A stretch of 64,000 bases of DNA from Methanothrix harundinacea 6Ac (lineage in GTDB: Archaea; Halobacteriota; Methanosarcinia; Methanotrichales; Methanotrichaceae). The notes under the pieces were generated by a model. That model was not told the origin of the DNA. It did not search any database and saw only the letters and a list, made by a program, of their open reading frames with translations. Shown one piece after another: positions 1 to 64,000 of the stretch. The stretch spans positions 744,001 through 808,000 of the forward strand of contig NC_017527.1 of NCBI RefSeq assembly GCF_000235565.1. Direction: 5' to 3'. How positions within the stretch are numbered: the first letter of the stretch is position 1; each line of letters opens with the position of its first letter. The position numbers were made by a program, and so were the translations under genes.

Positions 1-624
1 ATCCATCTCCCGGCGGCGGGCTCCGTCGAAGCGGCGGAAGAGCTCCAGGAAGGCCCGGTTCGCCTCAGCGAGGGAGGCGGCGCTGGCCGGGTCTTCGACG
101 AGGGGGAGGCCCCCCTCGACGGCCCCCGCCGGCCTTGCGGCGATGACCTTCCCCCTCCCATCGACGCCGACGGCGAGGGCTCCGAGGAGGTCGTCGAGGC
201 CCGCGACCCTCAGGATCGGCTCCGCCAGGGCCTCGTTCTCCCAGACCGTCCGGAGGGCCACCCTCCGGACGAGGGCCGAAGAGCCGGCGGCGGCCTCCAC
301 CCGGAGGCCGGGATCGATCCCGGCGAGGGCCCCGTTCTCCGCCAGGATCCGGCCGGCGAAGGAGTCGATCGTCCCGATCCAGGCGAAGGGGATGGAATAG
401 AGGAGGCCCGTCCACCGGGGATCTGTCTTCTCCCGGATCCCCTCGACGATCCTCCTCTTCATCTCCCCCGCCGCCTTCCTGGTGAAGGTTATCGCCGCCA
501 CCTCCCCGACGGAGATCTCCTCCCCCGCCTGGAAGGCCTCCTCGAAGATCTCGAGGTACCTCTTGGATATGGTGTAGGTCTTCCCCGTCCCGGCGCTCGC
601 CGATATGAATAGGTCGCCCTTCAT
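1..624 (-). CDS. addA: AddA/UvrD-type helicase, N-terminal part (runs off the left edge)
   Basis: The first 208 codons of a superfamily 1A DNA helicase are present; the gene is cut by the window start. The Walker A loop reads SASAGTGKTYTISKRY near residue 8, and motif Ia reads AAITFTRKAAGEMKRRI near residue 45. These are the N-terminal signatures of UvrD/RecB/AddA helicases, which unwind broken DNA ends using ATP. The start ATG overlaps the TGA of the upstream addB by 4 bases (ATGA), with a GGAGGGG ribosome-binding site inside the addB end, so the two are translationally coupled. Because the partner is an AddB-like nuclease subunit, I infer AddA (helicase plus C-terminal nuclease) rather than a stand-alone UvrD. 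The C-terminal nuclease domain that would prove this lies outside the window. Confidence 0.85.
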   Translation of the reverse strand, partial: MKGDLFISASAGTGKTYTISKRYLEIFEEAFQAGEEISVGEVAAITFTRKAAGEMKRRIVEGIREKTDPRWTGLLYSIPFAWIGTIDSFAGRILAENGALAGIDPGLRVEAAAGSSALVRRVALRTVWENEALAEPILRVAGLDDLLGALAVGVDGRGKVIAARPAGAVEGGLPLVEDPASAASLAEANRAFLELFRRFDGARRREMD

Positions 625-3600
625 CGGGACCCCTCCCCCGCCATCCAGGCGGCGATGGCGCAGGGCTCCACCTCGAAGGGGCACCCCCAGCACCCTCCCG
701 TCGACCCCTCCACCTCGGCAGCCCGCCGAAACTCTCTCCCCTGGAAGATCCCGTCCAGGGCCTCTCGGAGCTCCCCGTCCACCTCGGCGAAGGTGGGGTC
801 TGGCTTCGACCTCTGCCGGACCATCCTTCCCTCCCCGGCATGGACCTCCAGGACCCGGGAGATCCCCGGCCTCCGGACGATCCGGAATAGGGCCCTCATC
901 GATCCGGGCCGGGCTGGGACCTCGGGGAGGCCGAGGGCGAGGAGGGCGAGGGAGTAGAGCTGGAGCTGCTCCCACTCGGCGCCGGAGGTGGAGGACTTGT
1001 AGTCGGAGAGGACGACTTCGATCTCGCCCTTCTTCCCGGGGGCGCCGAGGTCGATCCGGTCGATCCTCCCCCGGAAGGTGAGGTCCCCGTAACTCTCGGC
1101 GGAGCGGGGGAGGAGCTCTCCCATCCTCGATAGCTCGAGGCTGAAGGGGACCTCCGCCATCCGGCGTCGGCCGACGGCGGCCCTGACCGGATCCTCCGCC
1201 TCGAATCTGAGATAGCCGAGGAGGTCGGAGGCGACGGCGCTGACGATCCTCCGGCGGACCGCCTCCATCCTCCTGACCTTCTCGTCGGCGAGGAACCTCG
1301 CTGCCGTCCTCTCCACCTCCCCGCGGACCAGGTCCTCTCCTCCCCCCTCCCGAAGGTCGGCGCCGGGAGGGGCCTCCCCCCCGACGGCCCTGAGGACGGC
1401 GTGGTAGGCGGTCCCCCTCTCCAGGGGGGTGAGCTCGAGGCTTCCGGGGGCCGGCTCCTCGATCCCCAGGGCGCGGGTGAGGAAGAACCGGAAGGGACAG
1501 CTCCGATAGTCCCGGAGCTTCGAGTAGCTGAAGCTCCTCACCACCAGGGTCGAGGAGACCCCGGGGTCCTCGATCCTCCACTGGAAGGGGGGCTCCCCGG
1601 CCCGGAGGCGGAGGGGATCGACCTCTCCAAGGAGATCCGCCGGGACCTCCAGGCGGCCGCCCCCCGCGATGGCTCGGGCGTACTCCACCCTCAGGTGGCG
1701 CCGGCTCAGGATCGTCGGCGATTTCGATGGCTCCTCCTCCGCCTCGGCGGCGGGAGAAACCCCTGCCATCCTCTCCAGCCAGAGGGAGGGGACGAGGGGC
1801 GCCCCCTCCCGGGAGGCCCTCGGATAGGTGACGACGGTCCGGGAGGAGGAGGCGATCGCCTTCCGGAGCCAGTACCGCTCGATCCGGTCGTTTCTCAGGT
1901 GGAGGTTTCTCTCTCCCCTCCCGGAGGAGAGGTCGTTCAGCCCGTAGAGGGGGTTTGCCGATCGGCTGGGGAAGAGGCCGTCGTTGAACCCCGCCACGAA
2001 CTTCACCCGTCGGTACCTTTTCGAGGAGAGGGCGGGGGAGAGGATCTCGACGGCCCCGGATCGGGCGGATCCGGCCCAGGCCGGGACCCCGAGGGCCGCC
2101 ACCAGGATGGAGAGGAGCCGGTCGAGGGGGAGGTCGGCCCGGCCGAGGGCCTCCAGGGTCAGGGCGGTCCTCGTCACCGCCTCCTCAAACCCATCGAGGG
2201 CAGGCACATCTCCATCGGAGTCGGAGAGCCTCGGCCGGAGAAGCTCGATCAGCCGCCCCAGCTCGGAGGCGACCGCAGCGAGGCCGGAGCCGTCGATCGC
2301 CGCCTCCATCGACGCGAGGCGGTCGAAGAGCTCCTCGGATCGGCTCATGACGAGGGCGCAAGACTCGGCCCGCCGGGCCGCCGCCGCCACCTCGCTTTCC
2401 AGAACCGTCTCGTCGGCGGCGAGGACCCGCTCCATCTCCCGGAGGGCGGACTGGTGCTCCGCCAGGGCGGCGATCCAGCTCCGGCGGGCCGAGGCGAGGT
2501 CGCCCGCCGGCAGGAGGAGGAGGCCGGCGGCGGAGGCGAGGGCCTCCAGCTCCCGGGGTGAGGTGGGGAGGGAGCCGTCGAGGAGGGTGAGGATCAGCTC
2601 GGGGGGGTATCCCGAGGCCGCCGCCCTGAAGGGGAGGAGGAGAACCTGTACCGTCTTCTTCTCCAGGAGGCTCTCCCCGGCGAGGAGCCTCGCCGGAACT
2701 CCGGCGTCCTGAAGGGCCCGGAGGATCTCGCGCCCCCGGGTGGCGGGGTCGGCGACGACGATCGATATATCCTCGGGGCGGAGCCCCTCGGAGATCAGCC
2801 TCTTCGCCTCCCGGCATAGGGCGAAGGTCTCCGCCTCCGGGTCGGGGTGGCTTTCGACGGAGACGAGGCCCCGGAGGTCGGAGGCCGGGTGGGGCGGTCC
2901 ATCCAGGAGGAAGGAGTCGAGGCCCTTCGATAGGGGCTCGTCCCGGGGGCGGCATTCGATCTCCTCGAACCCCCCTTCGGCCAGAAGGGCGAGGAACTCC
3001 TCCAGCCCTCCCCGGCTCCAGAGGGCGGGGTCGAGGGTGATCGTCGCCTCCTCGAAGAGGGGCAGAAGGCGAAGGAGAAACCCCATCTCCGCCCCCGGAA
3101 GGTCGGCTATGCCGTCGGCGAAGAGGCGGGTCCCGTACCTATTCCGGAGTTCCTCCATAGCGCCGGCCGGATCGAATCCGCGGTAGGCGTCGGCCAGGTC
3201 GAAGACCCCCCGTCCCCGGACCCGTTCGACCCCCCTCCGGACCGCCCTCGCGAGATTTAGCGCCTCCTCGGAGGCGAGGAGGTCGGCGATCTCGGCCTCG
3301 CCCCGGATGGCGAGGTCCCAGGCCGCCTCGGCGGCGGAGCGGGCGAAGGTGGCCGAAGATCGGAGGGGGGAGAAGACCCCCAGCTCATCGGCGGGGAGGT
3401 CGGAGAAGGCGTCGGCGGCGAGGAGGTTCACCACGCTCCTGCTGAGGAGCACCTCGCCGGGGTGGGCGAGCCGGTGGAGGTCTTCGGCTACCTTCGAGAG
3501 GGTGACGAAGTTTCCGGCGGGGACGGGCCCCTTCAGCGCCCGGGCGAACCTCTCGGCGAAGCTCTCCGCCTCCTCCGGGGTTGGGGCGATGAAGGTGTAG

Positions 3601-3695
3601 GAGGTGGGGTCCTCCCGGTGGGCCTCCGCCATCGCCGCCATCAGCCTCTCCGTCTTCCCCGAGAGGGCGGGGCCCCGCAGGATCTGCCTCCTCAA
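621..3695 (-). CDS. addB: AddB-like helicase-nuclease subunit with Fe-S nuclease domain
   Basis: This 1024-residue protein starts with a Walker A-like loop (GPALSGKTERL, residues 8-18) and ends with a RecB-family nuclease domain. The nuclease core is visible as LSDYKSS near residue 900, matching the D-x-K part of the PD-(D/E)xK fold. One cysteine before the nuclease (YRSCPFRFF) and three at the C terminus (CWGCPFEVEPC) match the split four-cysteine iron-sulfur staple of bacterial AddB. The family resects double-strand DNA ends together with AddA for recombination. The start is a TTG preceded by a strong GGAGGAGG-type site; no better ATG lies nearby. It faces away from the next gene across a short divergent gap. 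Low sequence similarity is usual for AddB, so the call rests on the cysteine pattern, the length and the coupled addA. Confidence 0.85.
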   Translation of the reverse strand: MRRQILRGPALSGKTERLMAAMAEAHREDPTSYTFIAPTPEEAESFAERFARALKGPVPAGNFVTLSKVAEDLHRLAHPGEVLLSRSVVNLLAADAFSDLPADELGVFSPLRSSATFARSAAEAAWDLAIRGEAEIADLLASEEALNLARAVRRGVERVRGRGVFDLADAYRGFDPAGAMEELRNRYGTRLFADGIADLPGAEMGFLLRLLPLFEEATITLDPALWSRGGLEEFLALLAEGGFEEIECRPRDEPLSKGLDSFLLDGPPHPASDLRGLVSVESHPDPEAETFALCREAKRLISEGLRPEDISIVVADPATRGREILRALQDAGVPARLLAGESLLEKKTVQVLLLPFRAAASGYPPELILTLLDGSLPTSPRELEALASAAGLLLLPAGDLASARRSWIAALAEHQSALREMERVLAADETVLESEVAAAARRAESCALVMSRSEELFDRLASMEAAIDGSGLAAVASELGRLIELLRPRLSDSDGDVPALDGFEEAVTRTALTLEALGRADLPLDRLLSILVAALGVPAWAGSARSGAVEILSPALSSKRYRRVKFVAGFNDGLFPSRSANPLYGLNDLSSGRGERNLHLRNDRIERYWLRKAIASSSRTVVTYPRASREGAPLVPSLWLERMAGVSPAAEAEEEPSKSPTILSRRHLRVEYARAIAGGGRLEVPADLLGEVDPLRLRAGEPPFQWRIEDPGVSSTLVVRSFSYSKLRDYRSCPFRFFLTRALGIEEPAPGSLELTPLERGTAYHAVLRAVGGEAPPGADLREGGGEDLVRGEVERTAARFLADEKVRRMEAVRRRIVSAVASDLLGYLRFEAEDPVRAAVGRRRMAEVPFSLELSRMGELLPRSAESYGDLTFRGRIDRIDLGAPGKKGEIEVVLSDYKSSTSGAEWEQLQLYSLALLALGLPEVPARPGSMRALFRIVRRPGISRVLEVHAGEGRMVRQRSKPDPTFAEVDGELREALDGIFQGREFRRAAEVEGSTGGCWGCPFEVEPCAIAAWMAGEGSR

Positions 3696-3835
3696 CTCTC
3701 TCCTCCTCCTTCTCCTCTTCCTCCGGGAGATCTGCCGCCGTCGTATATCCCGTTTGCTGAATCTCGCCCGAAGGGCGGAGATGACCAGACCGGTGGAGGA
3801 AGGGCTTATGACCCCGGGGCTCGATGGGGTCGGCT

Positions 3836-4462
3836 ATGGCGAGCCCTGAGGATAAGGCGAGGGCGGCGGCGAAGATCCGCCCCCGGTCCCTGGAGGAGGC
3901 GAGGGGAGCGGTGGAGGCGCGAGGCCTCCTCTTCTTGAGGCGGCTCGACCGGCTCGAGGCGGGCCTCGCGAGGGTCGGGACGGGCCGGGAGGCCGAGAGG
4001 TTCGGCAGGGCGACGGCGATGTTCCTCCTCGACTCGCTGCCGCTGAGGCCGGAGGCCTGCCCCTTCTGCGTCCAAAACGCGGGCGCGAACCGCTGCGGGT
4101 CTTGCGGCTACGCCGAGACCCACGGCGGGGAGTGCGACGCCGAGACCAGCGCCTTCGGCCAGCTGATCGAGGCGGTCGTCGACCTAGCCGGAGAGATCCA
4201 CGAGATCCGTGATAATCCCTCCACCGGAGCCGTCGATCCCGAGGAAGCTAAAAAGGAGCTGGAGGCTTCCATCGCCCGGTCGAGGGAGGCGGCGGAGCGG
4301 CTCCTGGCCGAGATCGCCGGGGCCGACGTCTCCGGGCTGATGGAGGCGAAGAGGGCCTACATCGGGGCTATCCTGGAGGCCCTCCCCGCAGGGATCATCG
4401 GATCGCCCCAGGTCGATCGGGCCATCGAAGCCGTCCGGGCGAAGCTGGTGCGGTACTGGTAA
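3836..4462 (+). CDS. Protein of unknown function with CPFC...CGSC...C cysteine cluster
   Basis: About 208 residues. I do not recognise the family. Seen: a helical N-terminal region with the motif LDRLEAGLARVG, a cysteine cluster near the middle (CPFC, then CGSC eight residues on, then another Cys) that looks like a metal or zinc-ribbon site, and a long charged, probably coiled-coil C-terminal half. ATG 3836 is preferred for a compact N terminus; ATG 3824 in frame is an alternative. The last 186 bases recur without indels at 9391-9576, where the rest of the gene is decayed. A 31-codon membrane microprotein gene with its own promoter follows in both places, so the two genes were copied as one unit. 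A role in sensing or binding linked to the microprotein is only a guess. Confidence 0.75.
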   Translation: MASPEDKARAAAKIRPRSLEEARGAVEARGLLFLRRLDRLEAGLARVGTGREAERFGRATAMFLLDSLPLRPEACPFCVQNAGANRCGSCGYAETHGGECDAETSAFGQLIEAVVDLAGEIHEIRDNPSTGAVDPEEAKKELEASIARSREAAERLLAEIAGADVSGLMEAKRAYIGAILEALPAGIIGSPQVDRAIEAVRAKLVRYW

Positions 4463-4479
4463 TAGGCGATCCCCAAAAA

Positions 4480-4489
4480 GATATAAATC
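4480..4489 (+). promoter_or_regulatory. TATA box of microprotein gene, copy 1
   Basis: GATATAAATC lies about 35 bases before the microprotein ATG, within the spacer after the upstream stop codon. The same element, preceded by AAAA, is kept in the second copy at 9590-9599. This gives the small gene its own archaeal promoter rather than simple read-through. Confidence 0.65.
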
Positions 4490-4522
4490 AAACCTCAGTC
4501 AAGATAGAGAGAGGGTGTTTTC

Positions 4523-4618
4523 ATGGACATAAAAGAGACCTTGCGCCGGTATCCCTGCATCGTAATCTTCAGCCTCTTTCTGCTGATCATGCTGATAGTG
4601 GTAATATACACCAAGTGA
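4523..4618 (+). CDS. 31-residue single-span membrane microprotein, copy 1
   Basis: The protein has a charged N terminus (MDIKETLRRYP) followed by one hydrophobic helix of about 18 residues and the ending YTK. GGTG lies five bases before the ATG, and a TATA box lies about 35 bases upstream. It is too short for normal gene calling. Evidence that it is real comes from the second copy at 9632-9727: same length, same frame and only four residue changes, all conservative or hydrophobic (K/R, V/A, I/F, K/R). The helix is therefore kept while the bases drift. The positively charged N terminus suggests the N terminus stays in the cytoplasm. No known family recognised; possible roles include membrane-complex modulator or small stress peptide. 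Confidence 0.75.
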   Translation: MDIKETLRRYPCIVIFSLFLLIMLIVVIYTK

Positions 4619-5107
4619 CAGGATGGGCATCCTTTTCTCCTATCTCTTTCATAGCGTCTTCATCGGAGTGCCCGCGTCTGCGGTCATGCCAAAGGTCGAT
4701 CCGGGGGTCCGAATAAAACCCGGCGGATGCAGCCCCGACGACCTCTCGATGATGATATACAGGACACTCGTGGAGACGGCGGAGGACAGAAGCGTTTTTT
4801 ATTGTCCTTCGCCTCCATCGATCAGATAATCCGGTTTCTGCCGTCAGGAGATCGAGGAAAAAGATAGATCGAATCAGACCTGATGGCCTCAAGGATTGAG
4901 TCAAGACGGGGATGTCTCGGCCAATTCTGCCTGGATCAGAGGCGATGCAGCAGACAATGATAATTCCAGTCTCTCCCGTTCCTCCAAAGACGACGGCCCG
5001 GCCTTTGCAGAGAGAGCTCATCCTAAGGAAAAAGGGAGCTTGCGCCATCGGCGCAGCCCGTTTGCTTATTCTGTTGTATGCTCTCTCTCTGCGTGTGATT
5101 TCATACG
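4619..5107. other. Intergenic region, no supported gene
   Basis: About 490 bases between the convergent microprotein gene and the C25 protease gene. Open frames exist on both strands but lack a ribosome-binding site, a domain or any sensible composition. No repeat or strong hairpin was seen. Confidence 0.5.
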
Positions 5108-8100
5108 TTATGCTTTACGAAGGAAGTAGCTGGATCCGCTTGCATTGTGTCTCTCTCCCTTCTTGTAGCATGGACCGGTGGTCGATCCGCTGGGACGATG
5201 GAGCACCTGACACTTATCGCACCAGCGCCATGGAATCGGATCGTCCGTTATAGAGGGGTCCATTCCAATGGCGTACTTTAAGTGTTCCCCAATGTGCTCA
5301 TTTCCGTCACGACACTTCCCTGCCTTTTCCTTGTCTCCAGCAAAGAATAGGCTGCGGCACTTCGTGCACCTGCGCCATCCCTGTTGACCGGGAGCATCCG
5401 GGGAATCATAGACCAAGACATAACGTTCTCCACTCGCCTCTTCATGGGGGCCATCATCCACAGGACAATGGTTATAACGGGGGTTAGTATTGCTGAATAG
5501 CCCATGGCACTTGGTGCATCGTCGCCAGCTTTGCTGGAGCTTGATTACAGGCACTTTTGCGACATAAGGCACGAAGTTCCCCTTTCCGGTCCCGAATTCG
5601 GAAGACACGACCGTTAAGGTGATCTCTGTCAAATCTTGAGGGATGGATGGTTTAAAAGATGCCATGCCCTGGCCATCTGTCAGTCTGGACTCCAGGACCA
5701 CGGGCTCCTGCGAAGAATTGGTCCACCCACCCATCAGAGTCACTCTCTGCAGAGCCATGGGCGAGTCTTTATTCAATACGCAGACCTCAAAGGGTCCGTC
5801 ATACGGTAGCTCCAGATAGTCCGGGCGGACGACCTGATATTTTTTTGGCACCTTCGTCCAGACGCGCATCTCCGGATCTCCGTACAGTATCCGCTCGTAG
5901 ACCGACCATAAATCTCGATCTGGCCAGCTCTGGTCTCCTGCCGCAGGTCCCAATCGTCCATTGCGATATAGGCTCCTCCAGAAGGCTTTATGCCGGGCAT
6001 CATTTCCAAAGCCCATGCGAGTATTGCCGATATAGGCCACTGCACCACCACCTGGATGCAGGACCAGCTTCTCTCCCAGAGATTGATTTCTGTTCTCGGG
6101 CGTATGGACATCATTGATATAAGCGTCCGGCTCGGCTGTGTGACATGAGCTATAAGCTACCGCGATGAAGTATTCATTGTGATTCTTAAAATCATCGCGG
6201 GCCCCGTGCCCTTCATCGCACCAGACCATAGCGCACCTGCTTGGGTTACCGTGACTCTGCAGGATGGCTAGATGACACCCCCTGTCGAGAGCTGCACGGA
6301 TGTTCTCCACCTTCAGTGGCTGAGCGGGCGGCAAGCTCGCAGTCCCCCAAACCTCCTTATAGTCCGAGTAGTATCGCTGGTAGTCGTCGAATTCTCCGAA
6401 AAGTCCCGAGAGGCAATTGCGCATGCCCTCTGCCTGCCTGGTCCAGGTATCACCACGGGGATAGCCATAGAACCAAATTATTCTCTTGGGAGCAACTTTG
6501 AGGGCCGATCCCGTCAGCTTTACATATTCGGTGGGAGTGCTGGAGGAACCCCAATAGTACTTTCGCCCCATACCAACCCTCCGCTCTACGAAACGCCAGC
6601 TCAAGAATCCTGTAATTGGGACCGATGACCCATCGTCATAGATGCAGCTGATATCTGTCCCGAACTCTCTATCGGCCTCGAAGAATCTCGCAACTACGTG
6701 GAAATTGGATTCTTTCCACAAATCTCTCAGCACTTGAAACAGTTTTTCTTGGAGGTGGATCAGAACAAAGTCATCCTGCACCGAATAGATGAATTTTCCG
6801 CTATCTGGTGTTTCCCTAATCCGGTCTGGGTCCTGCCAGAGATTGTTCGTAGTATCCTCTTCGAGGTCTACTGCCATAATCACCCGCTTCAGGTAGGTGG
6901 GATCGACGACTTCAGGGACTTCGTTATCTCCAACTGGTGTCTGAAGACGTTCATACGTCAAGACTCTATCGACAAAGGAGCGAGCGTCTTCACCTGTCCT
7001 TACGGGAGCGCGCCCCACCCAGATGTCGGGGATGCTGGGATCGGAGCTGTCGACAGGAGTCTCTTCGCCGTGTTCGCCGGTTTCATCGTCCACCCAACGG
7101 TACTGGCCATAATAGCCATTATCGAATAGATCGAAGTCGTGTTTATCGGACGGCTCCGAGTCCATACAGGCGTAGTAGAGATCAGAGGGAATCAGCCTAT
7201 CCTTCTCAAGTATCCAATAAAAATCATCGTTTATGTCTGACTCAGGTCCCTCAACTATGAGGTTACATACCGGTGTGTCCTTGGGTGTCTCAGAGTAACC
7301 CTTTTCGGAATTATATGGTTCAGGCTCCCCCTTTAAATCCTGATTGTTGTCCTCGTATAGCGGACGATAATCCCTCTTTGTGAAGTACCACCCAAGTTCA
7401 CCATTGCCGATCTCCCTTCTATTTTCCTTGAATTTTATCACTTTTCCCCGGGAGCTGCATAGCTTCGTCAGGGAGTTAACGGTGAAAAATCTGCACTCGT
7501 GACAGAGGCGAGCTTTTTTGGGATTTCCAACCAAGACGCGTCCTCTTGGTGGTGGATTTGTTCTTGAAGCTTCTATGTCCTCCCCATAATCACAAAAATC
7601 CCAGCCAGGATATTTTCCTTTGCAGGTTGCATAACCGAGCAATTTTCTCATGGGGACTATTTCGAGGGAGCCTCCGAGCAGCAGATATTCAAGGCCCCAG
7701 TTATTATGAGCCCATTTGATGAAGTTGCGGATAACCTCCTGAAGATCCCGAGCAGGATTTGCAGAGTTGGCATGTGCAAAATCTCCATAATCTCCTGCGA
7801 GGATGGACTCAACGGTCACAACTCGTGTGCGCATGCCGCGTGATGTCTTCCATTCCGCCAGCCGCTCGAAGTGCTCTACTGGCCCGGGTCCATTAACATT
7901 TAAAGCCTTCTTTCGAGGGTCATTTTTTTCGGGGGCACCGTTCCCGTCTGTGCCCTTCTCAGGCCATGTAGAATTATCGGTGATGATGACATAGGGTATG
8001 CTTGGAAGATCGACCACTTCCTTAACGCCAGACCCAACATCTTTGGCCATGAAGACGTGATCCCTATCCAGAACAGACTGGATCCGCTGCAATCTGCGCT

Positions 8101-8983
8101 GTCTGAACGTGCGATCAGCCGCAAGTGCCTTCTCAGCAGGTCGGGCCTCCTGTAAATCATAGTGAACAGTGTAGCGCAGGTTCGGGTGGAATATGAAGTT
8201 GCGCTTGACGGGATCGAACTGGACGGGCCGGACGAGCATCCTGAGGATCTGAACAGACTCTTTCTGTCTGATCGATAACCGGACGACCATATCTGCTGGG
8301 TACGGCTTCGTCTGCTTCAGATAGCTGGGATAGACCTGCATGAGGGAAACACTCCCGGGGAAGATGGGTTCTGGGTCTATCCGGTCTCCCCAGTCCTGCT
8401 TTGGTGCCCTGACCGGTAGTGGATTAACCTCCGCCGGCAGACGTATCGATCTGCCCGGCTGAACCTCCACCTTGAGGACCTTTGCTCCAAGAGGCAGGAC
8501 GATGTATTGGATCTTCTCTGGCAGCGAAGGCGCTCCTATCAGCCCTCCGTTATCCCATCCAGGCAGGCGCGGGATGTCGAGCATATCCACCTTCTCCATC
8601 TTCAGATCGCTCTGTAAGAGATTTACCCCCGCCTCGACAATGCCGTCAGGGCCGGAGGGAGAGAGCTGGCCGAGCTTTTCGCGAGGTATCTCTAGCTCGA
8701 TATGCTCTTCATCTTTCGCACCCCACTGCATCTTCTCTTTGGTATCCATCAGGAAACGAAAAGGTGGCGTGAAGATGCGGAGGAATATCTCAGGACGGGC
8801 CTCAAACAGGTCTGGAGCTGCGTCTTTCTGATAAACCATTTTAAAACTACCATCGGAATCAGTTATAGTCGTTTTAAGGGACTTGTCATATCTTCTGCCT
8901 CTATCATAGGATCGGACAATTAATCCACTGATGCCGAGATGGCTTTCAAGCTCGCGTATGCGTCCAGATATAGTATATTGCAT
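5108..8983 (-). CDS. Gingipain-like (peptidase C25) cysteine protease with C-terminal CxxC repeats
   Basis: This 1291-residue protein opens with a beta-rich region like a carboxypeptidase-regulatory/transthyretin domain (residues 1-60) and no signal peptide. A C25 propeptide-like region follows. The caspase-like core carries IPYVIITDN near 330, LLLGGSLEIVP, and PDIWVGRAPVRT. The catalytic pair is His911 in QSHGNP and Cys947 in YSSCHTA. A Cys insertion (CHEC...C) sits within the core. The C terminus from about residue 1150 has three units of the form W-R-x-C-x-K-C-x-x-L followed by a third Cys and a His, probably metal-binding. The start ATG follows GGAG at seven bases, with an ATATATAT-rich promoter upstream. 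Base composition is clearly more AT-rich than the flanking genes, which suggests transfer. The second C25 protein in the window (32685-34838) is differently built. Confidence 0.8.
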   Translation of the reverse strand: MQYTISGRIRELESHLGISGLIVRSYDRGRRYDKSLKTTITDSDGSFKMVYQKDAAPDLFEARPEIFLRIFTPPFRFLMDTKEKMQWGAKDEEHIELEIPREKLGQLSPSGPDGIVEAGVNLLQSDLKMEKVDMLDIPRLPGWDNGGLIGAPSLPEKIQYIVLPLGAKVLKVEVQPGRSIRLPAEVNPLPVRAPKQDWGDRIDPEPIFPGSVSLMQVYPSYLKQTKPYPADMVVRLSIRQKESVQILRMLVRPVQFDPVKRNFIFHPNLRYTVHYDLQEARPAEKALAADRTFRQRRLQRIQSVLDRDHVFMAKDVGSGVKEVVDLPSIPYVIITDNSTWPEKGTDGNGAPEKNDPRKKALNVNGPGPVEHFERLAEWKTSRGMRTRVVTVESILAGDYGDFAHANSANPARDLQEVIRNFIKWAHNNWGLEYLLLGGSLEIVPMRKLLGYATCKGKYPGWDFCDYGEDIEASRTNPPPRGRVLVGNPKKARLCHECRFFTVNSLTKLCSSRGKVIKFKENRREIGNGELGWYFTKRDYRPLYEDNNQDLKGEPEPYNSEKGYSETPKDTPVCNLIVEGPESDINDDFYWILEKDRLIPSDLYYACMDSEPSDKHDFDLFDNGYYGQYRWVDDETGEHGEETPVDSSDPSIPDIWVGRAPVRTGEDARSFVDRVLTYERLQTPVGDNEVPEVVDPTYLKRVIMAVDLEEDTTNNLWQDPDRIRETPDSGKFIYSVQDDFVLIHLQEKLFQVLRDLWKESNFHVVARFFEADREFGTDISCIYDDGSSVPITGFLSWRFVERRVGMGRKYYWGSSSTPTEYVKLTGSALKVAPKRIIWFYGYPRGDTWTRQAEGMRNCLSGLFGEFDDYQRYYSDYKEVWGTASLPPAQPLKVENIRAALDRGCHLAILQSHGNPSRCAMVWCDEGHGARDDFKNHNEYFIAVAYSSCHTAEPDAYINDVHTPENRNQSLGEKLVLHPGGGAVAYIGNTRMGFGNDARHKAFWRSLYRNGRLGPAAGDQSWPDRDLWSVYERILYGDPEMRVWTKVPKKYQVVRPDYLELPYDGPFEVCVLNKDSPMALQRVTLMGGWTNSSQEPVVLESRLTDGQGMASFKPSIPQDLTEITLTVVSSEFGTGKGNFVPYVAKVPVIKLQQSWRRCTKCHGLFSNTNPRYNHCPVDDGPHEEASGERYVLVYDSPDAPGQQGWRRCTKCRSLFFAGDKEKAGKCRDGNEHIGEHLKYAIGMDPSITDDPIPWRWCDKCQVLHRPSGSTTGPCYKKGERHNASGSSYFLRKA

Positions 8984-9348
8984 ATATACACTCCAGCCAA
9001 TTTTTTACTTTAGTTATAGTTCATGATATATATCTATTTCTGTCAAAGTGGAAAACTAGTACAAGAAAATATATTATTATGTATATGTAATATCATCGAT
9101 CGAATCAACGAACTTTATAGTTGGAATTTATAGCAGAAATTTATATTGTATATGGATTAATAGTACTTCTTTACTGACGAAGTGCTGCTACATAATGATC
9201 TGATCTCGTTTAATCAATTCATCCCTTAATAAAATATTCCGTATTATCTGTATAATATCTTTCAACAAAAATTTATCATCCCCCTCCTGAAGCTATCGAT
9301 TATTCCTGGTGATTTGAGGCTTTTAAGGATGCCTGAACTCTATCAAAC
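8984..9348. other. AT-rich intergenic region with the C25 promoter
   Basis: This is the most AT-rich stretch of the left half. On the minus strand, AGATATATATC around 9027-9040 is a good TATA box for the C25 gene. The rest holds no open frame I can support. The AT bias fits DNA acquired together with the C25 gene. Confidence 0.5.
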
Positions 9349-9576
9349 AGCTGGACCCGCTCGAAGCAGGTCTGGAGGAAAATAATCGGCCGGTCGAGGG
9401 AGGCGGCGGAGCGGCTCCTGGCCGAGATCGGCGGGGCCGACGTCTCCGGTCTGATGGAGGCGAAGAGGGCCTACATCGGGGCGATCCTGGAGGCCCTCCC
9501 CGCAGGGATCATCGGATCTCGAAAGGTCGACCGGCGGATCGAAATGGTCGCATTGAGGCTGGAGGGGTACTGGTGA
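9349..9576 (+). pseudogene. Decayed partial copy of the 3836-4462 cysteine-cluster gene
   Basis: Bases 9391-9576 match 4277-4462 over exactly 186 positions with no indel, including the C-terminal coding stretch and a stop codon (TGA here, TAA there). Just before it, 9351-9371 encodes LDPLEAG, matching LDRLEAG of the intact gene's N-terminal third. The middle, including all the cysteine motifs, is deleted. The upstream fragment is also in a different frame from the 3' fragment. No start codon and frame combination restores the full protein. It is a remnant of a second copy that stayed next to an intact second microprotein gene. Confidence 0.8.
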
Positions 9577-9589
9577 AGGCCCCCGAAAA

Positions 9590-9599
9590 GATATAAATC
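9590..9599 (+). promoter_or_regulatory. TATA box of microprotein gene, copy 2
   Basis: GATATAAATC is identical to the element at 4480-4489 and stands at a comparable distance before the second microprotein ATG. It is preserved although the upstream gene copy has decayed, which supports its role as the microprotein promoter. Confidence 0.65.
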
Positions 9600-9631
9600 G
9601 GGAAAAGGCGGAATATATAGAAGGTGTTTTC

Positions 9632-9727
9632 ATGGACATAAGAGAGACCTTGCGCCGGTATCCCTGCATCGCCATCTTCAGCCTCTTTCTGCTGATCATG
9701 CTGATCGTGGTATTCTACACCAGGTGA
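9632..9727 (+). CDS. 31-residue single-span membrane microprotein, copy 2
   Basis: Paralogue of the microprotein at 4523-4618, starting MDIRETLRRYP and ending YTR, with the same length and one predicted transmembrane helix. GGTGTTTTC immediately precedes the ATG, as in copy 1, and the TATA box is conserved. Unlike the neighbouring gene copy, this reading frame has no indel or stop and its basic residues are kept as K/R exchanges. That points to continued selection on the peptide and not on the cysteine-cluster gene. Function unknown. Confidence 0.75.
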   Translation: MDIRETLRRYPCIAIFSLFLLIMLIVVFYTR

Positions 9728-9861
9728 GGGGACGGGGGCTCTTCCCCCTACCTCTGAAACCACCTTCGTACCCTTTTTCAGCCATCGTTCGATCCTCCAA
9801 TTTGATGATCTCTACCGCATCCGACCCCCCAGATCTCCGGGCCTCAAGCCCCCCTCAGGAT

Positions 9862-9871
9862 GATATTTAAG
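9862..9871 (+). promoter_or_regulatory. TATA box for the 9894 gene
   Basis: GATATTTAAG lies about 25-30 bases before the ATG at 9894. That spacing predicts a transcript with almost no leader. Confidence 0.55.
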
Positions 9872-9893
9872 CCTTGAAGTCCTATTGATCCTC

Positions 9894-10358
9894 ATGGAAT
9901 GCAGCGAGCCCTGCCGGGAGTTCTGTCGGTGGATAGAGACCCTCCCCCACCACAGGAAGTACGTCCTCAGGAAGGAGGAGTACCCGGCCCTTCCCAACTG
10001 CTTCAAGGAGACGCTCCTAGGGGAGGCGGTGCCGGGGTCGGTCCGGCAGCTCCGGGGGCCGGCGGGGTCCCACGTCCACGAGTTCCCGGATCGGTGGGTC
10101 CTCCACCGGGACATCGCCGACGCCGAGGCCGACCCCCTGGGCCACCTCCTCAGCGACGCCCCCGAGTACCTCGTCTCGGCGATCGCGGGGCTAGCCACCG
10201 CCCTCCTCGCCAAACAGAAGAGGGACGGGAGGAACGCCCTCCTCGCCGGATGGTCGATGACCGCCTTCCTCCTCCTCCTGGGGAAGATGGGAAAGACGAT
10301 CGGCGAGGACGACTCCGAGAAGGAGGCCCAGGCGCCCCGCCTCAAGTCAGGGTTTTGA
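9894..10358 (+). CDS. Uncharacterised protein with C-terminal membrane segments
   Basis: About 154 residues; family not recognised. The N-terminal part is soluble and begins with a short cysteine pattern (MECSEPCREFCRW), followed by a His/Asp-rich stretch. The C-terminal third has two hydrophobic stretches (YLVSAIAGLATALLA and a second around SMTAFLLLL) separated by a basic loop, so it is probably membrane-attached. ATG 9894 is preferred over TTG 9885 because the TATA box at 9862 fits a leaderless start there. It stands alone in front of marC. Confidence 0.65.
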   Translation: MECSEPCREFCRWIETLPHHRKYVLRKEEYPALPNCFKETLLGEAVPGSVRQLRGPAGSHVHEFPDRWVLHRDIADAEADPLGHLLSDAPEYLVSAIAGLATALLAKQKRDGRNALLAGWSMTAFLLLLGKMGKTIGEDDSEKEAQAPRLKSGF

Positions 10359-10448
10359 GGCGGCGGAGGAGCGGGTCCGGATCTTGAGCTCTCCCCCCCC
10401 TGAGGGGGGCATTTTCGATGGTTTAAAGGTTTAGGGGTGGATTCGACG

Positions 10449-11099
10449 ATGGTGGAGGTGGCAGGCCATTTCGCTTACTTCTTCTACGCTCTCGCCTCGG
10501 TCTTCATCATAGTAAACCCCGTAGAGGCGACGATGGTCTTCATCTCCCTCACCCCGGAGGCCTCCGCCGGGGAGAGGGCGAGGATCTCTTTGCGGGCGGC
10601 AGCGGTCGCCTACGTCATCGCCCTCCTCTTCGCCCTCTCGGGGGACCACGTCCTCCGCTTCTTCGGGGCGACCGTCGACTCCCTCCGGGTCGCCGGAGGG
10701 ATCCTCCTCTTCATCATGGCCATCGAGATGCTGAAGGCGAAGCCCCGGAGGAAGGTGACGGAGGCGGAGCTGGCCGACGCCAGCGACCGGGAGGACGTCT
10801 CGGTCTTCCCCCTGGCGACCCCCCTCCTGACCGGCCCCGGGGCGATCACCACCGTCATCGTCCTGATGGGGACGGCTTCAGGCCCCGCCGAGAAGGGGGC
10901 GGTCCTCCTGGCCATCACCGCCACCTTCGCCGCCACCTACCTCATCCTCCGGTCCTCGGAGTACGTCGACCGGATCCTGGGGCTGACGGGGATCATGGTG
11001 ATGACGAGGATCATGGGCCTCCTCCTGGGGGCGATCGCCGTCAACTTCGTCGCCTTCGGAGCCTGGAACATCTACGCCGGGATGGCGGGGCTCTCCTGA
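10449..11099 (+). CDS. marC: MarC family integral membrane protein
   Basis: About 216 residues with six predicted membrane helices and typical MarC/UPF0056 features. These are an early FIIVNPVEA segment (the family has N-P in the first helix), a polar central loop, then PLATPLLTGPGAITTVIVL, which is the family's second N-P/P-G-type repeat. The name MarC comes from a locus once linked to multiple antibiotic resistance; no transport substrate has been firmly established. A TATA-like TTTAAAG at 10422 lies about 26 bases before ATG 10449, favouring that leaderless start over the GTG at 10437. It converges with the glcF-like gene. Confidence 0.85.
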   Translation: MVEVAGHFAYFFYALASVFIIVNPVEATMVFISLTPEASAGERARISLRAAAVAYVIALLFALSGDHVLRFFGATVDSLRVAGGILLFIMAIEMLKAKPRRKVTEAELADASDREDVSVFPLATPLLTGPGAITTVIVLMGTASGPAEKGAVLLAITATFAATYLILRSSEYVDRILGLTGIMVMTRIMGLLLGAIAVNFVAFGAWNIYAGMAGLS

Positions 11100-11158
11100 G
11101 GGCTCCCGCCCCGAAAGGCTGGGATACGTCGGCGAGGATCCTCATCTCTTCGGCCAGC

Positions 11159-12250
11159 TCAGGGCGGTCCGATGGCTCTTGCCACCAGATCGACGAGGTC
11201 GATCACCTCGACCTCGGCTCCGACCCCGGCCCCGGCGTCGGAGAGGTTTCTGATGCAGAGGGGGCAGCAGGAGACGATGGCATCGACGCCAGCCGGCACG
11301 TCCTGGAGCCTACGCTTTGCGATCTCCAGGGACAGCTCCGGATAGCCGGCCCGGACCCCGCCCCCGCCGCCGCAGCACCGGGCATCCTCCCGGCTCCTCT
11401 TCATCTCCACGAGGCGGCAGATGGCCTTTATCACCTCTCGCGGGGGGTCGAAGATGCCGGCGTGCCTTCCCAGGTGGCAGGGGTCGTGGTAGGTGACGGT
11501 CAGGTCGAGCCGCCTTGGTCTGAGGACCGAGAGCCGCTCGGCGAGGAACTCGGGGACGCTCACCACCTCAAACTCGGGAGGGTAGGAGCTCTTGAGGGTC
11601 GAGAGGCAGCCGGCGCATCCGGTGACGACGGTCTTCGCTTTCATCTCCCGGATCTGGCGGAGGTTCTCGTCGATGACCTTCAACGCCGAGGAGCCGGTCC
11701 TGATGAGGGGAGAGCCGCAGCACTTTTCGTCCGGGAGGAGGGCGACGCCGAACCTCCGGAGGATATCGAAGGTCTTGGCCGCCACCACCGGGTAGCGGTA
11801 GGAGTCGAGGCAGCCGACGAAGTAGACGGCCTCGGCCTTCTCTTTTATGGCGCCGGCGTCCGAGAGCCAGGCGAGCCTCTCGCCGACCTCGCCGAAGGTG
11901 TTGCCGCTCCCCGCGACCTTCGTTCTGAACCCGGCCTGGGCCTCGGTCATGATCCCCTGGGAGACGAGCCCCCTCCTCGCCGCCTGGACGATCGCGGGGG
12001 GGTTAGCCCCCGCGGGGCATTTGGCGGCGCAGATCCCGCAGGTGGTGCAGGTGTTGAGGCTGTCGAGGACGGAGGCGTCGGGGGCGAGCCCTTCGCCGAG
12101 GGCTTTAGCCACCATGACCCGGCCCCGGGTGTTCTTTGACTCCCAGCCGAGGACCTCGAAGGCGGGGCAGACCGACCGGCAGGTGCCGCACCGGACGCAG
12201 ACCTCCAGGGCCCGTTGGTCTATCTTCGCCTCCTGCTGGTCCTGGGTCAA
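11159..12250 (-). CDS. glcF: Fe-S subunit of a GlcF/LutA-like oxidoreductase (CCG domains)
   Basis: 363 residues. The N terminus has two 4Fe-4S ferredoxin motifs (CVRCGTCRSVCP near residue 17 and CTTCGICAAKCP near 65). Two CCG cysteine-rich domains follow: DEKCCGSPL with an upstream VGC, and ARCCGGGGGVRAG with an upstream DPCHLG. This is the layout of glycolate oxidase GlcF, HdrD-like and LutA-like electron-transfer subunits. The start is TTG, overlapping the glcD stop as TTGA, with GGGGG six bases upstream. Together with GlcD it probably passes electrons from a 2-hydroxyacid to a membrane carrier or to a heterodisulfide-type acceptor. The physiological substrate and acceptor are not visible here. 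Confidence 0.85.
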   Translation of the reverse strand: MTQDQQEAKIDQRALEVCVRCGTCRSVCPAFEVLGWESKNTRGRVMVAKALGEGLAPDASVLDSLNTCTTCGICAAKCPAGANPPAIVQAARRGLVSQGIMTEAQAGFRTKVAGSGNTFGEVGERLAWLSDAGAIKEKAEAVYFVGCLDSYRYPVVAAKTFDILRRFGVALLPDEKCCGSPLIRTGSSALKVIDENLRQIREMKAKTVVTGCAGCLSTLKSSYPPEFEVVSVPEFLAERLSVLRPRRLDLTVTYHDPCHLGRHAGIFDPPREVIKAICRLVEMKRSREDARCCGGGGGVRAGYPELSLEIAKRRLQDVPAGVDAIVSCCPLCIRNLSDAGAGVGAEVEVIDLVDLVARAIGPP

Positions 12251-13704
12251 CTCGTTCCCCCCGGAGTCCCGTCCGCCCCCGTGCTACACCCACTTCCCCC
12301 TACCTCGGCCGGGCCGTCGTCGAGGCCGAGCTTTCCGGGGTTCATGATCCCTCGCGGGTCCAGCGCCTTCTTTATCGCCCTCATCACCGAGAGGGCGCCG
12401 GAGCCCACTTGTTCCATCATGTAACCCGACCGGGCGGCGCCGATCCCGTGCTCGGAGCTGACCGTCCCCCCGAGGCGGATCGCCGCCCGGTGGATGGCGT
12501 CGGCCGCCCCGGCGAGCCTCGCCCACTCCCCCTCGTCCAAGACGTCGATGAAGAGGGCGACGTGGAGGTTTCCGTCGCCGATGTGGCCGTACTTCATCGC
12601 CGGGATCCCGAACCGGTCTGAGATCTCCGCCACCTCCCTTATCAGCGCCGGGATCTCCTTGATGGGGACGCCGACGTCTTCCCCGACGTAGATCCGGCTC
12701 TTCGCGGGGTCGAGGCGGGAGATGGCCGCCCCCACGAGGCGGCGGGCGGCCCAGATCTCCTCCATCTCCCCGGACCCGGCAACGACGGCCACCGAAGCGG
12801 CCGCAGCGGCCCCGGAAGAGGCGGAACAGAGGGCGGCGATCTCCGCCGCCGCCTCGGCCGCGGCCCCCTCGGAGCCGTCCACCTCGAAGAGGAGGACGTC
12901 GCCGTCGGGCAGTTTGAGGGAGGGGTCGCAGCGCCGCAGGACCGCCACCGTCATCCTGTCGAGGATCTCGCAGGCGGAGGGGACGATCCCGGCGGCGAAG
13001 GTGGCGGCGACGGCCCGGCCCGCCTCCTCTGCCGAATTGAAGGAGGCGATGACGAGCCTGCGGGCCTTGGGCAGGGGCGCGACCCGCAGGACCGCCTGGG
13101 TGATGACCCCCAGGGTCCCCTCCGAGCCGATGAATAGGCGGGTCAGATCGTAGCCCGCCGCCGCCTTGAGGGTCCGCGAGCCCGTCCTGACGACGGAGCC
13201 GTCGGCGAGGACGACCTCCAGGTCGAGGACGTAGTTACGGGTCGTCCCGTACTTGACGGACCTCATCCCGGAGCCGTTGTTGGCGATGAGGCCGCCGAGG
13301 GTGCAGAAGGCTGCCGAGCCGGGGTCCGGCGGGAAAAAAAACCCATGGGGCTTCAGCGTCTCGTTGAGCCGGGCCTGGACGACCCCCGGCTCGACGACGA
13401 CGGCCAGATTCGCCAGATCCATCTCGACGATCCGGTTCATCCCCGAGAGGTCGAGGACGATCCCGCCCCGGACCGGCACCGCCCCGCCGGCGAGGCCCGT
13501 CCCCGCGCCCCTGGCCGTCACCGCAACGCCTTCGGCGGCGGCCAGGCCGACGACGTCGGAGACCTCCGCGGTGGAGAGGGGGCGGACTACGTAGTCCGGG
13601 GTCCCCCTCACCTGGGAGGCGTCGGAGGAGTAGCAGAGCCTCTCGGCGGGGGCGGCGGAGGCCCTCTCGCCGACGATATCGCGGAGCTTCTCGATGATAT
13701 CCAT
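12247..13704 (-). CDS. glcD: FAD-linked 2-hydroxyacid dehydrogenase, GlcD family
   Basis: About 485 residues. The FAD-binding PCMH-type domain shows VTARGAGTGLAGGAVP near residue 65, LGGLIANNGSGMRSVKYG near 135, and FIGSEGTLGVIT near 190. The C-terminal FAD-oxidase domain has YGHIGDGNLHV and the end motif DPRGIMNPGK. These define the D-lactate/glycolate dehydrogenase GlcD group. ATG 13704 is chosen because GAGGT lies eight bases before it; ATG 13716 in frame is weaker. A TATTATAT box on the minus strand near 13780 fits as promoter. It is translationally coupled to glcF. D-lactate is the likeliest substrate for an archaeon, but this is inference. Confidence 0.87.
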   Translation of the reverse strand: MDIIEKLRDIVGERASAAPAERLCYSSDASQVRGTPDYVVRPLSTAEVSDVVGLAAAEGVAVTARGAGTGLAGGAVPVRGGIVLDLSGMNRIVEMDLANLAVVVEPGVVQARLNETLKPHGFFFPPDPGSAAFCTLGGLIANNGSGMRSVKYGTTRNYVLDLEVVLADGSVVRTGSRTLKAAAGYDLTRLFIGSEGTLGVITQAVLRVAPLPKARRLVIASFNSAEEAGRAVAATFAAGIVPSACEILDRMTVAVLRRCDPSLKLPDGDVLLFEVDGSEGAAAEAAAEIAALCSASSGAAAAASVAVVAGSGEMEEIWAARRLVGAAISRLDPAKSRIYVGEDVGVPIKEIPALIREVAEISDRFGIPAMKYGHIGDGNLHVALFIDVLDEGEWARLAGAADAIHRAAIRLGGTVSSEHGIGAARSGYMMEQVGSGALSVMRAIKKALDPRGIMNPGKLGLDDGPAEVGGSGCSTGADGTPGGTS

Positions 13705-13900
13705 GGGAGACCTCATAATCGGGAGAATTGCGGCGCCGAAGGGCGGGCGGAGTCGGAGGAGGAATTCCGTCGGGGGGATATAATAGGGTGTCGATGGGCG
13801 GGGCGATCGGGTTATTGGCAGGAAGTAAGCAGATCCCGATCGAAATCCATCGGAAGCTTTTTCGGGTATTACTGATATCGGAGGCTTGGAGATGTAGAGT

Positions 13901-16900
13901 GTGGCCGTTCCGGAGAAGATCCTTGAGTTGGTTGAAAAATTCGAATTGGTCATTGATAAATATAAATCTAGTTATAAAGAAGAAGAAATTAAAATTGAAT
14001 TTATAAATCCTTTTTTTGAAGCTCTAGGCTGGGATGTCCGAAATAAGAGCAATAACCCCCCAGATCAGAGAGAGGTCAGGTTTGAAGATACCTTGAGGTC
14101 AGAGGGGGAGACCCAGAGGCCCGATTATAGCTTCTGGCTTGACAGGGAGAGGAAGTTCTTTCTGGACGCCAAAAAACCTTCAGTGAATATTGAAGGAGGA
14201 ATAATCCCAGCATTCCAGATAAAGCGTTATGCATACTCTTCTACCCTGCCGCTTGCCATTGTAACCGACTTTGAAGAGTTTGCCGTTTACGATTGCAGGA
14301 TCAAACCGTTCAAATTTGATAAGCCACAAAAGTCTAGATTATTATTAATAAAATATTATGAATATGAAAAGAGATGGGACGAGATCGCCTCGTTGTTCTC
14401 CAAAGAGGCCGTTCAGAGAGGCTCCCTCGGCTCCATCCCTCCGCCAAAAGGAAAAAAAGTCGACGACGCTCTTCTGGAGGACATCTCTGATTGGCGAAAT
14501 GCTCTGGCGGCGAGCATCACTAAGATGAATCCAGAGATCTCTCAGAAGAGCCTGAACTATGCGGTCCAGATGACGATCGACAGGATTCTATTTCTAAGGA
14601 TCTGTGAGGATCGGTCTATTGAGGACAGCGAGCGGTTGAAGGGGCTTCTTGATGGGGATGATGTATATAAGAGGCTGTTTGAACTCTTCGAAGAGGCCGA
14701 TAAGAGGTACAATTCGGGGCTGTTCCACTTCCATCCTGAGGAGGAGAGGAACAACTTCGACGCCATCACCCCGTCGATAAAGATCGAGGACAATGTTCTT
14801 AAGAATATAATTCAAAGCTTATACTATCCTGACAGCCCCTACGTCTTCTCTGAGATCCCTGCCGATATTCTTGGTCACGTTTACGAGCAGTTCCTGGGGA
14901 AGGTCATCCAGCTGGACGAGAGCCACAAAGTGAGCGTGGTGGAGAAGCCTGAGGTGAGGAAGGCAGGAGGCGTTTATTATACTCCATCATATATTGTAGA
15001 TTATATCGTTAAAAACACCGTCGGCAAGCTCTTGGAGGGGAAGACCCCCAAGGAGGCCTCTGACCTTCGCATCCTCGATCCCGCCTGCGGTTCGGGGTCG
15101 TTTCTGATAGTGGCCTATCAGCACCTCTTGGATTGGCACCTCGACTGGTACAAGGCCCATCTCGTCCCTCTCTTGGATGCTGGAGAGAAGCCGACATCAA
15201 ACGGGGTGCAAAATCTCCTCCCGTCTCCGATCGAGAGGCCAGGGAAGAACGCCAGGTCCCGATCGAAGAAGATCTGGGAGAGGGCTTCGGTGGCGACCCT
15301 CCCCATCGAGGAGAGGGCGGGAGAATGGCATCTGAAGACCGCCGAGAGGAAGAGGATCCTCCTCAACAACATCTATGGCGTGGATATAGACACTCAGGCC
15401 GTGGAGGTGACAAAGCTCTCCCTCCTCCTCAAGGTCTTGGAAGGAGAAAATAAGGCCACCATCACCGATCTCAACATGTATTCAGATGAGAGGGCTCTGC
15501 CAGATCTTGGAAATAATATAAAATGTGGCAATTCCCTAATCGGTTGGGATATCCTTGAAGATAAGCCCGATCTCTCCCAGGAAGAGCTGGAGAGGATCAA
15601 TCCATTTATATGGGAGGATGAATTTAAAGAGGTCTTCGCCAAAGGCGGTTTTGATGCGGTAATTGGAAATCCGCCTTATATTAGAATTCAAATGATGAAG
15701 GAATGGGCTCCTGTAGAGGTGGAATTTTACAAAGAGCATTACACGGTCGCCAAGAAAGGGAACTATGACGTTTATGTCGTATTCGTCGAAAAGGGATTGG
15801 CCCTCCTGAACGAAAGCGGTCGTTTAGGTTTTATCCTACCAAATAAATTTTTTAATGCACAATATGGTTCACCGTTGCGTAGTTTATTATCAAATGGAAA
15901 AAATTTAGACGAAATTGTTAATTTTGGGCATGGACAAATATTCTGTGGCGTAACTACCTATACATGTCTGATCTTTCTGAATAAAATGCCAAAAGATTCA
16001 TTCAAATATACATATGTCGAAGACTTGAATTCATGGAAAGAGGACGCATTATCAATAACGGGTGAAATTCAAGCTAAGAATGCAGCATGTGCTGAATGGA
16101 ATTTTATTGTTGGAAAAGGTTCAGATCTTTTTGATCGTTTGAGTAAGATGCCTGTGAAGTTGGGAGATGTGGCTGAAAGGGTGTTTCAAGGGATCATTCC
16201 TGGAATGGATGCAGTTTATTCGATAAAATTGATCGGGGAAGATGATATTGTAATATGTTATTCGCGGGCTTTATCTAAAGATATTCAGATAGAAAGTAAA
16301 ATTCTTCGTAAAATCGCCAGCGGTTCTCAGGTGAAGGCTTATACAATTGTAGATGATAAATCAAGAGTTATCTATCCTTATCACTTTGAGGGAGATAATT
16401 GTGTTTTAATTCTGCCAGATAAGATGAAACAGGATTTTCCTTTGGCTTATGATTATCTTCAAAAAACCAGAGATCTATTGGACAAAAGAGATCGTGGCTC
16501 GGCTAAAGGAGCCCAATGGTATCGTTATATTAGAACCCAAAATATTGGATTACAAGCATATCCTAAGTTGGCCATCCCTCGCCTCGTCCATCGCTTGTGT
16601 GCAGCCTATGACGCAAATGCAGATTTTTGTTTGGATAACGTGGATGTGGGTGGAGTGATTCTCTCTGAAAATAGCCCTGTTGGTTATATTTATATACTTG
16701 GCTTATTAAATAGCAAGCTACTCAACTATTATTTTAAAATTAATAGTGTTCATTTTCGAGGTGGTTTTTTCTCTGCTAATAGGCAATATATTGAACGTCT
16801 CCCCATTCGCACCATCGACTTCTCCGACCCCCAGGACGTCACCCGCCACGACAAGATGGTGAGCCTCGTGGAGACGATGCTCGACCTGCACAAACAACTC

Positions 16901-17041
16901 CAGGAAGTCGGCACGCCACATGAAAAAACGCGCATCCAAAATCAGATCGGTTATACGGACAAGCAGATAGATGCCTTGGTCTACGAACTGTACGACCTCA
17001 CAGAGGAGGAGATCGCCATCGTGGAAGAGAGCACAAAATAG
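13901..17041 (+). CDS. Single-chain type II (IIG/Eco57I-like) restriction-modification enzyme
   Basis: 1046 residues. The N-terminal nuclease domain contains RPDYSFWL followed by FFLDAKK (D89-A90-K91), the D...D-x-K pattern of the PD-(D/E)xK fold. A helical connector comes next. The gamma-type N6-adenine methylase has motif I DPACGSGSF at residue 393 and motif IV NPPY at residue 590. The last 350 residues resemble a target-recognition region, ending in a coiled-coil-like segment. One protein thus carries cleavage, methylation and DNA recognition. The start is GTG with GGAGG 16 bases away, a weak choice. The gene is much more AT-rich than both neighbours and stands alone between unrelated operons, typical of horizontally acquired defence genes. 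No separate specificity subunit or partner is present. Confidence 0.88.
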   Translation: MAVPEKILELVEKFELVIDKYKSSYKEEEIKIEFINPFFEALGWDVRNKSNNPPDQREVRFEDTLRSEGETQRPDYSFWLDRERKFFLDAKKPSVNIEGGIIPAFQIKRYAYSSTLPLAIVTDFEEFAVYDCRIKPFKFDKPQKSRLLLIKYYEYEKRWDEIASLFSKEAVQRGSLGSIPPPKGKKVDDALLEDISDWRNALAASITKMNPEISQKSLNYAVQMTIDRILFLRICEDRSIEDSERLKGLLDGDDVYKRLFELFEEADKRYNSGLFHFHPEEERNNFDAITPSIKIEDNVLKNIIQSLYYPDSPYVFSEIPADILGHVYEQFLGKVIQLDESHKVSVVEKPEVRKAGGVYYTPSYIVDYIVKNTVGKLLEGKTPKEASDLRILDPACGSGSFLIVAYQHLLDWHLDWYKAHLVPLLDAGEKPTSNGVQNLLPSPIERPGKNARSRSKKIWERASVATLPIEERAGEWHLKTAERKRILLNNIYGVDIDTQAVEVTKLSLLLKVLEGENKATITDLNMYSDERALPDLGNNIKCGNSLIGWDILEDKPDLSQEELERINPFIWEDEFKEVFAKGGFDAVIGNPPYIRIQMMKEWAPVEVEFYKEHYTVAKKGNYDVYVVFVEKGLALLNESGRLGFILPNKFFNAQYGSPLRSLLSNGKNLDEIVNFGHGQIFCGVTTYTCLIFLNKMPKDSFKYTYVEDLNSWKEDALSITGEIQAKNAACAEWNFIVGKGSDLFDRLSKMPVKLGDVAERVFQGIIPGMDAVYSIKLIGEDDIVICYSRALSKDIQIESKILRKIASGSQVKAYTIVDDKSRVIYPYHFEGDNCVLILPDKMKQDFPLAYDYLQKTRDLLDKRDRGSAKGAQWYRYIRTQNIGLQAYPKLAIPRLVHRLCAAYDANADFCLDNVDVGGVILSENSPVGYIYILGLLNSKLLNYYFKINSVHFRGGFFSANRQYIERLPIRTIDFSDPQDVTRHDKMVSLVETMLDLHKQLQEVGTPHEKTRIQNQIGYTDKQIDALVYELYDLTEEEIAIVEESTK

Positions 17042-17102
17042 CGTTCCTGCACTCATTTTGAATTATAAGCTCCGGCGCCAGCCACACCGCAAGACCCTTA
17101 TT

Positions 17103-18320
17103 TCACAGAACCCTCCCCACCACCGGAATCCGCCTCAGCACCAGCTCGCTCGCCACAAAGCACAGCGGCACCGCCACCGCCGCCGCCACGGCGAACTTGG
17201 CGAGGGGGTGCCACGCGAATCCCCGCAGCGCGGCGGTGACGAGGATCAGGATCACCGGGTGGAAGAAGTAGACGGCGAAGCTGTTGTCCGCCATGAACCG
17301 GGCAAGCCTCCCGCCGGAGTTGAACCGCTCCCGGAATATGACGACGATGCCGAGGCAGGCCCCCACGCAGAAGAAGGCCTCCCAGAGGGCGTAGGCCGCG
17401 CTCTGCCAGCGCAGGCCGCCATTGATCATCGATATCTCGCCCTCCGGCCCGATCCCGACGAGGAAGAGGGCGAGCCAGAAGGCGGTCCCGCCGACGAGGG
17501 CGGCCTTCAGCCAGACGATCCCGAAGGGATAGGGGATCCTCGCGAGCCAGCGCCGCCGGCGGGCGGCGACCCCCACGACGAAGAGGGCGACGTAGGAGGC
17601 GAAGAAGGAGAGCTGCATGTTCAGGACGGCGGTCCCGATCGGCTGGACGAGGCGGATGGCGAAGGCGGCGGCCGCAATGACGAGGATGAGGGCGATGACC
17701 TCCCGGTGGCGGGGGAGCGTCGCCTCCTCTCCCGCCCCTTCTGCCCCACCCGCTCCTTCCACCCCTTCCGCTCCTTCCGCCTTCTCCTCGTCCCTCTTCT
17801 CCGGATCTCCCCGAAGGAGCCTCGCCGCGGCGTAGGCGGCGGAGAAGATGAGGAGGGCGATGGCAAACCACATCGGCCCCGACCCGCCGAGGAATTGGAG
17901 GCCGAGGAGGTATCCGAGGTAAAACCCCCCCGGAGCCGGCAGGGGTGCCACCGCCGAGAGGCTCATCACGTAGTATAGAATCGCCGGGTTGATTATGAGC
18001 ATGTAGATCAGGGCCGGTACCCCGAGGCGGACCGCCCGGTCCCGCAGGAACCTGCCCGCGCCCTTCCGGCGGAAGGAGGCGGGGACGAAGTAGCCGGCGA
18101 CGAGGAAGAGGAGGCCCAGGGAGTAGGCCTGGATGAAGGATTGGATGATCCCGAAGGAGAGGGTGGTGAGGGGTTCAAGGGCCGCAGCCTCTCGGTAGTA
18201 CCACATCCCCAGGCCCGAGTAGGTGACGGCGGCGTGGAGGATGACGACCTGGACTATGACGAAGGAGCGGATGTTGTCGATGAAGTAGAGGCGGCCTTTC
18301 TCAGCCGCACCTTCCGGCAT
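17103..18320 (-). CDS. Acyltransferase 3 family integral membrane protein
   Basis: About 405 residues with ten or more hydrophobic helices. The N-terminal YFIDNIRSFVIVQVVILHAAV carries the conserved histidine of the first helix seen in acyltransferase-3 (OafA/OpgC-like) proteins. Near residue 70 LLFLVAGYFVP matches the family's F-x-S/A-G-Y/F motif. A poorly conserved, charged loop of E, G and A repeats (around residues 180-210) interrupts the helices. Members acylate sugars or other cell-surface molecules. Starts possible at TTG 18338, ATG 18326 and ATG 18320; AAGGATGA just before 18320 favours the last. A TTAAATAT box lies upstream around 18400. It converges with the AT-rich restriction enzyme gene. 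Confidence 0.8.
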   Translation of the reverse strand: MPEGAAEKGRLYFIDNIRSFVIVQVVILHAAVTYSGLGMWYYREAAALEPLTTLSFGIIQSFIQAYSLGLLFLVAGYFVPASFRRKGAGRFLRDRAVRLGVPALIYMLIINPAILYYVMSLSAVAPLPAPGGFYLGYLLGLQFLGGSGPMWFAIALLIFSAAYAAARLLRGDPEKRDEEKAEGAEGVEGAGGAEGAGEEATLPRHREVIALILVIAAAAFAIRLVQPIGTAVLNMQLSFFASYVALFVVGVAARRRRWLARIPYPFGIVWLKAALVGGTAFWLALFLVGIGPEGEISMINGGLRWQSAAYALWEAFFCVGACLGIVVIFRERFNSGGRLARFMADNSFAVYFFHPVILILVTAALRGFAWHPLAKFAVAAAVAVPLCFVASELVLRRIPVVGRVL

Positions 18321-18546
18321 GATCATCCTTAAGCTCAACCCATCCTCACGCTCCGGAATCTTCTATTATTTTTCAAATTTCAGCTAAAATGCGTCCACAT
18401 ATTTAACTTAAGCCGCCTCCACCGAAGCCCTCGGCCCAACCCCACCCCACCCCACCCCTCAAAGCTTCCGGCCGGCCATCCCGAAATCGCCAGGGATCAT
18501 CCGGCAGAGAGATGATAGAGCTTGAGCGCGGCCACCAAAAGATGCC

Positions 18547-19272
18547 TCATCGGACCCGGCCGCCCTTCTCCTCGACGGCGAACTCCTTTATGTCGAGGAA
18601 CCGGAGCATCCCTCGAGAGACCGCCTCCGCCTCCTCGATTCTGAGACTATTTTCGAAGATGGGGCCGTCGAGGACTAGGGTGTGAAACTCGCCATTCTCG
18701 CCGCAGGGGTCGATGGAGGGGTCGAGGGCTTTCAGCTCCGAGACGAAGCTTCCATCGATCCGGCGGCCGAGCCACTCGTCGCCGAGGAGGTCGGACCGGA
18801 CCGCGACGATCGCCGCCTCAAAGCCGGAGGCGAGAAGCTCCCCGATGACCTCTTCAGAGTCCATCATCCAGATCGGCATCATCGGCTCTATGCCGAGGTC
18901 GGCAGAGATCCGGAGGACGAGGGCGTCGTGGGTCTTTATGTGGCCGAAGATGGCGGTCCCGATCCTCCTTCCCCGGCCCCTCTCGGCCTCGTCGAGCTGG
19001 CGAACGATCCGCTTGAACTCCTCCTCGTACGAGAAGAAGCCGGTCCGGATCAGGGGCAGCCCCATCGATTCCGCCTGGGCGGCGAGGAGGGCGGCCTTCA
19101 CCTCGTGGGCCCCCTCCCGGCCTCTATTCCAGAAGGAGAGGAGGTAACCCACCTTCACCCCCGCCTCCATCGCCCTGTAGGCGGCAAGGCACCCGTCCTT
19201 CCCCCCGGTCCAGGAGGCGACGGCGATGGCCTCTCCCGCCAGGTCGGCCTCCTTCCCCGGATCCCTCCTCAT
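18547..19272 (-). CDS. Dph6-like N-type ATP pyrophosphatase
   Basis: About 241 residues. The N-terminal PP-loop VASWTGGKDGCLAAY (near residue 18) and the segment IRTGFFSYEEEFKRI match the diphthine-ammonia ligase (DUF71/MJ0570) family. TAIFGHIKTHDALV and PMMPIWMMDSEE follow, the latter resembling the family's P-x-W motif. The family adenylates its substrate and, in Dph6, adds the final amide of diphthamide on EF-2. This protein is single-domain, as in many archaea. dph2, for an early step, lies far away at 58414. ATG 19272 has GGAGGGAGG seven bases upstream; GTG 19278 is an alternative. It directly follows the winged-helix gene. Other roles, such as cobalamin-related amidation, cannot be excluded. 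Confidence 0.75.
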   Translation of the reverse strand: MRRDPGKEADLAGEAIAVASWTGGKDGCLAAYRAMEAGVKVGYLLSFWNRGREGAHEVKAALLAAQAESMGLPLIRTGFFSYEEEFKRIVRQLDEAERGRGRRIGTAIFGHIKTHDALVLRISADLGIEPMMPIWMMDSEEVIGELLASGFEAAIVAVRSDLLGDEWLGRRIDGSFVSELKALDPSIDPCGENGEFHTLVLDGPIFENSLRIEEAEAVSRGMLRFLDIKEFAVEEKGGRVR

Positions 19273-19274
19273 CT

Positions 19275-19742
19275 TCACCCTCCTCCCTCCAGGGTGGAGA
19301 CTATCCTTCGGTCGAGGGCCCCGGCCGCCTCTCGGACCTCCTCCCCCTCGGCGGCCAAAAGCTTCGCCAGATCCCGCCGGAGGGGCCCGATCCGGAGCGC
19401 CTCCTCCTCCGCCGGCAGCCCCCGGGCCGCCGAGACCGCCTCCTCCATCCGGGCGAGCCTCCTCCTTTGGGGGTCGTCCTGGAGGGCGTCGATGAGCCCC
19501 GACAACGCCGCCGCCGCCCTATCCCCCCGGGGCGTCAGGGCGAGCCTCCGGATCCTCCCCTCCGGCTCCGAGGTGACGAGGCCCATCCCCTCCATGGCCG
19601 CCAGGACCTTCAGGGTGTGGGGGACGGTCGAGTCGATCGCCTTCGCGACGGCGGAGACGTAGGCGGGGTCCAGCTCCCGGATGGCGAGGAGGGCCATCGC
19701 CGGCTTATCCCTCAAGAAGAAGAGCTCAGGCCCCCCCTTCAT
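19275..19742 (-). CDS. Winged-helix transcription regulator
   Basis: About 155 residues. The N-terminal winged helix-turn-helix reads as helix (PAMALLAIREL), turn (DPAYVSAVAKAI), recognition helix (VPHTLKVLAAMEGMGLV) and wing (GRIRRLALTPRGDRAA), the MarR/ArsR-like arrangement. The C-terminal half is a charged helix, likely for dimerisation. ATG 19742 has GAGGTG seven bases upstream; TTG 19745 and GTG 19751 are weaker. The stop lies two bases before the Dph6-like ATG, so the pair forms an operon. Its target genes cannot be read from the sequence. Confidence 0.75.
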   Translation of the reverse strand: MKGGPELFFLRDKPAMALLAIRELDPAYVSAVAKAIDSTVPHTLKVLAAMEGMGLVTSEPEGRIRRLALTPRGDRAAAALSGLIDALQDDPQRRRLARMEEAVSAARGLPAEEEALRIGPLRRDLAKLLAAEGEEVREAAGALDRRIVSTLEGGG

Positions 19743-19777
19743 CAATCCCACCTCGGCCGCCGTATCCGGGGGATTCC

Positions 19778-20662
19778 TCAGGGCTCAGGGAAGCCCTCTC
19801 CCTCCGGAAGGTCGGGGGGGAGGACGGGGGCGGACCTCGCCTCCTCCGGGAGGAGGACCACCACCGGCTCGCCGTAGCCCCCAAACCGCCTCACCTCCAG
19901 GGTTTCGATCACGATCTCCATACCGCCGGCCGCCTCCGGGGGCATCCTCAGGATCCCCGGCCCGGCGGAATAGACGGCAGAGATCCGGCTCTCCACCGGG
20001 AGCCCCGTCTCCTCCGAGACGAGGACGGTCCATTCCAGCTCCGATCCCCTCTCAAAGAGGCGGTCCATCTCGATCAAGAGGGGGATTCTGGGGTCGATGG
20101 AGCTGATCTGCCCCAGCATGATCCCGAAGGCGGTGTCCTCGTCGGGGGCGACCTTGAGGCTCCAAACCCTCTCGCCGTCGACCCGGTCCGTCCCCTCAAC
20201 GGCCACCTCGCCCCGATCGATCATCTCCATCATATGGGCGAGCTGATCGGTCTTCTCCATCCTGAAGGCCGGGTCCGGCTCCAGGAGGCCGATCCACTCC
20301 CCTCCCATCCTCTGGTACCGGGTGTTCTTCAGGAAGTAGACCTCGACGGCATCGTCGGCGGTCCGGTCCCCGGCGAGGGTCGTCCTCCTCGACTCGATCT
20401 TCTCCATCGAGCTGAAGCCGGTGAGGTTGATCTCCCCCCTCCACCGGAGGGAGATCCTCTCCCCCTCCAGGGACCCCTCTCCGCTGAAGTTCCGGTACTC
20501 GACGGTCTGGTCCATCTCGATCTCGAACCGATAGGATTCGAGATCTTCGACCGCCTCCGCCATCATCCCCCTCACCTCCTCCTCCGTCGGCGCCGGCTCC
20601 CTCTCGAGGCATCCGGCGAAGGCCACCGCTGCCAGGGCCACCAAGAGCAAGATCCTCTTCAC
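19778..20662 (-). CDS. Exported lipoprotein, LolA/LppX-like in outline
   Basis: About 294 residues starting MKRILLLVALAAVAFAGC, a lipoprotein signal peptide with lipobox AFAG-C, so it should be anchored outside the membrane by the cysteine. The mature part is rich in antiparallel beta strands (YRFEIEMDQTVEY, GEINLTGFSSMEKI, TRYQRMGGEWIGL), resembling archaeal LolA-like lipoproteins that bind lipid-like ligands. I cannot name the family with certainty. GTG 20662 is selected because GAGGGGG lies five bases before it and it gives a normal signal peptide; ATG 20686 would add eight residues. It lies between purC and the winged-helix gene on the same strand. Confidence 0.72.
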   Translation of the reverse strand: MKRILLLVALAAVAFAGCLEREPAPTEEEVRGMMAEAVEDLESYRFEIEMDQTVEYRNFSGEGSLEGERISLRWRGEINLTGFSSMEKIESRRTTLAGDRTADDAVEVYFLKNTRYQRMGGEWIGLLEPDPAFRMEKTDQLAHMMEMIDRGEVAVEGTDRVDGERVWSLKVAPDEDTAFGIMLGQISSIDPRIPLLIEMDRLFERGSELEWTVLVSEETGLPVESRISAVYSAGPGILRMPPEAAGGMEIVIETLEVRRFGGYGEPVVVLLPEEARSAPVLPPDLPEGEGFPEP

Positions 20663-20768
20663 CAAAATCCCCCTCTTCCCTCCCATCGGCCCCCCCGCCC
20701 CTCGGCCCTCCGGGCCGAAGGAGGGCGACCTCCCCGGTCTGGGGCAAAGCCTCACGAGCGGCCCTTCC

Positions 20769-21683
20769 TCATCCGGAGCTCTCGAACTTCTCCCCGGTGA
20801 TCATCTCGAAGAGCCTGATGTATATCTCGCTCGTGGTGGCGACGACCTCCTCGGGGAGGGGCGGTATATCGGGCTCCGCTTCTCCCTTATCCCGGGCCCC
20901 GTAGAGCCGGTCCTTGTACCCGGTCCTCCGGTAGTGCTGGCGGACGTGCTCCTTGGAGAGGTCGACGAACTCCCCCTCCTGATACTTCGCCCTGTCCCAG
21001 AACCGGTCCTCGTCGGCGGTCCCGAAGACGTCGATCACCATCAGCTCCCTATCACCATCGAAGGCGAACTCCTTCTTCCCATCGACGTGGATGAGCCCCC
21101 GGGGCTCCACCTCTCTTCTTATATCCTCGTCGATCCTGAGGACCGTCTCGCAGATGGCCTCGTACTCCTGGGGGGTGATGCCGGCGAGCTTCAGCGCCTC
21201 GCCCCGGTCGAGGAGCCTGTCCACCCTCTCCAGCTTCGTCGATACCTCGATGAACGGATCGGGGAGGGGCTCGCCGTACTCGACCTTATGCCCCCCGGGG
21301 AAGCCCAGCTCCTCGGGGCCGACCTTCCCGGTGACGAGCCTGTCGAAGATCGATCCCGCCGCGTACCACCGGCAGATCACCTCCAGGGGGATCAGGTAGT
21401 TCCTGGATCCAGGCCCGATGTCCTCAGGCTGGATCACGTCGACCTTCTTGACCAGCATCCCGTTGGGGGGGAGGAACTCCTCGAAGTGGGTCTTTATCCC
21501 CATCCTCTTCGCCCGGTTGAACCAGTGGACCCCCTCCCGGCAGAGGGTCTCCCCCTTGTGGGGGATGAGGGTCGGGATCACCTTATCGAAGACGGATATC
21601 CTGTCCGTGAACCTGAACTCCAGCTCCCGGCCGAGGTCGTAGACCTCCTTGACCGAGCCCTTCCTCAGAGGCTTCCTTTCCAT
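20769..21683 (-). CDS. purC: Phosphoribosylaminoimidazole-succinocarboxamide (SAICAR) synthase
   Basis: 304 residues, the length of a single-domain PurC of the longer type. The start KGSVKEVYDLG is the nucleotide-binding loop. FTDRISVFDKVIPTLIPHKG and ICRWYAAGSI are conserved substrate-site segments. HVDGKKEFAFDG and LMVIDVFGTADEDRFW complete the ATP-grasp core. The enzyme joins aspartate to CAIR with ATP in purine synthesis in the cytoplasm. The ATG has GGGGGG four bases upstream. No other pur gene is adjacent. The neighbour upstream is a secreted protein gene, so co-transcription is possible but functionally unrelated. Confidence 0.95.
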   Translation of the reverse strand: MERKPLRKGSVKEVYDLGRELEFRFTDRISVFDKVIPTLIPHKGETLCREGVHWFNRAKRMGIKTHFEEFLPPNGMLVKKVDVIQPEDIGPGSRNYLIPLEVICRWYAAGSIFDRLVTGKVGPEELGFPGGHKVEYGEPLPDPFIEVSTKLERVDRLLDRGEALKLAGITPQEYEAICETVLRIDEDIRREVEPRGLIHVDGKKEFAFDGDRELMVIDVFGTADEDRFWDRAKYQEGEFVDLSKEHVRQHYRRTGYKDRLYGARDKGEAEPDIPPLPEEVVATTSEIYIRLFEMITGEKFESSG

Positions 21684-21776
21684 CGTCCCCCCATCTCCTG
21701 GCAGATGGATAACTCTTTTGCTGAACGGAGGTCCGGCGGAGATCTTCGCAAGGTGAAGACCTTCAGATAGGGATGG

Positions 21777-22385
21777 CTAAGACCACGCCCCCACCCCGGA
21801 GGCCGGGCCCCGGGATGATGGGGGCGGCAGGACCCCTCCGGGGTGGAGGGGGGAGGACGCCCCGCCGGGGGGTCCGGCCCAGGAGCCCCGGGCTTCGCCG
21901 GTTCCAAGAAGCGCCCCCGGCGCATAGATGGCGTACCTCCCCCCAGCCGGGCTCGTCGAGAGGCCGATCCAGAGCCTGACGAGGACCGGCTCTCCCAGGA
22001 CTACGCACCGGAGGTCCAGCTGGTTATAGGTCACCTCCCCGGCGGCGGCGACCTGCTGGAGGCGTACGCCCGTGGTCATCGTCCCCTCGCCGAAGATCTG
22101 GCCTTCGGCCTGGTAGAGGGTGAGGTCCAGCCTCCGGGGCGCCTCCCCCTCCAGGGTGATCGTCCAGACCCCCGCGGCTTCGGAGGCCCTCGGCCCGGGC
22201 GCCGGCCAGGGGGGGACCCTGTCAGCAGATAGGTTCATGATCCCGAGGAGGTAGCCCTCGGTATGGTGGACGTCGGCGATCCTCAGGCCTTCGATCCCGA
22301 GCCACTCGTTCCCGTAGTATCCGTAAGCCGACGCCGGAAGGGAGGCGGCGAAGATCGCAGCCGTCAAAGCCAGAAGAATTTTCAT
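21777..22385 (-). CDS. Secreted protein, third of three tandem paralogues
   Basis: 202 residues with a signal peptide (MKILLALTAAIFAASLPASA). After it, NEWLGIEGLRIADVHHTEGY matches the start of the 23138-23833 paralogue. The core GVWTITL, RRLDLTLYQAEGQIFGEGTM, TTGVRLQ and QLDLRCVVLGEPVLVRL follows the family pattern of paired beta strands. The end is Gly/Pro-rich and lacks the G-x-Y-x-A-Y...W-x-G-x-x-x-GSR ending that the other two have, which looks like C-terminal decay or extension. AGGAGGG lies ten bases before ATG 22385. Family not recognised; I infer a small extracellular beta-barrel or sandwich. Confidence 0.72.
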   Translation of the reverse strand: MKILLALTAAIFAASLPASAYGYYGNEWLGIEGLRIADVHHTEGYLLGIMNLSADRVPPWPAPGPRASEAAGVWTITLEGEAPRRLDLTLYQAEGQIFGEGTMTTGVRLQQVAAAGEVTYNQLDLRCVVLGEPVLVRLWIGLSTSPAGGRYAIYAPGALLGTGEARGSWAGPPGGASSPLHPGGVLPPPSSRGPASGVGAWS

Positions 22386-22438
22386 ATCACAAAACCCTCC
22401 TAAAAGTCCGGGGGAAAAAAGATGATATTGGCCTCCGG

Positions 22439-23068
22439 TCAGGCCATGGCGCTTCCGCCCGATACCCCCATCCCTACTCTGACCGTACCGGAGGAGTCCC
22501 CCGGGGCGGTCAGGGCGGTGGGGTAGAAGCGGCTCCCATTGCAGTTTCCGGCCCAGGTGACGCCGTAGGATGAGTAGGCGGTGTAGGTGCCGAAGATGCT
22601 GTTTCCGCTCACCATCGTCCGGAGCCTGTACATGTTGTCTCCGCCGACGGTGACGAGGCGGAGGGATAGGGAGGACCCTTCCACCGACCCCGCCGCCGTC
22701 ACATCCTGGAAGCTGACCCCCGTGGTCAGGACCCCCCTGCCGAAGACCTCGTTTCCGATCTGGTAGAGGGTGAGGTCTGAGCTCCTCGATTCGGTGTCGA
22801 CGAGGTTGAGGGTCCACCTTCCGGCGACCGCAGCCCAGGGCGACCCCGGGGTCGTCGTCGGCGGGGTGTATACGTTGCCTCCGCCGGCGGCACCGGGGCT
22901 CATCCCGGTGACGGGATCGATGTAAAAGAGGGACTCGTTCCTGAAGGAATCCCTGATATCCGCCCGGAGCTGGCTTCCGGTCAGGTCGTCCAGATTCGGG
23001 CCGTCGGCCGCCCCTGGATGGGCGAGGGCTGCCAGGGCGATCACGGTCAAAGCTATTTGAAGTCTCAT
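22439..23068 (-). CDS. Secreted protein, second of three tandem paralogues
   Basis: 209 residues with a signal peptide (MRLQIALTVIALAALAHPGAA). A linker (residues 22-75) contains VYTPPTTTPGS. The family domain then runs: GRWTLNLVDTESRSSDLTL, YQIGNEVFGRGVL, TTGVSFQDVTAAGSV, LSLRLVTVGGDNMYRL, GNSIFGTYTAYSSYG and WAGNCNGSR. An ideal AAAGGAGGT site precedes the ATG. The short spacers to the flanking paralogues suggest one operon. Function unknown; the repeated short strands suggest an eight-stranded barrel-like fold, which is inference. Confidence 0.75.
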   Translation of the reverse strand: MRLQIALTVIALAALAHPGAADGPNLDDLTGSQLRADIRDSFRNESLFYIDPVTGMSPGAAGGGNVYTPPTTTPGSPWAAVAGRWTLNLVDTESRSSDLTLYQIGNEVFGRGVLTTGVSFQDVTAAGSVEGSSLSLRLVTVGGDNMYRLRTMVSGNSIFGTYTAYSSYGVTWAGNCNGSRFYPTALTAPGDSSGTVRVGMGVSGGSAMA

Positions 23069-23137
23069 TTCGCGTAAACCTCCTTTATCGTAATGGTGAT
23101 GGATGGGGCCGGGCCCCGGACCCGGCCTCAGGTTGGC

Positions 23138-23833
23138 TCAAGCCCTTCGAGAGCCGGAGACCGTCCCCGACCAGTTGGACCCGTCGGTCCCGTAGGCGGA
23201 GTAGCTCCCGGAGACGAGGTTTCCAGTGAGGGTGAGGTCGAAGCGGTATAGAGAGACCGAATCGAGGGAGACGAGGTCTAGGACGAGCCCATCTCCGACG
23301 ACGGTTCCGCTGGCCGCCGCCTGGCTCGCGGATGAGAGCCCCGAGGGGGGCTGGTTCAGCCAGTCGATCATCGACTCGATCCCCCGGTCCCCCGTGGAGG
23401 AGCCGACGGCCTCCGATCCGCTCGCAGGTCCTAAGACCCCCTTACCGAAGACGAGGTCTCCCGTCTGGTGGAGGGCGAGGTCGAGGGTCCTGGTGGTGCT
23501 CTCCGTCACCGCCAGGGACCATCTCCCCGAGAAGTTGGAGGGCTCCTCCGCCTCCACCTCCGCCGGCGCCGTCGTCCCGGTGGAGGTGCCGATGGCGTAC
23601 ACCTCCCTTCTGGCCCCCGGGGTCGGCAGGGTGGCTATCCCTCCGTCGGTGGGCCTCAGGGTCGTATTATTCGCCGGGCTGCTCCCGGCCTTCTCTAGGT
23701 ACTCCGCGGTGTTGTTCACGTCGGCTATGCTCATGCTCCACCCTCCGAGCCAGTCCTGGAGGGCCTGGCCGGCGGAGAGGATCGATATGAAGATGACGAG
23801 AGATAGCAGAGCTCTCTTGCCGTTTATAGTCAA
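23138..23833 (-). CDS. Secreted protein, first of three tandem paralogues
   Basis: 231 residues. It starts at TTG because an in-frame TAA sits just two codons upstream and the N terminus is a signal peptide (RALLSLVIFISILSAGQA). The conserved start DWLGGWSMSIADVNNTAEYL is shared with the 21777 paralogue. The core repeats GRWSLAV, RTLDLALHQTGDLVFGKGVL, LVLDLVSLDSVSLYRFDL and GNLVSGSYSAYGTDGSNWSG. An inserted stretch (MIDWLNQPPSGLSS) separates strands 4 and 5. It lies at the 5' end of the three-gene run. Unknown family. Confidence 0.72.
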   Translation of the reverse strand: MTINGKRALLSLVIFISILSAGQALQDWLGGWSMSIADVNNTAEYLEKAGSSPANNTTLRPTDGGIATLPTPGARREVYAIGTSTGTTAPAEVEAEEPSNFSGRWSLAVTESTTRTLDLALHQTGDLVFGKGVLGPASGSEAVGSSTGDRGIESMIDWLNQPPSGLSSASQAAASGTVVGDGLVLDLVSLDSVSLYRFDLTLTGNLVSGSYSAYGTDGSNWSGTVSGSRRA

Positions 23834-23910
23834 ATCTTAACCCCCGTTCCCTTTAGGTGAACTTCAGGGTATAAAATCATTTGGTCATCAAAAACCGCTT
23901 TCGGTGAGGG

Positions 23911-25062
23911 TCATCTCTCCGGATCGAAGATCTCAGGATGGGCCCGCCTGAACTCCTCATCCTTCATCATGCACCCCTTTGGCCTTCTCCGGAGCCAGCG
24001 GTCCCGGCCCATATCCCTCCAGATATCCCGGAGGCTTCTATCCCGGACGTTCCCGAAGGGGGTGGGCATGTAGGCGCAGGGGAGGACGTCCCCGGAGGCG
24101 TCGACGTGGAGCCACCTCCTCCCCGCAAAGCAGCCGAACATCTCGGGGCCGAGGAGGTAGGGGAAGGCCGAGACCCGGGGCCCATCGGGCAGGCGGTTCT
24201 TATCGAGGTGGAACCGGCCGAGCCGCTCGACATCCGCCGCCGTCAGGACCTCGTCGGCGTGGGAGGACCACCTCCCCACCGCCACGATCTCGTAGAGGGA
24301 GAGTTCCTGGACCGAGAGCTCCGCCGCCAGGGAGTAGGCCTCCTCCAGTTGGTCGATGTTCATGGGAGAGGCGACCATGAAGAGGTCGACCATCAGCCCC
24401 GCATTCAGGGCGTTTCTTATCCCGGCGAGGGCGTCGGAGAAGGCCCCCTCCCGGCCGCGGAACCGGTCGTGGTCCTCGGGGCGGGGGCTGTCGATGGAGA
24501 TCCTGACGGCGTAGAGCCCCGCCCCCTTCAGGGCCCTCGCCCGCTCCTCGGTGAGGCCGAAGCCGCTGGAGAAGGTGGTGGTGATCGCCCTCTCGTCGAC
24601 TCCGGCCACCAGCTCCGGGAGGTCCCGCCTCAGCATCGGCTCGCCGCCGTCGAAGGTGATCAGGTAGGAGCCGAGCTCCAGGGCCTCGCCGATCGCCCTC
24701 GATATATCTCCGGAGGCGAGGACCTCCCCCCCCCGGGAGGGGGCGCTGCAGTGGAGGCAGTCGTTGGGGCAGGCGCGGATGATCCCGATGGAGAACTGGT
24801 CGGGGACCTTTCGCCGGGTCAGGGCCGCCACCTGGGAGGAGATCATCCGGTCGAAGGCGAGGCTGGGAGCGGGGGGGATCCAGGTGGAGAAGACGATTCC
24901 CTCGGGGCCGGAGCTGATCGGCTTCTCGCCGGCGAAGGTCTCGTTGATCTTCCTCATGACCGGGGCCGCGACCCGGGAGAGGGGGCCCGTCGCCCGGAAG
25001 GCGATCTTCTCCCCCTCGGTCTCGGCCTCTATCTTCAACAGCGGCCTTTTTGCGACTTGCAT
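23911..25062 (-). CDS. Radical SAM protein with SPASM-like C terminus
   Basis: About 383 residues. The radical SAM cluster motif is CPNDCLHC (C-x3-C-x2-C), about residue 100, followed by the SAM-binding FDGGEPMLR. The C-terminal SPASM-like segment has cysteines in FGCFAGRRW, VLPCAYMP and KGCMM, with the usual GDVLPC and FGNV-RD-S-RDIW features. Such proteins often modify peptides or make cofactors. About 95 residues before the motif form an extra N-terminal domain. ATG 25062 overlaps the end of the prenyl synthase gene by 28 bases, implying coupling; GTG 25074 is an alternative. Because of the coupling a role in lipid or quinone-type (methanophenazine) chemistry is possible but unproven. No precursor peptide gene is seen nearby. 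Confidence 0.85.
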   Translation of the reverse strand: MQVAKRPLLKIEAETEGEKIAFRATGPLSRVAAPVMRKINETFAGEKPISSGPEGIVFSTWIPPAPSLAFDRMISSQVAALTRRKVPDQFSIGIIRACPNDCLHCSAPSRGGEVLASGDISRAIGEALELGSYLITFDGGEPMLRRDLPELVAGVDERAITTTFSSGFGLTEERARALKGAGLYAVRISIDSPRPEDHDRFRGREGAFSDALAGIRNALNAGLMVDLFMVASPMNIDQLEEAYSLAAELSVQELSLYEIVAVGRWSSHADEVLTAADVERLGRFHLDKNRLPDGPRVSAFPYLLGPEMFGCFAGRRWLHVDASGDVLPCAYMPTPFGNVRDRSLRDIWRDMGRDRWLRRRPKGCMMKDEEFRRAHPEIFDPER

Positions 25063-25892
25063 TCCTCTCCCCACATGTCTACGATGCTTCCGAGCCTCGC
25101 CTTGACCTCCTCGTCCCCCCCCGCCTCGGCGAGGGACCCCTTCGCGGCGCGGCAGTGCTCCCGGATCGCCTCGGCGCAGAGGCGGACCGTCGCCTCCGCC
25201 GAGTGGTCCCTCCGGTATATAACCGGAAGGGTGGCGGAGGTCTTAGCCGAAGACTTCCCCTTCTCCATCCCCAGAAACTCGTTCAGGTCGTCGGCGATCT
25301 GGTAGGCGAGGCCCAGGTGTCTCCCGTACCTCTCGAAGAGGGCGACGTCTTCGGCGCCTGCCCCTGCTATCATGCAACCGATCTTGGAGGAGGCGGAGAT
25401 GAGCGACGCCGTCTTCTTGCATATGCAGATGTAGTAGTCCTCGGGGGTCGTCCTGCTGGCGAGGTCGAGCATCTCCCCCTCCGACATCTCGACGCAGGCC
25501 TGGGAGAAGGCCTCGATCACAGGCTGGCGGTAGCCGGAGATGAGGCCGATGGACCTGGATATCAGGTAGTCGCCGCAGAGGAGGGCGGCCTCCATCCCGT
25601 ACCTCTTAAAGGCGCTCTCGGCTCCCCGCCGCTCGATCCCCCCGTCGAGGATGTCGTCGTGGACGAGGGAGGCGGCGTGGACGAGCTCCAGGGCGAGGGA
25701 GGCTTTGACCGAATAGGCGGGGTCGCAGCCGAAGGCCTCCGAGGAGAGGACGAGGATGAGGGGCCTGACCCGCTTCCCGGGGGTGTTGAGGACGTACCTG
25801 ATCACCTCCCCCAGCCCCGAGGCAGGAAGCGTCTCCGTCAGCCCCAAAAGCTCCCCGTTGATCAGATGGTACTCGTCCCAGGCCTCGAACAT
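25035..25892 (-). CDS. Trans-polyprenyl diphosphate synthase
   Basis: About 285 residues. The first aspartate-rich motif is LVHDDILD (about residue 78) followed by RRG. The second is YQIADDLNEF (about 215), with the last aspartate replaced by Glu relative to DDxxD. GKRVRPLILVLSSEAFG is the conserved Gly-Lys-Arg substrate site. The enzyme extends allylic diphosphates with isopentenyl diphosphate. Product length (geranylgeranyl for lipids versus a longer methanophenazine chain) cannot be read safely. A TAAATATTG box at about 25912-25920 fits a leaderless ATG at 25892; TTG 25916 would overlap that box. The radical SAM gene overlaps its 3' end. Confidence 0.88.
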   Translation of the reverse strand: MFEAWDEYHLINGELLGLTETLPASGLGEVIRYVLNTPGKRVRPLILVLSSEAFGCDPAYSVKASLALELVHAASLVHDDILDGGIERRGAESAFKRYGMEAALLCGDYLISRSIGLISGYRQPVIEAFSQACVEMSEGEMLDLASRTTPEDYYICICKKTASLISASSKIGCMIAGAGAEDVALFERYGRHLGLAYQIADDLNEFLGMEKGKSSAKTSATLPVIYRRDHSAEATVRLCAEAIREHCRAAKGSLAEAGGDEEVKARLGSIVDMWGEECKSQKGRC

Positions 25893-26153
25893 CTCTGAGG
25901 TGGTTTGCGGGATCAATATTTAGTTGTTGCGAAACATGACCTGCAGTTACGTATTTTTGATGAGGCCCCCTCCCTTGATCTTCGAGGCGTCTTCTCCGTT
26001 TTATCAGGATATTTCCATCAGGACTTACGCCTTTATCTAAAGAATACGCGGGCTGATGCCAACCTTATCCAGGATAACTGCATCGAATTTTGGATGGATT
26101 AGACAAAAGATATTATACTACTTATGCATAATCTGGAGGGAGGCGATTCTGAG

Positions 26154-27671
26154 ATGAGGGCGATATGCGGGATGTGGATGGCACTCCTCGTCCTCCTGGC
26201 GCTGGAGGGGTCGGCCACCACCCTGGAGAGCGGCTTCGGCGAGGGGGATGAGGGATGGATCTCGGAGGGAGGCGGCCACGTGAGATGGCAGCGGTTCGGA
26301 GGCGATCCGGGCGGCTTTCTGGAGGGGGAGGGCGACGGCATCTGGAGCTATCGGTCGCCCCCATCCTGGGCTGGCGACTGGAGCCGGTACATCGGAGGGG
26401 TATTCAGCTACGATCTGAGGCTCATCGCCTCCGGCGGCGCCGAGCCCCCGGGGGTGGAGGTCAAGATCCTCTCCTCCGACGGGACGGTCCTCTCCTCTTC
26501 TCCTCCTCCCTCCGAGAGGTTCTGGACCCGGGAAGAGGTCGTCTTAAACGCCTCCAACTTCGGGGTCTCGGAGGCTGACCTGCGGAGGGTTATGAGGTCG
26601 GTGGCGGGGATCACCGTGGGGCCCCTCGGGTTTGAGGCGAGGACGACCCTGGGGCTCGACGACGTCGTCGTCGCCCCCCCCTCGGGGCTGGACCTGGCCA
26701 CGCCCTTCGACGACGGCGACGGGGGGTGGAGGCCCGAGGGGGACGTCTCCATCGCCTGGGTTGAGCGGGGCGGAAACGGCGGAGGCTTCCTCTCGGGCCG
26801 GGACCTCGGAGACGGCAGCACCTGGTACTTCGCCTCACCCCGGTCCTGGTCGGGGGACTGGACCCCTTACGTCGGCGGGTCGTTGAGCTTCGACCTGAAG
26901 GTGATCGACTCGGGGAAGGGTGGGCCTTACGAGGCGGATCTGGTGAGGATCGTCGGGGCCGACGGGTCGGTGGTCACCGTCCCCTCCTCCCCCTCCGGGC
27001 CGAACCCCGAGTCGGGATGGACCCGCCTCCGGGTCGACCTCACCCCCGCCGCCTTCGGGACGACGGAGGAGGCCTTCTGGAGGGTGATGAGGTCGGTGGA
27101 CCGGGTCGTCATCCGGGGCGAATACTCGGATAGGGGGGACGAGGAGGGGATCGACAACGTCGTCGTCTCACCGCCGGTGGCAACCGACCTCCTCAGCACC
27201 TTCGACCTCGGGGACGAGGGGTGGCGGGGAGGCCGAGACGTCGCCCTCACCTGGCGGGAGTCGGGAGGGGATCCGGGAGGCTATCTCCGGGGGGATGACC
27301 AGGGGTCGGGCCAGACCTGGTACTACGTCTCTCCCCCCTCCTGGGCGGGGGACTGGACCGGCTACATCGGGGGTACTCTCAGCTTCGAGATCGTCGAGAT
27401 CGACTCGGGGAACGGCAGCTCCACCTTTGGGGACGTGGTCCGGATATACGGCAAAGACGGGTCCTACCTCTCCTGGTCGTGCGACCCCCCCGGGAAGAGC
27501 TGGACCCGCCGGCAGGTATCCCTCGTCCCTTCGAGCTTCAGGGCTGTGGGTAAAAGCTTCGAGGGGGTGATGGAGGAGGTCTCGGAGGTCTGGATCCGGG
27601 GGGAGTACAGCAACATGAGGGACGTCGGCGGACTAGACAACGTCCTGGTGACCCTGGGGCCGGGGGGGTAG
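26154..27671 (+). CDS. Exported protein with three laminin-B-like repeats
   Basis: About 505 residues with a signal peptide (MRAICGMWMALLVLLALEGSA). Three repeats of about 160 residues follow. Each begins with F-x-x-G-D-x-G-W, continues through the G-G-x-x-G-G/F-L/Y-x-G block, then W-Y/S-x-x-S/A-P-x-S-W-x-G-D-W and Y-x-G-G-x-L-S-F-D/E, and ends with V-V-V-x-P. This is the pattern of the laminin IV (laminin B) domain, found in animal basement membranes and in some microbial surface proteins. ATG 26154 is used because GGAGGGAGG precedes it and a TATTATACT box at 26110 fits; ATG 26124 is inside the promoter. Probably an extracellular carbohydrate- or protein-binding protein. Confidence 0.75.
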   Translation: MRAICGMWMALLVLLALEGSATTLESGFGEGDEGWISEGGGHVRWQRFGGDPGGFLEGEGDGIWSYRSPPSWAGDWSRYIGGVFSYDLRLIASGGAEPPGVEVKILSSDGTVLSSSPPPSERFWTREEVVLNASNFGVSEADLRRVMRSVAGITVGPLGFEARTTLGLDDVVVAPPSGLDLATPFDDGDGGWRPEGDVSIAWVERGGNGGGFLSGRDLGDGSTWYFASPRSWSGDWTPYVGGSLSFDLKVIDSGKGGPYEADLVRIVGADGSVVTVPSSPSGPNPESGWTRLRVDLTPAAFGTTEEAFWRVMRSVDRVVIRGEYSDRGDEEGIDNVVVSPPVATDLLSTFDLGDEGWRGGRDVALTWRESGGDPGGYLRGDDQGSGQTWYYVSPPSWAGDWTGYIGGTLSFEIVEIDSGNGSSTFGDVVRIYGKDGSYLSWSCDPPGKSWTRRQVSLVPSSFRAVGKSFEGVMEEVSEVWIRGEYSNMRDVGGLDNVLVTLGPGG

Positions 27672-27757
27672 GCTCCGGTTTTTCCCTCCAGGCCGCCGCC
27701 CCAACCGCCGCCCCCATCCGCAAAGTTTTTGGCAGATCCCGGAGAGATATATCCGGC

Positions 27758-29803
27758 ATGAAGGGCATTTTCCGGCGGTCAGCCCCGGGGCTGATCTATG
27801 CAACTTTTGTTCTTTTGATGCTGGCGACCTTGGGATATTCTCAGATGGATCCCAACGAGCCGAATAGCGAGCTTGGAAGCGCCACATGGATCAGCCCAGG
27901 GGTTTCCGCCGCGGGGACCATAAACCCGGCGGGGGACGTGGACTTCTTCGGCTTTGAGGTCGAAAGCCCAGGGGTCCTGGAGGTGAAGTTGAACGCCCTT
28001 CCCCACGATATGAGAGCGAGGATAGACCTCTACGGCAAGAACTTCAACTTCATCACCAGGAAAGACGCCTCAAACCCCGGAGACCTGGTGGCCCTCACCC
28101 TCGATCTGGCAAGCCCGGGCCGGTACTACTTCGGGATCGTCGACCTGGCGGGCAAGTCCCACGATACCGGGTACTCCTTCGATCTTTCCTTTGGGCCCGT
28201 CGTAGACGTAAACGAGCCGAACGGCGAGGCTGGCGACGCCAAGTCAGTCGGATTCGGCGATCTCATCTTGGGATACATCTTCCCGAAGGGGGACGCGGAT
28301 ATCTACAAGCTCAATGTAACCGGCTCCGGGATCCTGGAGGTGAAGGCCGAGTCCGTCCCCGAGGGGATGAAGACGAGGATCGACCTCTACGGCAAGAACT
28401 TCAACTTCATCACCAGGGTCGATGCATCGAACCCCGGAGATCTGGTGACCCTGAAGCACGACGTGGTCAATCCTTATAGCTGGTATCCGGTAAGTTACTA
28501 CGTCGGGATCACTGACCTCTCGGGAGGCTCCTACCACGTCCCCTACACCTTCAAGGCGGACTTTGAGCCGGTCATCGACGAGAACGAGCCGAACGGCGAG
28601 ATCGGGGATGCGGTGGCCATCGCCTTCGGCGATCAGATAGAGGGGTACATCTTCTCCAAGGGGGACGTAGACTTCTTCAAGTTTGAGGCGCCGAGCCCCG
28701 GAATCCTGGAGGTTAAGACGGCATCCGTCCCCGAGGAGATGAGGACGAGGATCGACCTCTACGGCAAGAGCTTCAACTTCATCACCAGGATTGACGCCTC
28801 AAACCCCGGGGATAAGACGACCCTCAGGTTTGATGTGAAGAGCCCGGGAGTTTACCACATCGGGGTCGTCGACCTGGCGGGCAGATCCCATAAGGTCCCT
28901 TACAGCTTCGCCGCCTCCTTCGAGCCGGTGGTGGACGATAACGAGCCGAAGAGCGAGATAGGGGACGCCGCCCCCATCAGCCCCGGCGAGGCTGTCGGAG
29001 GGGTCATCTTCCCGGCGGGGGACGTCGACTTCTACAAGATATGGGCCGACAGCCCCGGCGACCTGGAGGTGATGCTCGAATCCGTCCCCGATGAGATGAG
29101 GGCGAGGATCGACCTCTACGGCAAGAACTTCAACTTCATCACGAGAGCGGACGCCTCAAACCCCGGCGACCTGGCGACCCTCAAATATGGGGCTCCCGGA
29201 CCAGGCTGGTACTACATCGGGATCGTCGACCTGGCGGGCAGGTCCCACAGCACCGGCTACTCCTTCCGGGCCGTCGGCGGAGGCCTTGGGGGGAGCGGTT
29301 CCGGCCCTCAGGAGGGGGGAGCCGTCGGGACCAAGGCCGGAGGGGTGAAGGTGGTATCTGATGGTACCGCCAATGGGACGGCGACTTCGTATCGAGAGGC
29401 GACCCTCACCCATTCGGGGTTCGACTTCTCGTTGGGTGAAACCGGCGAATATCCCACCTTCGACGGCGAGATCATAACCTGGCAGCCCAGCGCTGAAGAC
29501 CATCCGGATTATCCTCGCGACGCCGGCTACCTCTGGTGGAGGAACACCCACCTCGACGACCAGAACCGGGTCAGCCAGACCAGGGATATGGGGTCGGTCG
29601 ATCTGGAGGCGGTGCGAACCGTCCCTGCGGAATGGGACAGATCTCCCCTGATACCCCCTCTCCTGGAAGGGCATACCATCGTCGCCAGGTGCAATGACGG
29701 CTACGTCAAGTTCCAGGTGATATCGGTGGATCCCGAAGCCGAGTCGGTCGTCGTCAGGTATTTCCACTCCCCTGATGCCACCTTCGACGATGGCGCGAGC
29801 TGA
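27758..29803 (+). CDS. Exported protein with four PPC-like tandem repeats
   Basis: 681 residues with a signal peptide (LIYATFVLLMLATLGYS). Four repeats follow, each starting D-x-N-E-P-N/K-x-E and containing GDVDFFGFEV-type strands, then RIDLYGKNFNFITR and DASNPGD, then Y-x-G-I/V-V/T-D-L. This matches the pre-peptidase C-terminal (PPC) beta-sandwich often attached to secreted proteases. The repeat units at DNA level are spaced 357, 372 and 357 bases. A separate 160-residue C-terminal domain (after a Gly-rich linker near residue 510) contains AGYLWWRNTHLDDQNRVSQ and an FQVISVDPEAESVVVRYF sandwich; I do not recognise it. No protease domain is present. GGAGAG lies about 12 bases before the ATG. 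Probably a surface or matrix protein. Confidence 0.75.
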   Translation: MKGIFRRSAPGLIYATFVLLMLATLGYSQMDPNEPNSELGSATWISPGVSAAGTINPAGDVDFFGFEVESPGVLEVKLNALPHDMRARIDLYGKNFNFITRKDASNPGDLVALTLDLASPGRYYFGIVDLAGKSHDTGYSFDLSFGPVVDVNEPNGEAGDAKSVGFGDLILGYIFPKGDADIYKLNVTGSGILEVKAESVPEGMKTRIDLYGKNFNFITRVDASNPGDLVTLKHDVVNPYSWYPVSYYVGITDLSGGSYHVPYTFKADFEPVIDENEPNGEIGDAVAIAFGDQIEGYIFSKGDVDFFKFEAPSPGILEVKTASVPEEMRTRIDLYGKSFNFITRIDASNPGDKTTLRFDVKSPGVYHIGVVDLAGRSHKVPYSFAASFEPVVDDNEPKSEIGDAAPISPGEAVGGVIFPAGDVDFYKIWADSPGDLEVMLESVPDEMRARIDLYGKNFNFITRADASNPGDLATLKYGAPGPGWYYIGIVDLAGRSHSTGYSFRAVGGGLGGSGSGPQEGGAVGTKAGGVKVVSDGTANGTATSYREATLTHSGFDFSLGETGEYPTFDGEIITWQPSAEDHPDYPRDAGYLWWRNTHLDDQNRVSQTRDMGSVDLEAVRTVPAEWDRSPLIPPLLEGHTIVARCNDGYVKFQVISVDPEAESVVVRYFHSPDATFDDGAS

Positions 29804-29881
29804 GGGGACCGATAAAAGGCCTCGGTTTGATGCCGGGGCCGAGCCGGGGAGGAGAGATCTTCATCGGGAGATGGGGCGGAT

Positions 29882-31321
29882 ATGAGAGATGAGGTGCTGG
29901 AGAGGGCGGAGCTGAAGGAGGTGAGGGGGGTGAAGATCCTCCGCCTCGCCGGGAGCCCCTACGAGATGGGCTACCAGCACGGACGGCTGCTGGCCGAGGA
30001 TATCGATCTCATGGTCGATACGACGCTAGCGGCCACCGCCGCCTACGTCGCCCTCCAGACCGGATCGGAGCTGGAGCGGGCGGAGGAGATGCTCTGGATC
30101 GGCCAGAGGCGGGCGGAGCCGTTTCTTCCCCGCTTCTTGAGGGAGGAGATGGCGGGGATCGCTGACGGCGTCCGGGATGCCGGGGGTAAGGCGACCCTCG
30201 AGGAGATCCTCCTATGGAACACCAACTACGACCAGTGGTGCATCTACTGCCATCCTCACTATTGGAACTGCGAAGGCGACGTCGGTGAAGACGGGGGCGT
30301 GGAGGGATCCACGCCAGCAGCCTCTCCGCCCCCGGCGCCTCCTGCAGGGGGGTGCAGCAGCTTCTCCGCCTGGGGCGAGGCCGCCGGGGGCGAGGGCGAG
30401 CTGATCTTCGGGAAGAACGAGGACAACTTCAACATGCCAGGCCAGCTCGACCGTCGGATGATGGTGGTCGCCGCCCCCGACGACGGCTTCGGCCACGCCT
30501 TCATGACCTACCCCGGGATGATCGGCCTCGACGGGGGCGTCAACGAGGCGGGCTTCGAGATGATGACCCAGCTCAATTCGATGCGCCACGAGTCGATGGC
30601 GGGATGCGGCATCGCCGTCTTCACCCGCCTCCTCCTCGCTCACGCGAGGAGCGTCGAGGAAGCCATCAATATATTCCGGGACCATCCCCGCTGTGCGGGG
30701 ATCGCCTACCACGTCGCCGACGCCGGGGCGAGGGAGGCGGCGGTCGTCGAGACCTCTTCAAAGAGGGTGGCCGTCCGCCGTCCCCCGGAGGGGGTCGACG
30801 CTCTCTGGCAGACGAACCACTCCAACTGCTATCCGGGCTGGATGGGCTACTGTGGCTACAACATGGTGAGAGATCAGGCCCCCGTCAACGATCTCCTCGA
30901 CGTATCCTCCGTCGAGAGCTGGCAGAAGAGCCTAAAGGACCCCTACAACTTCTCCGTCCAGGCCCCCAGCAGGTTTGAGAGGTACAGCCAGCTTATCCAC
31001 GAGCACTACGGGAAGATAACCCCTGAGGTGGCCGTAAAGATCCTCAGCGACCGCTACGACCCCTACACCAGGATGACCAGGCCGGTGGGATTTCCCTCCT
31101 GGACCAATAACATCCTCTGCACCATCTCCGCCCTCTACCCCGACTTCGCCTACCGGGCGAAGGAGCCGGTGGGGTCCTTCAAGGCCCACATCGCCAACAT
31201 GTGGTCCCTCGTCTCCCGCCCCGCGAGCGGGGACCTGTGGCTCGCCATCCGGGGCTTTCCCGCCCAGGAGGGAGGCTACGAGCACTTCAACCTCCACGAC
31301 CTCCTGGAGGAGATCCGCTGA
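29882..31321 (+). CDS. Peptidase C45 / acyl-CoA:6-APA acyltransferase-like Ntn hydrolase
   Basis: 479 residues. The N-terminal LRLAGSPYEMGYQHGRLLAEDI is the conserved opening of the C45 family. GGCSSFSAWG (about residue 158) supplies the nucleophile: autocleavage before the Cys would expose it as the N-terminal nucleophile. Later FGKNEDNF, the family's R/K-N-x-D motif, and LDGGVNEAGFEMM are also conserved. Members hydrolyse or transfer amide-linked acyl groups. A low-complexity Ser-Pro-Ala-Gly stretch sits just before the nucleophile, so the propeptide end is unusually flexible. No signal peptide. ATG 29882 follows GGAGATGGGGCGG. Substrate unknown. Confidence 0.82.
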   Translation: MRDEVLERAELKEVRGVKILRLAGSPYEMGYQHGRLLAEDIDLMVDTTLAATAAYVALQTGSELERAEEMLWIGQRRAEPFLPRFLREEMAGIADGVRDAGGKATLEEILLWNTNYDQWCIYCHPHYWNCEGDVGEDGGVEGSTPAASPPPAPPAGGCSSFSAWGEAAGGEGELIFGKNEDNFNMPGQLDRRMMVVAAPDDGFGHAFMTYPGMIGLDGGVNEAGFEMMTQLNSMRHESMAGCGIAVFTRLLLAHARSVEEAINIFRDHPRCAGIAYHVADAGAREAAVVETSSKRVAVRRPPEGVDALWQTNHSNCYPGWMGYCGYNMVRDQAPVNDLLDVSSVESWQKSLKDPYNFSVQAPSRFERYSQLIHEHYGKITPEVAVKILSDRYDPYTRMTRPVGFPSWTNNILCTISALYPDFAYRAKEPVGSFKAHIANMWSLVSRPASGDLWLAIRGFPAQEGGYEHFNLHDLLEEIR

Positions 31322-31374
31322 CCTGGGACCGGCAGGGAAAGGGATTTATTACCTTTTGGAGGGCGATTCCGGGC

Positions 31375-32334
31375 ATGAGCTCCACTCGCAGGCCTCCTTC
31401 ACCGCCCAAGGCCGGAGCCGGCGTCGCCGCCGCCACCTTGGCCCTCCTTTCCCTTCTTCTTCTTCTTCTTCTTCTATCGGCCCCTCCGGCGGCCGTCGGG
31501 ATGATGGACGGGGATGAGCCCTCTTCAGCCGGAGGAAACGTCACGGTGGGCGAGATCAGATTGTATTACGAGATCCACGGCGAGGGTGAGCCCCTCCTCC
31601 TGATCATGGGCCTCGGCGGCCACATCCTCGACTGGGGGTGGGTCCTCCCCGAGAGGCTCGCCGAGGGCCGCTCCGTGATCGCCTTCGACAACCGGGGAGC
31701 AGGCCGCAGCGAGCAGCCCCCCGGCCCCTATTCCATCGAGGAGATGGCCGACGACACCGTAGGCCTCCTGGACGCCCTCGGGATCGAGCAGACGGACGTC
31801 TTCGGCGTCTCCATGGGCGGTATGATCGCCCAGGAGATGGCCGCCCGCCATCCGGACCGGATCGGCCGTTTGATCCTCGGCGCCACCAGCCCCGGGGGCG
31901 CAGCCTCGGTCAGCGCGCCCCCGGAAGTCCAGGCATACCTGGAGCCGCGGCTCGACCTGACGCTCCACGAGGCGCTCTGGTGGTCCGCCCCCGCTGGGTA
32001 TCCCCAAGAGTTCATCGACTCTCACCCTGAGATCGTCGAGCGGAAGGTCCAGGCGAATATGGCCCACCCGAGCAGCCTTGCAGCCTACGAAGCGCAGCTA
32101 GCAGCCTACCGGGCCTTCGAGATAGGCGACCGGATATCCGAGATCCGCGCCCCGACGCTGGTCATGGCCGGCGACTCCGACGTCCTGATCCCGCCGGAGA
32201 ACGGTTTGATTCTGGCAGAGAAGATCCCCGGCGCGGAGTTCCGCGAGATCGAGGGGGCGGGGCATCTATTCTGGATCAGCCATCCGGAGGAGACGGTGGC
32301 GGCGGTGGTGGAGTTTCTGGAGGGGGGAGGATAA
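31375..32334 (+). CDS. Exported alpha/beta hydrolase
   Basis: About 319 residues. A long signal or anchor (AAATLALLSLLLLLLLLSA) follows a Pro/Arg-rich N terminus. The catalytic core shows LLLIMGLGGHILDW (oxyanion region), FDNRGAGRSEQP, the nucleophile elbow GVSMGGMIAQ, the acid AGDSDVLIPP and the base GAGHLFW, so the Ser-Asp-His triad is complete. ATG 31375 is chosen for GGAGGG 11 bases upstream and a TTTATTA box about 25 bases before that; the frame is open further upstream into the previous gene but without signals. The fold resembles 3-oxoadipate enol-lactonase-like hydrolases; the substrate cannot be deduced. Confidence 0.85.
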   Translation: MSSTRRPPSPPKAGAGVAAATLALLSLLLLLLLLSAPPAAVGMMDGDEPSSAGGNVTVGEIRLYYEIHGEGEPLLLIMGLGGHILDWGWVLPERLAEGRSVIAFDNRGAGRSEQPPGPYSIEEMADDTVGLLDALGIEQTDVFGVSMGGMIAQEMAARHPDRIGRLILGATSPGGAASVSAPPEVQAYLEPRLDLTLHEALWWSAPAGYPQEFIDSHPEIVERKVQANMAHPSSLAAYEAQLAAYRAFEIGDRISEIRAPTLVMAGDSDVLIPPENGLILAEKIPGAEFREIEGAGHLFWISHPEETVAAVVEFLEGGG

Positions 32335-32684
32335 GGGTATGAGTATACTAAAATAATATTTATATATAAACATTCTTGACCAGAATTGTCGAATCAATCG
32401 GGTGCCTTCGCCGACCTCGCTCCTCAGCCACTGGAGCTCCCTCCTCTCCCGCGCCTCCGAATGATCACGCTGTGGTCGCGCAGAGCATCGGAGACGACCG
32501 TAAGGAAAGTCTTTTTATCCGAAGCCCCTGGATATAAGGAGAGATCGATCGGTTTGGCCCCGATGAGGCCGAAGTTATAAGGGAGTCCCTCGGCCTGATT
32601 TTTTGGGCATCGATGACAGGAATGGAGCTGATCGGCAAGCTATACATGAGCGTGATCGGGCGAGAGTAGAAGGGGGTTATTTTC
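32335..32684. other. Intergenic leader region of the second C25 gene
   Basis: 350 bases without a gene. The first 40 bases are very AT-rich (32340-32376). CTTTTTATCC at 32511-32520 is a plausible TATA box, predicting RNA from about 32540. The predicted leader of about 145 nt contains the hairpin with T-run listed separately and the site GAAGGGGG before ATG 32685. Confidence 0.5.
32566..32604 (+). terminator. Hairpin plus T-run in the leader of the C25 gene (possible attenuator)
   Basis: AGGCCGA (32566-32572) pairs with TCGGCCT (32590-32596), and six T follow at 32599-32604. Upstream GGCC at about 32555 could instead pair with the GGCC of the first arm, giving a competing stem. It may end transcription from upstream or regulate the protease gene. 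Confidence 0.5.
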
Positions 32685-34838
32685 ATGCCAGGTGCTTCTA
32701 AAGGAGTTCAGGGTTCCAGGGACGGCGGGCGGACGCCCCGAAGGGCGGCCACCGGGGTCCGTCTCGCCATCGGTGGCGTCATCGGGATCATATTCCTACT
32801 GAGCCTCATCGGCCTATCGGCCCCGGCGGCCCCGGATGGCGGGGGGCCGTCCCCGGCAGGACCAGAACCGCCATCGGATTCGGATCTGCCGGGAGGGACG
32901 GTCCGGATGGTCCTGGAGGCGGGGGAGCTCTCCATCGCCAAAGGCGGGGAGGGGTTCGACGTGGTGGCGATGGAGGGCTTCGCCTCCACCACCTCCCCGG
33001 GGGACCCCCTCCTCCTTCACCGGGTCTACAACATCCTCGTCCCCCCCGAGGCGATCGGGGAGGATCTCACGATGAAGGTCGTCTCCCAGGACGTCGAGAT
33101 CCTGGAGGGGACGTATGAGATCGGGCCGGTGGGACCCCTCGCCCCTGCCCTCGCCGGCGACGAATTTGGTGGGGTGGCCTGGGCCGAGTACTGGGGCCTG
33201 GGAAAGACGATATCCGACGGGAGGAACCTCGCCGTTTACGAGAGGGATGCGAACTACCCGGAGCCCTTCGCCGTCCTCCTCCCCTACTCCGAGATGAGGA
33301 AGTGGAAGTTTGCCCGGGTCGACTTCTTCCCCCTCCAGTACAACCCGGTATCAAAGAGGCTCACCCTGATCAAGAGCTGCGTCGTCGAGATCAGCTATCG
33401 GTCCTCCCCCGAGCCCTTGGATGAGGCCTCCGCGGCGGACTTGGTCATGGACGAGGTCGCCCCCCAGATCTTCGACAACTACGAAGAAGGGAGGCTCTGG
33501 TACCTCGGGGCCGAGGGTGACCGGCTCGATTCGCGGGCGGAAGGGGCTTACGATTACGTCATCATCACCACCAGCGCCATCGTCGCTGGGAGCGGAAAGC
33601 TCGCCGACTTCATCGCTCACAAGGAGAGGATAGGATACCGGGTCCTGGTGGTCACCGAGAGCGACTTTCTGCCCCTGACGGGCCAGGCCCCGAACAACAG
33701 GGCGGAGAGGATCCGCCAGTGGCTGAAGAACAACTACGCCTCCCTGGGGATAAAGTACGTCCTCCTGATAGGCGATCCCCGGCCCTTCGAGAGCGGCGAG
33801 GGGGAGATCCCCATGAAGATGTGCTGGCCGAGGTATGCCGAGACTACCTATAAGGAGGCGCCCACCGACTACTTCTATGCCGACCTCACCGGCAACTGGG
33901 ACAAGAACGGCGACGGGATCTACGGCCAGTGGGGGTCTAAGAAGGACTATCCCGTCGCCGGAGGCGTCGACTTCACCCCCGAGGTCTACGTCGGCAGGAT
34001 CCCCGTATATGACGCCGATTATCCCGCCCTCGACAGCATCCTCGAGAAGACCATCCGCTACGAGCTCTCCGCCGGCACCGACTGGCGGAGGTCCGCCCTC
34101 CTCCCCATGGCCTTCAGCGACTCCGTAACCGACGGGGCCCGCCTCAGCGAGCAGATGAGGGACGATTATCTCAACCCCGGAGGCTACTCATCCTGGCGGA
34201 TGTATCAGCAGGGGACGGTCGGGTCGTGTGCAGACTCCAAGTATGATAGCGAGGAGGAGCTTCACGGAGGGACGGTGGTCAGAGACCGGTGGTCCGCCGG
34301 CGACTACGGAATAGTCTGCTGGTGGGCCCACGGGAGCCCGACTTCGGCGTCCATAGGCTATTCCGGATGCAGTGGCGGCCTCCTCTTCGATAGCTCCTAC
34401 GCCGCCAGCCTCGACGACGCCCACCCCTCCTTCACCTATCAGTGCTCCTGTCTCAACGCCCAGCCTGAGACTACCGATAACCTCGCCTACTCCATCCTGA
34501 AGAACGGCGGGATCGGGACGATCTCGGCGACGAGGGTCTCCTGGTACTACGTAAATCAGTTATATGGCAACTTCGATGGGAGCCCCTCAAACTCGGGGCT
34601 CGGCTACGAGTACGTGAACAGGCTGGTCGATGAGCTTGCCGCCGGCGACGCCCTATACCAGGCGAAAGGGACCGTCTACCCGGGGACCTACAGCGAGACG
34701 ACGATGAACTGGTACGTCATGAACCTCTACGGCGACCCCTCGGTCTCCCTCAAGAACCCCCCCGTCCCCCCCGTCCCCCCCGAGCCGGAGGTGACCGCCG
34801 TCCAGAAGAGGATGGGGATCTGGCAGCGACCCCGATAG
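32685..34838 (+). CDS. Exported gingipain-like (peptidase C25) cysteine protease
   Basis: 717 residues. A cytoplasmic basic N terminus is followed by a membrane segment (VRLAIGGVIGIIFLLSLIGL, residues 26-45) and a Pro/Gly-rich linker. A C25 propeptide-like beta region follows (residues 70-260). The core begins DYVIITTSAIV and continues IKYVLLIGDPRPF, PTDYFYADLTGNWD and PEVYVGRIPV. The catalytic His549 lies in WWAHGSP, and Cys589 in CSCLNAQPE (Cys587 adjacent) fits the gingipain A-C-V-N-G site. The protein ends shortly after SVSLKNPPVPPVPP, with no adhesin domain. GAAGGGGG lies ten bases before the ATG. It differs from the 5108-8983 homologue in having membrane targeting and no CxxC repeats. 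Confidence 0.83.
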   Translation: MPGASKGVQGSRDGGRTPRRAATGVRLAIGGVIGIIFLLSLIGLSAPAAPDGGGPSPAGPEPPSDSDLPGGTVRMVLEAGELSIAKGGEGFDVVAMEGFASTTSPGDPLLLHRVYNILVPPEAIGEDLTMKVVSQDVEILEGTYEIGPVGPLAPALAGDEFGGVAWAEYWGLGKTISDGRNLAVYERDANYPEPFAVLLPYSEMRKWKFARVDFFPLQYNPVSKRLTLIKSCVVEISYRSSPEPLDEASAADLVMDEVAPQIFDNYEEGRLWYLGAEGDRLDSRAEGAYDYVIITTSAIVAGSGKLADFIAHKERIGYRVLVVTESDFLPLTGQAPNNRAERIRQWLKNNYASLGIKYVLLIGDPRPFESGEGEIPMKMCWPRYAETTYKEAPTDYFYADLTGNWDKNGDGIYGQWGSKKDYPVAGGVDFTPEVYVGRIPVYDADYPALDSILEKTIRYELSAGTDWRRSALLPMAFSDSVTDGARLSEQMRDDYLNPGGYSSWRMYQQGTVGSCADSKYDSEEELHGGTVVRDRWSAGDYGIVCWWAHGSPTSASIGYSGCSGGLLFDSSYAASLDDAHPSFTYQCSCLNAQPETTDNLAYSILKNGGIGTISATRVSWYYVNQLYGNFDGSPSNSGLGYEYVNRLVDELAAGDALYQAKGTVYPGTYSETTMNWYVMNLYGDPSVSLKNPPVPPVPPEPEVTAVQKRMGIWQRPR

Positions 34839-34967
34839 GCGGATAGACGGCTGAATCCCTCACAGAGATTCTTGGTCCAGGTGGAGGAGGATTAAAAGAG
34901 ATCGGATCTGCTCAAGAGATGGAACTAAAAAGGAAAGGAGGATGGAGGGAGGTGGGAAGGTTGGCCT

Positions 34968-35303
<336 letters not shown>

Positions 35304-35319
35304 TCACCACCTCTCGCCG

Positions 35320-36522
35320 CTATGCGTAAGCCTTCTCTCCGTGCTGGGATATGTCGAGGCCGACGTACTCCTCGTCCTCGGTGACCCGCAAGCCCATCGT
35401 CGCGTCGACGACCTTCGCAATGGCGTAGGTGACGACGAAGGCGTAGACGACGGCGGCGACGGCCCCGATCACCTGGGCGACGAATTGGTCGACGTTCCCC
35501 TGGAGGAGGCCGGAGGCGCCGCCGACGGCCTCGACGGCGAAGATCCCCGTAGCTACGGCCCCCCAGAGGCCGCCGACGCCGTGGACCGCCCAGGCGTCGA
35601 GGCTCTCATCGAGGCCCCTCCCCACCCTGAAGAGGAGGGCTCTGTAGCAGAGGACCCCGGCGACTCCTCCGATGACCAGGGCTGATAGGGGATCGACGAA
35701 CCCCGCCGCCGGGGTTATGGCTACGAGGCCAGCTATGGCGCCGCTGACCATTCCGAGGGCGGACGGCTTTCCCCTCACCCAGGAGGCGAAGAGCCAGGCG
35801 AGGGCCCCCGCCGAGGCGGAGACGTTCGTCACCACGAAGGCGCTCGCGGCGAGGCCGTCGGCGGCGAGGGCGGATCCGGCGTTGAACCCAAACCACCCGA
35901 ACCAGAGGAGGGCGGCCCCGATCATCGTCATGGGGATGTTGTGGGGCTCCATGTCGTGGTCGCCAAACCCGATCCTTTTGCCGATGACCAGGGCGAGGGC
36001 GAGGGCGCCGAAGCCTGAGCTTATGTGGACGACGGTCCCTCCGGCGAAGTCGAGGGCCCCGAGCTGGCCGGCCCAGCCGCCGCCCCAGGCCCAGTGGGCG
36101 AGGGGGTCGTAGACGAGGGTCGTCCAGAGGAGGCCGAAGACGATGAAGGAGCCGATCCTCACCCTCTCGGCGACGGCGGAGGTTATGATCGCAAGGGTGA
36201 TCCCCGCGAAGACGAGCTGGAAGGCCATGAATAGGAGGCCCGGGATCGTCCCCTCCCCCGCGTCCATCCCTACGCCCTTCAGGCCCAGGAGGTCGAGGCC
36301 GCCGATGAAGCCTCCGACGTCCGCCCCGAAGGAGAGGCTGTAGCCGACCAGCACCCACTGGACGCTGACCAGGGCCAGGGCCAGGAAGGAGAGGCCTATC
36401 ATGGAGACGACGTCCTTCTTCCGGACGAGGCCCCCGTAGAAGAGCCCGACTCCCGGTATCATCAGCATAACCATCGCCGTCGAGACCAGGACCCAGGCCG
36501 TATCGCCGCTGTCAAGTACCAT
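35320..36522 (-). CDS. amt: Ammonium transporter Amt
   Basis: 400 residues with 11 predicted helices. [21 protein letters not shown] is the family signature of the first helices. The pore histidines lie in [18 protein letters not shown] and [14 protein letters not shown]. The C-terminal tail [19 protein letters not shown] is the segment that GlnK contacts. The protein conducts ammonium across the cell membrane as a trimer. GGTGG lies seven bases before ATG 36522. A CTTTTTAAATCC box near 36613-36624 (minus strand) with a palindrome behind it gives a regulated promoter, expected for nitrogen control. Confidence 0.96.
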
Positions 36523-36612
36523 TATTTACCACCCGTAAACTTCCAGGTTCGCGTCTGGAATTTGCCATCGACGCGTCCGACCCGTTTTACAAGGCAGAAT
36601 GGGCCCCTGGGG

Positions 36613-36624
36613 ATTTAAAAAGAG
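36613..36624 (-). promoter_or_regulatory. TATA box of amt-glnK
   Basis: The reverse strand reads TTTTTAAATCC, about 95 bases before the Amt ATG, predicting a leader of roughly 65-70 bases. It is the best TATA match in this intergenic region. Confidence 0.55.
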
Positions 36625-36636
36625 ATTTGATAAAGC

Positions 36637-36653
36637 TTCATAGGTATTATGAA
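36637..36653. promoter_or_regulatory. Palindrome upstream of amt-glnK TATA box (candidate operator)
   Basis: TTCATA-GGTAT-TATGAA is a perfect 6-base inverted repeat with a 5-base spacer, lying just upstream of the amt TATA box. It is not the GGTA-N6-TACC type reported for Methanosarcina NrpR. It could serve an activator or another nitrogen regulator. Confidence 0.45.
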
Positions 36654-36884
36654 AAGAGCTTACCCGGTATGCCCCGATCTGAGAAAAGAGGAGCCTAGAC
36701 CATCTCCCCTATCCCCCCGTCTCAGCTCCTCGGCCATCCAGGAATGTCTGGCGATCCGTTATATTTGACCGCCGCCCGAGGAGAGCCGCTCTGCGGAGCC
36801 GAAAGGGGGAAGAGGAGGCTCCCGGGAAGGGATCTTTCCTGGACGGGGCCCACCGCCTCCGGTCCGATCATCTCCTTTGATCGA

Positions 36885-37463
36885 TCATCTGGGGGGCAGG
36901 ATCTCGACCCTGATCTTCGAGAGGTCCTCTCTTATCTCGGCCCTCCTTCCCATCTTGGAGATGATCTCTTCGATCTCGGTCCGGATGAACCTCTTTGGGA
37001 CGTCGTACCCCAGGATCAGGGTGAATTCCGTCTCAGAGGTCCTGATCAGCTTGAAGAGGTTGCAGGCCTCCAGCCTCCGGAGTACCGTCTTAATATCGTG
37101 GCTCTTTTGTATGAACTCCTCGGCATGGGCCTGGGATACCTTTTGATGCATCTCCCAGAACTTCTCTTTATCAGGGTGCGACTCGATGAACCTCAAAAAA
37201 AGTATCCAGTGGTCTATGTCCAGGATGACGTGCTCCCCCTCCGAGAGCATCTCCGTATAGATGCGGAGCCGATCACCGTCGAGGGATTCGAAGAGGGCTT
37301 TGTGTCTGCTGTAAAACTTCAGCGCCGTCCTCAATAGCTCGCTCTGAGATCCCACCAGCCCATCCTTCATCTCCCTGAATATGCCCGCGGATTCGCGGTC
37401 GAAGGAGATGGTGACCAAGAACTTATCCGGACCCTTCTCCTGGGACCCCTCCCCTCCCCTCAT
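36885..37463 (-). CDS. Ribbon-helix-helix-like regulator with C-terminal sensor-like domain
   Basis: 192 residues. The N terminus DKFLVTISFDRESAGIFREM followed by GSQSELLRTALKFYSRHKAL resembles a CopG/Arc ribbon-helix-helix DNA-binding motif (one strand then two helices). The remaining 130 residues form an alpha/beta domain ending LFKLIRTSETEFTLILGYDVPKRFIRTEIEEII, which I do not recognise and which may sense a ligand. ATG 37463 has GAGGGCGGGATC before it. It lies between amt-glnK and the MOT1-type transporter, so control of one of them is a reasonable guess; no operator was proved. Confidence 0.65.
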   Translation of the reverse strand: MRGGEGSQEKGPDKFLVTISFDRESAGIFREMKDGLVGSQSELLRTALKFYSRHKALFESLDGDRLRIYTEMLSEGEHVILDIDHWILFLRFIESHPDKEKFWEMHQKVSQAHAEEFIQKSHDIKTVLRRLEACNLFKLIRTSETEFTLILGYDVPKRFIRTEIEEIISKMGRRAEIREDLSKIRVEILPPR

Positions 37464-37941
37464 GATCCCGCCCTCTGGGATGGCTCGGTCTCAGGATCGC
37501 CGAGGGGCAAGTCGACGACCTCCTCTCCCCTCCCCGGCGGATCCTCCTCCATCTTGCAGCCTCTGGCCCGGATCGCCCTCGTCGGAAGATTCACCTCGCC
37601 ACAAACCTCCAGAACTCTCATGGCATTTTTGCCATCCCCGCTTATATGGAGGTATTTGAGATTTCTGAATACAAATTAATACAAATTATGAATCATCATT
37701 ATAACAATATACGAACCGATAAATTTCATTTATGGCAATATAATCCATTCTGGGCCGCCGAAGGGCTCTTTACAGCCGAACAGAGTTTTCGCTCTGCTGG
37801 ATGGGGATCGGAGGCGGCCCAAAAGGCGGCTCCGGCAGATCCGGGTCGTAAGAAGGCTTACCCCCCGCATCATCTCGTTACAATAGAAGATCTCTTGGGC
37901 GAAGGCTGCCACGGCGTCATTGAGATATAGCTGGCGGGACT
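37464..37941. other. Intergenic region with structured leader before the MOT1-like gene
   Basis: 478 bases without a supported gene. 37650-37745 is AT-rich and may hold the promoter. Hairpins further on include CAGAG...CTCTG near 37783-37798 and CGGAG (37809-37813) with CTCCG (37830-37834), the latter closing an inner GCC/GGC stem. The frame open across this region has no ribosome site and poor composition. Confidence 0.45.
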
Positions 37942-39048
37942 ATGCCTTTCCCCAGTTCCATGAAAGATCCCGTATGGACTTCCAACCGGATCCTCCGGGA
38001 GATCTCCGGATCGATGGGAAACTTCGGGACGGTCCTTCCCATCCTCCTCGGGGCCGCCCTCGTATCGGAGGTAGACCTGGGGCCCGCCCTCCTCTTCATC
38101 GGCCTATGGTACATCGTCATGGGGATCCATTACGGGATTCCCATGTCGGTGGAGCCGATGAAGGCGATCGGGGCCATCGCCATCGCCGGGGAGCTGACCT
38201 CCGGGGAGATCGCGGCCTCGGGGCTGATCCTGGGGGTGGGGCTCCTCGCCCTGGGGTCCTTTCGGGGGTTTGAGCGGCTGCAGGGGCTGATCCCGGAGGG
38301 CGTCGTCCGCGGGGTCCAGCTGGGGCTCGGCCTCATCCTCATCAAGACCTCGGCGGGGATGATGGTCCAGGACCTCATATTTGCGGCCGCCGCCGTGGGG
38401 ATCTTCCTTTTATTCCTCCTGGTCAGGAGCTGGAGAGGTCTCCCGGACGTATCCATCCTCGCCGTCTTCGGCCTGGGCATCGGTTACGGCATCTCCACCA
38501 GAGGCGTCCCCGATATCCAGCTCATCTCGATAGGGGTCCTCCCCGTCCCGGACCCGGCGACCTTCATCTGGGCCGGATGGCATCTGGTCCTCCCTCAGAT
38601 CCCCCTCACCCTCACCAACGCCACGGTGGCGACCGCCCTCATCGCCGAGGACCTCTTCAAGAAGAGGATCGAGCCCGACAGGCTCTGCGTCACCATGGGT
38701 ATCATGAACATCATCTCGGCGCCCTTCGGCGGGTTTCCGATCTGCCACGGGGCGGGGGGGCTCGCTGCCCACCACCGCTTCGGGGCGGTGAGCGGCCTTT
38801 CGACCGTCATGGGGGGGCTCGTCCTCCTCGTCGTCGCCCTCTTCTTCGCCGGCGCCGAGGCCCTGGCGATCCTCCCGATCGGCCTCTTCGGGGCTCTCCT
38901 CCTCTTCGTCGCCCTGGAGATGGGACGGTGCGGCCTCCGGACGGATGCGCCCCTCCTCACCGGCAGCATCGCCCTTCTGGCCTTATTCACCAACGTCGGC
39001 CTAGCCTTCCTCTTCGGGATCGTCCTCGCCGCGGCTCTGAGGCGCTAG
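37942..39048 (+). CDS. MOT1-type molybdate/sulfate transporter
   Basis: 368 residues, ten or more predicted helices. Two MOT1 signatures are clear: GIPMSVEPMKAIGAIAIAGE in the first third and GGFPICHGAGGLAAHHRFGA in the second half. The family moves molybdate (and in some cases sulfate) across membranes and is related to SulP transporters but lacks the STAS domain, as here. Methanogens need molybdenum or tungsten for formylmethanofuran dehydrogenase, so molybdate or tungstate is the likely cargo. ATG 37942 has only a weak GGCGGG upstream. The long leader is discussed separately. Confidence 0.85.
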   Translation: MPFPSSMKDPVWTSNRILREISGSMGNFGTVLPILLGAALVSEVDLGPALLFIGLWYIVMGIHYGIPMSVEPMKAIGAIAIAGELTSGEIAASGLILGVGLLALGSFRGFERLQGLIPEGVVRGVQLGLGLILIKTSAGMMVQDLIFAAAAVGIFLLFLLVRSWRGLPDVSILAVFGLGIGYGISTRGVPDIQLISIGVLPVPDPATFIWAGWHLVLPQIPLTLTNATVATALIAEDLFKKRIEPDRLCVTMGIMNIISAPFGGFPICHGAGGLAAHHRFGAVSGLSTVMGGLVLLVVALFFAGAEALAILPIGLFGALLLFVALEMGRCGLRTDAPLLTGSIALLALFTNVGLAFLFGIVLAAALRR

Positions 39049-39090
39049 ATCCACGTCCGGTACCAGCCCTCCTCAGCGGAGTGGGGCCCC

Positions 39091-39792
39091 TCATGGGCCG
39101 TATAGCCTCTCCACCCCGTCGAGAAATCGGTCCATGAGCCCGTTGATCTCCGGTATGGTTTCTAAGCCTGCGAGGATCTCCTCTGCGGCCTGGACGAACC
39201 TCCCGCCGCCGGCGAGCTCGTCGGAGCAGTATCTGATGAGGCTCCTGATCCCTTCCGCCGTCGCTTCCAGGTGGAACTGCAGCCCGATGGCCCGGCCGAG
39301 CTGGAAGGCCTGATTTGCACAGCCACCGCTCTCCGCCATCCGGACCGCCCCCGGGGGGATGTCGAAGGTGTCGCCGTGCCAGGAGAGGGGGAAGAACTCC
39401 TCGGGGAGAAGGCCGAATAGGTCGGACTTGGACCCCTCGGAGGTGAGGTTGACGGGATGCCAGCCGATCTCCCGGTCTTCGTTCTTCCTGACCCGGCCGC
39501 CGAGGACGTCGGCGATCAGCTGGGCCCCGAGGCATATCCCCAGGACGACCTTTCCCTCATCGATCGCCCTTCGGATCAGCACCTTCTCCGGGGCGAGCCA
39601 GGGGTACCTCTCCTCCTCGTAGACGTTCATGGGGCCGCCCATGACGATGAGCCCGTCGAACTCCCCCGGGTCCGGGAGGCCTTCGCCGGAGAAGAGGCGG
39701 GTCCAGGAGACGGTATGGCCCCGCTCCTCCGCCCAGTCTCCGATCGATCCCGTCCCCTCGAAGGGGACGTGCTGAAGGGTGTGGATCCTCAT
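39091..39792 (-). CDS. Class I glutamine amidotransferase (GuaA-N-like)
   Basis: 233 residues. The nucleophile Cys lies in LGICLGAQLIADVLGG (about residue 84) and the His-Glu pair in LQFHLEATAEGIRSLIRY (about 175). LIVMGGPMNVYEEERYPWL marks the oxyanion region. This is the stand-alone GMP-synthase-amidotransferase-like group, which hydrolyses glutamine or gamma-glutamyl compounds. No GMP synthetase ATPase domain is present. GTATAAATC at about 39817-39825 (minus strand) places a leaderless start right at ATG 39792. Substrate unknown. Confidence 0.87.
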   Translation of the reverse strand: MRIHTLQHVPFEGTGSIGDWAEERGHTVSWTRLFSGEGLPDPGEFDGLIVMGGPMNVYEEERYPWLAPEKVLIRRAIDEGKVVLGICLGAQLIADVLGGRVRKNEDREIGWHPVNLTSEGSKSDLFGLLPEEFFPLSWHGDTFDIPPGAVRMAESGGCANQAFQLGRAIGLQFHLEATAEGIRSLIRYCSDELAGGGRFVQAAEEILAGLETIPEINGLMDRFLDGVERLYGP

Positions 39793-39816
39793 ATTCGTCG
39801 GCAGAATGATCCCGGA

Positions 39817-39825
39817 CGATTTATA
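39817..39825 (-). promoter_or_regulatory. TATA box for the amidotransferase gene
   Basis: The reverse strand reads GTATAAATC about 27 bases before the ATG at 39792. The spacing indicates a leaderless mRNA. Confidence 0.6.
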
Positions 39826-39853
39826 CGCTTCTTCCTATCTGCCGCCTCTCTCC

Positions 39854-40852
39854 TTACCAGACCCTCACGAAGGGCACCCCTCTCCTCTGGGCATCCCTCA
39901 GCTGGTCTCCGAAGGTGAAGCGGTAGTCGTACCTGTATGCCCTTCCGTCCGTCATCGTCACGGTGATTGGCATGTTGAACGCCCCCCAGGTCCATAGCTC
40001 CAGCTCGAAGTTGTCTCGCGGGTTTGTCATGGTCTGCTCCGACGGGCTGAAGGTCGGGTGGAGCTGGTAGTGGACGGACCTGATCCTGTAGAGGTCGGGG
40101 CCGGTCACCAGGACCTTGATCCTGAAGATCTGGAGCCCCTGTGGGTTGTAGGAGTAGTAGACCCGGTTAGTCTGCGGGTCCACCGCCTGGGTCACGATCT
40201 GGATGTTGGGCCTCCCGTCGGGGGCGGGTGGCGGAACGGGGACGCCGGCTCCGACGTAGAAGGTCAATACGTCGCTGTAGGGGCCGTTTCCTATCCTGTA
40301 CCTCAGCTGGTGGATCCCCGGGGCGTCGGCGTAGAACCATGTCCTATATTGATTATGCGCCCAGACGTTCCCCAGGTAGCGGGTCTGAACGAGGCCTGAG
40401 GGAGTCCTCTTCTCCACCATCAGCGACCCCGAGGATGAGGGGATGATAAGGAGCCTTGCATAGTGGTAGACGGGGATGTTTACGGCCTGCCAGTAGCGGG
40501 AACCGTCGCTGCTGACGATCCAGAAAGCGTTCTGGCCTCCACCGGGGGCGATGGAGAAGGGGGCGACGGTTGGAGCCGGGGATGAGGCCGGCCTGTACTC
40601 GAAAGACCCTCCCTCCTCGATCAAGGTCTCGGGGCTCTCCAGGATGCTGCTCGGGAAGTCGGCCTCTCCCGTCTCGGAGGTCTCAGAAGGTGGCGGCTCC
40701 GTCCAGCCGAAGGATGACGATCCCTCCTCTTCCCAGGGGCCCAGATCCCCCGGACTATCCCACCCTCCGAACTGGGCTAGGGAGGGCGAAGATCCGAATA
40801 AGATCAGTCCAAGAAGAAGGACCGTCGGCTTGAAGGCGGATCGGACTATCAT
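39854..40852 (-). CDS. Exported protein with C-terminal pYEATS-like domain
   Basis: About 332 residues. A signal peptide (AFKPTVLLLGLILFGSSPSLA) follows ATG 40852. A low-complexity Ser/Glu/Pro region (25-85) follows. The middle (95-210) is beta-rich, with WIVSSDGSRYWQAVNIPVY and HQLRYRIGNGPYSDVLTFYV. The last 110 residues read FRIKVLVTG, IRSVHYQLHPTF, NPRDNFELELWTWGAFNMPI and DGRAYRYDYRF: a strong match to the pYEATS beta-sandwich (V-x-Y-x-L-H-P-x-F ... NP ... F-x-L-x-x-W-T-W-G-x-F ... DG). ATG 40852 fits a leaderless start behind CTTTTATG near 40880; an upstream in-frame TTG or ATG would add a charged stretch before the signal. pYEATS is usually reported in cytoplasmic or membrane-anchored settings, so export is unusual. 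Confidence 0.75.
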   Translation of the reverse strand: MIVRSAFKPTVLLLGLILFGSSPSLAQFGGWDSPGDLGPWEEEGSSSFGWTEPPPSETSETGEADFPSSILESPETLIEEGGSFEYRPASSPAPTVAPFSIAPGGGQNAFWIVSSDGSRYWQAVNIPVYHYARLLIIPSSSGSLMVEKRTPSGLVQTRYLGNVWAHNQYRTWFYADAPGIHQLRYRIGNGPYSDVLTFYVGAGVPVPPPAPDGRPNIQIVTQAVDPQTNRVYYSYNPQGLQIFRIKVLVTGPDLYRIRSVHYQLHPTFSPSEQTMTNPRDNFELELWTWGAFNMPITVTMTDGRAYRYDYRFTFGDQLRDAQRRGVPFVRVW

Positions 40853-41019
40853 GATATATAACTTGATAAAGCGGCATAAAAGCTTTTCATCCGCCTTTAT
40901 ACGCACCGCTCCACGGCCTCGCTCCCATAGGCGGGGTCCTTTGATATGGATCCGGCATCGGAGGTTATTTTAATAGATGCGTTATTTTAATAAAATGCTG
41001 AGGGATGGCCGCCAATTCC

Positions 41020-42468
41020 TCAAGGGGCATCGGCCATCTCGACACAGAGGACATAGGGATCCGCCGCAGATCGCTGGTACCAGAGCCTCGCCTGACTTGG
41101 ACCCACCTGGTCCAGCATGGAACTCAGCTCCTCCGGCGCCACCGCCTTCAACGTTCCTTCGTAGACGTCGAAGAGGTAGCTCGTCCCTCCCTTCAGGGTG
41201 AACGGTCCATAGGCCTTCCAGTCGTCGGATACCCCGATGTATCCGGAGACCCTCTTTCCGCTCCAGATCATGTATGTCCCGGGGTCTAAGAGGGGTCCTG
41301 CGGTCTTCCTCTCCGGGGAGGTGGCCCCGAGGTCGGCATAATCGACCACATCCTCGGGCAGGGGGTCGAAGCTCTGGCATGGCGCCCCATCCCTGCAATC
41401 GAAGTCTGCACACTTCGGCCTTCCTCCGACGTGACCCATCTCTTCCGACCCGTCGATGCTCTCATCAGAGAAAAATTTCTGAACATCGTATATCGCGACC
41501 CCTCCTATCAGCCCATGGGTGTCCCATCTCCACGAGTCTGTTCCGATGAGGACCGTCGCGTAATTAGGGTTTGGAAGCCCGCCGGTATGGGGTTTCGTCC
41601 CCCTAAGAATCCCATCGACCCAGATCTCCAGCCCCCGGGGCCCCCAGGTCCCCATGACATGCCGCCATTCTCCGATGAGATCTTCTGGAGGTATGCCGCT
41701 ATCTGCCACCTTCCATCCGCCAGCCCATATCATGAAGACCAGGTTTTTGGAGTAGCTGCTGTGGGTACCCAGGTAGAACCCGTCGTCGAAGCTTCCGCCG
41801 TACTCCCTCCCGGACGCCGCCAGGACGAAGTTGGTGGGGGCGGACTCGAGCTTTACCCACATCTCTATAGACCCCTGACTGAGATCTCTAGTCGGGTCCT
41901 GATGGACGTTCCCGACCCTCACATAATCTCCGCTCCCGTCGAGCTTCAGGGCCGGAGCGGATCCCTCTTCTGCGACGAAGGATGCGTCACCAAATAATTC
42001 TCCGGGATGCCGTCCGGTGGCATCGTCGGCATCCCCATCGAAGTGGTAGCGGGCGACGACGTTTTCTTCGATCTCTCCGTTTGCGGCGGGGGAAGGCTCC
42101 CTCAGCACCACCGAGACGGGGTTGCTCCGGGCGATCTCTTCATAACTGCCGCTTCCGGCCCAGTTCTCAAACATCCTGAACTCGTAATCCCCCAACTCCT
42201 GGGGGGCGGTGAAGGTCAAAGTCCCGCTCTTTTCGCCTCGGAGGTAGCTCCACTCCCCGTACCTTTCATTCGCTTCGTCTATCCTGTAGATGGCGATCCA
42301 ATCGGTATCGAACCCTGGTGCGCCAGAGTAGACGACGGTTATCTCATCTGCGGGGTTTACTGCAGACGGCGAAGCAGAAAGGGTTGGCGGCTGGCCGGCA
42401 CCGAGGCTGGCGACGGCGATGAAGAATACGGCCATGACGGCAGCGCATAGAAAAGGTCTCCGTTTCAT
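41020..42468 (-). CDS. Exported protein with SKICH-like and LamG-like domains
   Basis: About 482 residues. Signal peptide RPFLCAAVMAVFFIAVASLG. Residues 25-120 form an Ig-like strand set with DWIAIYRIDEANERYGEW and YEFRMFENWAG, the W-I-A/G-I/L-Y pattern of SKICH-type domains. Residues 135-330 are a concanavalin/LamG-like domain: RYHFDGDADDATG, LDGSGDYVRVG, GSIEMWVKL, WRHVMGTWGPRGLEIWVDG and GLIGGVAIYD. The last third holds a small Cys motif (KCADFDCRDGAPC) and a sandwich with YMIWSGKRVSGYIGVSDDW. ATG 42468 has GGTGA five bases upstream. Probably a surface carbohydrate-binding protein. Confidence 0.75.
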   Translation of the reverse strand: MKRRPFLCAAVMAVFFIAVASLGAGQPPTLSASPSAVNPADEITVVYSGAPGFDTDWIAIYRIDEANERYGEWSYLRGEKSGTLTFTAPQELGDYEFRMFENWAGSGSYEEIARSNPVSVVLREPSPAANGEIEENVVARYHFDGDADDATGRHPGELFGDASFVAEEGSAPALKLDGSGDYVRVGNVHQDPTRDLSQGSIEMWVKLESAPTNFVLAASGREYGGSFDDGFYLGTHSSYSKNLVFMIWAGGWKVADSGIPPEDLIGEWRHVMGTWGPRGLEIWVDGILRGTKPHTGGLPNPNYATVLIGTDSWRWDTHGLIGGVAIYDVQKFFSDESIDGSEEMGHVGGRPKCADFDCRDGAPCQSFDPLPEDVVDYADLGATSPERKTAGPLLDPGTYMIWSGKRVSGYIGVSDDWKAYGPFTLKGGTSYLFDVYEGTLKAVAPEELSSMLDQVGPSQARLWYQRSAADPYVLCVEMADAP

Positions 42469-42579
42469 CTGGTCACCCTCATGGCGAAGTATACCATCAA
42501 TGATCAATAAATATTACGGTTTAGACGCTGCAGATTGAATTTCCCCATTCCCGCCTGGTGAAGGCGCCACCGCCCTCCC

Positions 42580-44085
42580 CTAGCCTCCCAGCTCCCGGCC
42601 CCTGGAGAAGGCGGCCTCCGCCTCTTCCCCCCTCCCCAGGGCCTGGAGGGCTGCGCCCCTCCCCACCCAGGCGTCGCCGTCCTCGGGCCTCTGCCGGATC
42701 ACCTCATCGTAGATCAGGACCGCCTCCTCGTACCGCCCCAGGCTCCTGAGGGCGAGCCCCTTGTTCATCCAGGCGTGGTGGTAGGCGGGGTCGAGGCTCA
42801 ACGCCATATCGTACGCCTCGACCGCCTCCGAGAGCCGCCCCTGGTCGTAGAGGGCGACCCCCTTGTTGTTCCAGGCCTGGGCGTATCCGGGGTCGAGGAC
42901 GATGGCCACGTCGTAAGCCTTGATCGCCTCCGAGAGCTGCCCCTGGCCGAAGAGGGCGACCCCCTTGTTGTTCCAGGCGTTGGCGTCCTCGGGGTCTAGG
43001 CTGATGGCCATATCATAAGCCTCGATCGCCTTCTCGTCTTCTCCCATCTCGTCGAGGGCTATCCCCTTGTTGTACCAGGCGTGGGAGTACTGGGGGTCTA
43101 GGCTGATGGCCACATCATAGGCCTCGACCGCCTCCGAGAGCCTCCCCAGGTCCCGGAGGGCGACCCCCTTGTTGTTCCAGACGTAGGGGTCCTGGGGGTC
43201 GAGGCTCAAAGCCGTATCATAGGCCACGACCGCCTCCGAGAGCCTCCCCCCATCGTATAGAGATAGCCCCTTCCCCCCCCAGGCGAGGGGGGAGGCGGGG
43301 TCGATGCTTATCGCCTCGTCGTACCGGCGGGCCTCGATGAGGGGCGCCACAGCCCTCGGATCGCCGATGATGACGAGGGCCTCGGAGGCCTTCTCGGATA
43401 CCCCCGGATCGGCGTCCCTCAGGGCGGCGATGAGGGGGGTTACAGCGGCGGGACCCCCGGCCTCGGCGAGGGCCTCGACCGCCTCCCCTCTCACCCCGCC
43501 GTCCGGATCTTTGAGGGCGAGGTAGGCGAGGGGCTCTATGGCCTGGGGGTCGCCGATCTCCCCCAGGGCCCGGGCAGCCCGCATCCGGACCGAGGAGTTT
43601 TCGTCTTTGATGGCTCCGATGAGGGGGGTTACCGCGGCGGGATCCCCGGCCTCGGCGAGGGCCTCGACCGCCTTCCCTCTCACCCCGCCGTCCGGATCTT
43701 TGAGGGCGAGGTGGGCGAGGGGCTCTATGGCCTGGGGGTCGCCGATCTCTCCCAGGGCGCGGGCCGCCTCTCTTCTGACCCCCGGATCGGGGTCCTTCAG
43801 GGCGGCGATGAGGGGTCCGACGGCCCGGGCGTCCCTGACCTCTCCCAGGGCCGCCGCCGCCTCGCACCTCACCTCGGAGGCCTCATCCTCCAGGGCCGAT
43901 ATCAGCGGGTCCACGGCCCCTGCTCCCCCGGCCTCTCCGAGGGCGCGGGCCGCCCCCGCCCGGACGTCGGCCTGGCCGTACTTCAGGTCCAGGATGAGGT
44001 CGTCCACCACGGTGGCCCCGGCAGGGGTTGACGCCGCCAGGAAGAGCAGCGCCAAAATGAGCTTTCCTATTTTACCCCCCTCCAT
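42580..44085 (-). CDS. Exported HEAT-repeat / TPR fusion protein
   Basis: 501 residues. Signal peptide (IGKLILALLFLAASTPAGA). Residues 25-245 carry seven or so HEAT (PBS-lyase-like) repeats of about 31 residues, e.g. VRREAARALGEIGDPQAIEPL, alternating in near-identical pairs. At about residue 245 the sequence passes from DPRAVAPLIEARRYDEAISI straight into TPR units of 34 residues, e.g. AWNNKGVALYDQGRLSEAVEAYD, about seven copies. Both are protein-binding superhelices, so the whole is an elongated scaffold outside the membrane. The junction lies inside a repeat. Several repeats are almost identical at DNA level, pointing to recent expansion. Confidence 0.82.
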   Translation of the reverse strand: MEGGKIGKLILALLFLAASTPAGATVVDDLILDLKYGQADVRAGAARALGEAGGAGAVDPLISALEDEASEVRCEAAAALGEVRDARAVGPLIAALKDPDPGVRREAARALGEIGDPQAIEPLAHLALKDPDGGVRGKAVEALAEAGDPAAVTPLIGAIKDENSSVRMRAARALGEIGDPQAIEPLAYLALKDPDGGVRGEAVEALAEAGGPAAVTPLIAALRDADPGVSEKASEALVIIGDPRAVAPLIEARRYDEAISIDPASPLAWGGKGLSLYDGGRLSEAVVAYDTALSLDPQDPYVWNNKGVALRDLGRLSEAVEAYDVAISLDPQYSHAWYNKGIALDEMGEDEKAIEAYDMAISLDPEDANAWNNKGVALFGQGQLSEAIKAYDVAIVLDPGYAQAWNNKGVALYDQGRLSEAVEAYDMALSLDPAYHHAWMNKGLALRSLGRYEEAVLIYDEVIRQRPEDGDAWVGRGAALQALGRGEEAEAAFSRGRELGG

Positions 44086-44324
44086 GGATATCGATACTGT
44101 CTCCGACGACTAAAAATGCTTCGGTGATGCCTGCATGACCGATCCCTCAGCCTCGCATGAGCCCTCCCGCTCCGAGGCCGAAGACCAGAACCAGCGGCGG
44201 AGGTCCATCGATCCCCGTGGGAGGGGCGGCATGGTCTCCGCCCGGGGGAGGAGAGAGCTCCAAAGGAATCGGATCTTCCATATTCTATTTATTCTCAAAG
44301 AGGATAACCTATCGAGGTGATCCC

Positions 44325-46013
44325 ATGAGCCGTCTTATAGCTGCGTTCATCTTCATCCTGATATCATCACCGCCGTCCCTGGCGGCGACGATCACCGTCG
44401 GGGAGGATGGCTGCGACTTTTATAGAATCGGTCCGGCCGTCGAGGCGGCGAACGTCGGCGACGTCGTCGAGGTTCACAGCGGCGAGTACCTGGTGAATCT
44501 GAACATAACCACCCCCTTTATCACCCTCCGGGGAAACGACACCGGCGGCGGTATGCCCGTCCTCCGGGCGGGAAGCTCCACCGCTGAGATCGAGAGCGAA
44601 TCCGCGGGATTGACCGAGATGGTGCAGATGAGTGGTGGGACCGCCGTAGCCATAAGGGCCGATTTCGTCACCGTCGAGAACTTCGTCATCACCGGCGCCA
44701 CCTGGCCGAGACCTTACGACACCGGCGAGCATAACGACGTCATCGGCCACGCCGGGATAAAGGTCTACTCCGACTTCAACAAGATCGTCAACAACACCTT
44801 CGAAGGAAACGACCTGACCGCCATAGGCCTGATCAACGCCAGCAACAACCAGATCCTCGGAAATACGATCAAGGACGTCTCCTTCGGCTACGGCATAACT
44901 ATGTACAACTCTCCTGAGAACACCATCGAGGGGAACTCCCTCATCCACAACAACTGGGGGATCTCCCTTCAGAGGAGCGACTCGAACACCTTCAGGGAGA
45001 ACGAGATCCGGGAGAGCGTCAACGACGGGATCTGGGCCGTAAACGCCAACTTCACCTTCATCACCGGGAACATCATATCGAGAAACGGCTTCGAGAGCGA
45101 GTTTGAGGGGAACGGCAAGGGAATCCATCTGGTGGGGTCGACGGGGCTCATCGCCAACAACGTCATCTCCTTCAACCGGGACCATGGGATATACATCCAG
45201 AGCATCTTCTGGGAGTATTGCAGCGAGCCGCCCTGCGGCGCCGAGGAGTCCAGCGAGAACCTGGTCATCGGAAACAGGATCGAAGGGAACGGAAGAGACG
45301 GGATCCGGCTGGAGAAGACCTGGAAGAACAACATCATAGACAACAACATCACCTCCAACCACGGAAACGGGATCAGCTTCCTCCAGAGCCACAACAACAC
45401 CGCGGATCTGAACAACGTCACCAGAAGCGACCACGGTATCTTCCTCGACCGGTCTAACTATACGAAGGTCAATAACAATACCATCTCGGAGGGGGAGAAG
45501 ACCGGGATCTTGTTCTGGTCGACCATCGGAGCCTCGGCCTACAACAACACCATCTTCGATAGCCCCGTCGGCGTATCCGTCGAGGAGTCCTCTTCAGGCC
45601 TCGCCATCACGGAGAACAGGATTAAAAACGCCACCGAGGGGATGAACATCTCCGGCGGGTCGAGGGAGAACCAGGTCACCGGAAACAACGTATCTTCCTC
45701 GGATGTGGGCGTGATCCTCGTCGGAGCAACCCGGAACCTCATAACCGGAAACCTGATCTTCGATAGCATCCTCGGGATCGTCGCCGACTTCGCCTCAAGA
45801 GGAAACTCGATCTATGGAAACGACCTCTCCGGAAACGGCGAGGCGGCGAGGGACGAGGGGGATAACCTCTGGGACGACGGGTCGAGGGGGAACCTCTGGG
45901 GGCCTGACGTTTGCGATGACGCCGATGGCGATGGCGTCTGCGAAGGACCCAGGATCATCCCAGGTGGTAAGAACACGGACAGGTTCCCGCTGGCGAGGAG
46001 GGCGGGGTCGTGA
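44325..46013 (+). CDS. Exported NosD-like right-handed beta-helix protein
   Basis: About 562 residues. Signal peptide SRLIAAFIFILISSPPSLA, then TITVGEDGCDFYRIGPAVEAA, a typical NosD-like entry. The body is a long series of PbH1 coils (ENTIEGNSLIHNNWGISL, SNTFRENEIRESVNDGIW and similar), rich in Asn ladders. The end NLWDDGSRGNLWGPDV with DADGDGVCEGPRIIPGG and FPL matches the conserved NosD C-terminal motif. Such proteins bind surface glycans or metal-enzyme partners. ATG 44325 has GAGGTGATC upstream; the frame is open further back but without signals. It diverges from the HEAT-TPR gene. Confidence 0.83.
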   Translation: MSRLIAAFIFILISSPPSLAATITVGEDGCDFYRIGPAVEAANVGDVVEVHSGEYLVNLNITTPFITLRGNDTGGGMPVLRAGSSTAEIESESAGLTEMVQMSGGTAVAIRADFVTVENFVITGATWPRPYDTGEHNDVIGHAGIKVYSDFNKIVNNTFEGNDLTAIGLINASNNQILGNTIKDVSFGYGITMYNSPENTIEGNSLIHNNWGISLQRSDSNTFRENEIRESVNDGIWAVNANFTFITGNIISRNGFESEFEGNGKGIHLVGSTGLIANNVISFNRDHGIYIQSIFWEYCSEPPCGAEESSENLVIGNRIEGNGRDGIRLEKTWKNNIIDNNITSNHGNGISFLQSHNNTADLNNVTRSDHGIFLDRSNYTKVNNNTISEGEKTGILFWSTIGASAYNNTIFDSPVGVSVEESSSGLAITENRIKNATEGMNISGGSRENQVTGNNVSSSDVGVILVGATRNLITGNLIFDSILGIVADFASRGNSIYGNDLSGNGEAARDEGDNLWDDGSRGNLWGPDVCDDADGDGVCEGPRIIPGGKNTDRFPLARRAGS

Positions 46014-46424
46014 GAGGACGATGGGGCCACTTCTGAGCCCATCCTTTCCCCCCGGTTCCTGGGGCCTCTAAGAGGACCGGCCTCCTCCGGGGGGACCTCT
46101 AACCAACCAAGCAGATACAACGCCAAGCCCGCCTCGCAGCCCCTGGCGGGCTTTCTAGCCCTCTCTTCATGGAGGGCCGCGGGTCCACGCCTCCCTATTT
46201 CTCCTCCGGTTGGTGGATGGAGCAGATCGTTAAATTTATAATGTTTAATCGTTACTATTATAGTCTGAGAGGGGCGAGTATGAGGGCCTCTCGACTGCCG
46301 ATATGATGGACAGATCTCATATCTCCCTCTGCCTGAGTTGTGCCCTCTCCTGCCCGTGGCCCCTCTCCCTTCAGCCCTCGAACCGCTGGCATCGGTCTAT
46401 AGGGCCCCGGATGAATGCCGGCCT
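46014..46424. other. Intergenic region with terminator-like hairpin
   Basis: 411 bases between converging genes. It holds the hairpin at 46125-46153. An AT-rich block (46229-46262) could act as a promoter pointing right, but no gene follows on that strand. No supported open frame. Confidence 0.5.
46125..46153. terminator. Hairpin downstream of the NosD-like gene
   Basis: AAGCCCGCC pairs with GGCGGGCTT (nine base pairs) around an 11-base loop, followed by TCTAG. It sits about 110 bases after the stop. Terminator or mRNA-end stabiliser; the T-run is weak. Confidence 0.5.
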
Positions 46425-46940
46425 TCAGGGATCCCTCGGAGCTTCCGACTCCTCAAAACAGAAGGTGCAGACCTGGTCACCTTTGCATATCTGCGATTTC
46501 AGGCTGAAGGATATCTTCAGGTCGCCGCCCTCGAACTCCGCTGCCCAGGCGGCGTACTCGGCGTTGCAGATCGTCGTCCCCACCCTCTCGGATAGGGGCT
46601 CTCGACCGGATCTCACGAGAAGCTCGTGCCATGGGCACTTTGATATGATCAGCCTCAGGAGGCGGCCGTCTTCGTCCATCTCGGCCTCAAAATCGAACCC
46701 CTCGGCCGAGTGCTTCGCGGAGATGCACCTAGCAAGCCCCTCTATCCCCTCGTCGGCCTTCAGCATCGTCCTCAAGGTCCGGGCCTGGATCTTGGGGAGG
46801 ACGGACCAGACCCGGCGGTCCGCCTCCAGCGCCTCCTCAAAGCCCCTCATCTCCTCTACCTTCATGAACCAGAGGCCATCGACGGCGGTGTAGCTCCTCC
46901 GGAAGTACTCCGCCCGCTCTCCGTCGGTGAGATCCGTCAT
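46425..46940 (-). CDS. CPWH-motif protein, DUF6125-like
   Basis: 171 residues. EYFRRSYTAVDGLWFMKVEE opens the protein. The middle shows FDFEAEMDEDGRLLRLIISKCPWHELL, and later TICNAEYAAWA and ICKGDQVCTFCFEE. The pattern CPWHxLL followed by IC-x-G-D-x-C-x-F is typical of small archaeal proteins grouped near the ATC-hydrolase (L-2-amino-thiazoline-carboxylate) superfamily and DUF6125. A ligand- or metal-linked sensor role is possible; the reaction is not known. ATG 46940 has GAGAGG before it. It stands about 50 bases downstream-facing from arcS and could share its transcript. Confidence 0.65.
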   Translation of the reverse strand: MTDLTDGERAEYFRRSYTAVDGLWFMKVEEMRGFEEALEADRRVWSVLPKIQARTLRTMLKADEGIEGLARCISAKHSAEGFDFEAEMDEDGRLLRLIISKCPWHELLVRSGREPLSERVGTTICNAEYAAWAAEFEGGDLKISFSLKSQICKGDQVCTFCFEESEAPRDP

Positions 46941-46993
46941 CCTCTAGCCCTCTCCTCCCTTCCGTCTTCCCTCCACCTTCTCCTCCGGTCTCC

Positions 46994-48736
46994 TCATACC
47001 CTCTCGACGTGGCGGAGCTCGACGGCGATCCCCCGGGTGGCCTCGACCATCTCCCAGCCGCTCATCTTCGCCCTCCCGACCCCGAAGGCCGCCTCCCCGG
47101 TCACTATCACCTCGTCCCCGGGCCGGATCTGGTCGTCGGCTCTGGCGACCCCGGGGGCGAGGACGTCCCCCCGGGGGACGAAGTCGCCGATCTCAACGAC
47201 GTACCCGCCCCGGGAGAGAAGCCTCCTTGCCCCCTCAGGGGAGAGGGCGATGGTGCCGTGAGGGGTGAAGGAGGCGAGGGGCTTTCTGTCAGCGGAGGAG
47301 AGCTCCCTCCCCCTAACCCGCACGCCTCCGGCGAGGAGGTCGCGGCCGGCTCCGAGGCCGAAGGAGTAGTCGGCGAGGGCCCGGAACTTCTGGATAAAAA
47401 ACCCCTCCAGGGGTCTCGCGTCGCAGGTAGCCTCGGCGACCGCCTCCGAGAGCCTCCCCAGAGCCTCGCCGTCGGTCCCCCCTCCGGTAAAGACGGCGTC
47501 GATCCCGCTATCGACGACCGCCTCCTCCAGCTCCCCTTCGATGTGGGCGACGATCCTCCTGTACCGGTTCCTCTCGAGGTATCTCTCCAGGCACCTCGTC
47601 AGCCACTTCCGCTCCAAAAGGTCCCACCTCCCGGTGACGGGGACGTCGTAGCTCGCGGCGGGGTAGACCTCCTCCAGCTCCCGGGGGACCAGGGCCAGGG
47701 GCGAGGTGAGGATCAGCTCGTGGAGCCTCCGCCTCGCCTCGCCGAGGGCGGAGGCGAAGAGCCGGTGGGACCGGGATGTCGAGTAGGGCTTCCGAGCCGA
47801 GCAGGGGAGGAGGAGGAGGACGTCGCTCTCCGGGGCCCTGTACCTCTCCAGGACCCGCTCGGCGAACCGGGTCACCTCCACCCGCTGGAGGGACTCGGCA
47901 CAGTTCGCGTACATGACGCTCCTCCTGGCGGTGGGGGTCCTCCGCTCCAGATACCGGTGCTCCTGGTCGAGGAGCCTCAGGGCCGCCGTCTCCTCGGGGG
48001 CGACCCTCACCTGTCTTTCGGCGTACTCGCGGAGCGTCCCCGACCGGATCATCGTCTTCACGATGGAGAGCTCCTCCTCGAGCTTCAGCTGGTTGTGTTC
48101 TGCCACCAGCTTCGGATCCTGTTCCTCCTCCAGGGCCCTGCAGAAGGGGCAGCGGCAGGGGAGCTCCTTCAGAGCCTCGACGGGCCAGACCCCGTCCCGG
48201 AGGTGGTACCTCCCCAGGAGGCCGTCGACGACGATCCTCGCGCCGTCCACGAGGTCGACCCCCAGGTAGACGAGAAGGGCGAGGTTGGCGGGGGTCGCGA
48301 GGGCCGGGGCGTAGAGGGCCGAGTCGGGGGGGGTCATCTCCCTGATCTTGACGATGGAGGCCACAAGCTCCCTCGGGTTTCGGAGGGACCCCGCCGCCCC
48401 GAGGACGTAGACGTCGGCTGCCGGGGGCCGGTCCATCGTCAGGGGGTGGACGACGACTCCTGAAGGTCCGCCCCTCGGGATCGGAGGGACGGCCAGGGTC
48501 GGCTCGGTGTGGAGGGAGAAGGGGGCATGGGGTCCGATGAATATCCTGCCCCCCTCTTCGGAGGACGCCGACCCGGCCGAGACCGCCTCCTCGATCGACG
48601 GGAAGGCCCAGATCGGTCCCACCGACTGGATCAGGTCCCTCGAGAGGATCGCCGGGGTCTCGACCGGCGCCGCGAGGCGGAGCCTTCCCATCCTCGCGGG
48701 GCCGTCGCGGTCCTTCACCTCGAAGTGGCGGGTCAT
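46994..48736 (-). CDS. arcS: Archaeosine synthase ArcS (TgtA2)
   Basis: About 580 residues. The N-terminal half is a degenerate transglycosylase-like domain with cysteines RCPFC. The central domain contains the ArcS signature LPCSARKPYSTSRSHRLF (the P-C-x3-K-P-Y-x2-S-x2-H motif). The C-terminal about 75 residues form a PUA RNA-binding domain ending with RGIAVELRHV. ArcS converts preQ0 at position 15 of tRNA to an archaeosine precursor. ATG 48736 forms an ATGA overlap with the tgtA stop, so translation is coupled and both steps of archaeosine synthesis are made from one mRNA. Confidence 0.92.
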   Translation of the reverse strand: MTRHFEVKDRDGPARMGRLRLAAPVETPAILSRDLIQSVGPIWAFPSIEEAVSAGSASSEEGGRIFIGPHAPFSLHTEPTLAVPPIPRGGPSGVVVHPLTMDRPPAADVYVLGAAGSLRNPRELVASIVKIREMTPPDSALYAPALATPANLALLVYLGVDLVDGARIVVDGLLGRYHLRDGVWPVEALKELPCRCPFCRALEEEQDPKLVAEHNQLKLEEELSIVKTMIRSGTLREYAERQVRVAPEETAALRLLDQEHRYLERRTPTARRSVMYANCAESLQRVEVTRFAERVLERYRAPESDVLLLLPCSARKPYSTSRSHRLFASALGEARRRLHELILTSPLALVPRELEEVYPAASYDVPVTGRWDLLERKWLTRCLERYLERNRYRRIVAHIEGELEEAVVDSGIDAVFTGGGTDGEALGRLSEAVAEATCDARPLEGFFIQKFRALADYSFGLGAGRDLLAGGVRVRGRELSSADRKPLASFTPHGTIALSPEGARRLLSRGGYVVEIGDFVPRGDVLAPGVARADDQIRPGDEVIVTGEAAFGVGRAKMSGWEMVEATRGIAVELRHVERV

Positions 48737-50169
48737 CTCCCCCTCCCACGGAGGTCGGCCCATCCCCCGGGCAGCTCCTTCAGCCGTATCTCAAAGGTGG
48801 CGGAGGGGTTTGACTCCATCAGCCTCTTGAGGTTTGCCAGGGCCTGGGCGATCCCCGCCCCGTCCGCCTCCGCCGGGACCTCGGCGTTGAGGGGAGCCGT
48901 CTCCGCCAGCTCCTGGGGGTACGGGCCGAAGGGGGGCACAAACCAGAGGATCTGGTCGAACCCATCCTCCCGGACCCCCCTATCCGCCACCAAGACCCTC
49001 CCCGATAGCTCGATCCTCTCTATCCGGGCCCCATACCTCAGAACCTCCGGCCTCGCCGCCGACTCCGGCCCCATGTAGAAGCAGGTGGACCGCGCGGCGG
49101 GGTCGAGGGTCTCGATCCAGCCGGCGTGGGGTATGAGGGCCCGCAGGCCATCGATCATCTTCGGATGGGACCTCGCCCTCCTCTCCACCAGCTCCCAGAG
49201 GGACCCCTCCCAGATCGACTGCCTCACCCGCCGGACCTCCGCTAGGGAGACGGAGAGGTTGTGGCGGGCGAGGAGCTCCGTCCTCTCCGGGTCCTCTGCC
49301 AGATCCTCCGCTGCCCGGTCTCTGCATACCTCGCAGCAGCAAGGAAGGTACTTCAGCTCCTCCAGGTGGAGGGTTCCGCTGGTGGTGAGGTAGCGCCCCT
49401 GCCTCGCGCTGAGGGCGTAGGCGGCGGAGTCGAAGAGGTCGCATCCGAGGGCTGCGGCGAGGGCGAACATCATGGGGTGGCCCGCTCCGAAGAGGTGGAC
49501 CGGGGCTGCCGGGCCGAGCCCCTGCTTCGAGGCGGCGACGACCTCCACCAGGTCTCTGAACCTGTAGGCCTCCATCAGGGGGACGACGGCCCCTATGGGA
49601 CAGAGGTCGAAGCCCATCTCTCCGACCCGCCGGCCCGCCCCAAACCGGAGGTCGGGGTAAGTCGAACCCTGGATCGGCCCCGCCAGGAGGGATCCGCCTT
49701 CGCTCCAGTCCTCCCGCGCCTCGGAGAGCCTCTCCTCGGTGATGGCGAGCTCCGCCTCGGCCCTCGACCTGGGGACGTCCGGGGGCGTGGGGATGTCCAG
49801 GGGGACGCAGATGTCGGAGGCTATCAAACGCTGAAAATCGAGGATCTCCAGGGGCTGGACGTCGATATTGCCGTAGACCGAGAGCTGAAAGGCCCCCGAG
49901 TCGGTCATGATCGGCCCCTCAAACCCCAGGAGCCGGTGGACCCCCTCCTTCGCGGCTAAGTCGTGGAGCTCCGGGTCCTGATGGATGATGTAGCTGTTGG
50001 TGATGAGGATCTCGGCTCCCAACCTCTCGAGATCGGCAGGTTCGATCAGCCTGAGGTGGGGGTTCACCACCGGCATCAGCGCAGGGGTCTCGACGACGCC
50101 GTGGGGCGTCCGAAGCCTGCCGATCCGACCTGCCAGATCCTTGTGAAGGACTTCAAAGCAATCTGGCAT
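48733..50169 (-). CDS. tgtA: tRNA-guanine(15) transglycosylase TgtA
   Basis: 478 residues. TPHGVVETPALMPVVNPH opens the TIM barrel. ILITNSYIIHQDPEL and the nucleophile region MTDSGAFQLSVYG are typical archaeal TGT motifs. LPCCCEVC with a later His is the zinc site. The C-terminal 130 residues form the extra domain that reaches the buried G15. The enzyme swaps guanine 15 of tRNA for preQ0. ATG 50169 follows GAGGAG at short spacing. It is the first gene of the tgtA-arcS operon. The PUA domain is missing from this protein, and ArcS carries one. Confidence 0.93.
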   Translation of the reverse strand: MPDCFEVLHKDLAGRIGRLRTPHGVVETPALMPVVNPHLRLIEPADLERLGAEILITNSYIIHQDPELHDLAAKEGVHRLLGFEGPIMTDSGAFQLSVYGNIDVQPLEILDFQRLIASDICVPLDIPTPPDVPRSRAEAELAITEERLSEAREDWSEGGSLLAGPIQGSTYPDLRFGAGRRVGEMGFDLCPIGAVVPLMEAYRFRDLVEVVAASKQGLGPAAPVHLFGAGHPMMFALAAALGCDLFDSAAYALSARQGRYLTTSGTLHLEELKYLPCCCEVCRDRAAEDLAEDPERTELLARHNLSVSLAEVRRVRQSIWEGSLWELVERRARSHPKMIDGLRALIPHAGWIETLDPAARSTCFYMGPESAARPEVLRYGARIERIELSGRVLVADRGVREDGFDQILWFVPPFGPYPQELAETAPLNAEVPAEADGAGIAQALANLKRLMESNPSATFEIRLKELPGGWADLRGRGR

Positions 50170-50261
50170 CTCCTCATCTCACTGCAGATAAGGCATAAAT
50201 AGGTTGGTACCGATCAAGGTGTATCGCATCCCGATTTTGAAAAAATTGGTGGTGACCAGAA

Positions 50262-50741
50262 TTGAAATGTGCAGTTATGATCATGCTGGCGTGCCTGTCG
50301 GGCATCGCATCGGGAGATGGGTATACAACTACCCAGGACGTCTTCCTCATGGGAGATACATCGGTGATGACGTGGACGGGAGAATCGCGGTTCTCGGATT
50401 ATGCAGACTTGTACTGGGCGTCTTATGTATCGAACCCCGACCGATCCCCCCTGGCCCCAGCCCTCTTCGGACAGACGGTGGACGTCGAGAATACCATGGG
50501 GATCTGGAGGATGAACTTCCCCTTCAACATCTCCGCCTCCTCCTTCGGCGATGGGACGACGCAGTCAGCGGCGGTCGTAAGCCCGAGGTATGATTTCGGG
50601 ATCGGCACCTATTGGCGCTATTCTAAGCCCATGCCTATCGAGGGCTCCACCTTTGGTCAGGGGACGGCGACCAACATGACAGCGGTCCAGAGGAACACCG
50701 AGTCTATATACCAGGAGATAACAAATAAGTTCGGCCTGTAA
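50262..50741 (+). CDS. Small secreted protein, unknown function
   Basis: 159 residues. The start is TTG with GGTGA six bases upstream. The signal peptide CAVMIMLACLSGIASG should be cleaved after Gly or Asp around residue 18. The mature part is rich in aromatic and polar residues (VMTWTGESRFSDYADLYWAS, IWRMNFPFNISASSFGDGTT, FGIGTYWRYSKPMP), suggesting beta structure. Family not recognised. It lies between the divergently oriented tgtA and the convergent aconitase gene. Confidence 0.68.
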   Translation: MKCAVMIMLACLSGIASGDGYTTTQDVFLMGDTSVMTWTGESRFSDYADLYWASYVSNPDRSPLAPALFGQTVDVENTMGIWRMNFPFNISASSFGDGTTQSAAVVSPRYDFGIGTYWRYSKPMPIEGSTFGQGTATNMTAVQRNTESIYQEITNKFGL

Positions 50742-50778
50742 GGGCACAGGCCGACGACTTTTCCTTTCTGCTATTTTA

Positions 50779-52728
50779 TCATCCCCTTTTTCGTACGGTG
50801 TAGGGGAGGAGCCCTCCAGCGGCGACCATCTCCCTCTGGCGCCGGCTCAGCACCATCTTAAGAATAACCTTCTTTTCCGCCGTCCTATCGAAGGCCTCCA
50901 CCACCTCTGCTCCGCCTTCGAGGGCATCCCGGATGCCGGGGATCTCCAGATCGTCATCCCTGCTGAGGAGGTCGTAATCCGATTCCGAGACGAAGGTGAA
51001 GGGGATTATCCCGAAGTTGACGAGGTTTGCGGCGTGGATCCGCTCCATCGACTTCGCCATCACCGCCTTCACCCCCAGGTACATGGGGCAGAGGGCGGCG
51101 TGCTCCCTGGAGGACCCCTGGCCGTAGCTCACCCCCGCCACGATCAGGTTCGCGATACCCCGGTCCCTCCGCACCGCTGCCCTCTTGCTGAACTCCGGGT
51201 CCAGGGGCTCAAAGACGAACTCCGAGTACTTGGGGACGTTCGACCGGTACTTGAGGCGGGATCCAGCGGGCATGATGTGGTCGGTGGTGATGTAGTCTTC
51301 CACCTTGATCGCGATCTTGCCGCAGAGGTCCTCGGGCATGGGGTCGTTGGTGGGGGGAACCCCGATGTTCGGTCCCCGATAGATCGAGACCTTCGCCCTA
51401 TCTGCCGCTGGCAGGGGAGGGATGATCATGCTGTCGTCCACCTTGAAGCGATCTGGCATCCTCACCCGCGGAAACTCCATCTCCAGGTCCCTCGGGTCGA
51501 CGATCTCTCCCCGGAGGGCCGCCGCCGCCGCCGCCACGGGGCTGGCCAGGTAGACGTTGGCGCTCGCGGTCCCCGATCGGCCCTTGAAGTTCCGGTTGCT
51601 GGTCCTGATGGAGATCGAGTCGGTCTTGGGGGAGATGCTGTTACCTATGCAAAAGCCGCAGGCAGACTCGAGGATCCTGGCGCCGAAGGCGATGAGGTCC
51701 GCGAGACTTCCGTTCTCCGCGATCATCATGAGGACCTGCCTCGAGCCGGGGGCCACCCCCAGGGATACCGATGAGGGGAGGCGGCGGCCCCGGACCATCT
51801 CCGCGACGGTCATAAGGTCCGCGAAGGAGGAGTTGGTGCACGACCCTATCATCACCTGGTCTACAGGGGTCCCCGCGAGGTCGCTGACGGGGACTATATT
51901 CCCTGGGCTGTGGGGTGCGGCCATCAGAGGGACCAGGTCGGAGAGGTCGACATCCAGTTCGCGATGGTACTTCGCGCCGTCGTCGGCCGCCAGGGGGGCC
52001 CATTGGCCCCCTCTATCCTGGGCCGCGAGGAACTTTTGGGTCTGCTCGTCGCTGGGGAAGAGGGAGGTCGTCACCCCCGTCTCGGCGCCCATGTTGGTTA
52101 TCGTCGCCCTCTCGGGGACGGTCAGGGACTGGACTCCTTCGCCGACGTACTCGCAGATGCAACCCACGTTCCCCTTGGTCGTCAGCTCGCTGAGGACCTT
52201 CAGGATCACGTCCTTCGCCGTGACCCATTCTGGGAGCTCTCCCTCCAGGTTGACCCGGATCACCCTGGGGCAGGTCAGGTAGTAGGCGCCGCCGCCCATG
52301 GCGACCGCGACGTCCAGGCCGCCCGCCCCGATGGCGATCATCCCCAGGCCGCCGCAGGTGGGGGTATGGCTGTCGGAGCCGAGGAGGGTTCTGCCGGGCC
52401 GGCCGAACCTCTCCAGGTGGACCTGGTGGCAGATGCCGTTTCCTGGCCTCGAGAAGTGGATCCCATACCTCTCAGCAATCGTCTGGAGATATCGGTGGTC
52501 GTCGGCGTTCTCAAACCCCACCTGGACGGTGTTGTGGTCCACGTAGGATACGGAGAGCTCTGTCTCTATCCTGGAGAGGCCCATCGACTCGAACTGGAGG
52601 TACGCCATAGTCCCCGTGGCATCCTGGGTCAGGGTCTGATCGATCCTGATCCCGATCTCCTTTCCCGGCTCGTACGATCCATCTAAGAGGTGGTCCCTCA
52701 AAATCTTCTCCGTCAAGGTGAAATCCAT
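50779..52728 (-). CDS. acn: Aconitate hydratase
   Basis: 649 residues, a single-chain bacterial/archaeal aconitase of the shorter type. Fe-S ligand cysteines: GSCTNSS (about 295) and ACGFCIGN (about 355). GSDSHTPTCGGLGMIAIGAGG and the swivel-domain VAGVSYGQGSSREHAALCP are classical. It isomerises citrate and isocitrate with a 4Fe-4S cluster, supplying 2-oxoglutarate for glutamate synthesis. GGAGG lies five bases before ATG 52728. The homoaconitase group, active in coenzyme B synthesis, has separate small and large subunits, so this fused form is more likely true aconitase. Confidence 0.93.
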   Translation of the reverse strand: MDFTLTEKILRDHLLDGSYEPGKEIGIRIDQTLTQDATGTMAYLQFESMGLSRIETELSVSYVDHNTVQVGFENADDHRYLQTIAERYGIHFSRPGNGICHQVHLERFGRPGRTLLGSDSHTPTCGGLGMIAIGAGGLDVAVAMGGGAYYLTCPRVIRVNLEGELPEWVTAKDVILKVLSELTTKGNVGCICEYVGEGVQSLTVPERATITNMGAETGVTTSLFPSDEQTQKFLAAQDRGGQWAPLAADDGAKYHRELDVDLSDLVPLMAAPHSPGNIVPVSDLAGTPVDQVMIGSCTNSSFADLMTVAEMVRGRRLPSSVSLGVAPGSRQVLMMIAENGSLADLIAFGARILESACGFCIGNSISPKTDSISIRTSNRNFKGRSGTASANVYLASPVAAAAAALRGEIVDPRDLEMEFPRVRMPDRFKVDDSMIIPPLPAADRAKVSIYRGPNIGVPPTNDPMPEDLCGKIAIKVEDYITTDHIMPAGSRLKYRSNVPKYSEFVFEPLDPEFSKRAAVRRDRGIANLIVAGVSYGQGSSREHAALCPMYLGVKAVMAKSMERIHAANLVNFGIIPFTFVSESDYDLLSRDDDLEIPGIRDALEGGAEVVEAFDRTAEKKVILKMVLSRRQREMVAAGGLLPYTVRKRG

Positions 52729-52851
52729 AAAAAGCCTCCAAAACCCCTGGGATTCTGCATTTCAGCCCTCTTGCCCAGGTTTGATCTCCCTGTTGGTATT
52801 AATAATCGACGAGGATATCTGGGCCCCTCACCTCCCCCCTCCATACCACAA

Positions 52852-52861
52852 CATTTAAATA
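52852..52861 (+). promoter_or_regulatory. rRNA promoter P1 TATA box
   Basis: ATTTAAATAC, the furthest upstream of the three elements, about 470 bases before 16S. It agrees with archaeal TTTAWATA boxes. Confidence 0.55.
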
Positions 52862-52990
52862 CCCGGCTGGTATTGGGGGAGTTCGCCCGTCTGGCAAAGG
52901 GGCGCGAGATTCGCGCAACCGGTCGAGGGGGGCGGAGGCCTGAGGTCTGTCGGCGGGCTCAAAATTGAGCGCCTCGACAACTCCGAAAGG

Positions 52991-52999
52991 CTTAAATAG
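52991..52999 (+). promoter_or_regulatory. rRNA promoter P2 TATA box
   Basis: CTTAAATAG preceded by purine-rich AAAGG, the expected BRE position. Shares the CTTAAATA core with P3. Confidence 0.6.
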
Positions 53000-53093
53000 C
53001 ATCCCCTGATACGGGGATAGGCTGTCCGGGGTGGTCCGGTTCCGGTCCGACGTCTCAAAGGCGTCAGATCGGCGAGGCGGGCTGGACCGGTAA

Positions 53094-53103
53094 GCTTAAA
53101 TAC
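53094..53103 (+). promoter_or_regulatory. rRNA promoter P3 TATA box
   Basis: GCTTAAATAC preceded by GTAA, about 220 bases before mature 16S. Nearest of the three and probably a major start. Confidence 0.6.
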
Positions 53104-53277
53104 AATGGGCCCGTACAGATATGGGCCGCTGGGGCGCAAGGTCCCAGCACCGCGACATAACGGCGTAAGCCCCGATGGCGTAGAACGCACACGATGAAGG
53201 GCTGACCTCCAACAGTTGCGGCATATATGACTGTAGTGGAGACGGGATACAACTTGTCTCGTCTGACATACGCTTAT

Positions 53278-53306
53278 GGCGACTCGGCCAATTCCGACCG
53301 ATACTG
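53278..53306 (+). other. 16S precursor processing stem, 5' arm (3' arm 54829-54856)
   Basis: GGCGACT (53278-53284) pairs with AGTCGCC (54850-54856). CGGC (53285-53288) pairs with GCCG (54843-54846). TCCGACCGATACTG (53293-53306) pairs with 54829-54842 with one G-U. The unpaired CAAT and AAT form bulges on either side of a four-pair helix: a bulge-helix-bulge cut by the archaeal splicing endonuclease to release pre-16S. Confidence 0.75.
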
Positions 53307-53320
53307 TAAATACTTCCATA

Positions 53321-54795
<1,475 letters not shown>

Positions 54796-54931
54796 AACGA
54801 CGATGCACAAACGTGCATAAGTGTGCTTCAGTGTCGGTCGGAGCCGAATAGTCGCCAGAGCGGAAAAACTATAACGTTCAATTGCTGGGTGAGAATGACC
54901 CGGTGATGGGTGGGCCTCCAAGGGCGTATCT

Positions 54932-55004
54932 GGGCTCGTAGCTCAGCTGGAAGAGCGCCGCCTTTGCGAGGCGGAGGCCCTGGGTTCGAATCCCAGCGAG
55001 TCCA
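54932..55004 (+). tRNA. tRNA-Ala (anticodon TGC)
   Basis: A full cloverleaf: acceptor GGGCTCG with CGAGTCC (one G-U), D-arm GCTC, anticodon stem CCGCC/GGCGG with loop TTTGCGA giving anticodon TGC, T-arm CTGGG TTCGAAT CCCAG, discriminator A. CCA is not encoded. Its position in the 16S-23S spacer is usual for euryarchaea. Confidence 0.97.
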
Positions 55005-55090
55005 TGTATTAGATGCACCAAGTGATGATATGTCGCTTGGGAAGGGCAGACGCTGCCGATCTACGCGGCGGCGGGTGAAGCCACGTATAA

Positions 55091-55127
55091 GCTTTGCAAT
55101 CCAGACGCTTACTGAGTTCAGTGGGAC
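55091..55127 (+). other. 23S precursor processing stem, 5' arm (3' arm 58036-58073)
   Basis: GCTTTGCAATCCAGA (55091-55105) pairs with 58058-58073 with one bulged A. CTGAGTTCAGTGGGAC (55112-55127) pairs with 58036-58051, using several G-U pairs. Between them CGCT pairs with 58051-58054 and the 3-base sets TAC and AAA bulge out: a bulge-helix-bulge site for release of pre-23S. Confidence 0.75.
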
Positions 55128-58035
<2,908 letters not shown>

Positions 58036-58087
58036 GTCCCGCTGGGCTCGGGCGAAATCTGGATTTGCAAAGCGAAATGATCTCATT

Positions 58088-58189
58088 GCCAAGGTGGCGG
58101 AGCGGTTACGCAATTGCCTGCAGAATATAGGGGCCTCCGGCCCCAGTGCAGCCAGCAATTCCACTCCGGTTCGAATCCGGACCTTGGCT
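58088..58189 (+). tRNA. tRNA-Cys (anticodon GCA) with a 30-base intron
   Basis: Acceptor GCCAAGG with CCTTGGC, D-stem GCG/CGC, anticodon stem ATTGC (58113-58117) with GCAAT (58155-58159), T-arm TCCGG TTCGAAT CCGGA, discriminator T. The anticodon loop CTGCAG is split after position 37 by an intron at 58124-58153, followed by A38. In the precursor CTGC (32-35) pairs with intron GCAG, leaving three-base bulges AG/A and CC/A: a canonical bulge-helix-bulge. The intron also has a GGGGCC/GGCCCC stem. Confidence 0.93.
58124..58153 (+). other. tRNA-Cys intron
   Basis: Lies at the standard 37/38 position and shows a strict 3-base-bulge, 4-pair, 3-base-bulge target for the archaeal splicing endonuclease. 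It would be cut out and the exons ligated. Confidence 0.88.
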
Positions 58190-58192
58190 TCG

Positions 58193-58317
58193 AGTGTGGC
58201 GGCCATAGCGGCGGGGCAACTCCTGAACCCATTCCGAACTCAGAAGATAAGCCCGCGTGCGTTCCATACTGTACTTAGGTGCGCGAGCCCTCGGGAACTA
58301 TGGATCGCTGCCACCTC
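58193..58317 (+). rRNA. rrf: 5S ribosomal RNA (ends approximate)
   Basis: GTGTGGCGGCCATAGCGGCGGGG at the 5' side pairs with CGCTGCCACCT at the 3' side. The conserved ACCCATTCCGAACTCAG and GTACTTAGGTGCGCGAGCCCTC loops are present. Last gene of the operon; T-rich sequence follows. Confidence 0.9.
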
Positions 58318-58413
58318 ACCTAATCTTTTCTACAAAGTTCTTATCTTGTATCGGCTCTTGTATCGCCTATAGATTTGCAGGTTCTTACTATATTTGTTGA
58401 TTTATATTAGAAG

Positions 58414-59436
58414 CTATATTGGCATCTGCTCTATCTCATCGAATAGGTATTCTCCTTTACGCCTTCCCAGCAGCACCTCGAACTCCGGCGGCGTCAGAAC
58501 CGGAACGGGGTACTTGGCCTGGTCGTCCAGGGCTATCCTCGGGCAGGCGGTGGAGACGGCGGCGTCCACCCCCAGGTTGACGAGGGCGTCGGGCTCCATC
58601 CGGTCGAGGTAGACGAGGATCATCCTTTTTCCCTGCTCCTCCCCCAGCGACATCATTCTTCTTGCGAGCTCCATCCTCCGCTGCCCCGGCTTCTTCGAGA
58701 CGATAACCGCGATCCGTTCGGCATCACCAGCCCTGGCTATGGCTCCGTATCGGCGCCTCAGCATCGGCGCAGCGTCTATTACGGAGACGTTACCGGTCAC
58801 CGGGTCGGCGGCCACCACCCTCTTTCCCGTGGCGAGGGCGACCCCGAGGGGATGAAACTGACCCGTCCCCACGAATAGATACTCATCGACGTCCGCGTTC
58901 CGGGCGGCTTCATAGTTGCATCCCAGAACCTGGCCGGGGTATCTCGTCCTCCCGCCGGGCCGGACGATCCCCTCAATCCCCCTCCCCCCCAGGAGCTCCA
59001 GGACCTCCGGGAGCTTATGGATGTGCTGGACTGTGGTGACGACCCCGACCCTGCTGGTCTTTAGGAGCTCGGCCGCCCCCTCGACGGCCTCCCTGACGTC
59101 GGCCCTCATCCTCGCCTCGACGTAGACGACTTTATCGTGGAGGGGGTCTCCCTCCAGCATCTCCGAGTGGCCGACGTGTATGACCAAATCCGCCGCCCTG
59201 CAGAGGTCGAGATCGACGTCGCAGGCGCCGTAGCACGGGTCTCCGGAGAAGATCACCTCGGCGCAGGTCTCCTCCTGGATATCCCTCGCTAAATCGGAGG
59301 CCATCCTCTTCAGCCCTTCGGGGACCTGAACTCCAACGACCTTCGCGCCAGATCTCTTGATCAGATCAAAGGCAGGGTCGAGGTCCAGGTTGAACAGCTC
59401 GAACCTAGAACCATTTGTCAAGGGTGCTCTGACCAA
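58414..59436 (-). CDS. dph2: Diphthamide synthesis radical enzyme Dph2
   Basis: 340 residues. Three conserved cysteines that hold the noncanonical 4Fe-4S cluster: GDPCYGACD (about 68), LGCNYEAA (about 170) and STACPRIA (about 290). VGVQVPEGLKR is the family start. The homodimer transfers the aminocarboxypropyl group of SAM to the histidine of EF-2. TTG 59436 is the listed start; it overlaps the fen stop by 32 bases, and TTG 59421 is an alternative. It probably shares an mRNA with fen. Confidence 0.93.
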   Translation of the reverse strand: MVRAPLTNGSRFELFNLDLDPAFDLIKRSGAKVVGVQVPEGLKRMASDLARDIQEETCAEVIFSGDPCYGACDVDLDLCRAADLVIHVGHSEMLEGDPLHDKVVYVEARMRADVREAVEGAAELLKTSRVGVVTTVQHIHKLPEVLELLGGRGIEGIVRPGGRTRYPGQVLGCNYEAARNADVDEYLFVGTGQFHPLGVALATGKRVVAADPVTGNVSVIDAAPMLRRRYGAIARAGDAERIAVIVSKKPGQRRMELARRMMSLGEEQGKRMILVYLDRMEPDALVNLGVDAAVSTACPRIALDDQAKYPVPVLTPPEFEVLLGRRKGEYLFDEIEQMPI

Positions 59437-60415
59437 CCTTCACCGCCTCCATGAGCCTTTTTACCGCCTTCTCCACCCTTTCCTGGGAGAAGTCCCGCTC
59501 GTCGCAGAGAAAGGCCAGGATCTTCTCGGGGTCAGGCCTCTTCGTCTCGATCTTGTAATCCTCCGTCACGGGAGGATCCAGGAAGAGGTCCCGGATCTCG
59601 GCGGCGTCCTCGATCGTCTCGCCCCTCGCCTCCAGGACCCCCTCCAGGTTGCCGTGCTCTTTTATCAGCTTCAGGGCGGTCTTGGGACCGACCCGTTTCA
59701 GCCCCTCGTTATAGTCGGTCCCGCACATTATCCCGATCTCCACAAGCTGCCTCCTCGCGATCCCGAGGCGCAAAAGCTCTTCGTCGAGGCTTATGACCTC
59801 AGGCATGACCTCGACGTAGACGTTCTTTCCCGGAAGCTTCCTTTTTCCGGTGATGGCCATGTTCCTCACCACCCGGGGCGCTCCGAAGAGGAGGGCGTCG
59901 TAGTCCTGGCTCCCCACGAGATCGACGTCGCCTTTGATCGCCATGAAGGCGGCCTGGGCCTCGCCCTCGGAGGGGGCCTGAACCGCTGGAATCCCCATCG
60001 CCTCCAAAAGCCTCATCGCGTCGGCGATCATCTCGTCCTCGAGGCGGGATGCAGCCTGGGCGTACTTGAAGCCGTCAAGCCCCTCTTCCTTCGCCCGCTG
60101 CCACATCTCCTCGGCCCTGGACCGCGTCTCGGCCCTCTGGTCGAGGGTCTCTCGCTTGAAGCGGGGCGGCTCCCCGTCGAAGACGAAGACGACCTTCGCC
60201 CCGGCCTCCAGGAGGTTGGTCATCCTATAGAGGATCCCCGAGAGGTGGGATGTGGTCCTGCCGGACCCATCCCGGAGGGGGGTCCCATCCTGCTGCCTGA
60301 TTATGCTGAGGAACTGGTAGAGGGTGTTGAAGGCGTCCACCGCTATCAGCTTCCCCGCCAGCTCCTCCAGCTCTATCTTCTCCCTTTCCAGGAGATCTCC
60401 CAAGTCGACTCCCAT
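59405..60415 (-). CDS. fen: Flap endonuclease FEN-1
   Basis: 336 residues. IAVDAFNTLYQFLSIIRQ holds the first metal aspartate. FVFDGEPPRFKRETL and APSEGEAQAAFMAIKGDVD continue the N- and I-domains. CGTDYNEGLKRVGPKTALKLI is the helix-two-turn-helix DNA site. The C terminus QSTLDKWF is a PCNA-interacting (PIP) box. The enzyme removes RNA-DNA flaps in Okazaki fragment processing. ATG 60415 with GGAG close upstream. First gene of the fen-dph2 pair; diverges from the IscA-like gene. Confidence 0.96.
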   Translation of the reverse strand: MGVDLGDLLEREKIELEELAGKLIAVDAFNTLYQFLSIIRQQDGTPLRDGSGRTTSHLSGILYRMTNLLEAGAKVVFVFDGEPPRFKRETLDQRAETRSRAEEMWQRAKEEGLDGFKYAQAASRLEDEMIADAMRLLEAMGIPAVQAPSEGEAQAAFMAIKGDVDLVGSQDYDALLFGAPRVVRNMAITGKRKLPGKNVYVEVMPEVISLDEELLRLGIARRQLVEIGIMCGTDYNEGLKRVGPKTALKLIKEHGNLEGVLEARGETIEDAAEIRDLFLDPPVTEDYKIETKRPDPEKILAFLCDERDFSQERVEKAVKRLMEAVKVGQSTLDKWF

Positions 60416-60489
60416 CAGACTCCGACCTCAATGTCTCCTTATCCATCCCTTCTCATCAGATCCGTCTCATCGGACCTATATGGTCCCAA

Positions 60490-60499
60490 ACTTAAATAT
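60490..60499 (+). promoter_or_regulatory. TATA box of the A-type carrier-like gene
   Basis: ACTTAAATAT lies about 50 bases before the ATG at 60544, on the plus strand of the divergent fen gap. Predicted start of RNA near 60520. Confidence 0.6.
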
Positions 60500-60543
60500 T
60501 AGTTGAACGAGTCTTAGATAAAGACTGCAGGTTGGTGATGACG

Positions 60544-60879
60544 ATGATCGAGATAACCGATGTGGCCGCCGAGGTATTGAAGGGGAACATGATCCAGGGG
60601 AGGGTCGTCAGGATGATCCTGGCTGCCACCGATGCCACCGGGGCAAATTACGTCCTCGCCTGGGGAGATCCTGCCGAGGATGATGTCGTCTTCGAGAGCA
60701 ACGGGATAAAGGTCCACATGGCCCCCGAGGACGCCGAGATCCTGGGAGACAGCCCCACCATCATAGACTACGTCGATACCGAAGATCTGGGGACGGGCTT
60801 CATCATCGAGGGTCCGGAGGCCGAAGGATGCGGATGCGGCCATGATCACGACCACGATGATGGAAGCTGCGGATGCTGA
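60544..60879 (+). CDS. A-type (HesB/IscA-like) Fe-S protein with Cys/His tail
   Basis: About 111 residues. ITDVAAEVLKGNMIQGRVVRM and the strand set VLAWGDPAEDDVVFESNGIKVHM resemble the IscA/HesB fold, and the late GCGCG matches the family's CxC motif. The first conserved cysteine (around position 35) is missing. The C terminus is unusual: GCGCGHDHDHDDGSCGC adds His and Cys residues able to bind metal. It could carry Fe-S clusters, nickel or another metal. ATG 60544 has GGTGAT four bases upstream; ATG 60538 is possible. Methanogens need heavy Fe-S supply; the partner is not visible. Confidence 0.72.
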   Translation: MIEITDVAAEVLKGNMIQGRVVRMILAATDATGANYVLAWGDPAEDDVVFESNGIKVHMAPEDAEILGDSPTIIDYVDTEDLGTGFIIEGPEAEGCGCGHDHDHDDGSCGC

Positions 60880-60894
60880 CCTTCCGAATCGCTC

Positions 60895-60923
60895 CGGCGG
60901 TCTGACGGCCGCCGCTATTTTTT
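60895..60923 (+). terminator. Terminator of the A-type carrier-like gene
   Basis: CGGCGGTC (60895-60902) pairs with GGCCGCCG (60907-60914) across TGAC, followed by CTA and six T (60918-60923). It starts 16 bases after the stop codon, a classical intrinsic-type layout. Confidence 0.75.
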
Positions 60924-60943
60924 CTTACCATCGAAAAATAGTC

Positions 60944-60970
60944 GGTTGAGGGGGATGCTCCCCCTCAACC
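60944..60970. terminator. Perfect 12-base-pair hairpin between convergent genes
   Basis: GGTTGAGGGGGA (60944-60955) and TCCCCCTCAACC (60959-60970) enclose only TGC. It lies about 20 bases past the acs stop, read from the minus strand, and past the terminator of the plus-strand gene, so it probably ends acs transcription. The minus side has a TTTTT run at about 60936. Confidence 0.7.
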
Positions 60971-60990
60971 CGCTCCTGATGCTATCCTCC

Positions 60991-62979
60991 TCAGATGAGG
61001 GGGATATAATCGACGGCCTCGGGGTTGGCGAGGGCGGAGGTGTCTCCGGTGGGGTTTCCGAGGGCCTTGGCCTTGATGACCCGGCGCATGATCTTGCCGG
61101 ACCTGGTCTTGGGCAGGTCGTCGACGAAGTAGACGCCGGCGGGTATGGCCAGGGGTCCCATGGTCGTCCTGACGTGGGTCTTGAGGGCCTTGGCCAGGTC
61201 GTCGGAGGTCTTGACCCCCTCTTTCAGGATGACGAAGGCGATGATCGCCTCGCCCTTGATCTCGTCGGGCTTGCCGATGACCGCCGCCTCAGCGACGTCC
61301 TTGTGGGCTACGAGGGATGACTCGACCTCGGCGTTGGCGATCCTGTGGCCAGCGACGCTGAGGACGTCGTCGATCCTTCCCTGGACGAACCAGTATCCGT
61401 CCTTGTCCCTGGTGGCCTTGTCTCCGGCGAGGTAGGTGCCGGGCTTGACCTTCCAGTACATGTCCCAGTACTCTTTCTTGTACCGGACTTCGTCCTTGTA
61501 GAAGGCCCTGAGCATCGACGGCCAGGGGGTGGGGTTGACTATGTTCCCGCCCTCTCCCAGGGGGACCTCGTTTCCTTCCTCATCGTAGATGGTGGTGTTG
61601 AAGCCGGGCAGGGGGTACGCCACGGAGCCGGGCTTGCAGGGGGTCATGGGCAGCGGGGATATCACGTGACATCCGGACTCGGTCTGCCACCAGGTGTCCA
61701 TGATGGGGGATATCTCGTTCCCGAAGTACTTCCGGTACCAGATGTAGGCCTCGGGGTTGAGGGGCTCGCCGACGGACCCCAGCAGCCTGACGCTGGATCG
61801 GTCGAACTTCTCGGGCCACTCGTTGCCCTGCTTCATCAGCATCCGGACGGCGGTGGGGGCGGTGTAGAAGACGGTGACCTTGTAGTCCTGGATGATCTTG
61901 TACCAGCGGCCGAAGTCGGGATAGTCGGGGGAGCCCTCGTACATGACGCTGGTGATCCCCAGGCAGAGGGGGCCGTAGGCGACATAGGAGTGGCCGGTGA
62001 TCCAGCCTACATCGGCGGTGCACCAGTAGATGTCATCCTCGTTCAGGTCGAAGACCCACTTGCAGGTGTAAGCGGGGCCAACGCAGTATCCGCCGTGGGC
62101 GTGCTCGATCCCCTTGGGCTTTCCGGTGGTGCCGGAGGTGTAGAGGATGAAGAGCCTCTCCTCGGCGTCCATGACCTCGGTTGCGCAGTCGGCGGACTGC
62201 TTGTCCACGAGCTCGTGGAACCAGACGTCTCTCCCTTCGGTCCATGGGACCTCCAGGCCAGTCCTCTTGAGGACTATGACGTTCTTGACGCTTGCTGCGT
62301 CCTTGACGCCCTCGTCAGCCTGGGGCTTGAGGGGCATCGGCTTTCCACGCCTGTAGAAGCCGTCGGCGGTGAAGACGACCTTCGCCTCGCAGTCCTGGAC
62401 CCTGTCGCCGAATCCCTTGGAGCTGAACCCGGAGAAGACGAGGCTGTGGATGGCGCCGATCTTGGCGCAGGCGAGCATCGCCATGACGGTCTCGGGGAGC
62501 ATGGGCATGTAGATGGATATCCTGTCGCCCTTCTTTACGCCGAGGCTCTTGAGGCCGTTGGCCAGCTTGTTGACGGTCTCGTAGATCTCCTGGTAGGTGT
62601 AGGCCCTCTCGGGCTGGTCGGTGGCCTCGGGGATGAAGTGGTATGCGACCCTCTTGCCCTTCCCCGCCTTGATGTGCCTCTCGACGGCGTTGTAGAACAT
62701 GTTGATCTTGCCGCCGATGAACCACTTGAAGTAGGGCTTCTCAGAGTCGTCCATCACCTGGGTGTAGGGCTCGTACCAGTCGGCGTAGGTCTTGGCCATC
62801 TCGTCCCAGAACTCGAGGTAGTGCTCGCCGCACCAGGCCCGCATCTCCTTCTCAGTCTTGAACCCCTTCTTCTTCGCCCACTGCCATGCGTTGCAGTTCT
62901 CGGCCAAGGCCTTTGGCGGCTCGAAGATCCTAGTCTCTTCCATCAGAACCTTGGTCGTTCCAGTTTTTCCATCAGCCAC
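60991..62979 (-). CDS. acs: Acetyl-CoA synthetase (AMP-forming)
   Basis: About 662 residues. The P-loop-like motif [14 protein letters not shown], the TWWQTESG motif and the hinge [15 protein letters not shown] followed by [13 protein letters not shown] are classic. The acetylation-site lysine lies in [11 protein letters not shown]. The enzyme activates acetate with ATP to acetyl-CoA and AMP plus pyrophosphate, the route used by Methanothrix instead of acetate kinase. GTG 62979 follows AAAGGAGGT at six bases, so the start at GTG 62997 inside that site is rejected. A second acs follows upstream on the same strand. Confidence 0.96.
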
Positions 62980-63657
62980 TTTTCTACCTCCTTTCACCTT
63001 TTAGCTTGAAGCGTCTCCGGAAAAGGCCCTTCCAAAAGACGAGATCGATCTGGAGAAGGATATGGGTTGGATGGAGCCGCGTCTCCCAGCTGGCATGCAG
63101 CTCAGGTTGGCGTCTCTCTTTTCGCGATCGACCGCCAGCAAACTCCATTTTATCCGGGGCATTTTCGGAAACACTGATGGGATCTCCCCCTTATCGTTTA
63201 TAAATGTGTCGAAAAATGTTCTTTTATAAGGAATTATAACGATATATGATTGTAAATTGTTAAGAATTATCGCAAATTTTAATTCTCAAAGTGGATTATC
63301 TCTTTTCATCAACTTGGAGGAGAAAAGATGGGGATGTAGTCCATCGGATTGATGGGAAAAAACGCACTTTTCCTCCTTCCGATCGGTCTGGACCTTTGAT
63401 CCCGAGCCATAACGAGCAAATCGAGATGCTTCAATCCATCAAGGCACCACCTCAGGATGGCCTCGAGGCGGTCCTCCCTTCATCAACTGGAGGGAGACCC
63501 TTTGGAGGAATGGGGATGGACCGCAGTGATAAAATGCCGACGTCTCTCCGGCCTCACGATGAAAAAAACATGATGACGAGGCTCATATCGATCTCGTCCC
63601 AGCCGTCAGCCCCGGGGACTTAAAAAAATAAAAAAGGTAGAAGGTGGCCTCCCGCCT
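62980..63657. other. Intergenic region upstream of acs
   Basis: 678 bases. 63200-63300 is AT-rich and may hold the acs promoter for the minus strand. The 110-codon frame open on the plus strand (63291-63623) has no ribosome-binding site. The right end carries the poly-T stop signal of the next acs copy. No repeat seen. Confidence 0.45.
63622..63635 (-). terminator. Poly-T terminator of the second acs
   Basis: Read on the minus strand, 14 bases of T with a single A start about 22 bases after the stop codon of the second acs. Such T-rich runs end transcription in archaea without a strict hairpin. Confidence 0.6.
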
Positions 63658-64000
63658 TCAGATGAGGGGGATGCCGTCCACAGCCTCGGGGTTGGCGAGG
63701 GCGGAGGTGTCTCCGGTGGGGTTTCCGAGGGCCTTGGCCTTGACCACCCGGCGCATGATCTTGCCGGACCTGGTCTTGGGCAGGTCGTCGACGAAGTAGA
63801 CGCCGGCGGGTATGGCCAGGGGTCCCATGGTCGTCCTGACGTGGGTCTTCAGCTCCTTGGCGAGATCGTCGGAGGGCTTGACGTCCTTCTTCAGGATGAC
63901 GAAGGCGATGATCGCCTCGCCCTTGATCTCATCGGGCTTGCCGATGACTGCAGCCTCAGAGACGTCCTTGTGGGCTACGAGGGATGACTCGACCTCGGCG
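63658..64000 (-). CDS. acs: Second acetyl-CoA synthetase, C-terminal 113 codons (cut by the window)
   Basis: The visible part encodes the C-terminal AMP-binding subdomain and ends NPEAVDGIPLI with TGA at 63658. It closely matches the end of the first acs (60991 onward), base by base, with scattered differences (IPLI after DY there, DG here). It includes the [11 protein letters not shown] acetylation lysine. Its start lies beyond the right edge. Two neighbouring acs copies suggest gene dosage or different regulation. Confidence 0.93.
   Translation of the reverse strand, partial: AEVESSLVAHKDVSEAAVIGKPDEIKGEAIIAFVILKKDVKPSDDLAKELKTHVRTTMGPLAIPAGVYFVDDLPKTRSGKIMRRVVKAKALGNPTGDTSALANPEAVDGIPLI

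Follow-up and report, generated by a model that had tools for sequence, protein, structure and literature searches.

A C25-family peptidase gene between two copies of a gene tail and microprotein unit in Methanothrix harundinacea, probably acquired by recombination

Campbell-type single-crossover integration leaves flanking repeats of reciprocal ancestry and restores the reading frame of the target gene on one side. Both signs are found at the locus of Methanothrix harundinacea 6Ac described here, which differs from that system in that neither a circular donor or plasmid nor a recombinase was seen. Gene conversion between duplicated archaeal genes has been described for the mtrA copies of methanogens (PMC4632066) and offers a parallel in same-genome copies that keep exchanging sequence, with the difference that in our case one copy is a pseudogene tail and the other gene is intact. 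Very short protein-coding genes are also on record for a methanogen, Methanosarcina mazei (PMC11456600, PMC13370731 and PMC10714827), and they resemble the microprotein genes of this locus in size, the latter being confined to one genus and having no known partner in the material compared. The remaining point of comparison is peptidase family C25 (the gingipain family, clan CD), which the predicted protein encoded between the repeats resembles in its profile match and in an aligned His/Cys pair. It departs from that family in that a signal peptide is not evident, the catalytic region is interrupted by long insertions, and the C-terminus bears Cys-rich WRxCxKC repeats that also occur in a few bacterial proteins.

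The stretch of DNA analysed (the window) is 64,000 nucleotides long and lies in the 2,559,043-base contig of a genome (G000) of 2,571,034 bases in two contigs, described as a chromosome plus an 11,991-base plasmid in Methanosaeta (Methanothrix) harundinacea 6Ac (PMC3349665). Its features are listed in Table 1, and G001 to G008 denote congeners. A preliminary description of the window had reported two 186-base segments that align without an indel; the repeat proved to be slightly longer (190 nt, 88% identical, again with no indel) and is accompanied by another of 124 nt (4504-4627 and 9613-9736; 90%), so that a unit of gene tail, promoter and 31-codon gene recurs at a spacing of about 5.1 kb. 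Each spacer contains the TATA-like ATATAAAT together with GGTGTTTTCATG and leads into a 31-codon frame, in line with that description, as does the low-GC protease gene between the copies, which runs on the opposite strand (GC 0.519 and GC3 0.565, against 0.67-0.71 and about 0.9 in the neighbours). The upstream gene of copy 2 had been said to lack its cysteines and its frame, and we indeed found all cysteines gone and a decayed front fused out of frame to the tail; the microprotein frame is intact in both copies. A whole-genome search recovered two copies of the unit, both at this locus, which rules out the scattered, dispersed repeat considered earlier as the refuting case. No Rfam family matched within 3500-10500. 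Beside the same gene cluster lies a type IIG restriction-modification gene of 45% GC (window 13901-17041), with relatives near the site in G006 (93% identical) and in G007 (55% identical).

Table 1. Features of the repeat and peptidase locus (positions in the window).
Feature	Coordinates	Strand	Remarks
zn, intact cysteine-cluster protein gene, 208 aa	3836..4462	+	start 3836, 3824 also possible
Tail copy 1, zn 3' end	4271..4460	+	repeat search
Copy 1 spacer, TATA-like box and GGTG motif	4463..4522	+	letters in common with G001/G002
Microprotein 1, 31 aa, one hydrophobic span	4523..4618	+	
Acquired block (probable), left flank	4619..5107	.	unmatched elsewhere in own genome and in fetched congener loci
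Putative C25-family (gingipain-like) cysteine peptidase, 1291 aa, C-terminal Cys-rich repeats	5108..8983	-	Pfam PF01364
AT-rich stretch upstream of C25 gene	8984..9326	.	
Decayed remnant, front part of second zn gene	9327..9383	+	57-base comparison with congeners
Tail copy 2 of zn, pseudogene without cysteines	9385..9574	+	repeat search
Copy 2 spacer with TATA-like box, G006-like	9577..9631	+	88% to G006
Microprotein 2, 31 aa	9632..9727	+	
g9897, conserved downstream gene marking the site	9897..10358	+	shared gene order in relatives

We surveyed zn and the microprotein in 61 genomes, that of M. harundinacea included, and compared the corresponding loci of the congeners. The gene order common to the genus is zn, the microprotein where present, g9897 (a gene with no family in Pfam or NCBIfam) and MarC, usually preceded by a RexB-like nuclease gene, which was not found beside zn in G002 and G008. 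In G001 and G002 the microprotein is followed by g9897 with no insert, and the promoter region of g9897 aligns across the junction. A site without the C25 block had been proposed as the observation that would favour insertion, and these two relatives support the view that the block is an insertion at a conserved site; since relatives have no protease gene at this position, the gene was probably acquired by recombination there. The sister of our genome in the local tree, G006, has one unit, separated from g9897 by about 1.8 kb in which a DUF4198 gene and a second gene lie. In G003, G004, G007 and G008, zn and g9897 are 100-135 bases apart, and the interval lacks both the microprotein and an intact TATA-like box; we infer a single loss of the microprotein in this group, tentatively, because support for the root of the genus is weak. 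G005, whose contig stops inside zn, was excluded from the site comparison.

Three further observations were made in these loci. The second gene in the G006 gap encodes 134 residues, and it and the DUF4198 gene have a GC content of 55-57% (L043, 6444-7721). The zn gene of G007 carries an in-frame deletion just 3' of the cysteine cluster (HGG to GQL; L047, 7482-8054). In G003, zn seems to be divided between two positions about 356 kb from each other (L048 near 7763 and L049 near 7828), an apparent rearrangement that we discarded as an assembly or scaffolding artefact because both halves end in runs of N.

The similarity between the two copies is not uniform along their length. Mismatches between copies 1 and 2 amount to 8/141 (5.7%) in the tail, 34/103 (33%) across the end of the tail and the spacer, and 7/96 (7.3%) in the microprotein, as compared with 26/141 (18%), 15/103 (15%) and 12/96 (13%) between copy 2 and G006 in the same three segments; the segments were delimited by eye with the alignment in view, which makes their Fisher and chi-square values descriptive. 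Two stretches with 94% and 93% identity thus enclose about 100 bases with 67%, and the change falls within the coding tail itself (94% over 4274-4414, 66% over 4415-4462). In these middle bases copy 2 is 85% identical to the sister species, which copy 1 does not resemble: the zn front of copy 1 is 82% identical to G006 and its end and spacer together about 68%, its spacer has letters in common with G001 and G002, and its middle has no close match in any sampled species. A breakpoint scan with shuffled sites, which chose its own breakpoints, delimited a tract at 4407-4533 with p of about 0.0005 (the floor of 2000 shuffles), a value that is approximate because sites inside codons are not independent; the scan gave the same outcome on the coding tail alone. 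The 57-base front remnant of copy 2 matches G008 at 40/57 positions, G001 and G005 at 36/57, the zn gene of its own genome at 32/57 and G006 at 31/57, and since it is short and decayed this affinity (40 versus 32 matches) is weak and suggestive. Mosaic and remnant together are suggestive of a crossover between zn alleles of different ancestry. The mosaic, for which the sites are limited in number and partly dependent on one another, points to recombination within the zn 3' end, either with an imported segment bearing the C25 gene or through an older duplication and gene conversion.

In the reading that we prefer, and to which we give about an even chance, the conserved site (zn, microprotein, g9897, MarC) received the C25 segment by homologous recombination in the zn 3' end. 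The incoming DNA would have consisted of its own zn 3' end, a spacer, a microprotein, the C25 gene and its own zn front, and one crossover within the shared 140-base tail would have joined the native front to the incoming end on the left, and the incoming front to the native end on the right. The right-hand zn front would then have decayed, and later gene conversion would have evened out the tail and the body of the microprotein. Because such a crossover restores the 3' end of zn, the intact gene would still be readable. This reading fits the site without the C25 gene in G001 and G002, the changing ancestry of two copies that are the sole ones in the genome, the better fit of the front remnant to G008, G001 and G005 than to G000 or G006, and the low GC of a gene with no close relative in the phylum among the genomes searched. 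Against it, a donor genome with the order zn, microprotein and C25 was not found in the genomes searched, the middle of copy 1 is not close to any sampled species, the body of the microprotein calls for an extra conversion step, and the affinity of the 57 decayed bases is weak.

The same pattern could also be given by an older tandem duplication of zn tail and microprotein that pre-dated the split from G006, with the C25 gene inserted between the copies and the block later deleted in G006. We regard this course of events as possible, if rather less probable. It yields the same mosaic, it would make the G006 arrangement the product of recombination between the two tails, and it suits the G001/G002-like spacer of copy 1. 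Its cost is that it requires a duplication, an insertion, conversion and an exact loss of the block in G006, and the front remnant of copy 2 resembles other congeners more than it does G000 or G006, though decay could explain this. Tentatively, copy 2 would on this account have drifted to the derived type, with conversion evening parts of the two copies in the same genome. Conversion is in fact needed for the near-identical tail and microprotein body both with an older duplication and with an imported segment, and the imported segment is preferred because it accounts at once for the affinity of the remnant and for the foreign composition. A simple recent tandem duplication, later split by the C25 gene, would agree with the high identity of the tails and of the microproteins, yet it is at odds with the middle 100 bases, where the copies are 67% identical to each other and copy 2 is 85% identical to G006; we consider it highly improbable. 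The earlier suggestion of an insertion into a tandem duplication is upheld as regards the insertion of the C25 gene, whereas the mosaic disfavours its simple recent form.

The predicted product of the inserted gene matches the C25 profile (Pfam PF01364) with an E value of 9.3e-38 and 130.9 bits against a cut-off of 23, and its putative catalytic residues, His911 and Cys947, align with those of two congener C25 proteins that are about 30% identical to it; it most likely cleaves proteins. The congener C25 proteins have signal-like N-termini and CARDB, unlike the protein encoded here, whose N-terminus looks signal-less by eye. Searches of other genomes of the phylum gave no match to it at E<=1e-20, phages and viral contigs likewise yielded none, and its matches on plasmids and genome contigs were limited to the C-terminal Cys-rich repeats. 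These repeats (window 5108-5560) recur in proteins of Solibacteraceae and Cellulomonas and in those of a Paraburkholderia and a Spirosoma plasmid. When open reading frames of the block were compared with Pfam, C25 alone gave a match and six others gave none; no transposase or integrase was recognised among them, the block ends hold no inverted repeat pair of at least 18 nt, and block sequences were found in the genome at this locus alone. A mobile module with a recombinase of its own, the other origin that had been envisaged, thus finds no counterpart among the block frames scanned. Neither C25 nor zn nor g9897 matched a defence system in PADLOC.

The microprotein occurs in four of the nine congeners and in 4/61 genomes, all of the same genus, starting 55-61 nt past the zn stop codon in all four, and the TATA-like promoter box is intact only where it is present. 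Across five microprotein sequences 23/31 residues are kept, and dN/dS between species is 0.04-0.37 with a synonymous excess (p<0.02) in 8/9 pairs, which are not independent and from which a comparison of the two near-identical copies in M. harundinacea was left out. These between-species values indicate a real gene, and by this measure of its sequence the microprotein is conserved under purifying selection; the zn tail was weakly constrained in a dN/dS comparison that included copy 2. With one hydrophobic stretch and a promoter-like box, the microprotein is predicted to be a single-span membrane protein encoded by a separate small gene, and our best guess is that it serves as an accessory component of a membrane complex. 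It has no family in Pfam or NCBIfam, and matches to its profile outside the genus among 393 phylum genomes covered it only in part (E 0.0005-0.008), several were interrupted by stops, and we took them as chance.

The preliminary description had also raised the idea of a microprotein-sensor pair, and the microprotein does adjoin zn in every genome that has it (4/4). Obligate pairing did not hold up, with zn in 34/61 genomes and the microprotein in 4/61, and when the neighbourhood was examined from the side of zn, the gene stood without a microprotein in the short spacer of G003, G004, G007 and G008. A zn profile run against 393 phylum genomes found matches essentially only in the same family, and since zn is family-wide and usually without the microprotein, the adjacency reflects inherited gene order. 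That the two work as a functional pair, a cytosolic metal or redox protein with a membrane partner, would agree with their constant adjacency and with a promoter box intact only alongside the microprotein, but most relatives carry zn without it, gene order accounts for the adjacency and the microprotein has its own promoter-like box, which makes such a pair very unlikely. In zn, cysteines C75, C78, C87 and C90 are invariant and C100 nearly so, and it is from these cysteines that the 'sensor' label was guessed. The AlphaFold2 model is all-helical (mean pLDDT 89) and had no Foldseek match at E<=0.001; its best VIA-align score (Z 7.4, rmsd 3.7 over 127 residues) was set aside, and no function was drawn from such scores because they are usual for helical bundles. 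Outside the window the genome also encodes a distant paralogue of zn, about 220 residues long (G000:C2:1743733-1744248), and several congeners have one as well.

The C25 block, taken together with the DUF4198 gene pair beside the microprotein in G006, could be read as a sign that the zn 3' end and the microprotein form a natural entry point for foreign blocks, which would leave zn intact, and that the microprotein has a conserved, genus-specific membrane role; we regard this as unlikely. The acquisition of the protease is probably a clear yet fairly ordinary event of genome evolution. It offers a readable case of methanogen gene gain through recombination, in which relatives provide the unoccupied sites and no mobile element is visible, and it draws attention to a 31-residue putative membrane protein under purifying selection that escapes standard family libraries, in a genus of importance for methane production.

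Follow-up and report, generated by a model that had tools for sequence, protein, structure and literature searches.

The window, the whole 64,000-nucleotide stretch analysed here (positions 744001-808000 of a 2,559,043-base contig in the 2,571,034-base genome of Methanothrix harundinacea 6Ac, hereafter G000), holds two 96-base frames of equal length, as the sequence-only reading of this DNA had reported. The peptides that they encode, MDIKETLRRYPCIVIFSLFLLIMLIVVIYTK (copy 1) and MDIRETLRRYPCIAIFSLFLLIMLIVVFYTR (copy 2), differ by K4R, V14A, I28F and K31R, which are the four exchanges (K/R twice, V/A and I/F) described in that reading. The microprotein pattern was matched twice in the window (vs. 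0 in 100 shuffles), and the search of the whole G000 genome gave exactly two copies. A weak match at position 27758 of the window was rejected; it is the N-terminus of a longer, exported-protein-like open frame.

Each copy had been credited with its own TATA box and ribosome-binding site, and both were present: TATAAA lies 41 bases (copy 1) and 40 bases (copy 2) before the start codon, and GGTG 5 bases before it. Allowing one mismatch at most, the 15-base element GAAAAGMTATAAATC occurs in the 2.57 Mb genome only at the two microprotein copies, and the reversed-pattern control had 0 matches in the same genome. In the alignment of the five copies found in the genus (see below), the blocks TATAAATC and GGTGTT are invariant, and TATA, spacing and GGTG are maintained in 5/5 copies; the start codon is GTG in the carrier genome G010. 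The predicted BRE/TATA elements would give each microprotein copy a promoter of its own. Judging by the position of the TATA box, the leader would be about 15 bases long, and a promoter so near to the frame suggests that the microprotein is probably made alone and not as part of an operon.

The conserved gene upstream of copy 1 (up212) had no Pfam or NCBIfam family above cut-off. It was matched in 45 of the 50 genomes of the order Methanotrichales, with or without the microprotein. Its Cys-rich motif, CPFC...CGSCGYAETHGGEC, looks conserved. The gene copy adjoining copy 2 had been called decayed, which is correct if taken to mean truncated: the gene before copy 1 is complete, but before copy 2 only a remnant of the 3' part survives (Table 1). 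Downstream lies a gene for a 154-aa protein, for which no family match was found; its homologues in 7 further genomes of the genus share 78-91% identity with it, and marC lies 3' of it. The gene order up212, microprotein, 154-aa gene, marC is found in all carriers. The microprotein and the 154-aa gene are separated in G012 (locus on contig C54, 46000-62000) by about 1.86 kb that carries two genes whose products, judged by eye, look exported.

Table 1. Features of the microprotein locus (positions in the window).
Feature	Position	Strand	Details
Conserved upstream gene (up212)	3836..4462	+	208 aa from this start; Cys-rich motif
Predicted BRE/TATA promoter element of copy 1	4475..4489	+	AAAAAGATATAAATC; TATAAA at 4482-4487
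Predicted ribosome-binding site of copy 1	4511..4517	+	GAGGGTG; ends 5 bases before ATG
Microprotein gene copy 1	4523..4618	+	31 aa; single predicted membrane helix, about residues 12-30
Peptidase family C25 (gingipain-like) gene	5108..8983	-	1291 aa; PF01364, E 9e-38; between the two copies
Upstream-gene 3' remnant before copy 2	9385..9576	+	63 codons; 82.5% identical to the 3' end of the first copy
Predicted BRE/TATA promoter element of copy 2	9585..9599	+	GAAAAGATATAAATC; TATAAA at 9592-9597
Predicted ribosome-binding site of copy 2	9620..9626	+	GAAGGTG; ends 5 bases before ATG
Microprotein gene copy 2	9632..9727	+	31 aa
Conserved downstream gene	9894..10358	+	154 aa; right-hand neighbour of the microprotein in all carriers

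Strong matches to the microprotein were present in 4 of the 50 genomes of the order, namely G000 (two copies), G008, G010 and G012. All carriers belong to one genus (4 of its 9 genomes, 5 copies in total), so that the spread over Methanotrichales expected from the sequence-only reading was not observed. None of the five copies has a broken frame; frequent breaks among homologues had been named as what would speak against a gene. Order-level matches at E 0.1-0.8 were rejected as partial or lacking the frame. A five-copy profile run against 237 genomes of the class gave no credible further relative, the best match (E 7e-4) being rejected because it covers 17 residues only, inside a 261-aa frame. 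The search of the GTDB collection returned three loci, those of G008, G012 and G010, and the viral contigs searched had no microprotein match. The Pfam, NCBIfam and PADLOC profiles gave no family for either copy. The best match in PHROGs (E 0.052, function unknown) was not counted as a relative, and a PDB profile match (E 0.067, over 14 residues of a helix in a complex I subunit) was taken as chance. In the open-licence literature on small proteins or sORFs of M. harundinacea or Methanothrix, nothing was found on the microprotein. We conclude that the microprotein is a genuine, narrow and unclassified family; the family is new, its kind is already known.

Within the genus, G007, G009 and G011 have both flanking genes, separated by about 90-125 bases that contain no such frame. 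G013 has no microprotein before the 154-aa gene, and parts of its upstream gene lie at two separate places. The microprotein is therefore dispensable in these four genomes. The two parts of the G013 upstream gene lie about 356 kb apart (contig C1, near 1273821 and 1629762), as if the genome had been rearranged through the gene. The nine genomes of the genus thus comprise 4 carriers and 4 non-carriers, with G014 in neither group. In an unrooted tree of five marker proteins (8 genomes), one branch splits carriers from non-carriers (support 100/100), indicating one gain or one loss. In the tree of the upstream gene with outgroups, the carriers G008 and G010 branch outside all others (support 85/92), which would favour a loss, not firmly. 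The leader DNA of G007, G011 and G013 has a weak likeness to that of the carriers (P 0.003-0.5 against shuffles, in 20 comparisons including G009). In other genera, 22 loci with the upstream gene were inspected; small hydrophobic frames lie at most 300 bases downstream at three of these, none of them similar to the microprotein.

Selection on the peptide had been argued from the two copies of the window. These differ at 7 bases with 4 residue changes, compared to 5.0 expected by random placement (P 0.32), and their dN/dS is 0.52. The two-copy argument is unsound, because of this count and because part of the DNA compared consists of near-identical mosaic tracts (see below). By contrast, when copy 1-copy 2 is set aside, dN/dS was 0.05-0.19 in all but one of the 9 pairs, the exception being G008-G012 (0.31, P 0.14). 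The conclusion of selection at peptide level therefore stands on the orthologues and not on the copies. Pooled over two separate pairs (copy 2-G012 and G008-G010), changes affected 18.0 of 42.2 synonymous sites (0.43) vs. 8.0 of 143.8 non-synonymous sites (0.056) (Fisher P 4e-8, start codon left out). The resulting pN/pS was 0.13 in the microprotein frame vs. 0.39-4.95 in the other five frames; strong constraint is thus found in one frame of six only. It is also tighter than in the upstream gene, whose dN/dS was 0.46 (copy 1-G012), 0.31 (G008-G010) and 0.31 (copy 1-G008). The microprotein is very probably a real translated gene.

The AlphaFold2 model has helices at residues 3-9 and 11-30 (mean pLDDT 85.7, pTM 0.42), in agreement with the single membrane helix that had been predicted. 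In each of the five copies, the 19-residue segment that scores best on the biological hydrophobicity scale is 12-30 (-2.9 to -5.0). Hydrophobic-to-hydrophobic changes in the helix (3.0 of 41.3 sites) were rarer than synonymous changes (10.0 of 23.3; P 0.001). A generic anchor would not need to avoid such swaps, so that specific contacts of the helix are probable. Its invariant face covers 200 degrees, which is not significant (P 0.16).

Other accounts of the locus were weighed against these data. The two copies (4260-4620 vs. 9374-9730) are a mosaic of shared and diverged tracts: at about 4275-4405 and about 4541-4600 they agree mutually and differ from G012, and between these tracts copy 2 sides with G012, while copy 1 often resembles G008. 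This pattern suggests gene conversion or recombination; recent common ancestry could produce such likeness as well. The most likely origin of copy 2 is a joint duplication of the upstream gene and the microprotein, after which the second upstream gene would have lost its 5' part and microprotein copy 2 would have stayed intact. Recent duplication and gene conversion without any selection could explain why the two copies are so alike, with their seven differences, four of them residue-changing, and their mosaic tracts, but the low dN/dS between species is left unexplained. This explanation therefore applies to the two-copy argument and not to the gene, and we consider it very unlikely as a full account. 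A non-coding RNA or regulatory stretch with a conserved promoter, open by chance, is extremely unlikely. The high conservation of promoter and leader would be expected from it, but changes concentrate at synonymous sites in one frame only, and conservation in the five-copy alignment falls directly 3' of the stop codon. Moreover, the mRNA structure was no stronger than in shuffles (z -0.33 and 0.74), the covariation term was unfavourable for an RNA element, and the best Rfam match (E 0.86) was far under its gathering score.

Two further explanations, the main rivals, accept a translated peptide. It could be a type I toxin-like membrane peptide that is kept under control by an antisense RNA and that, when abundant, causes membrane depolarisation or dormancy. 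Like the bacterial type I toxins of the TisB, Ldr and ZorO type, the microprotein is small and hydrophobic, has one predicted membrane helix (with basic ends) and is narrowly distributed; its strong-looking own promoter fits as well. Its duplication also has parallels, such loci being sometimes duplicated, as described for zorO/zorP (PMC3919570). Against this, besides the sense TATA itself, no antisense TATA-like site is kept in the five copies, though a trans-encoded antitoxin is possible. The leaders of known type I toxin mRNAs are long and structured, whereas that of the microprotein appears to be very short and unstructured, and archaea are not known to have a type I system. A toxin is thus unlikely. 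We regard as equally doubtful a recently born, lineage-specific translated frame whose helix is tolerated or mildly useful and has no fixed partner. Its occurrence in one genus only and its having been lost or never gained in the sister clade agree with such a frame, but the constraint exceeds that of the conserved gene next to it, and the helix avoids even conservative hydrophobic swaps, which a merely tolerated helix would not need to do.

We consider it fairly probable that the microprotein spans the membrane once and serves a membrane complex, its putative partner, as an accessory or regulatory peptide; that it acts through helix contact with a larger membrane partner has about an even chance. 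The microprotein would be transcribed alone from its own promoter with a short leader, giving a 31-residue single-span membrane protein. Residues 12-30 would cross the membrane, and the N-terminus would be cytosolic according to the positive-inside rule. The cytosolic part would consist of a short helix with K/R4 and R8-R/Q9, followed by a Y10-P11 kink, and the membrane helix would pack against a larger membrane protein or complex, altering its stability or activity.

MgtR, KdpF and sarcolipin are single-span small regulatory proteins of bacteria and animals, and small proteins of this kind alter the stability or activity of larger membrane partners. The microprotein shares with them a length of about 30 residues, one membrane helix, a short charged N-terminus and its own small gene or cassette, and as an independent small gene selected as a peptide it has one of the traits expected of such regulators. 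Unlike them, it has no family or solved-structure match in the profile searches. Small methanogen proteins acting at the membrane are described in three papers on Methanosarcina mazei: MtrI (68 aa) and MtrR (49 aa) act on the Mtr complex and sP36 (61 aa) on AmtB1, and MtrR is stated there to be conserved only in its genus, as is the microprotein (PMC12774963, PMC13370731, PMC10714827). By these descriptions, the microprotein differs in size and architecture: its length is roughly half to two thirds of theirs, and it is itself a predicted membrane span, whereas a membrane helix is stated to be lacking in MtrR and sP36, and MtrI to have a zinc ribbon.

The neighbouring genes are widespread without the microprotein and are therefore poor partner candidates. 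KdpA, the partner of KdpF, is missing from all nine genomes of the genus, unlike in KdpF systems (a control search matched 5/14), and H+-PPase is also absent from 9/9. The ammonium transporter (Amt) and P-type ATPase are present in 9/9 genomes, carriers or not. None of these four tracks the microprotein, and so none explains its presence pattern. A bolder proposal, possible but rather improbable, is that this Methanothrix-specific microprotein uses helix-helix contact to tune a complex for energy conservation or ion transport in methanogens that live on acetate. If true, sarcolipin, MgtR or KdpF would have an archaeal counterpart, with a standalone gene doubled in one species. Small membrane proteins belong to the most poorly known fraction of archaeal proteomes, and the microprotein is a short, testable target with comparative gene evidence in an acetate-using methanogen genus, where its patchy presence (4 genomes with, 4 without, G014 uncounted) offers a natural comparison for finding the partner.

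The G+C content is 0.49-0.56 in the region of the C25 peptidase gene between the two copies, compared to 0.66-0.70 outside. No signal peptide is evident by eye in the peptidase, and its C-terminus carries three repeated Cys/His zinc-ribbon-like units. The site just 3' of the microprotein holds unrelated insertions in two sister species, G000 and G012.
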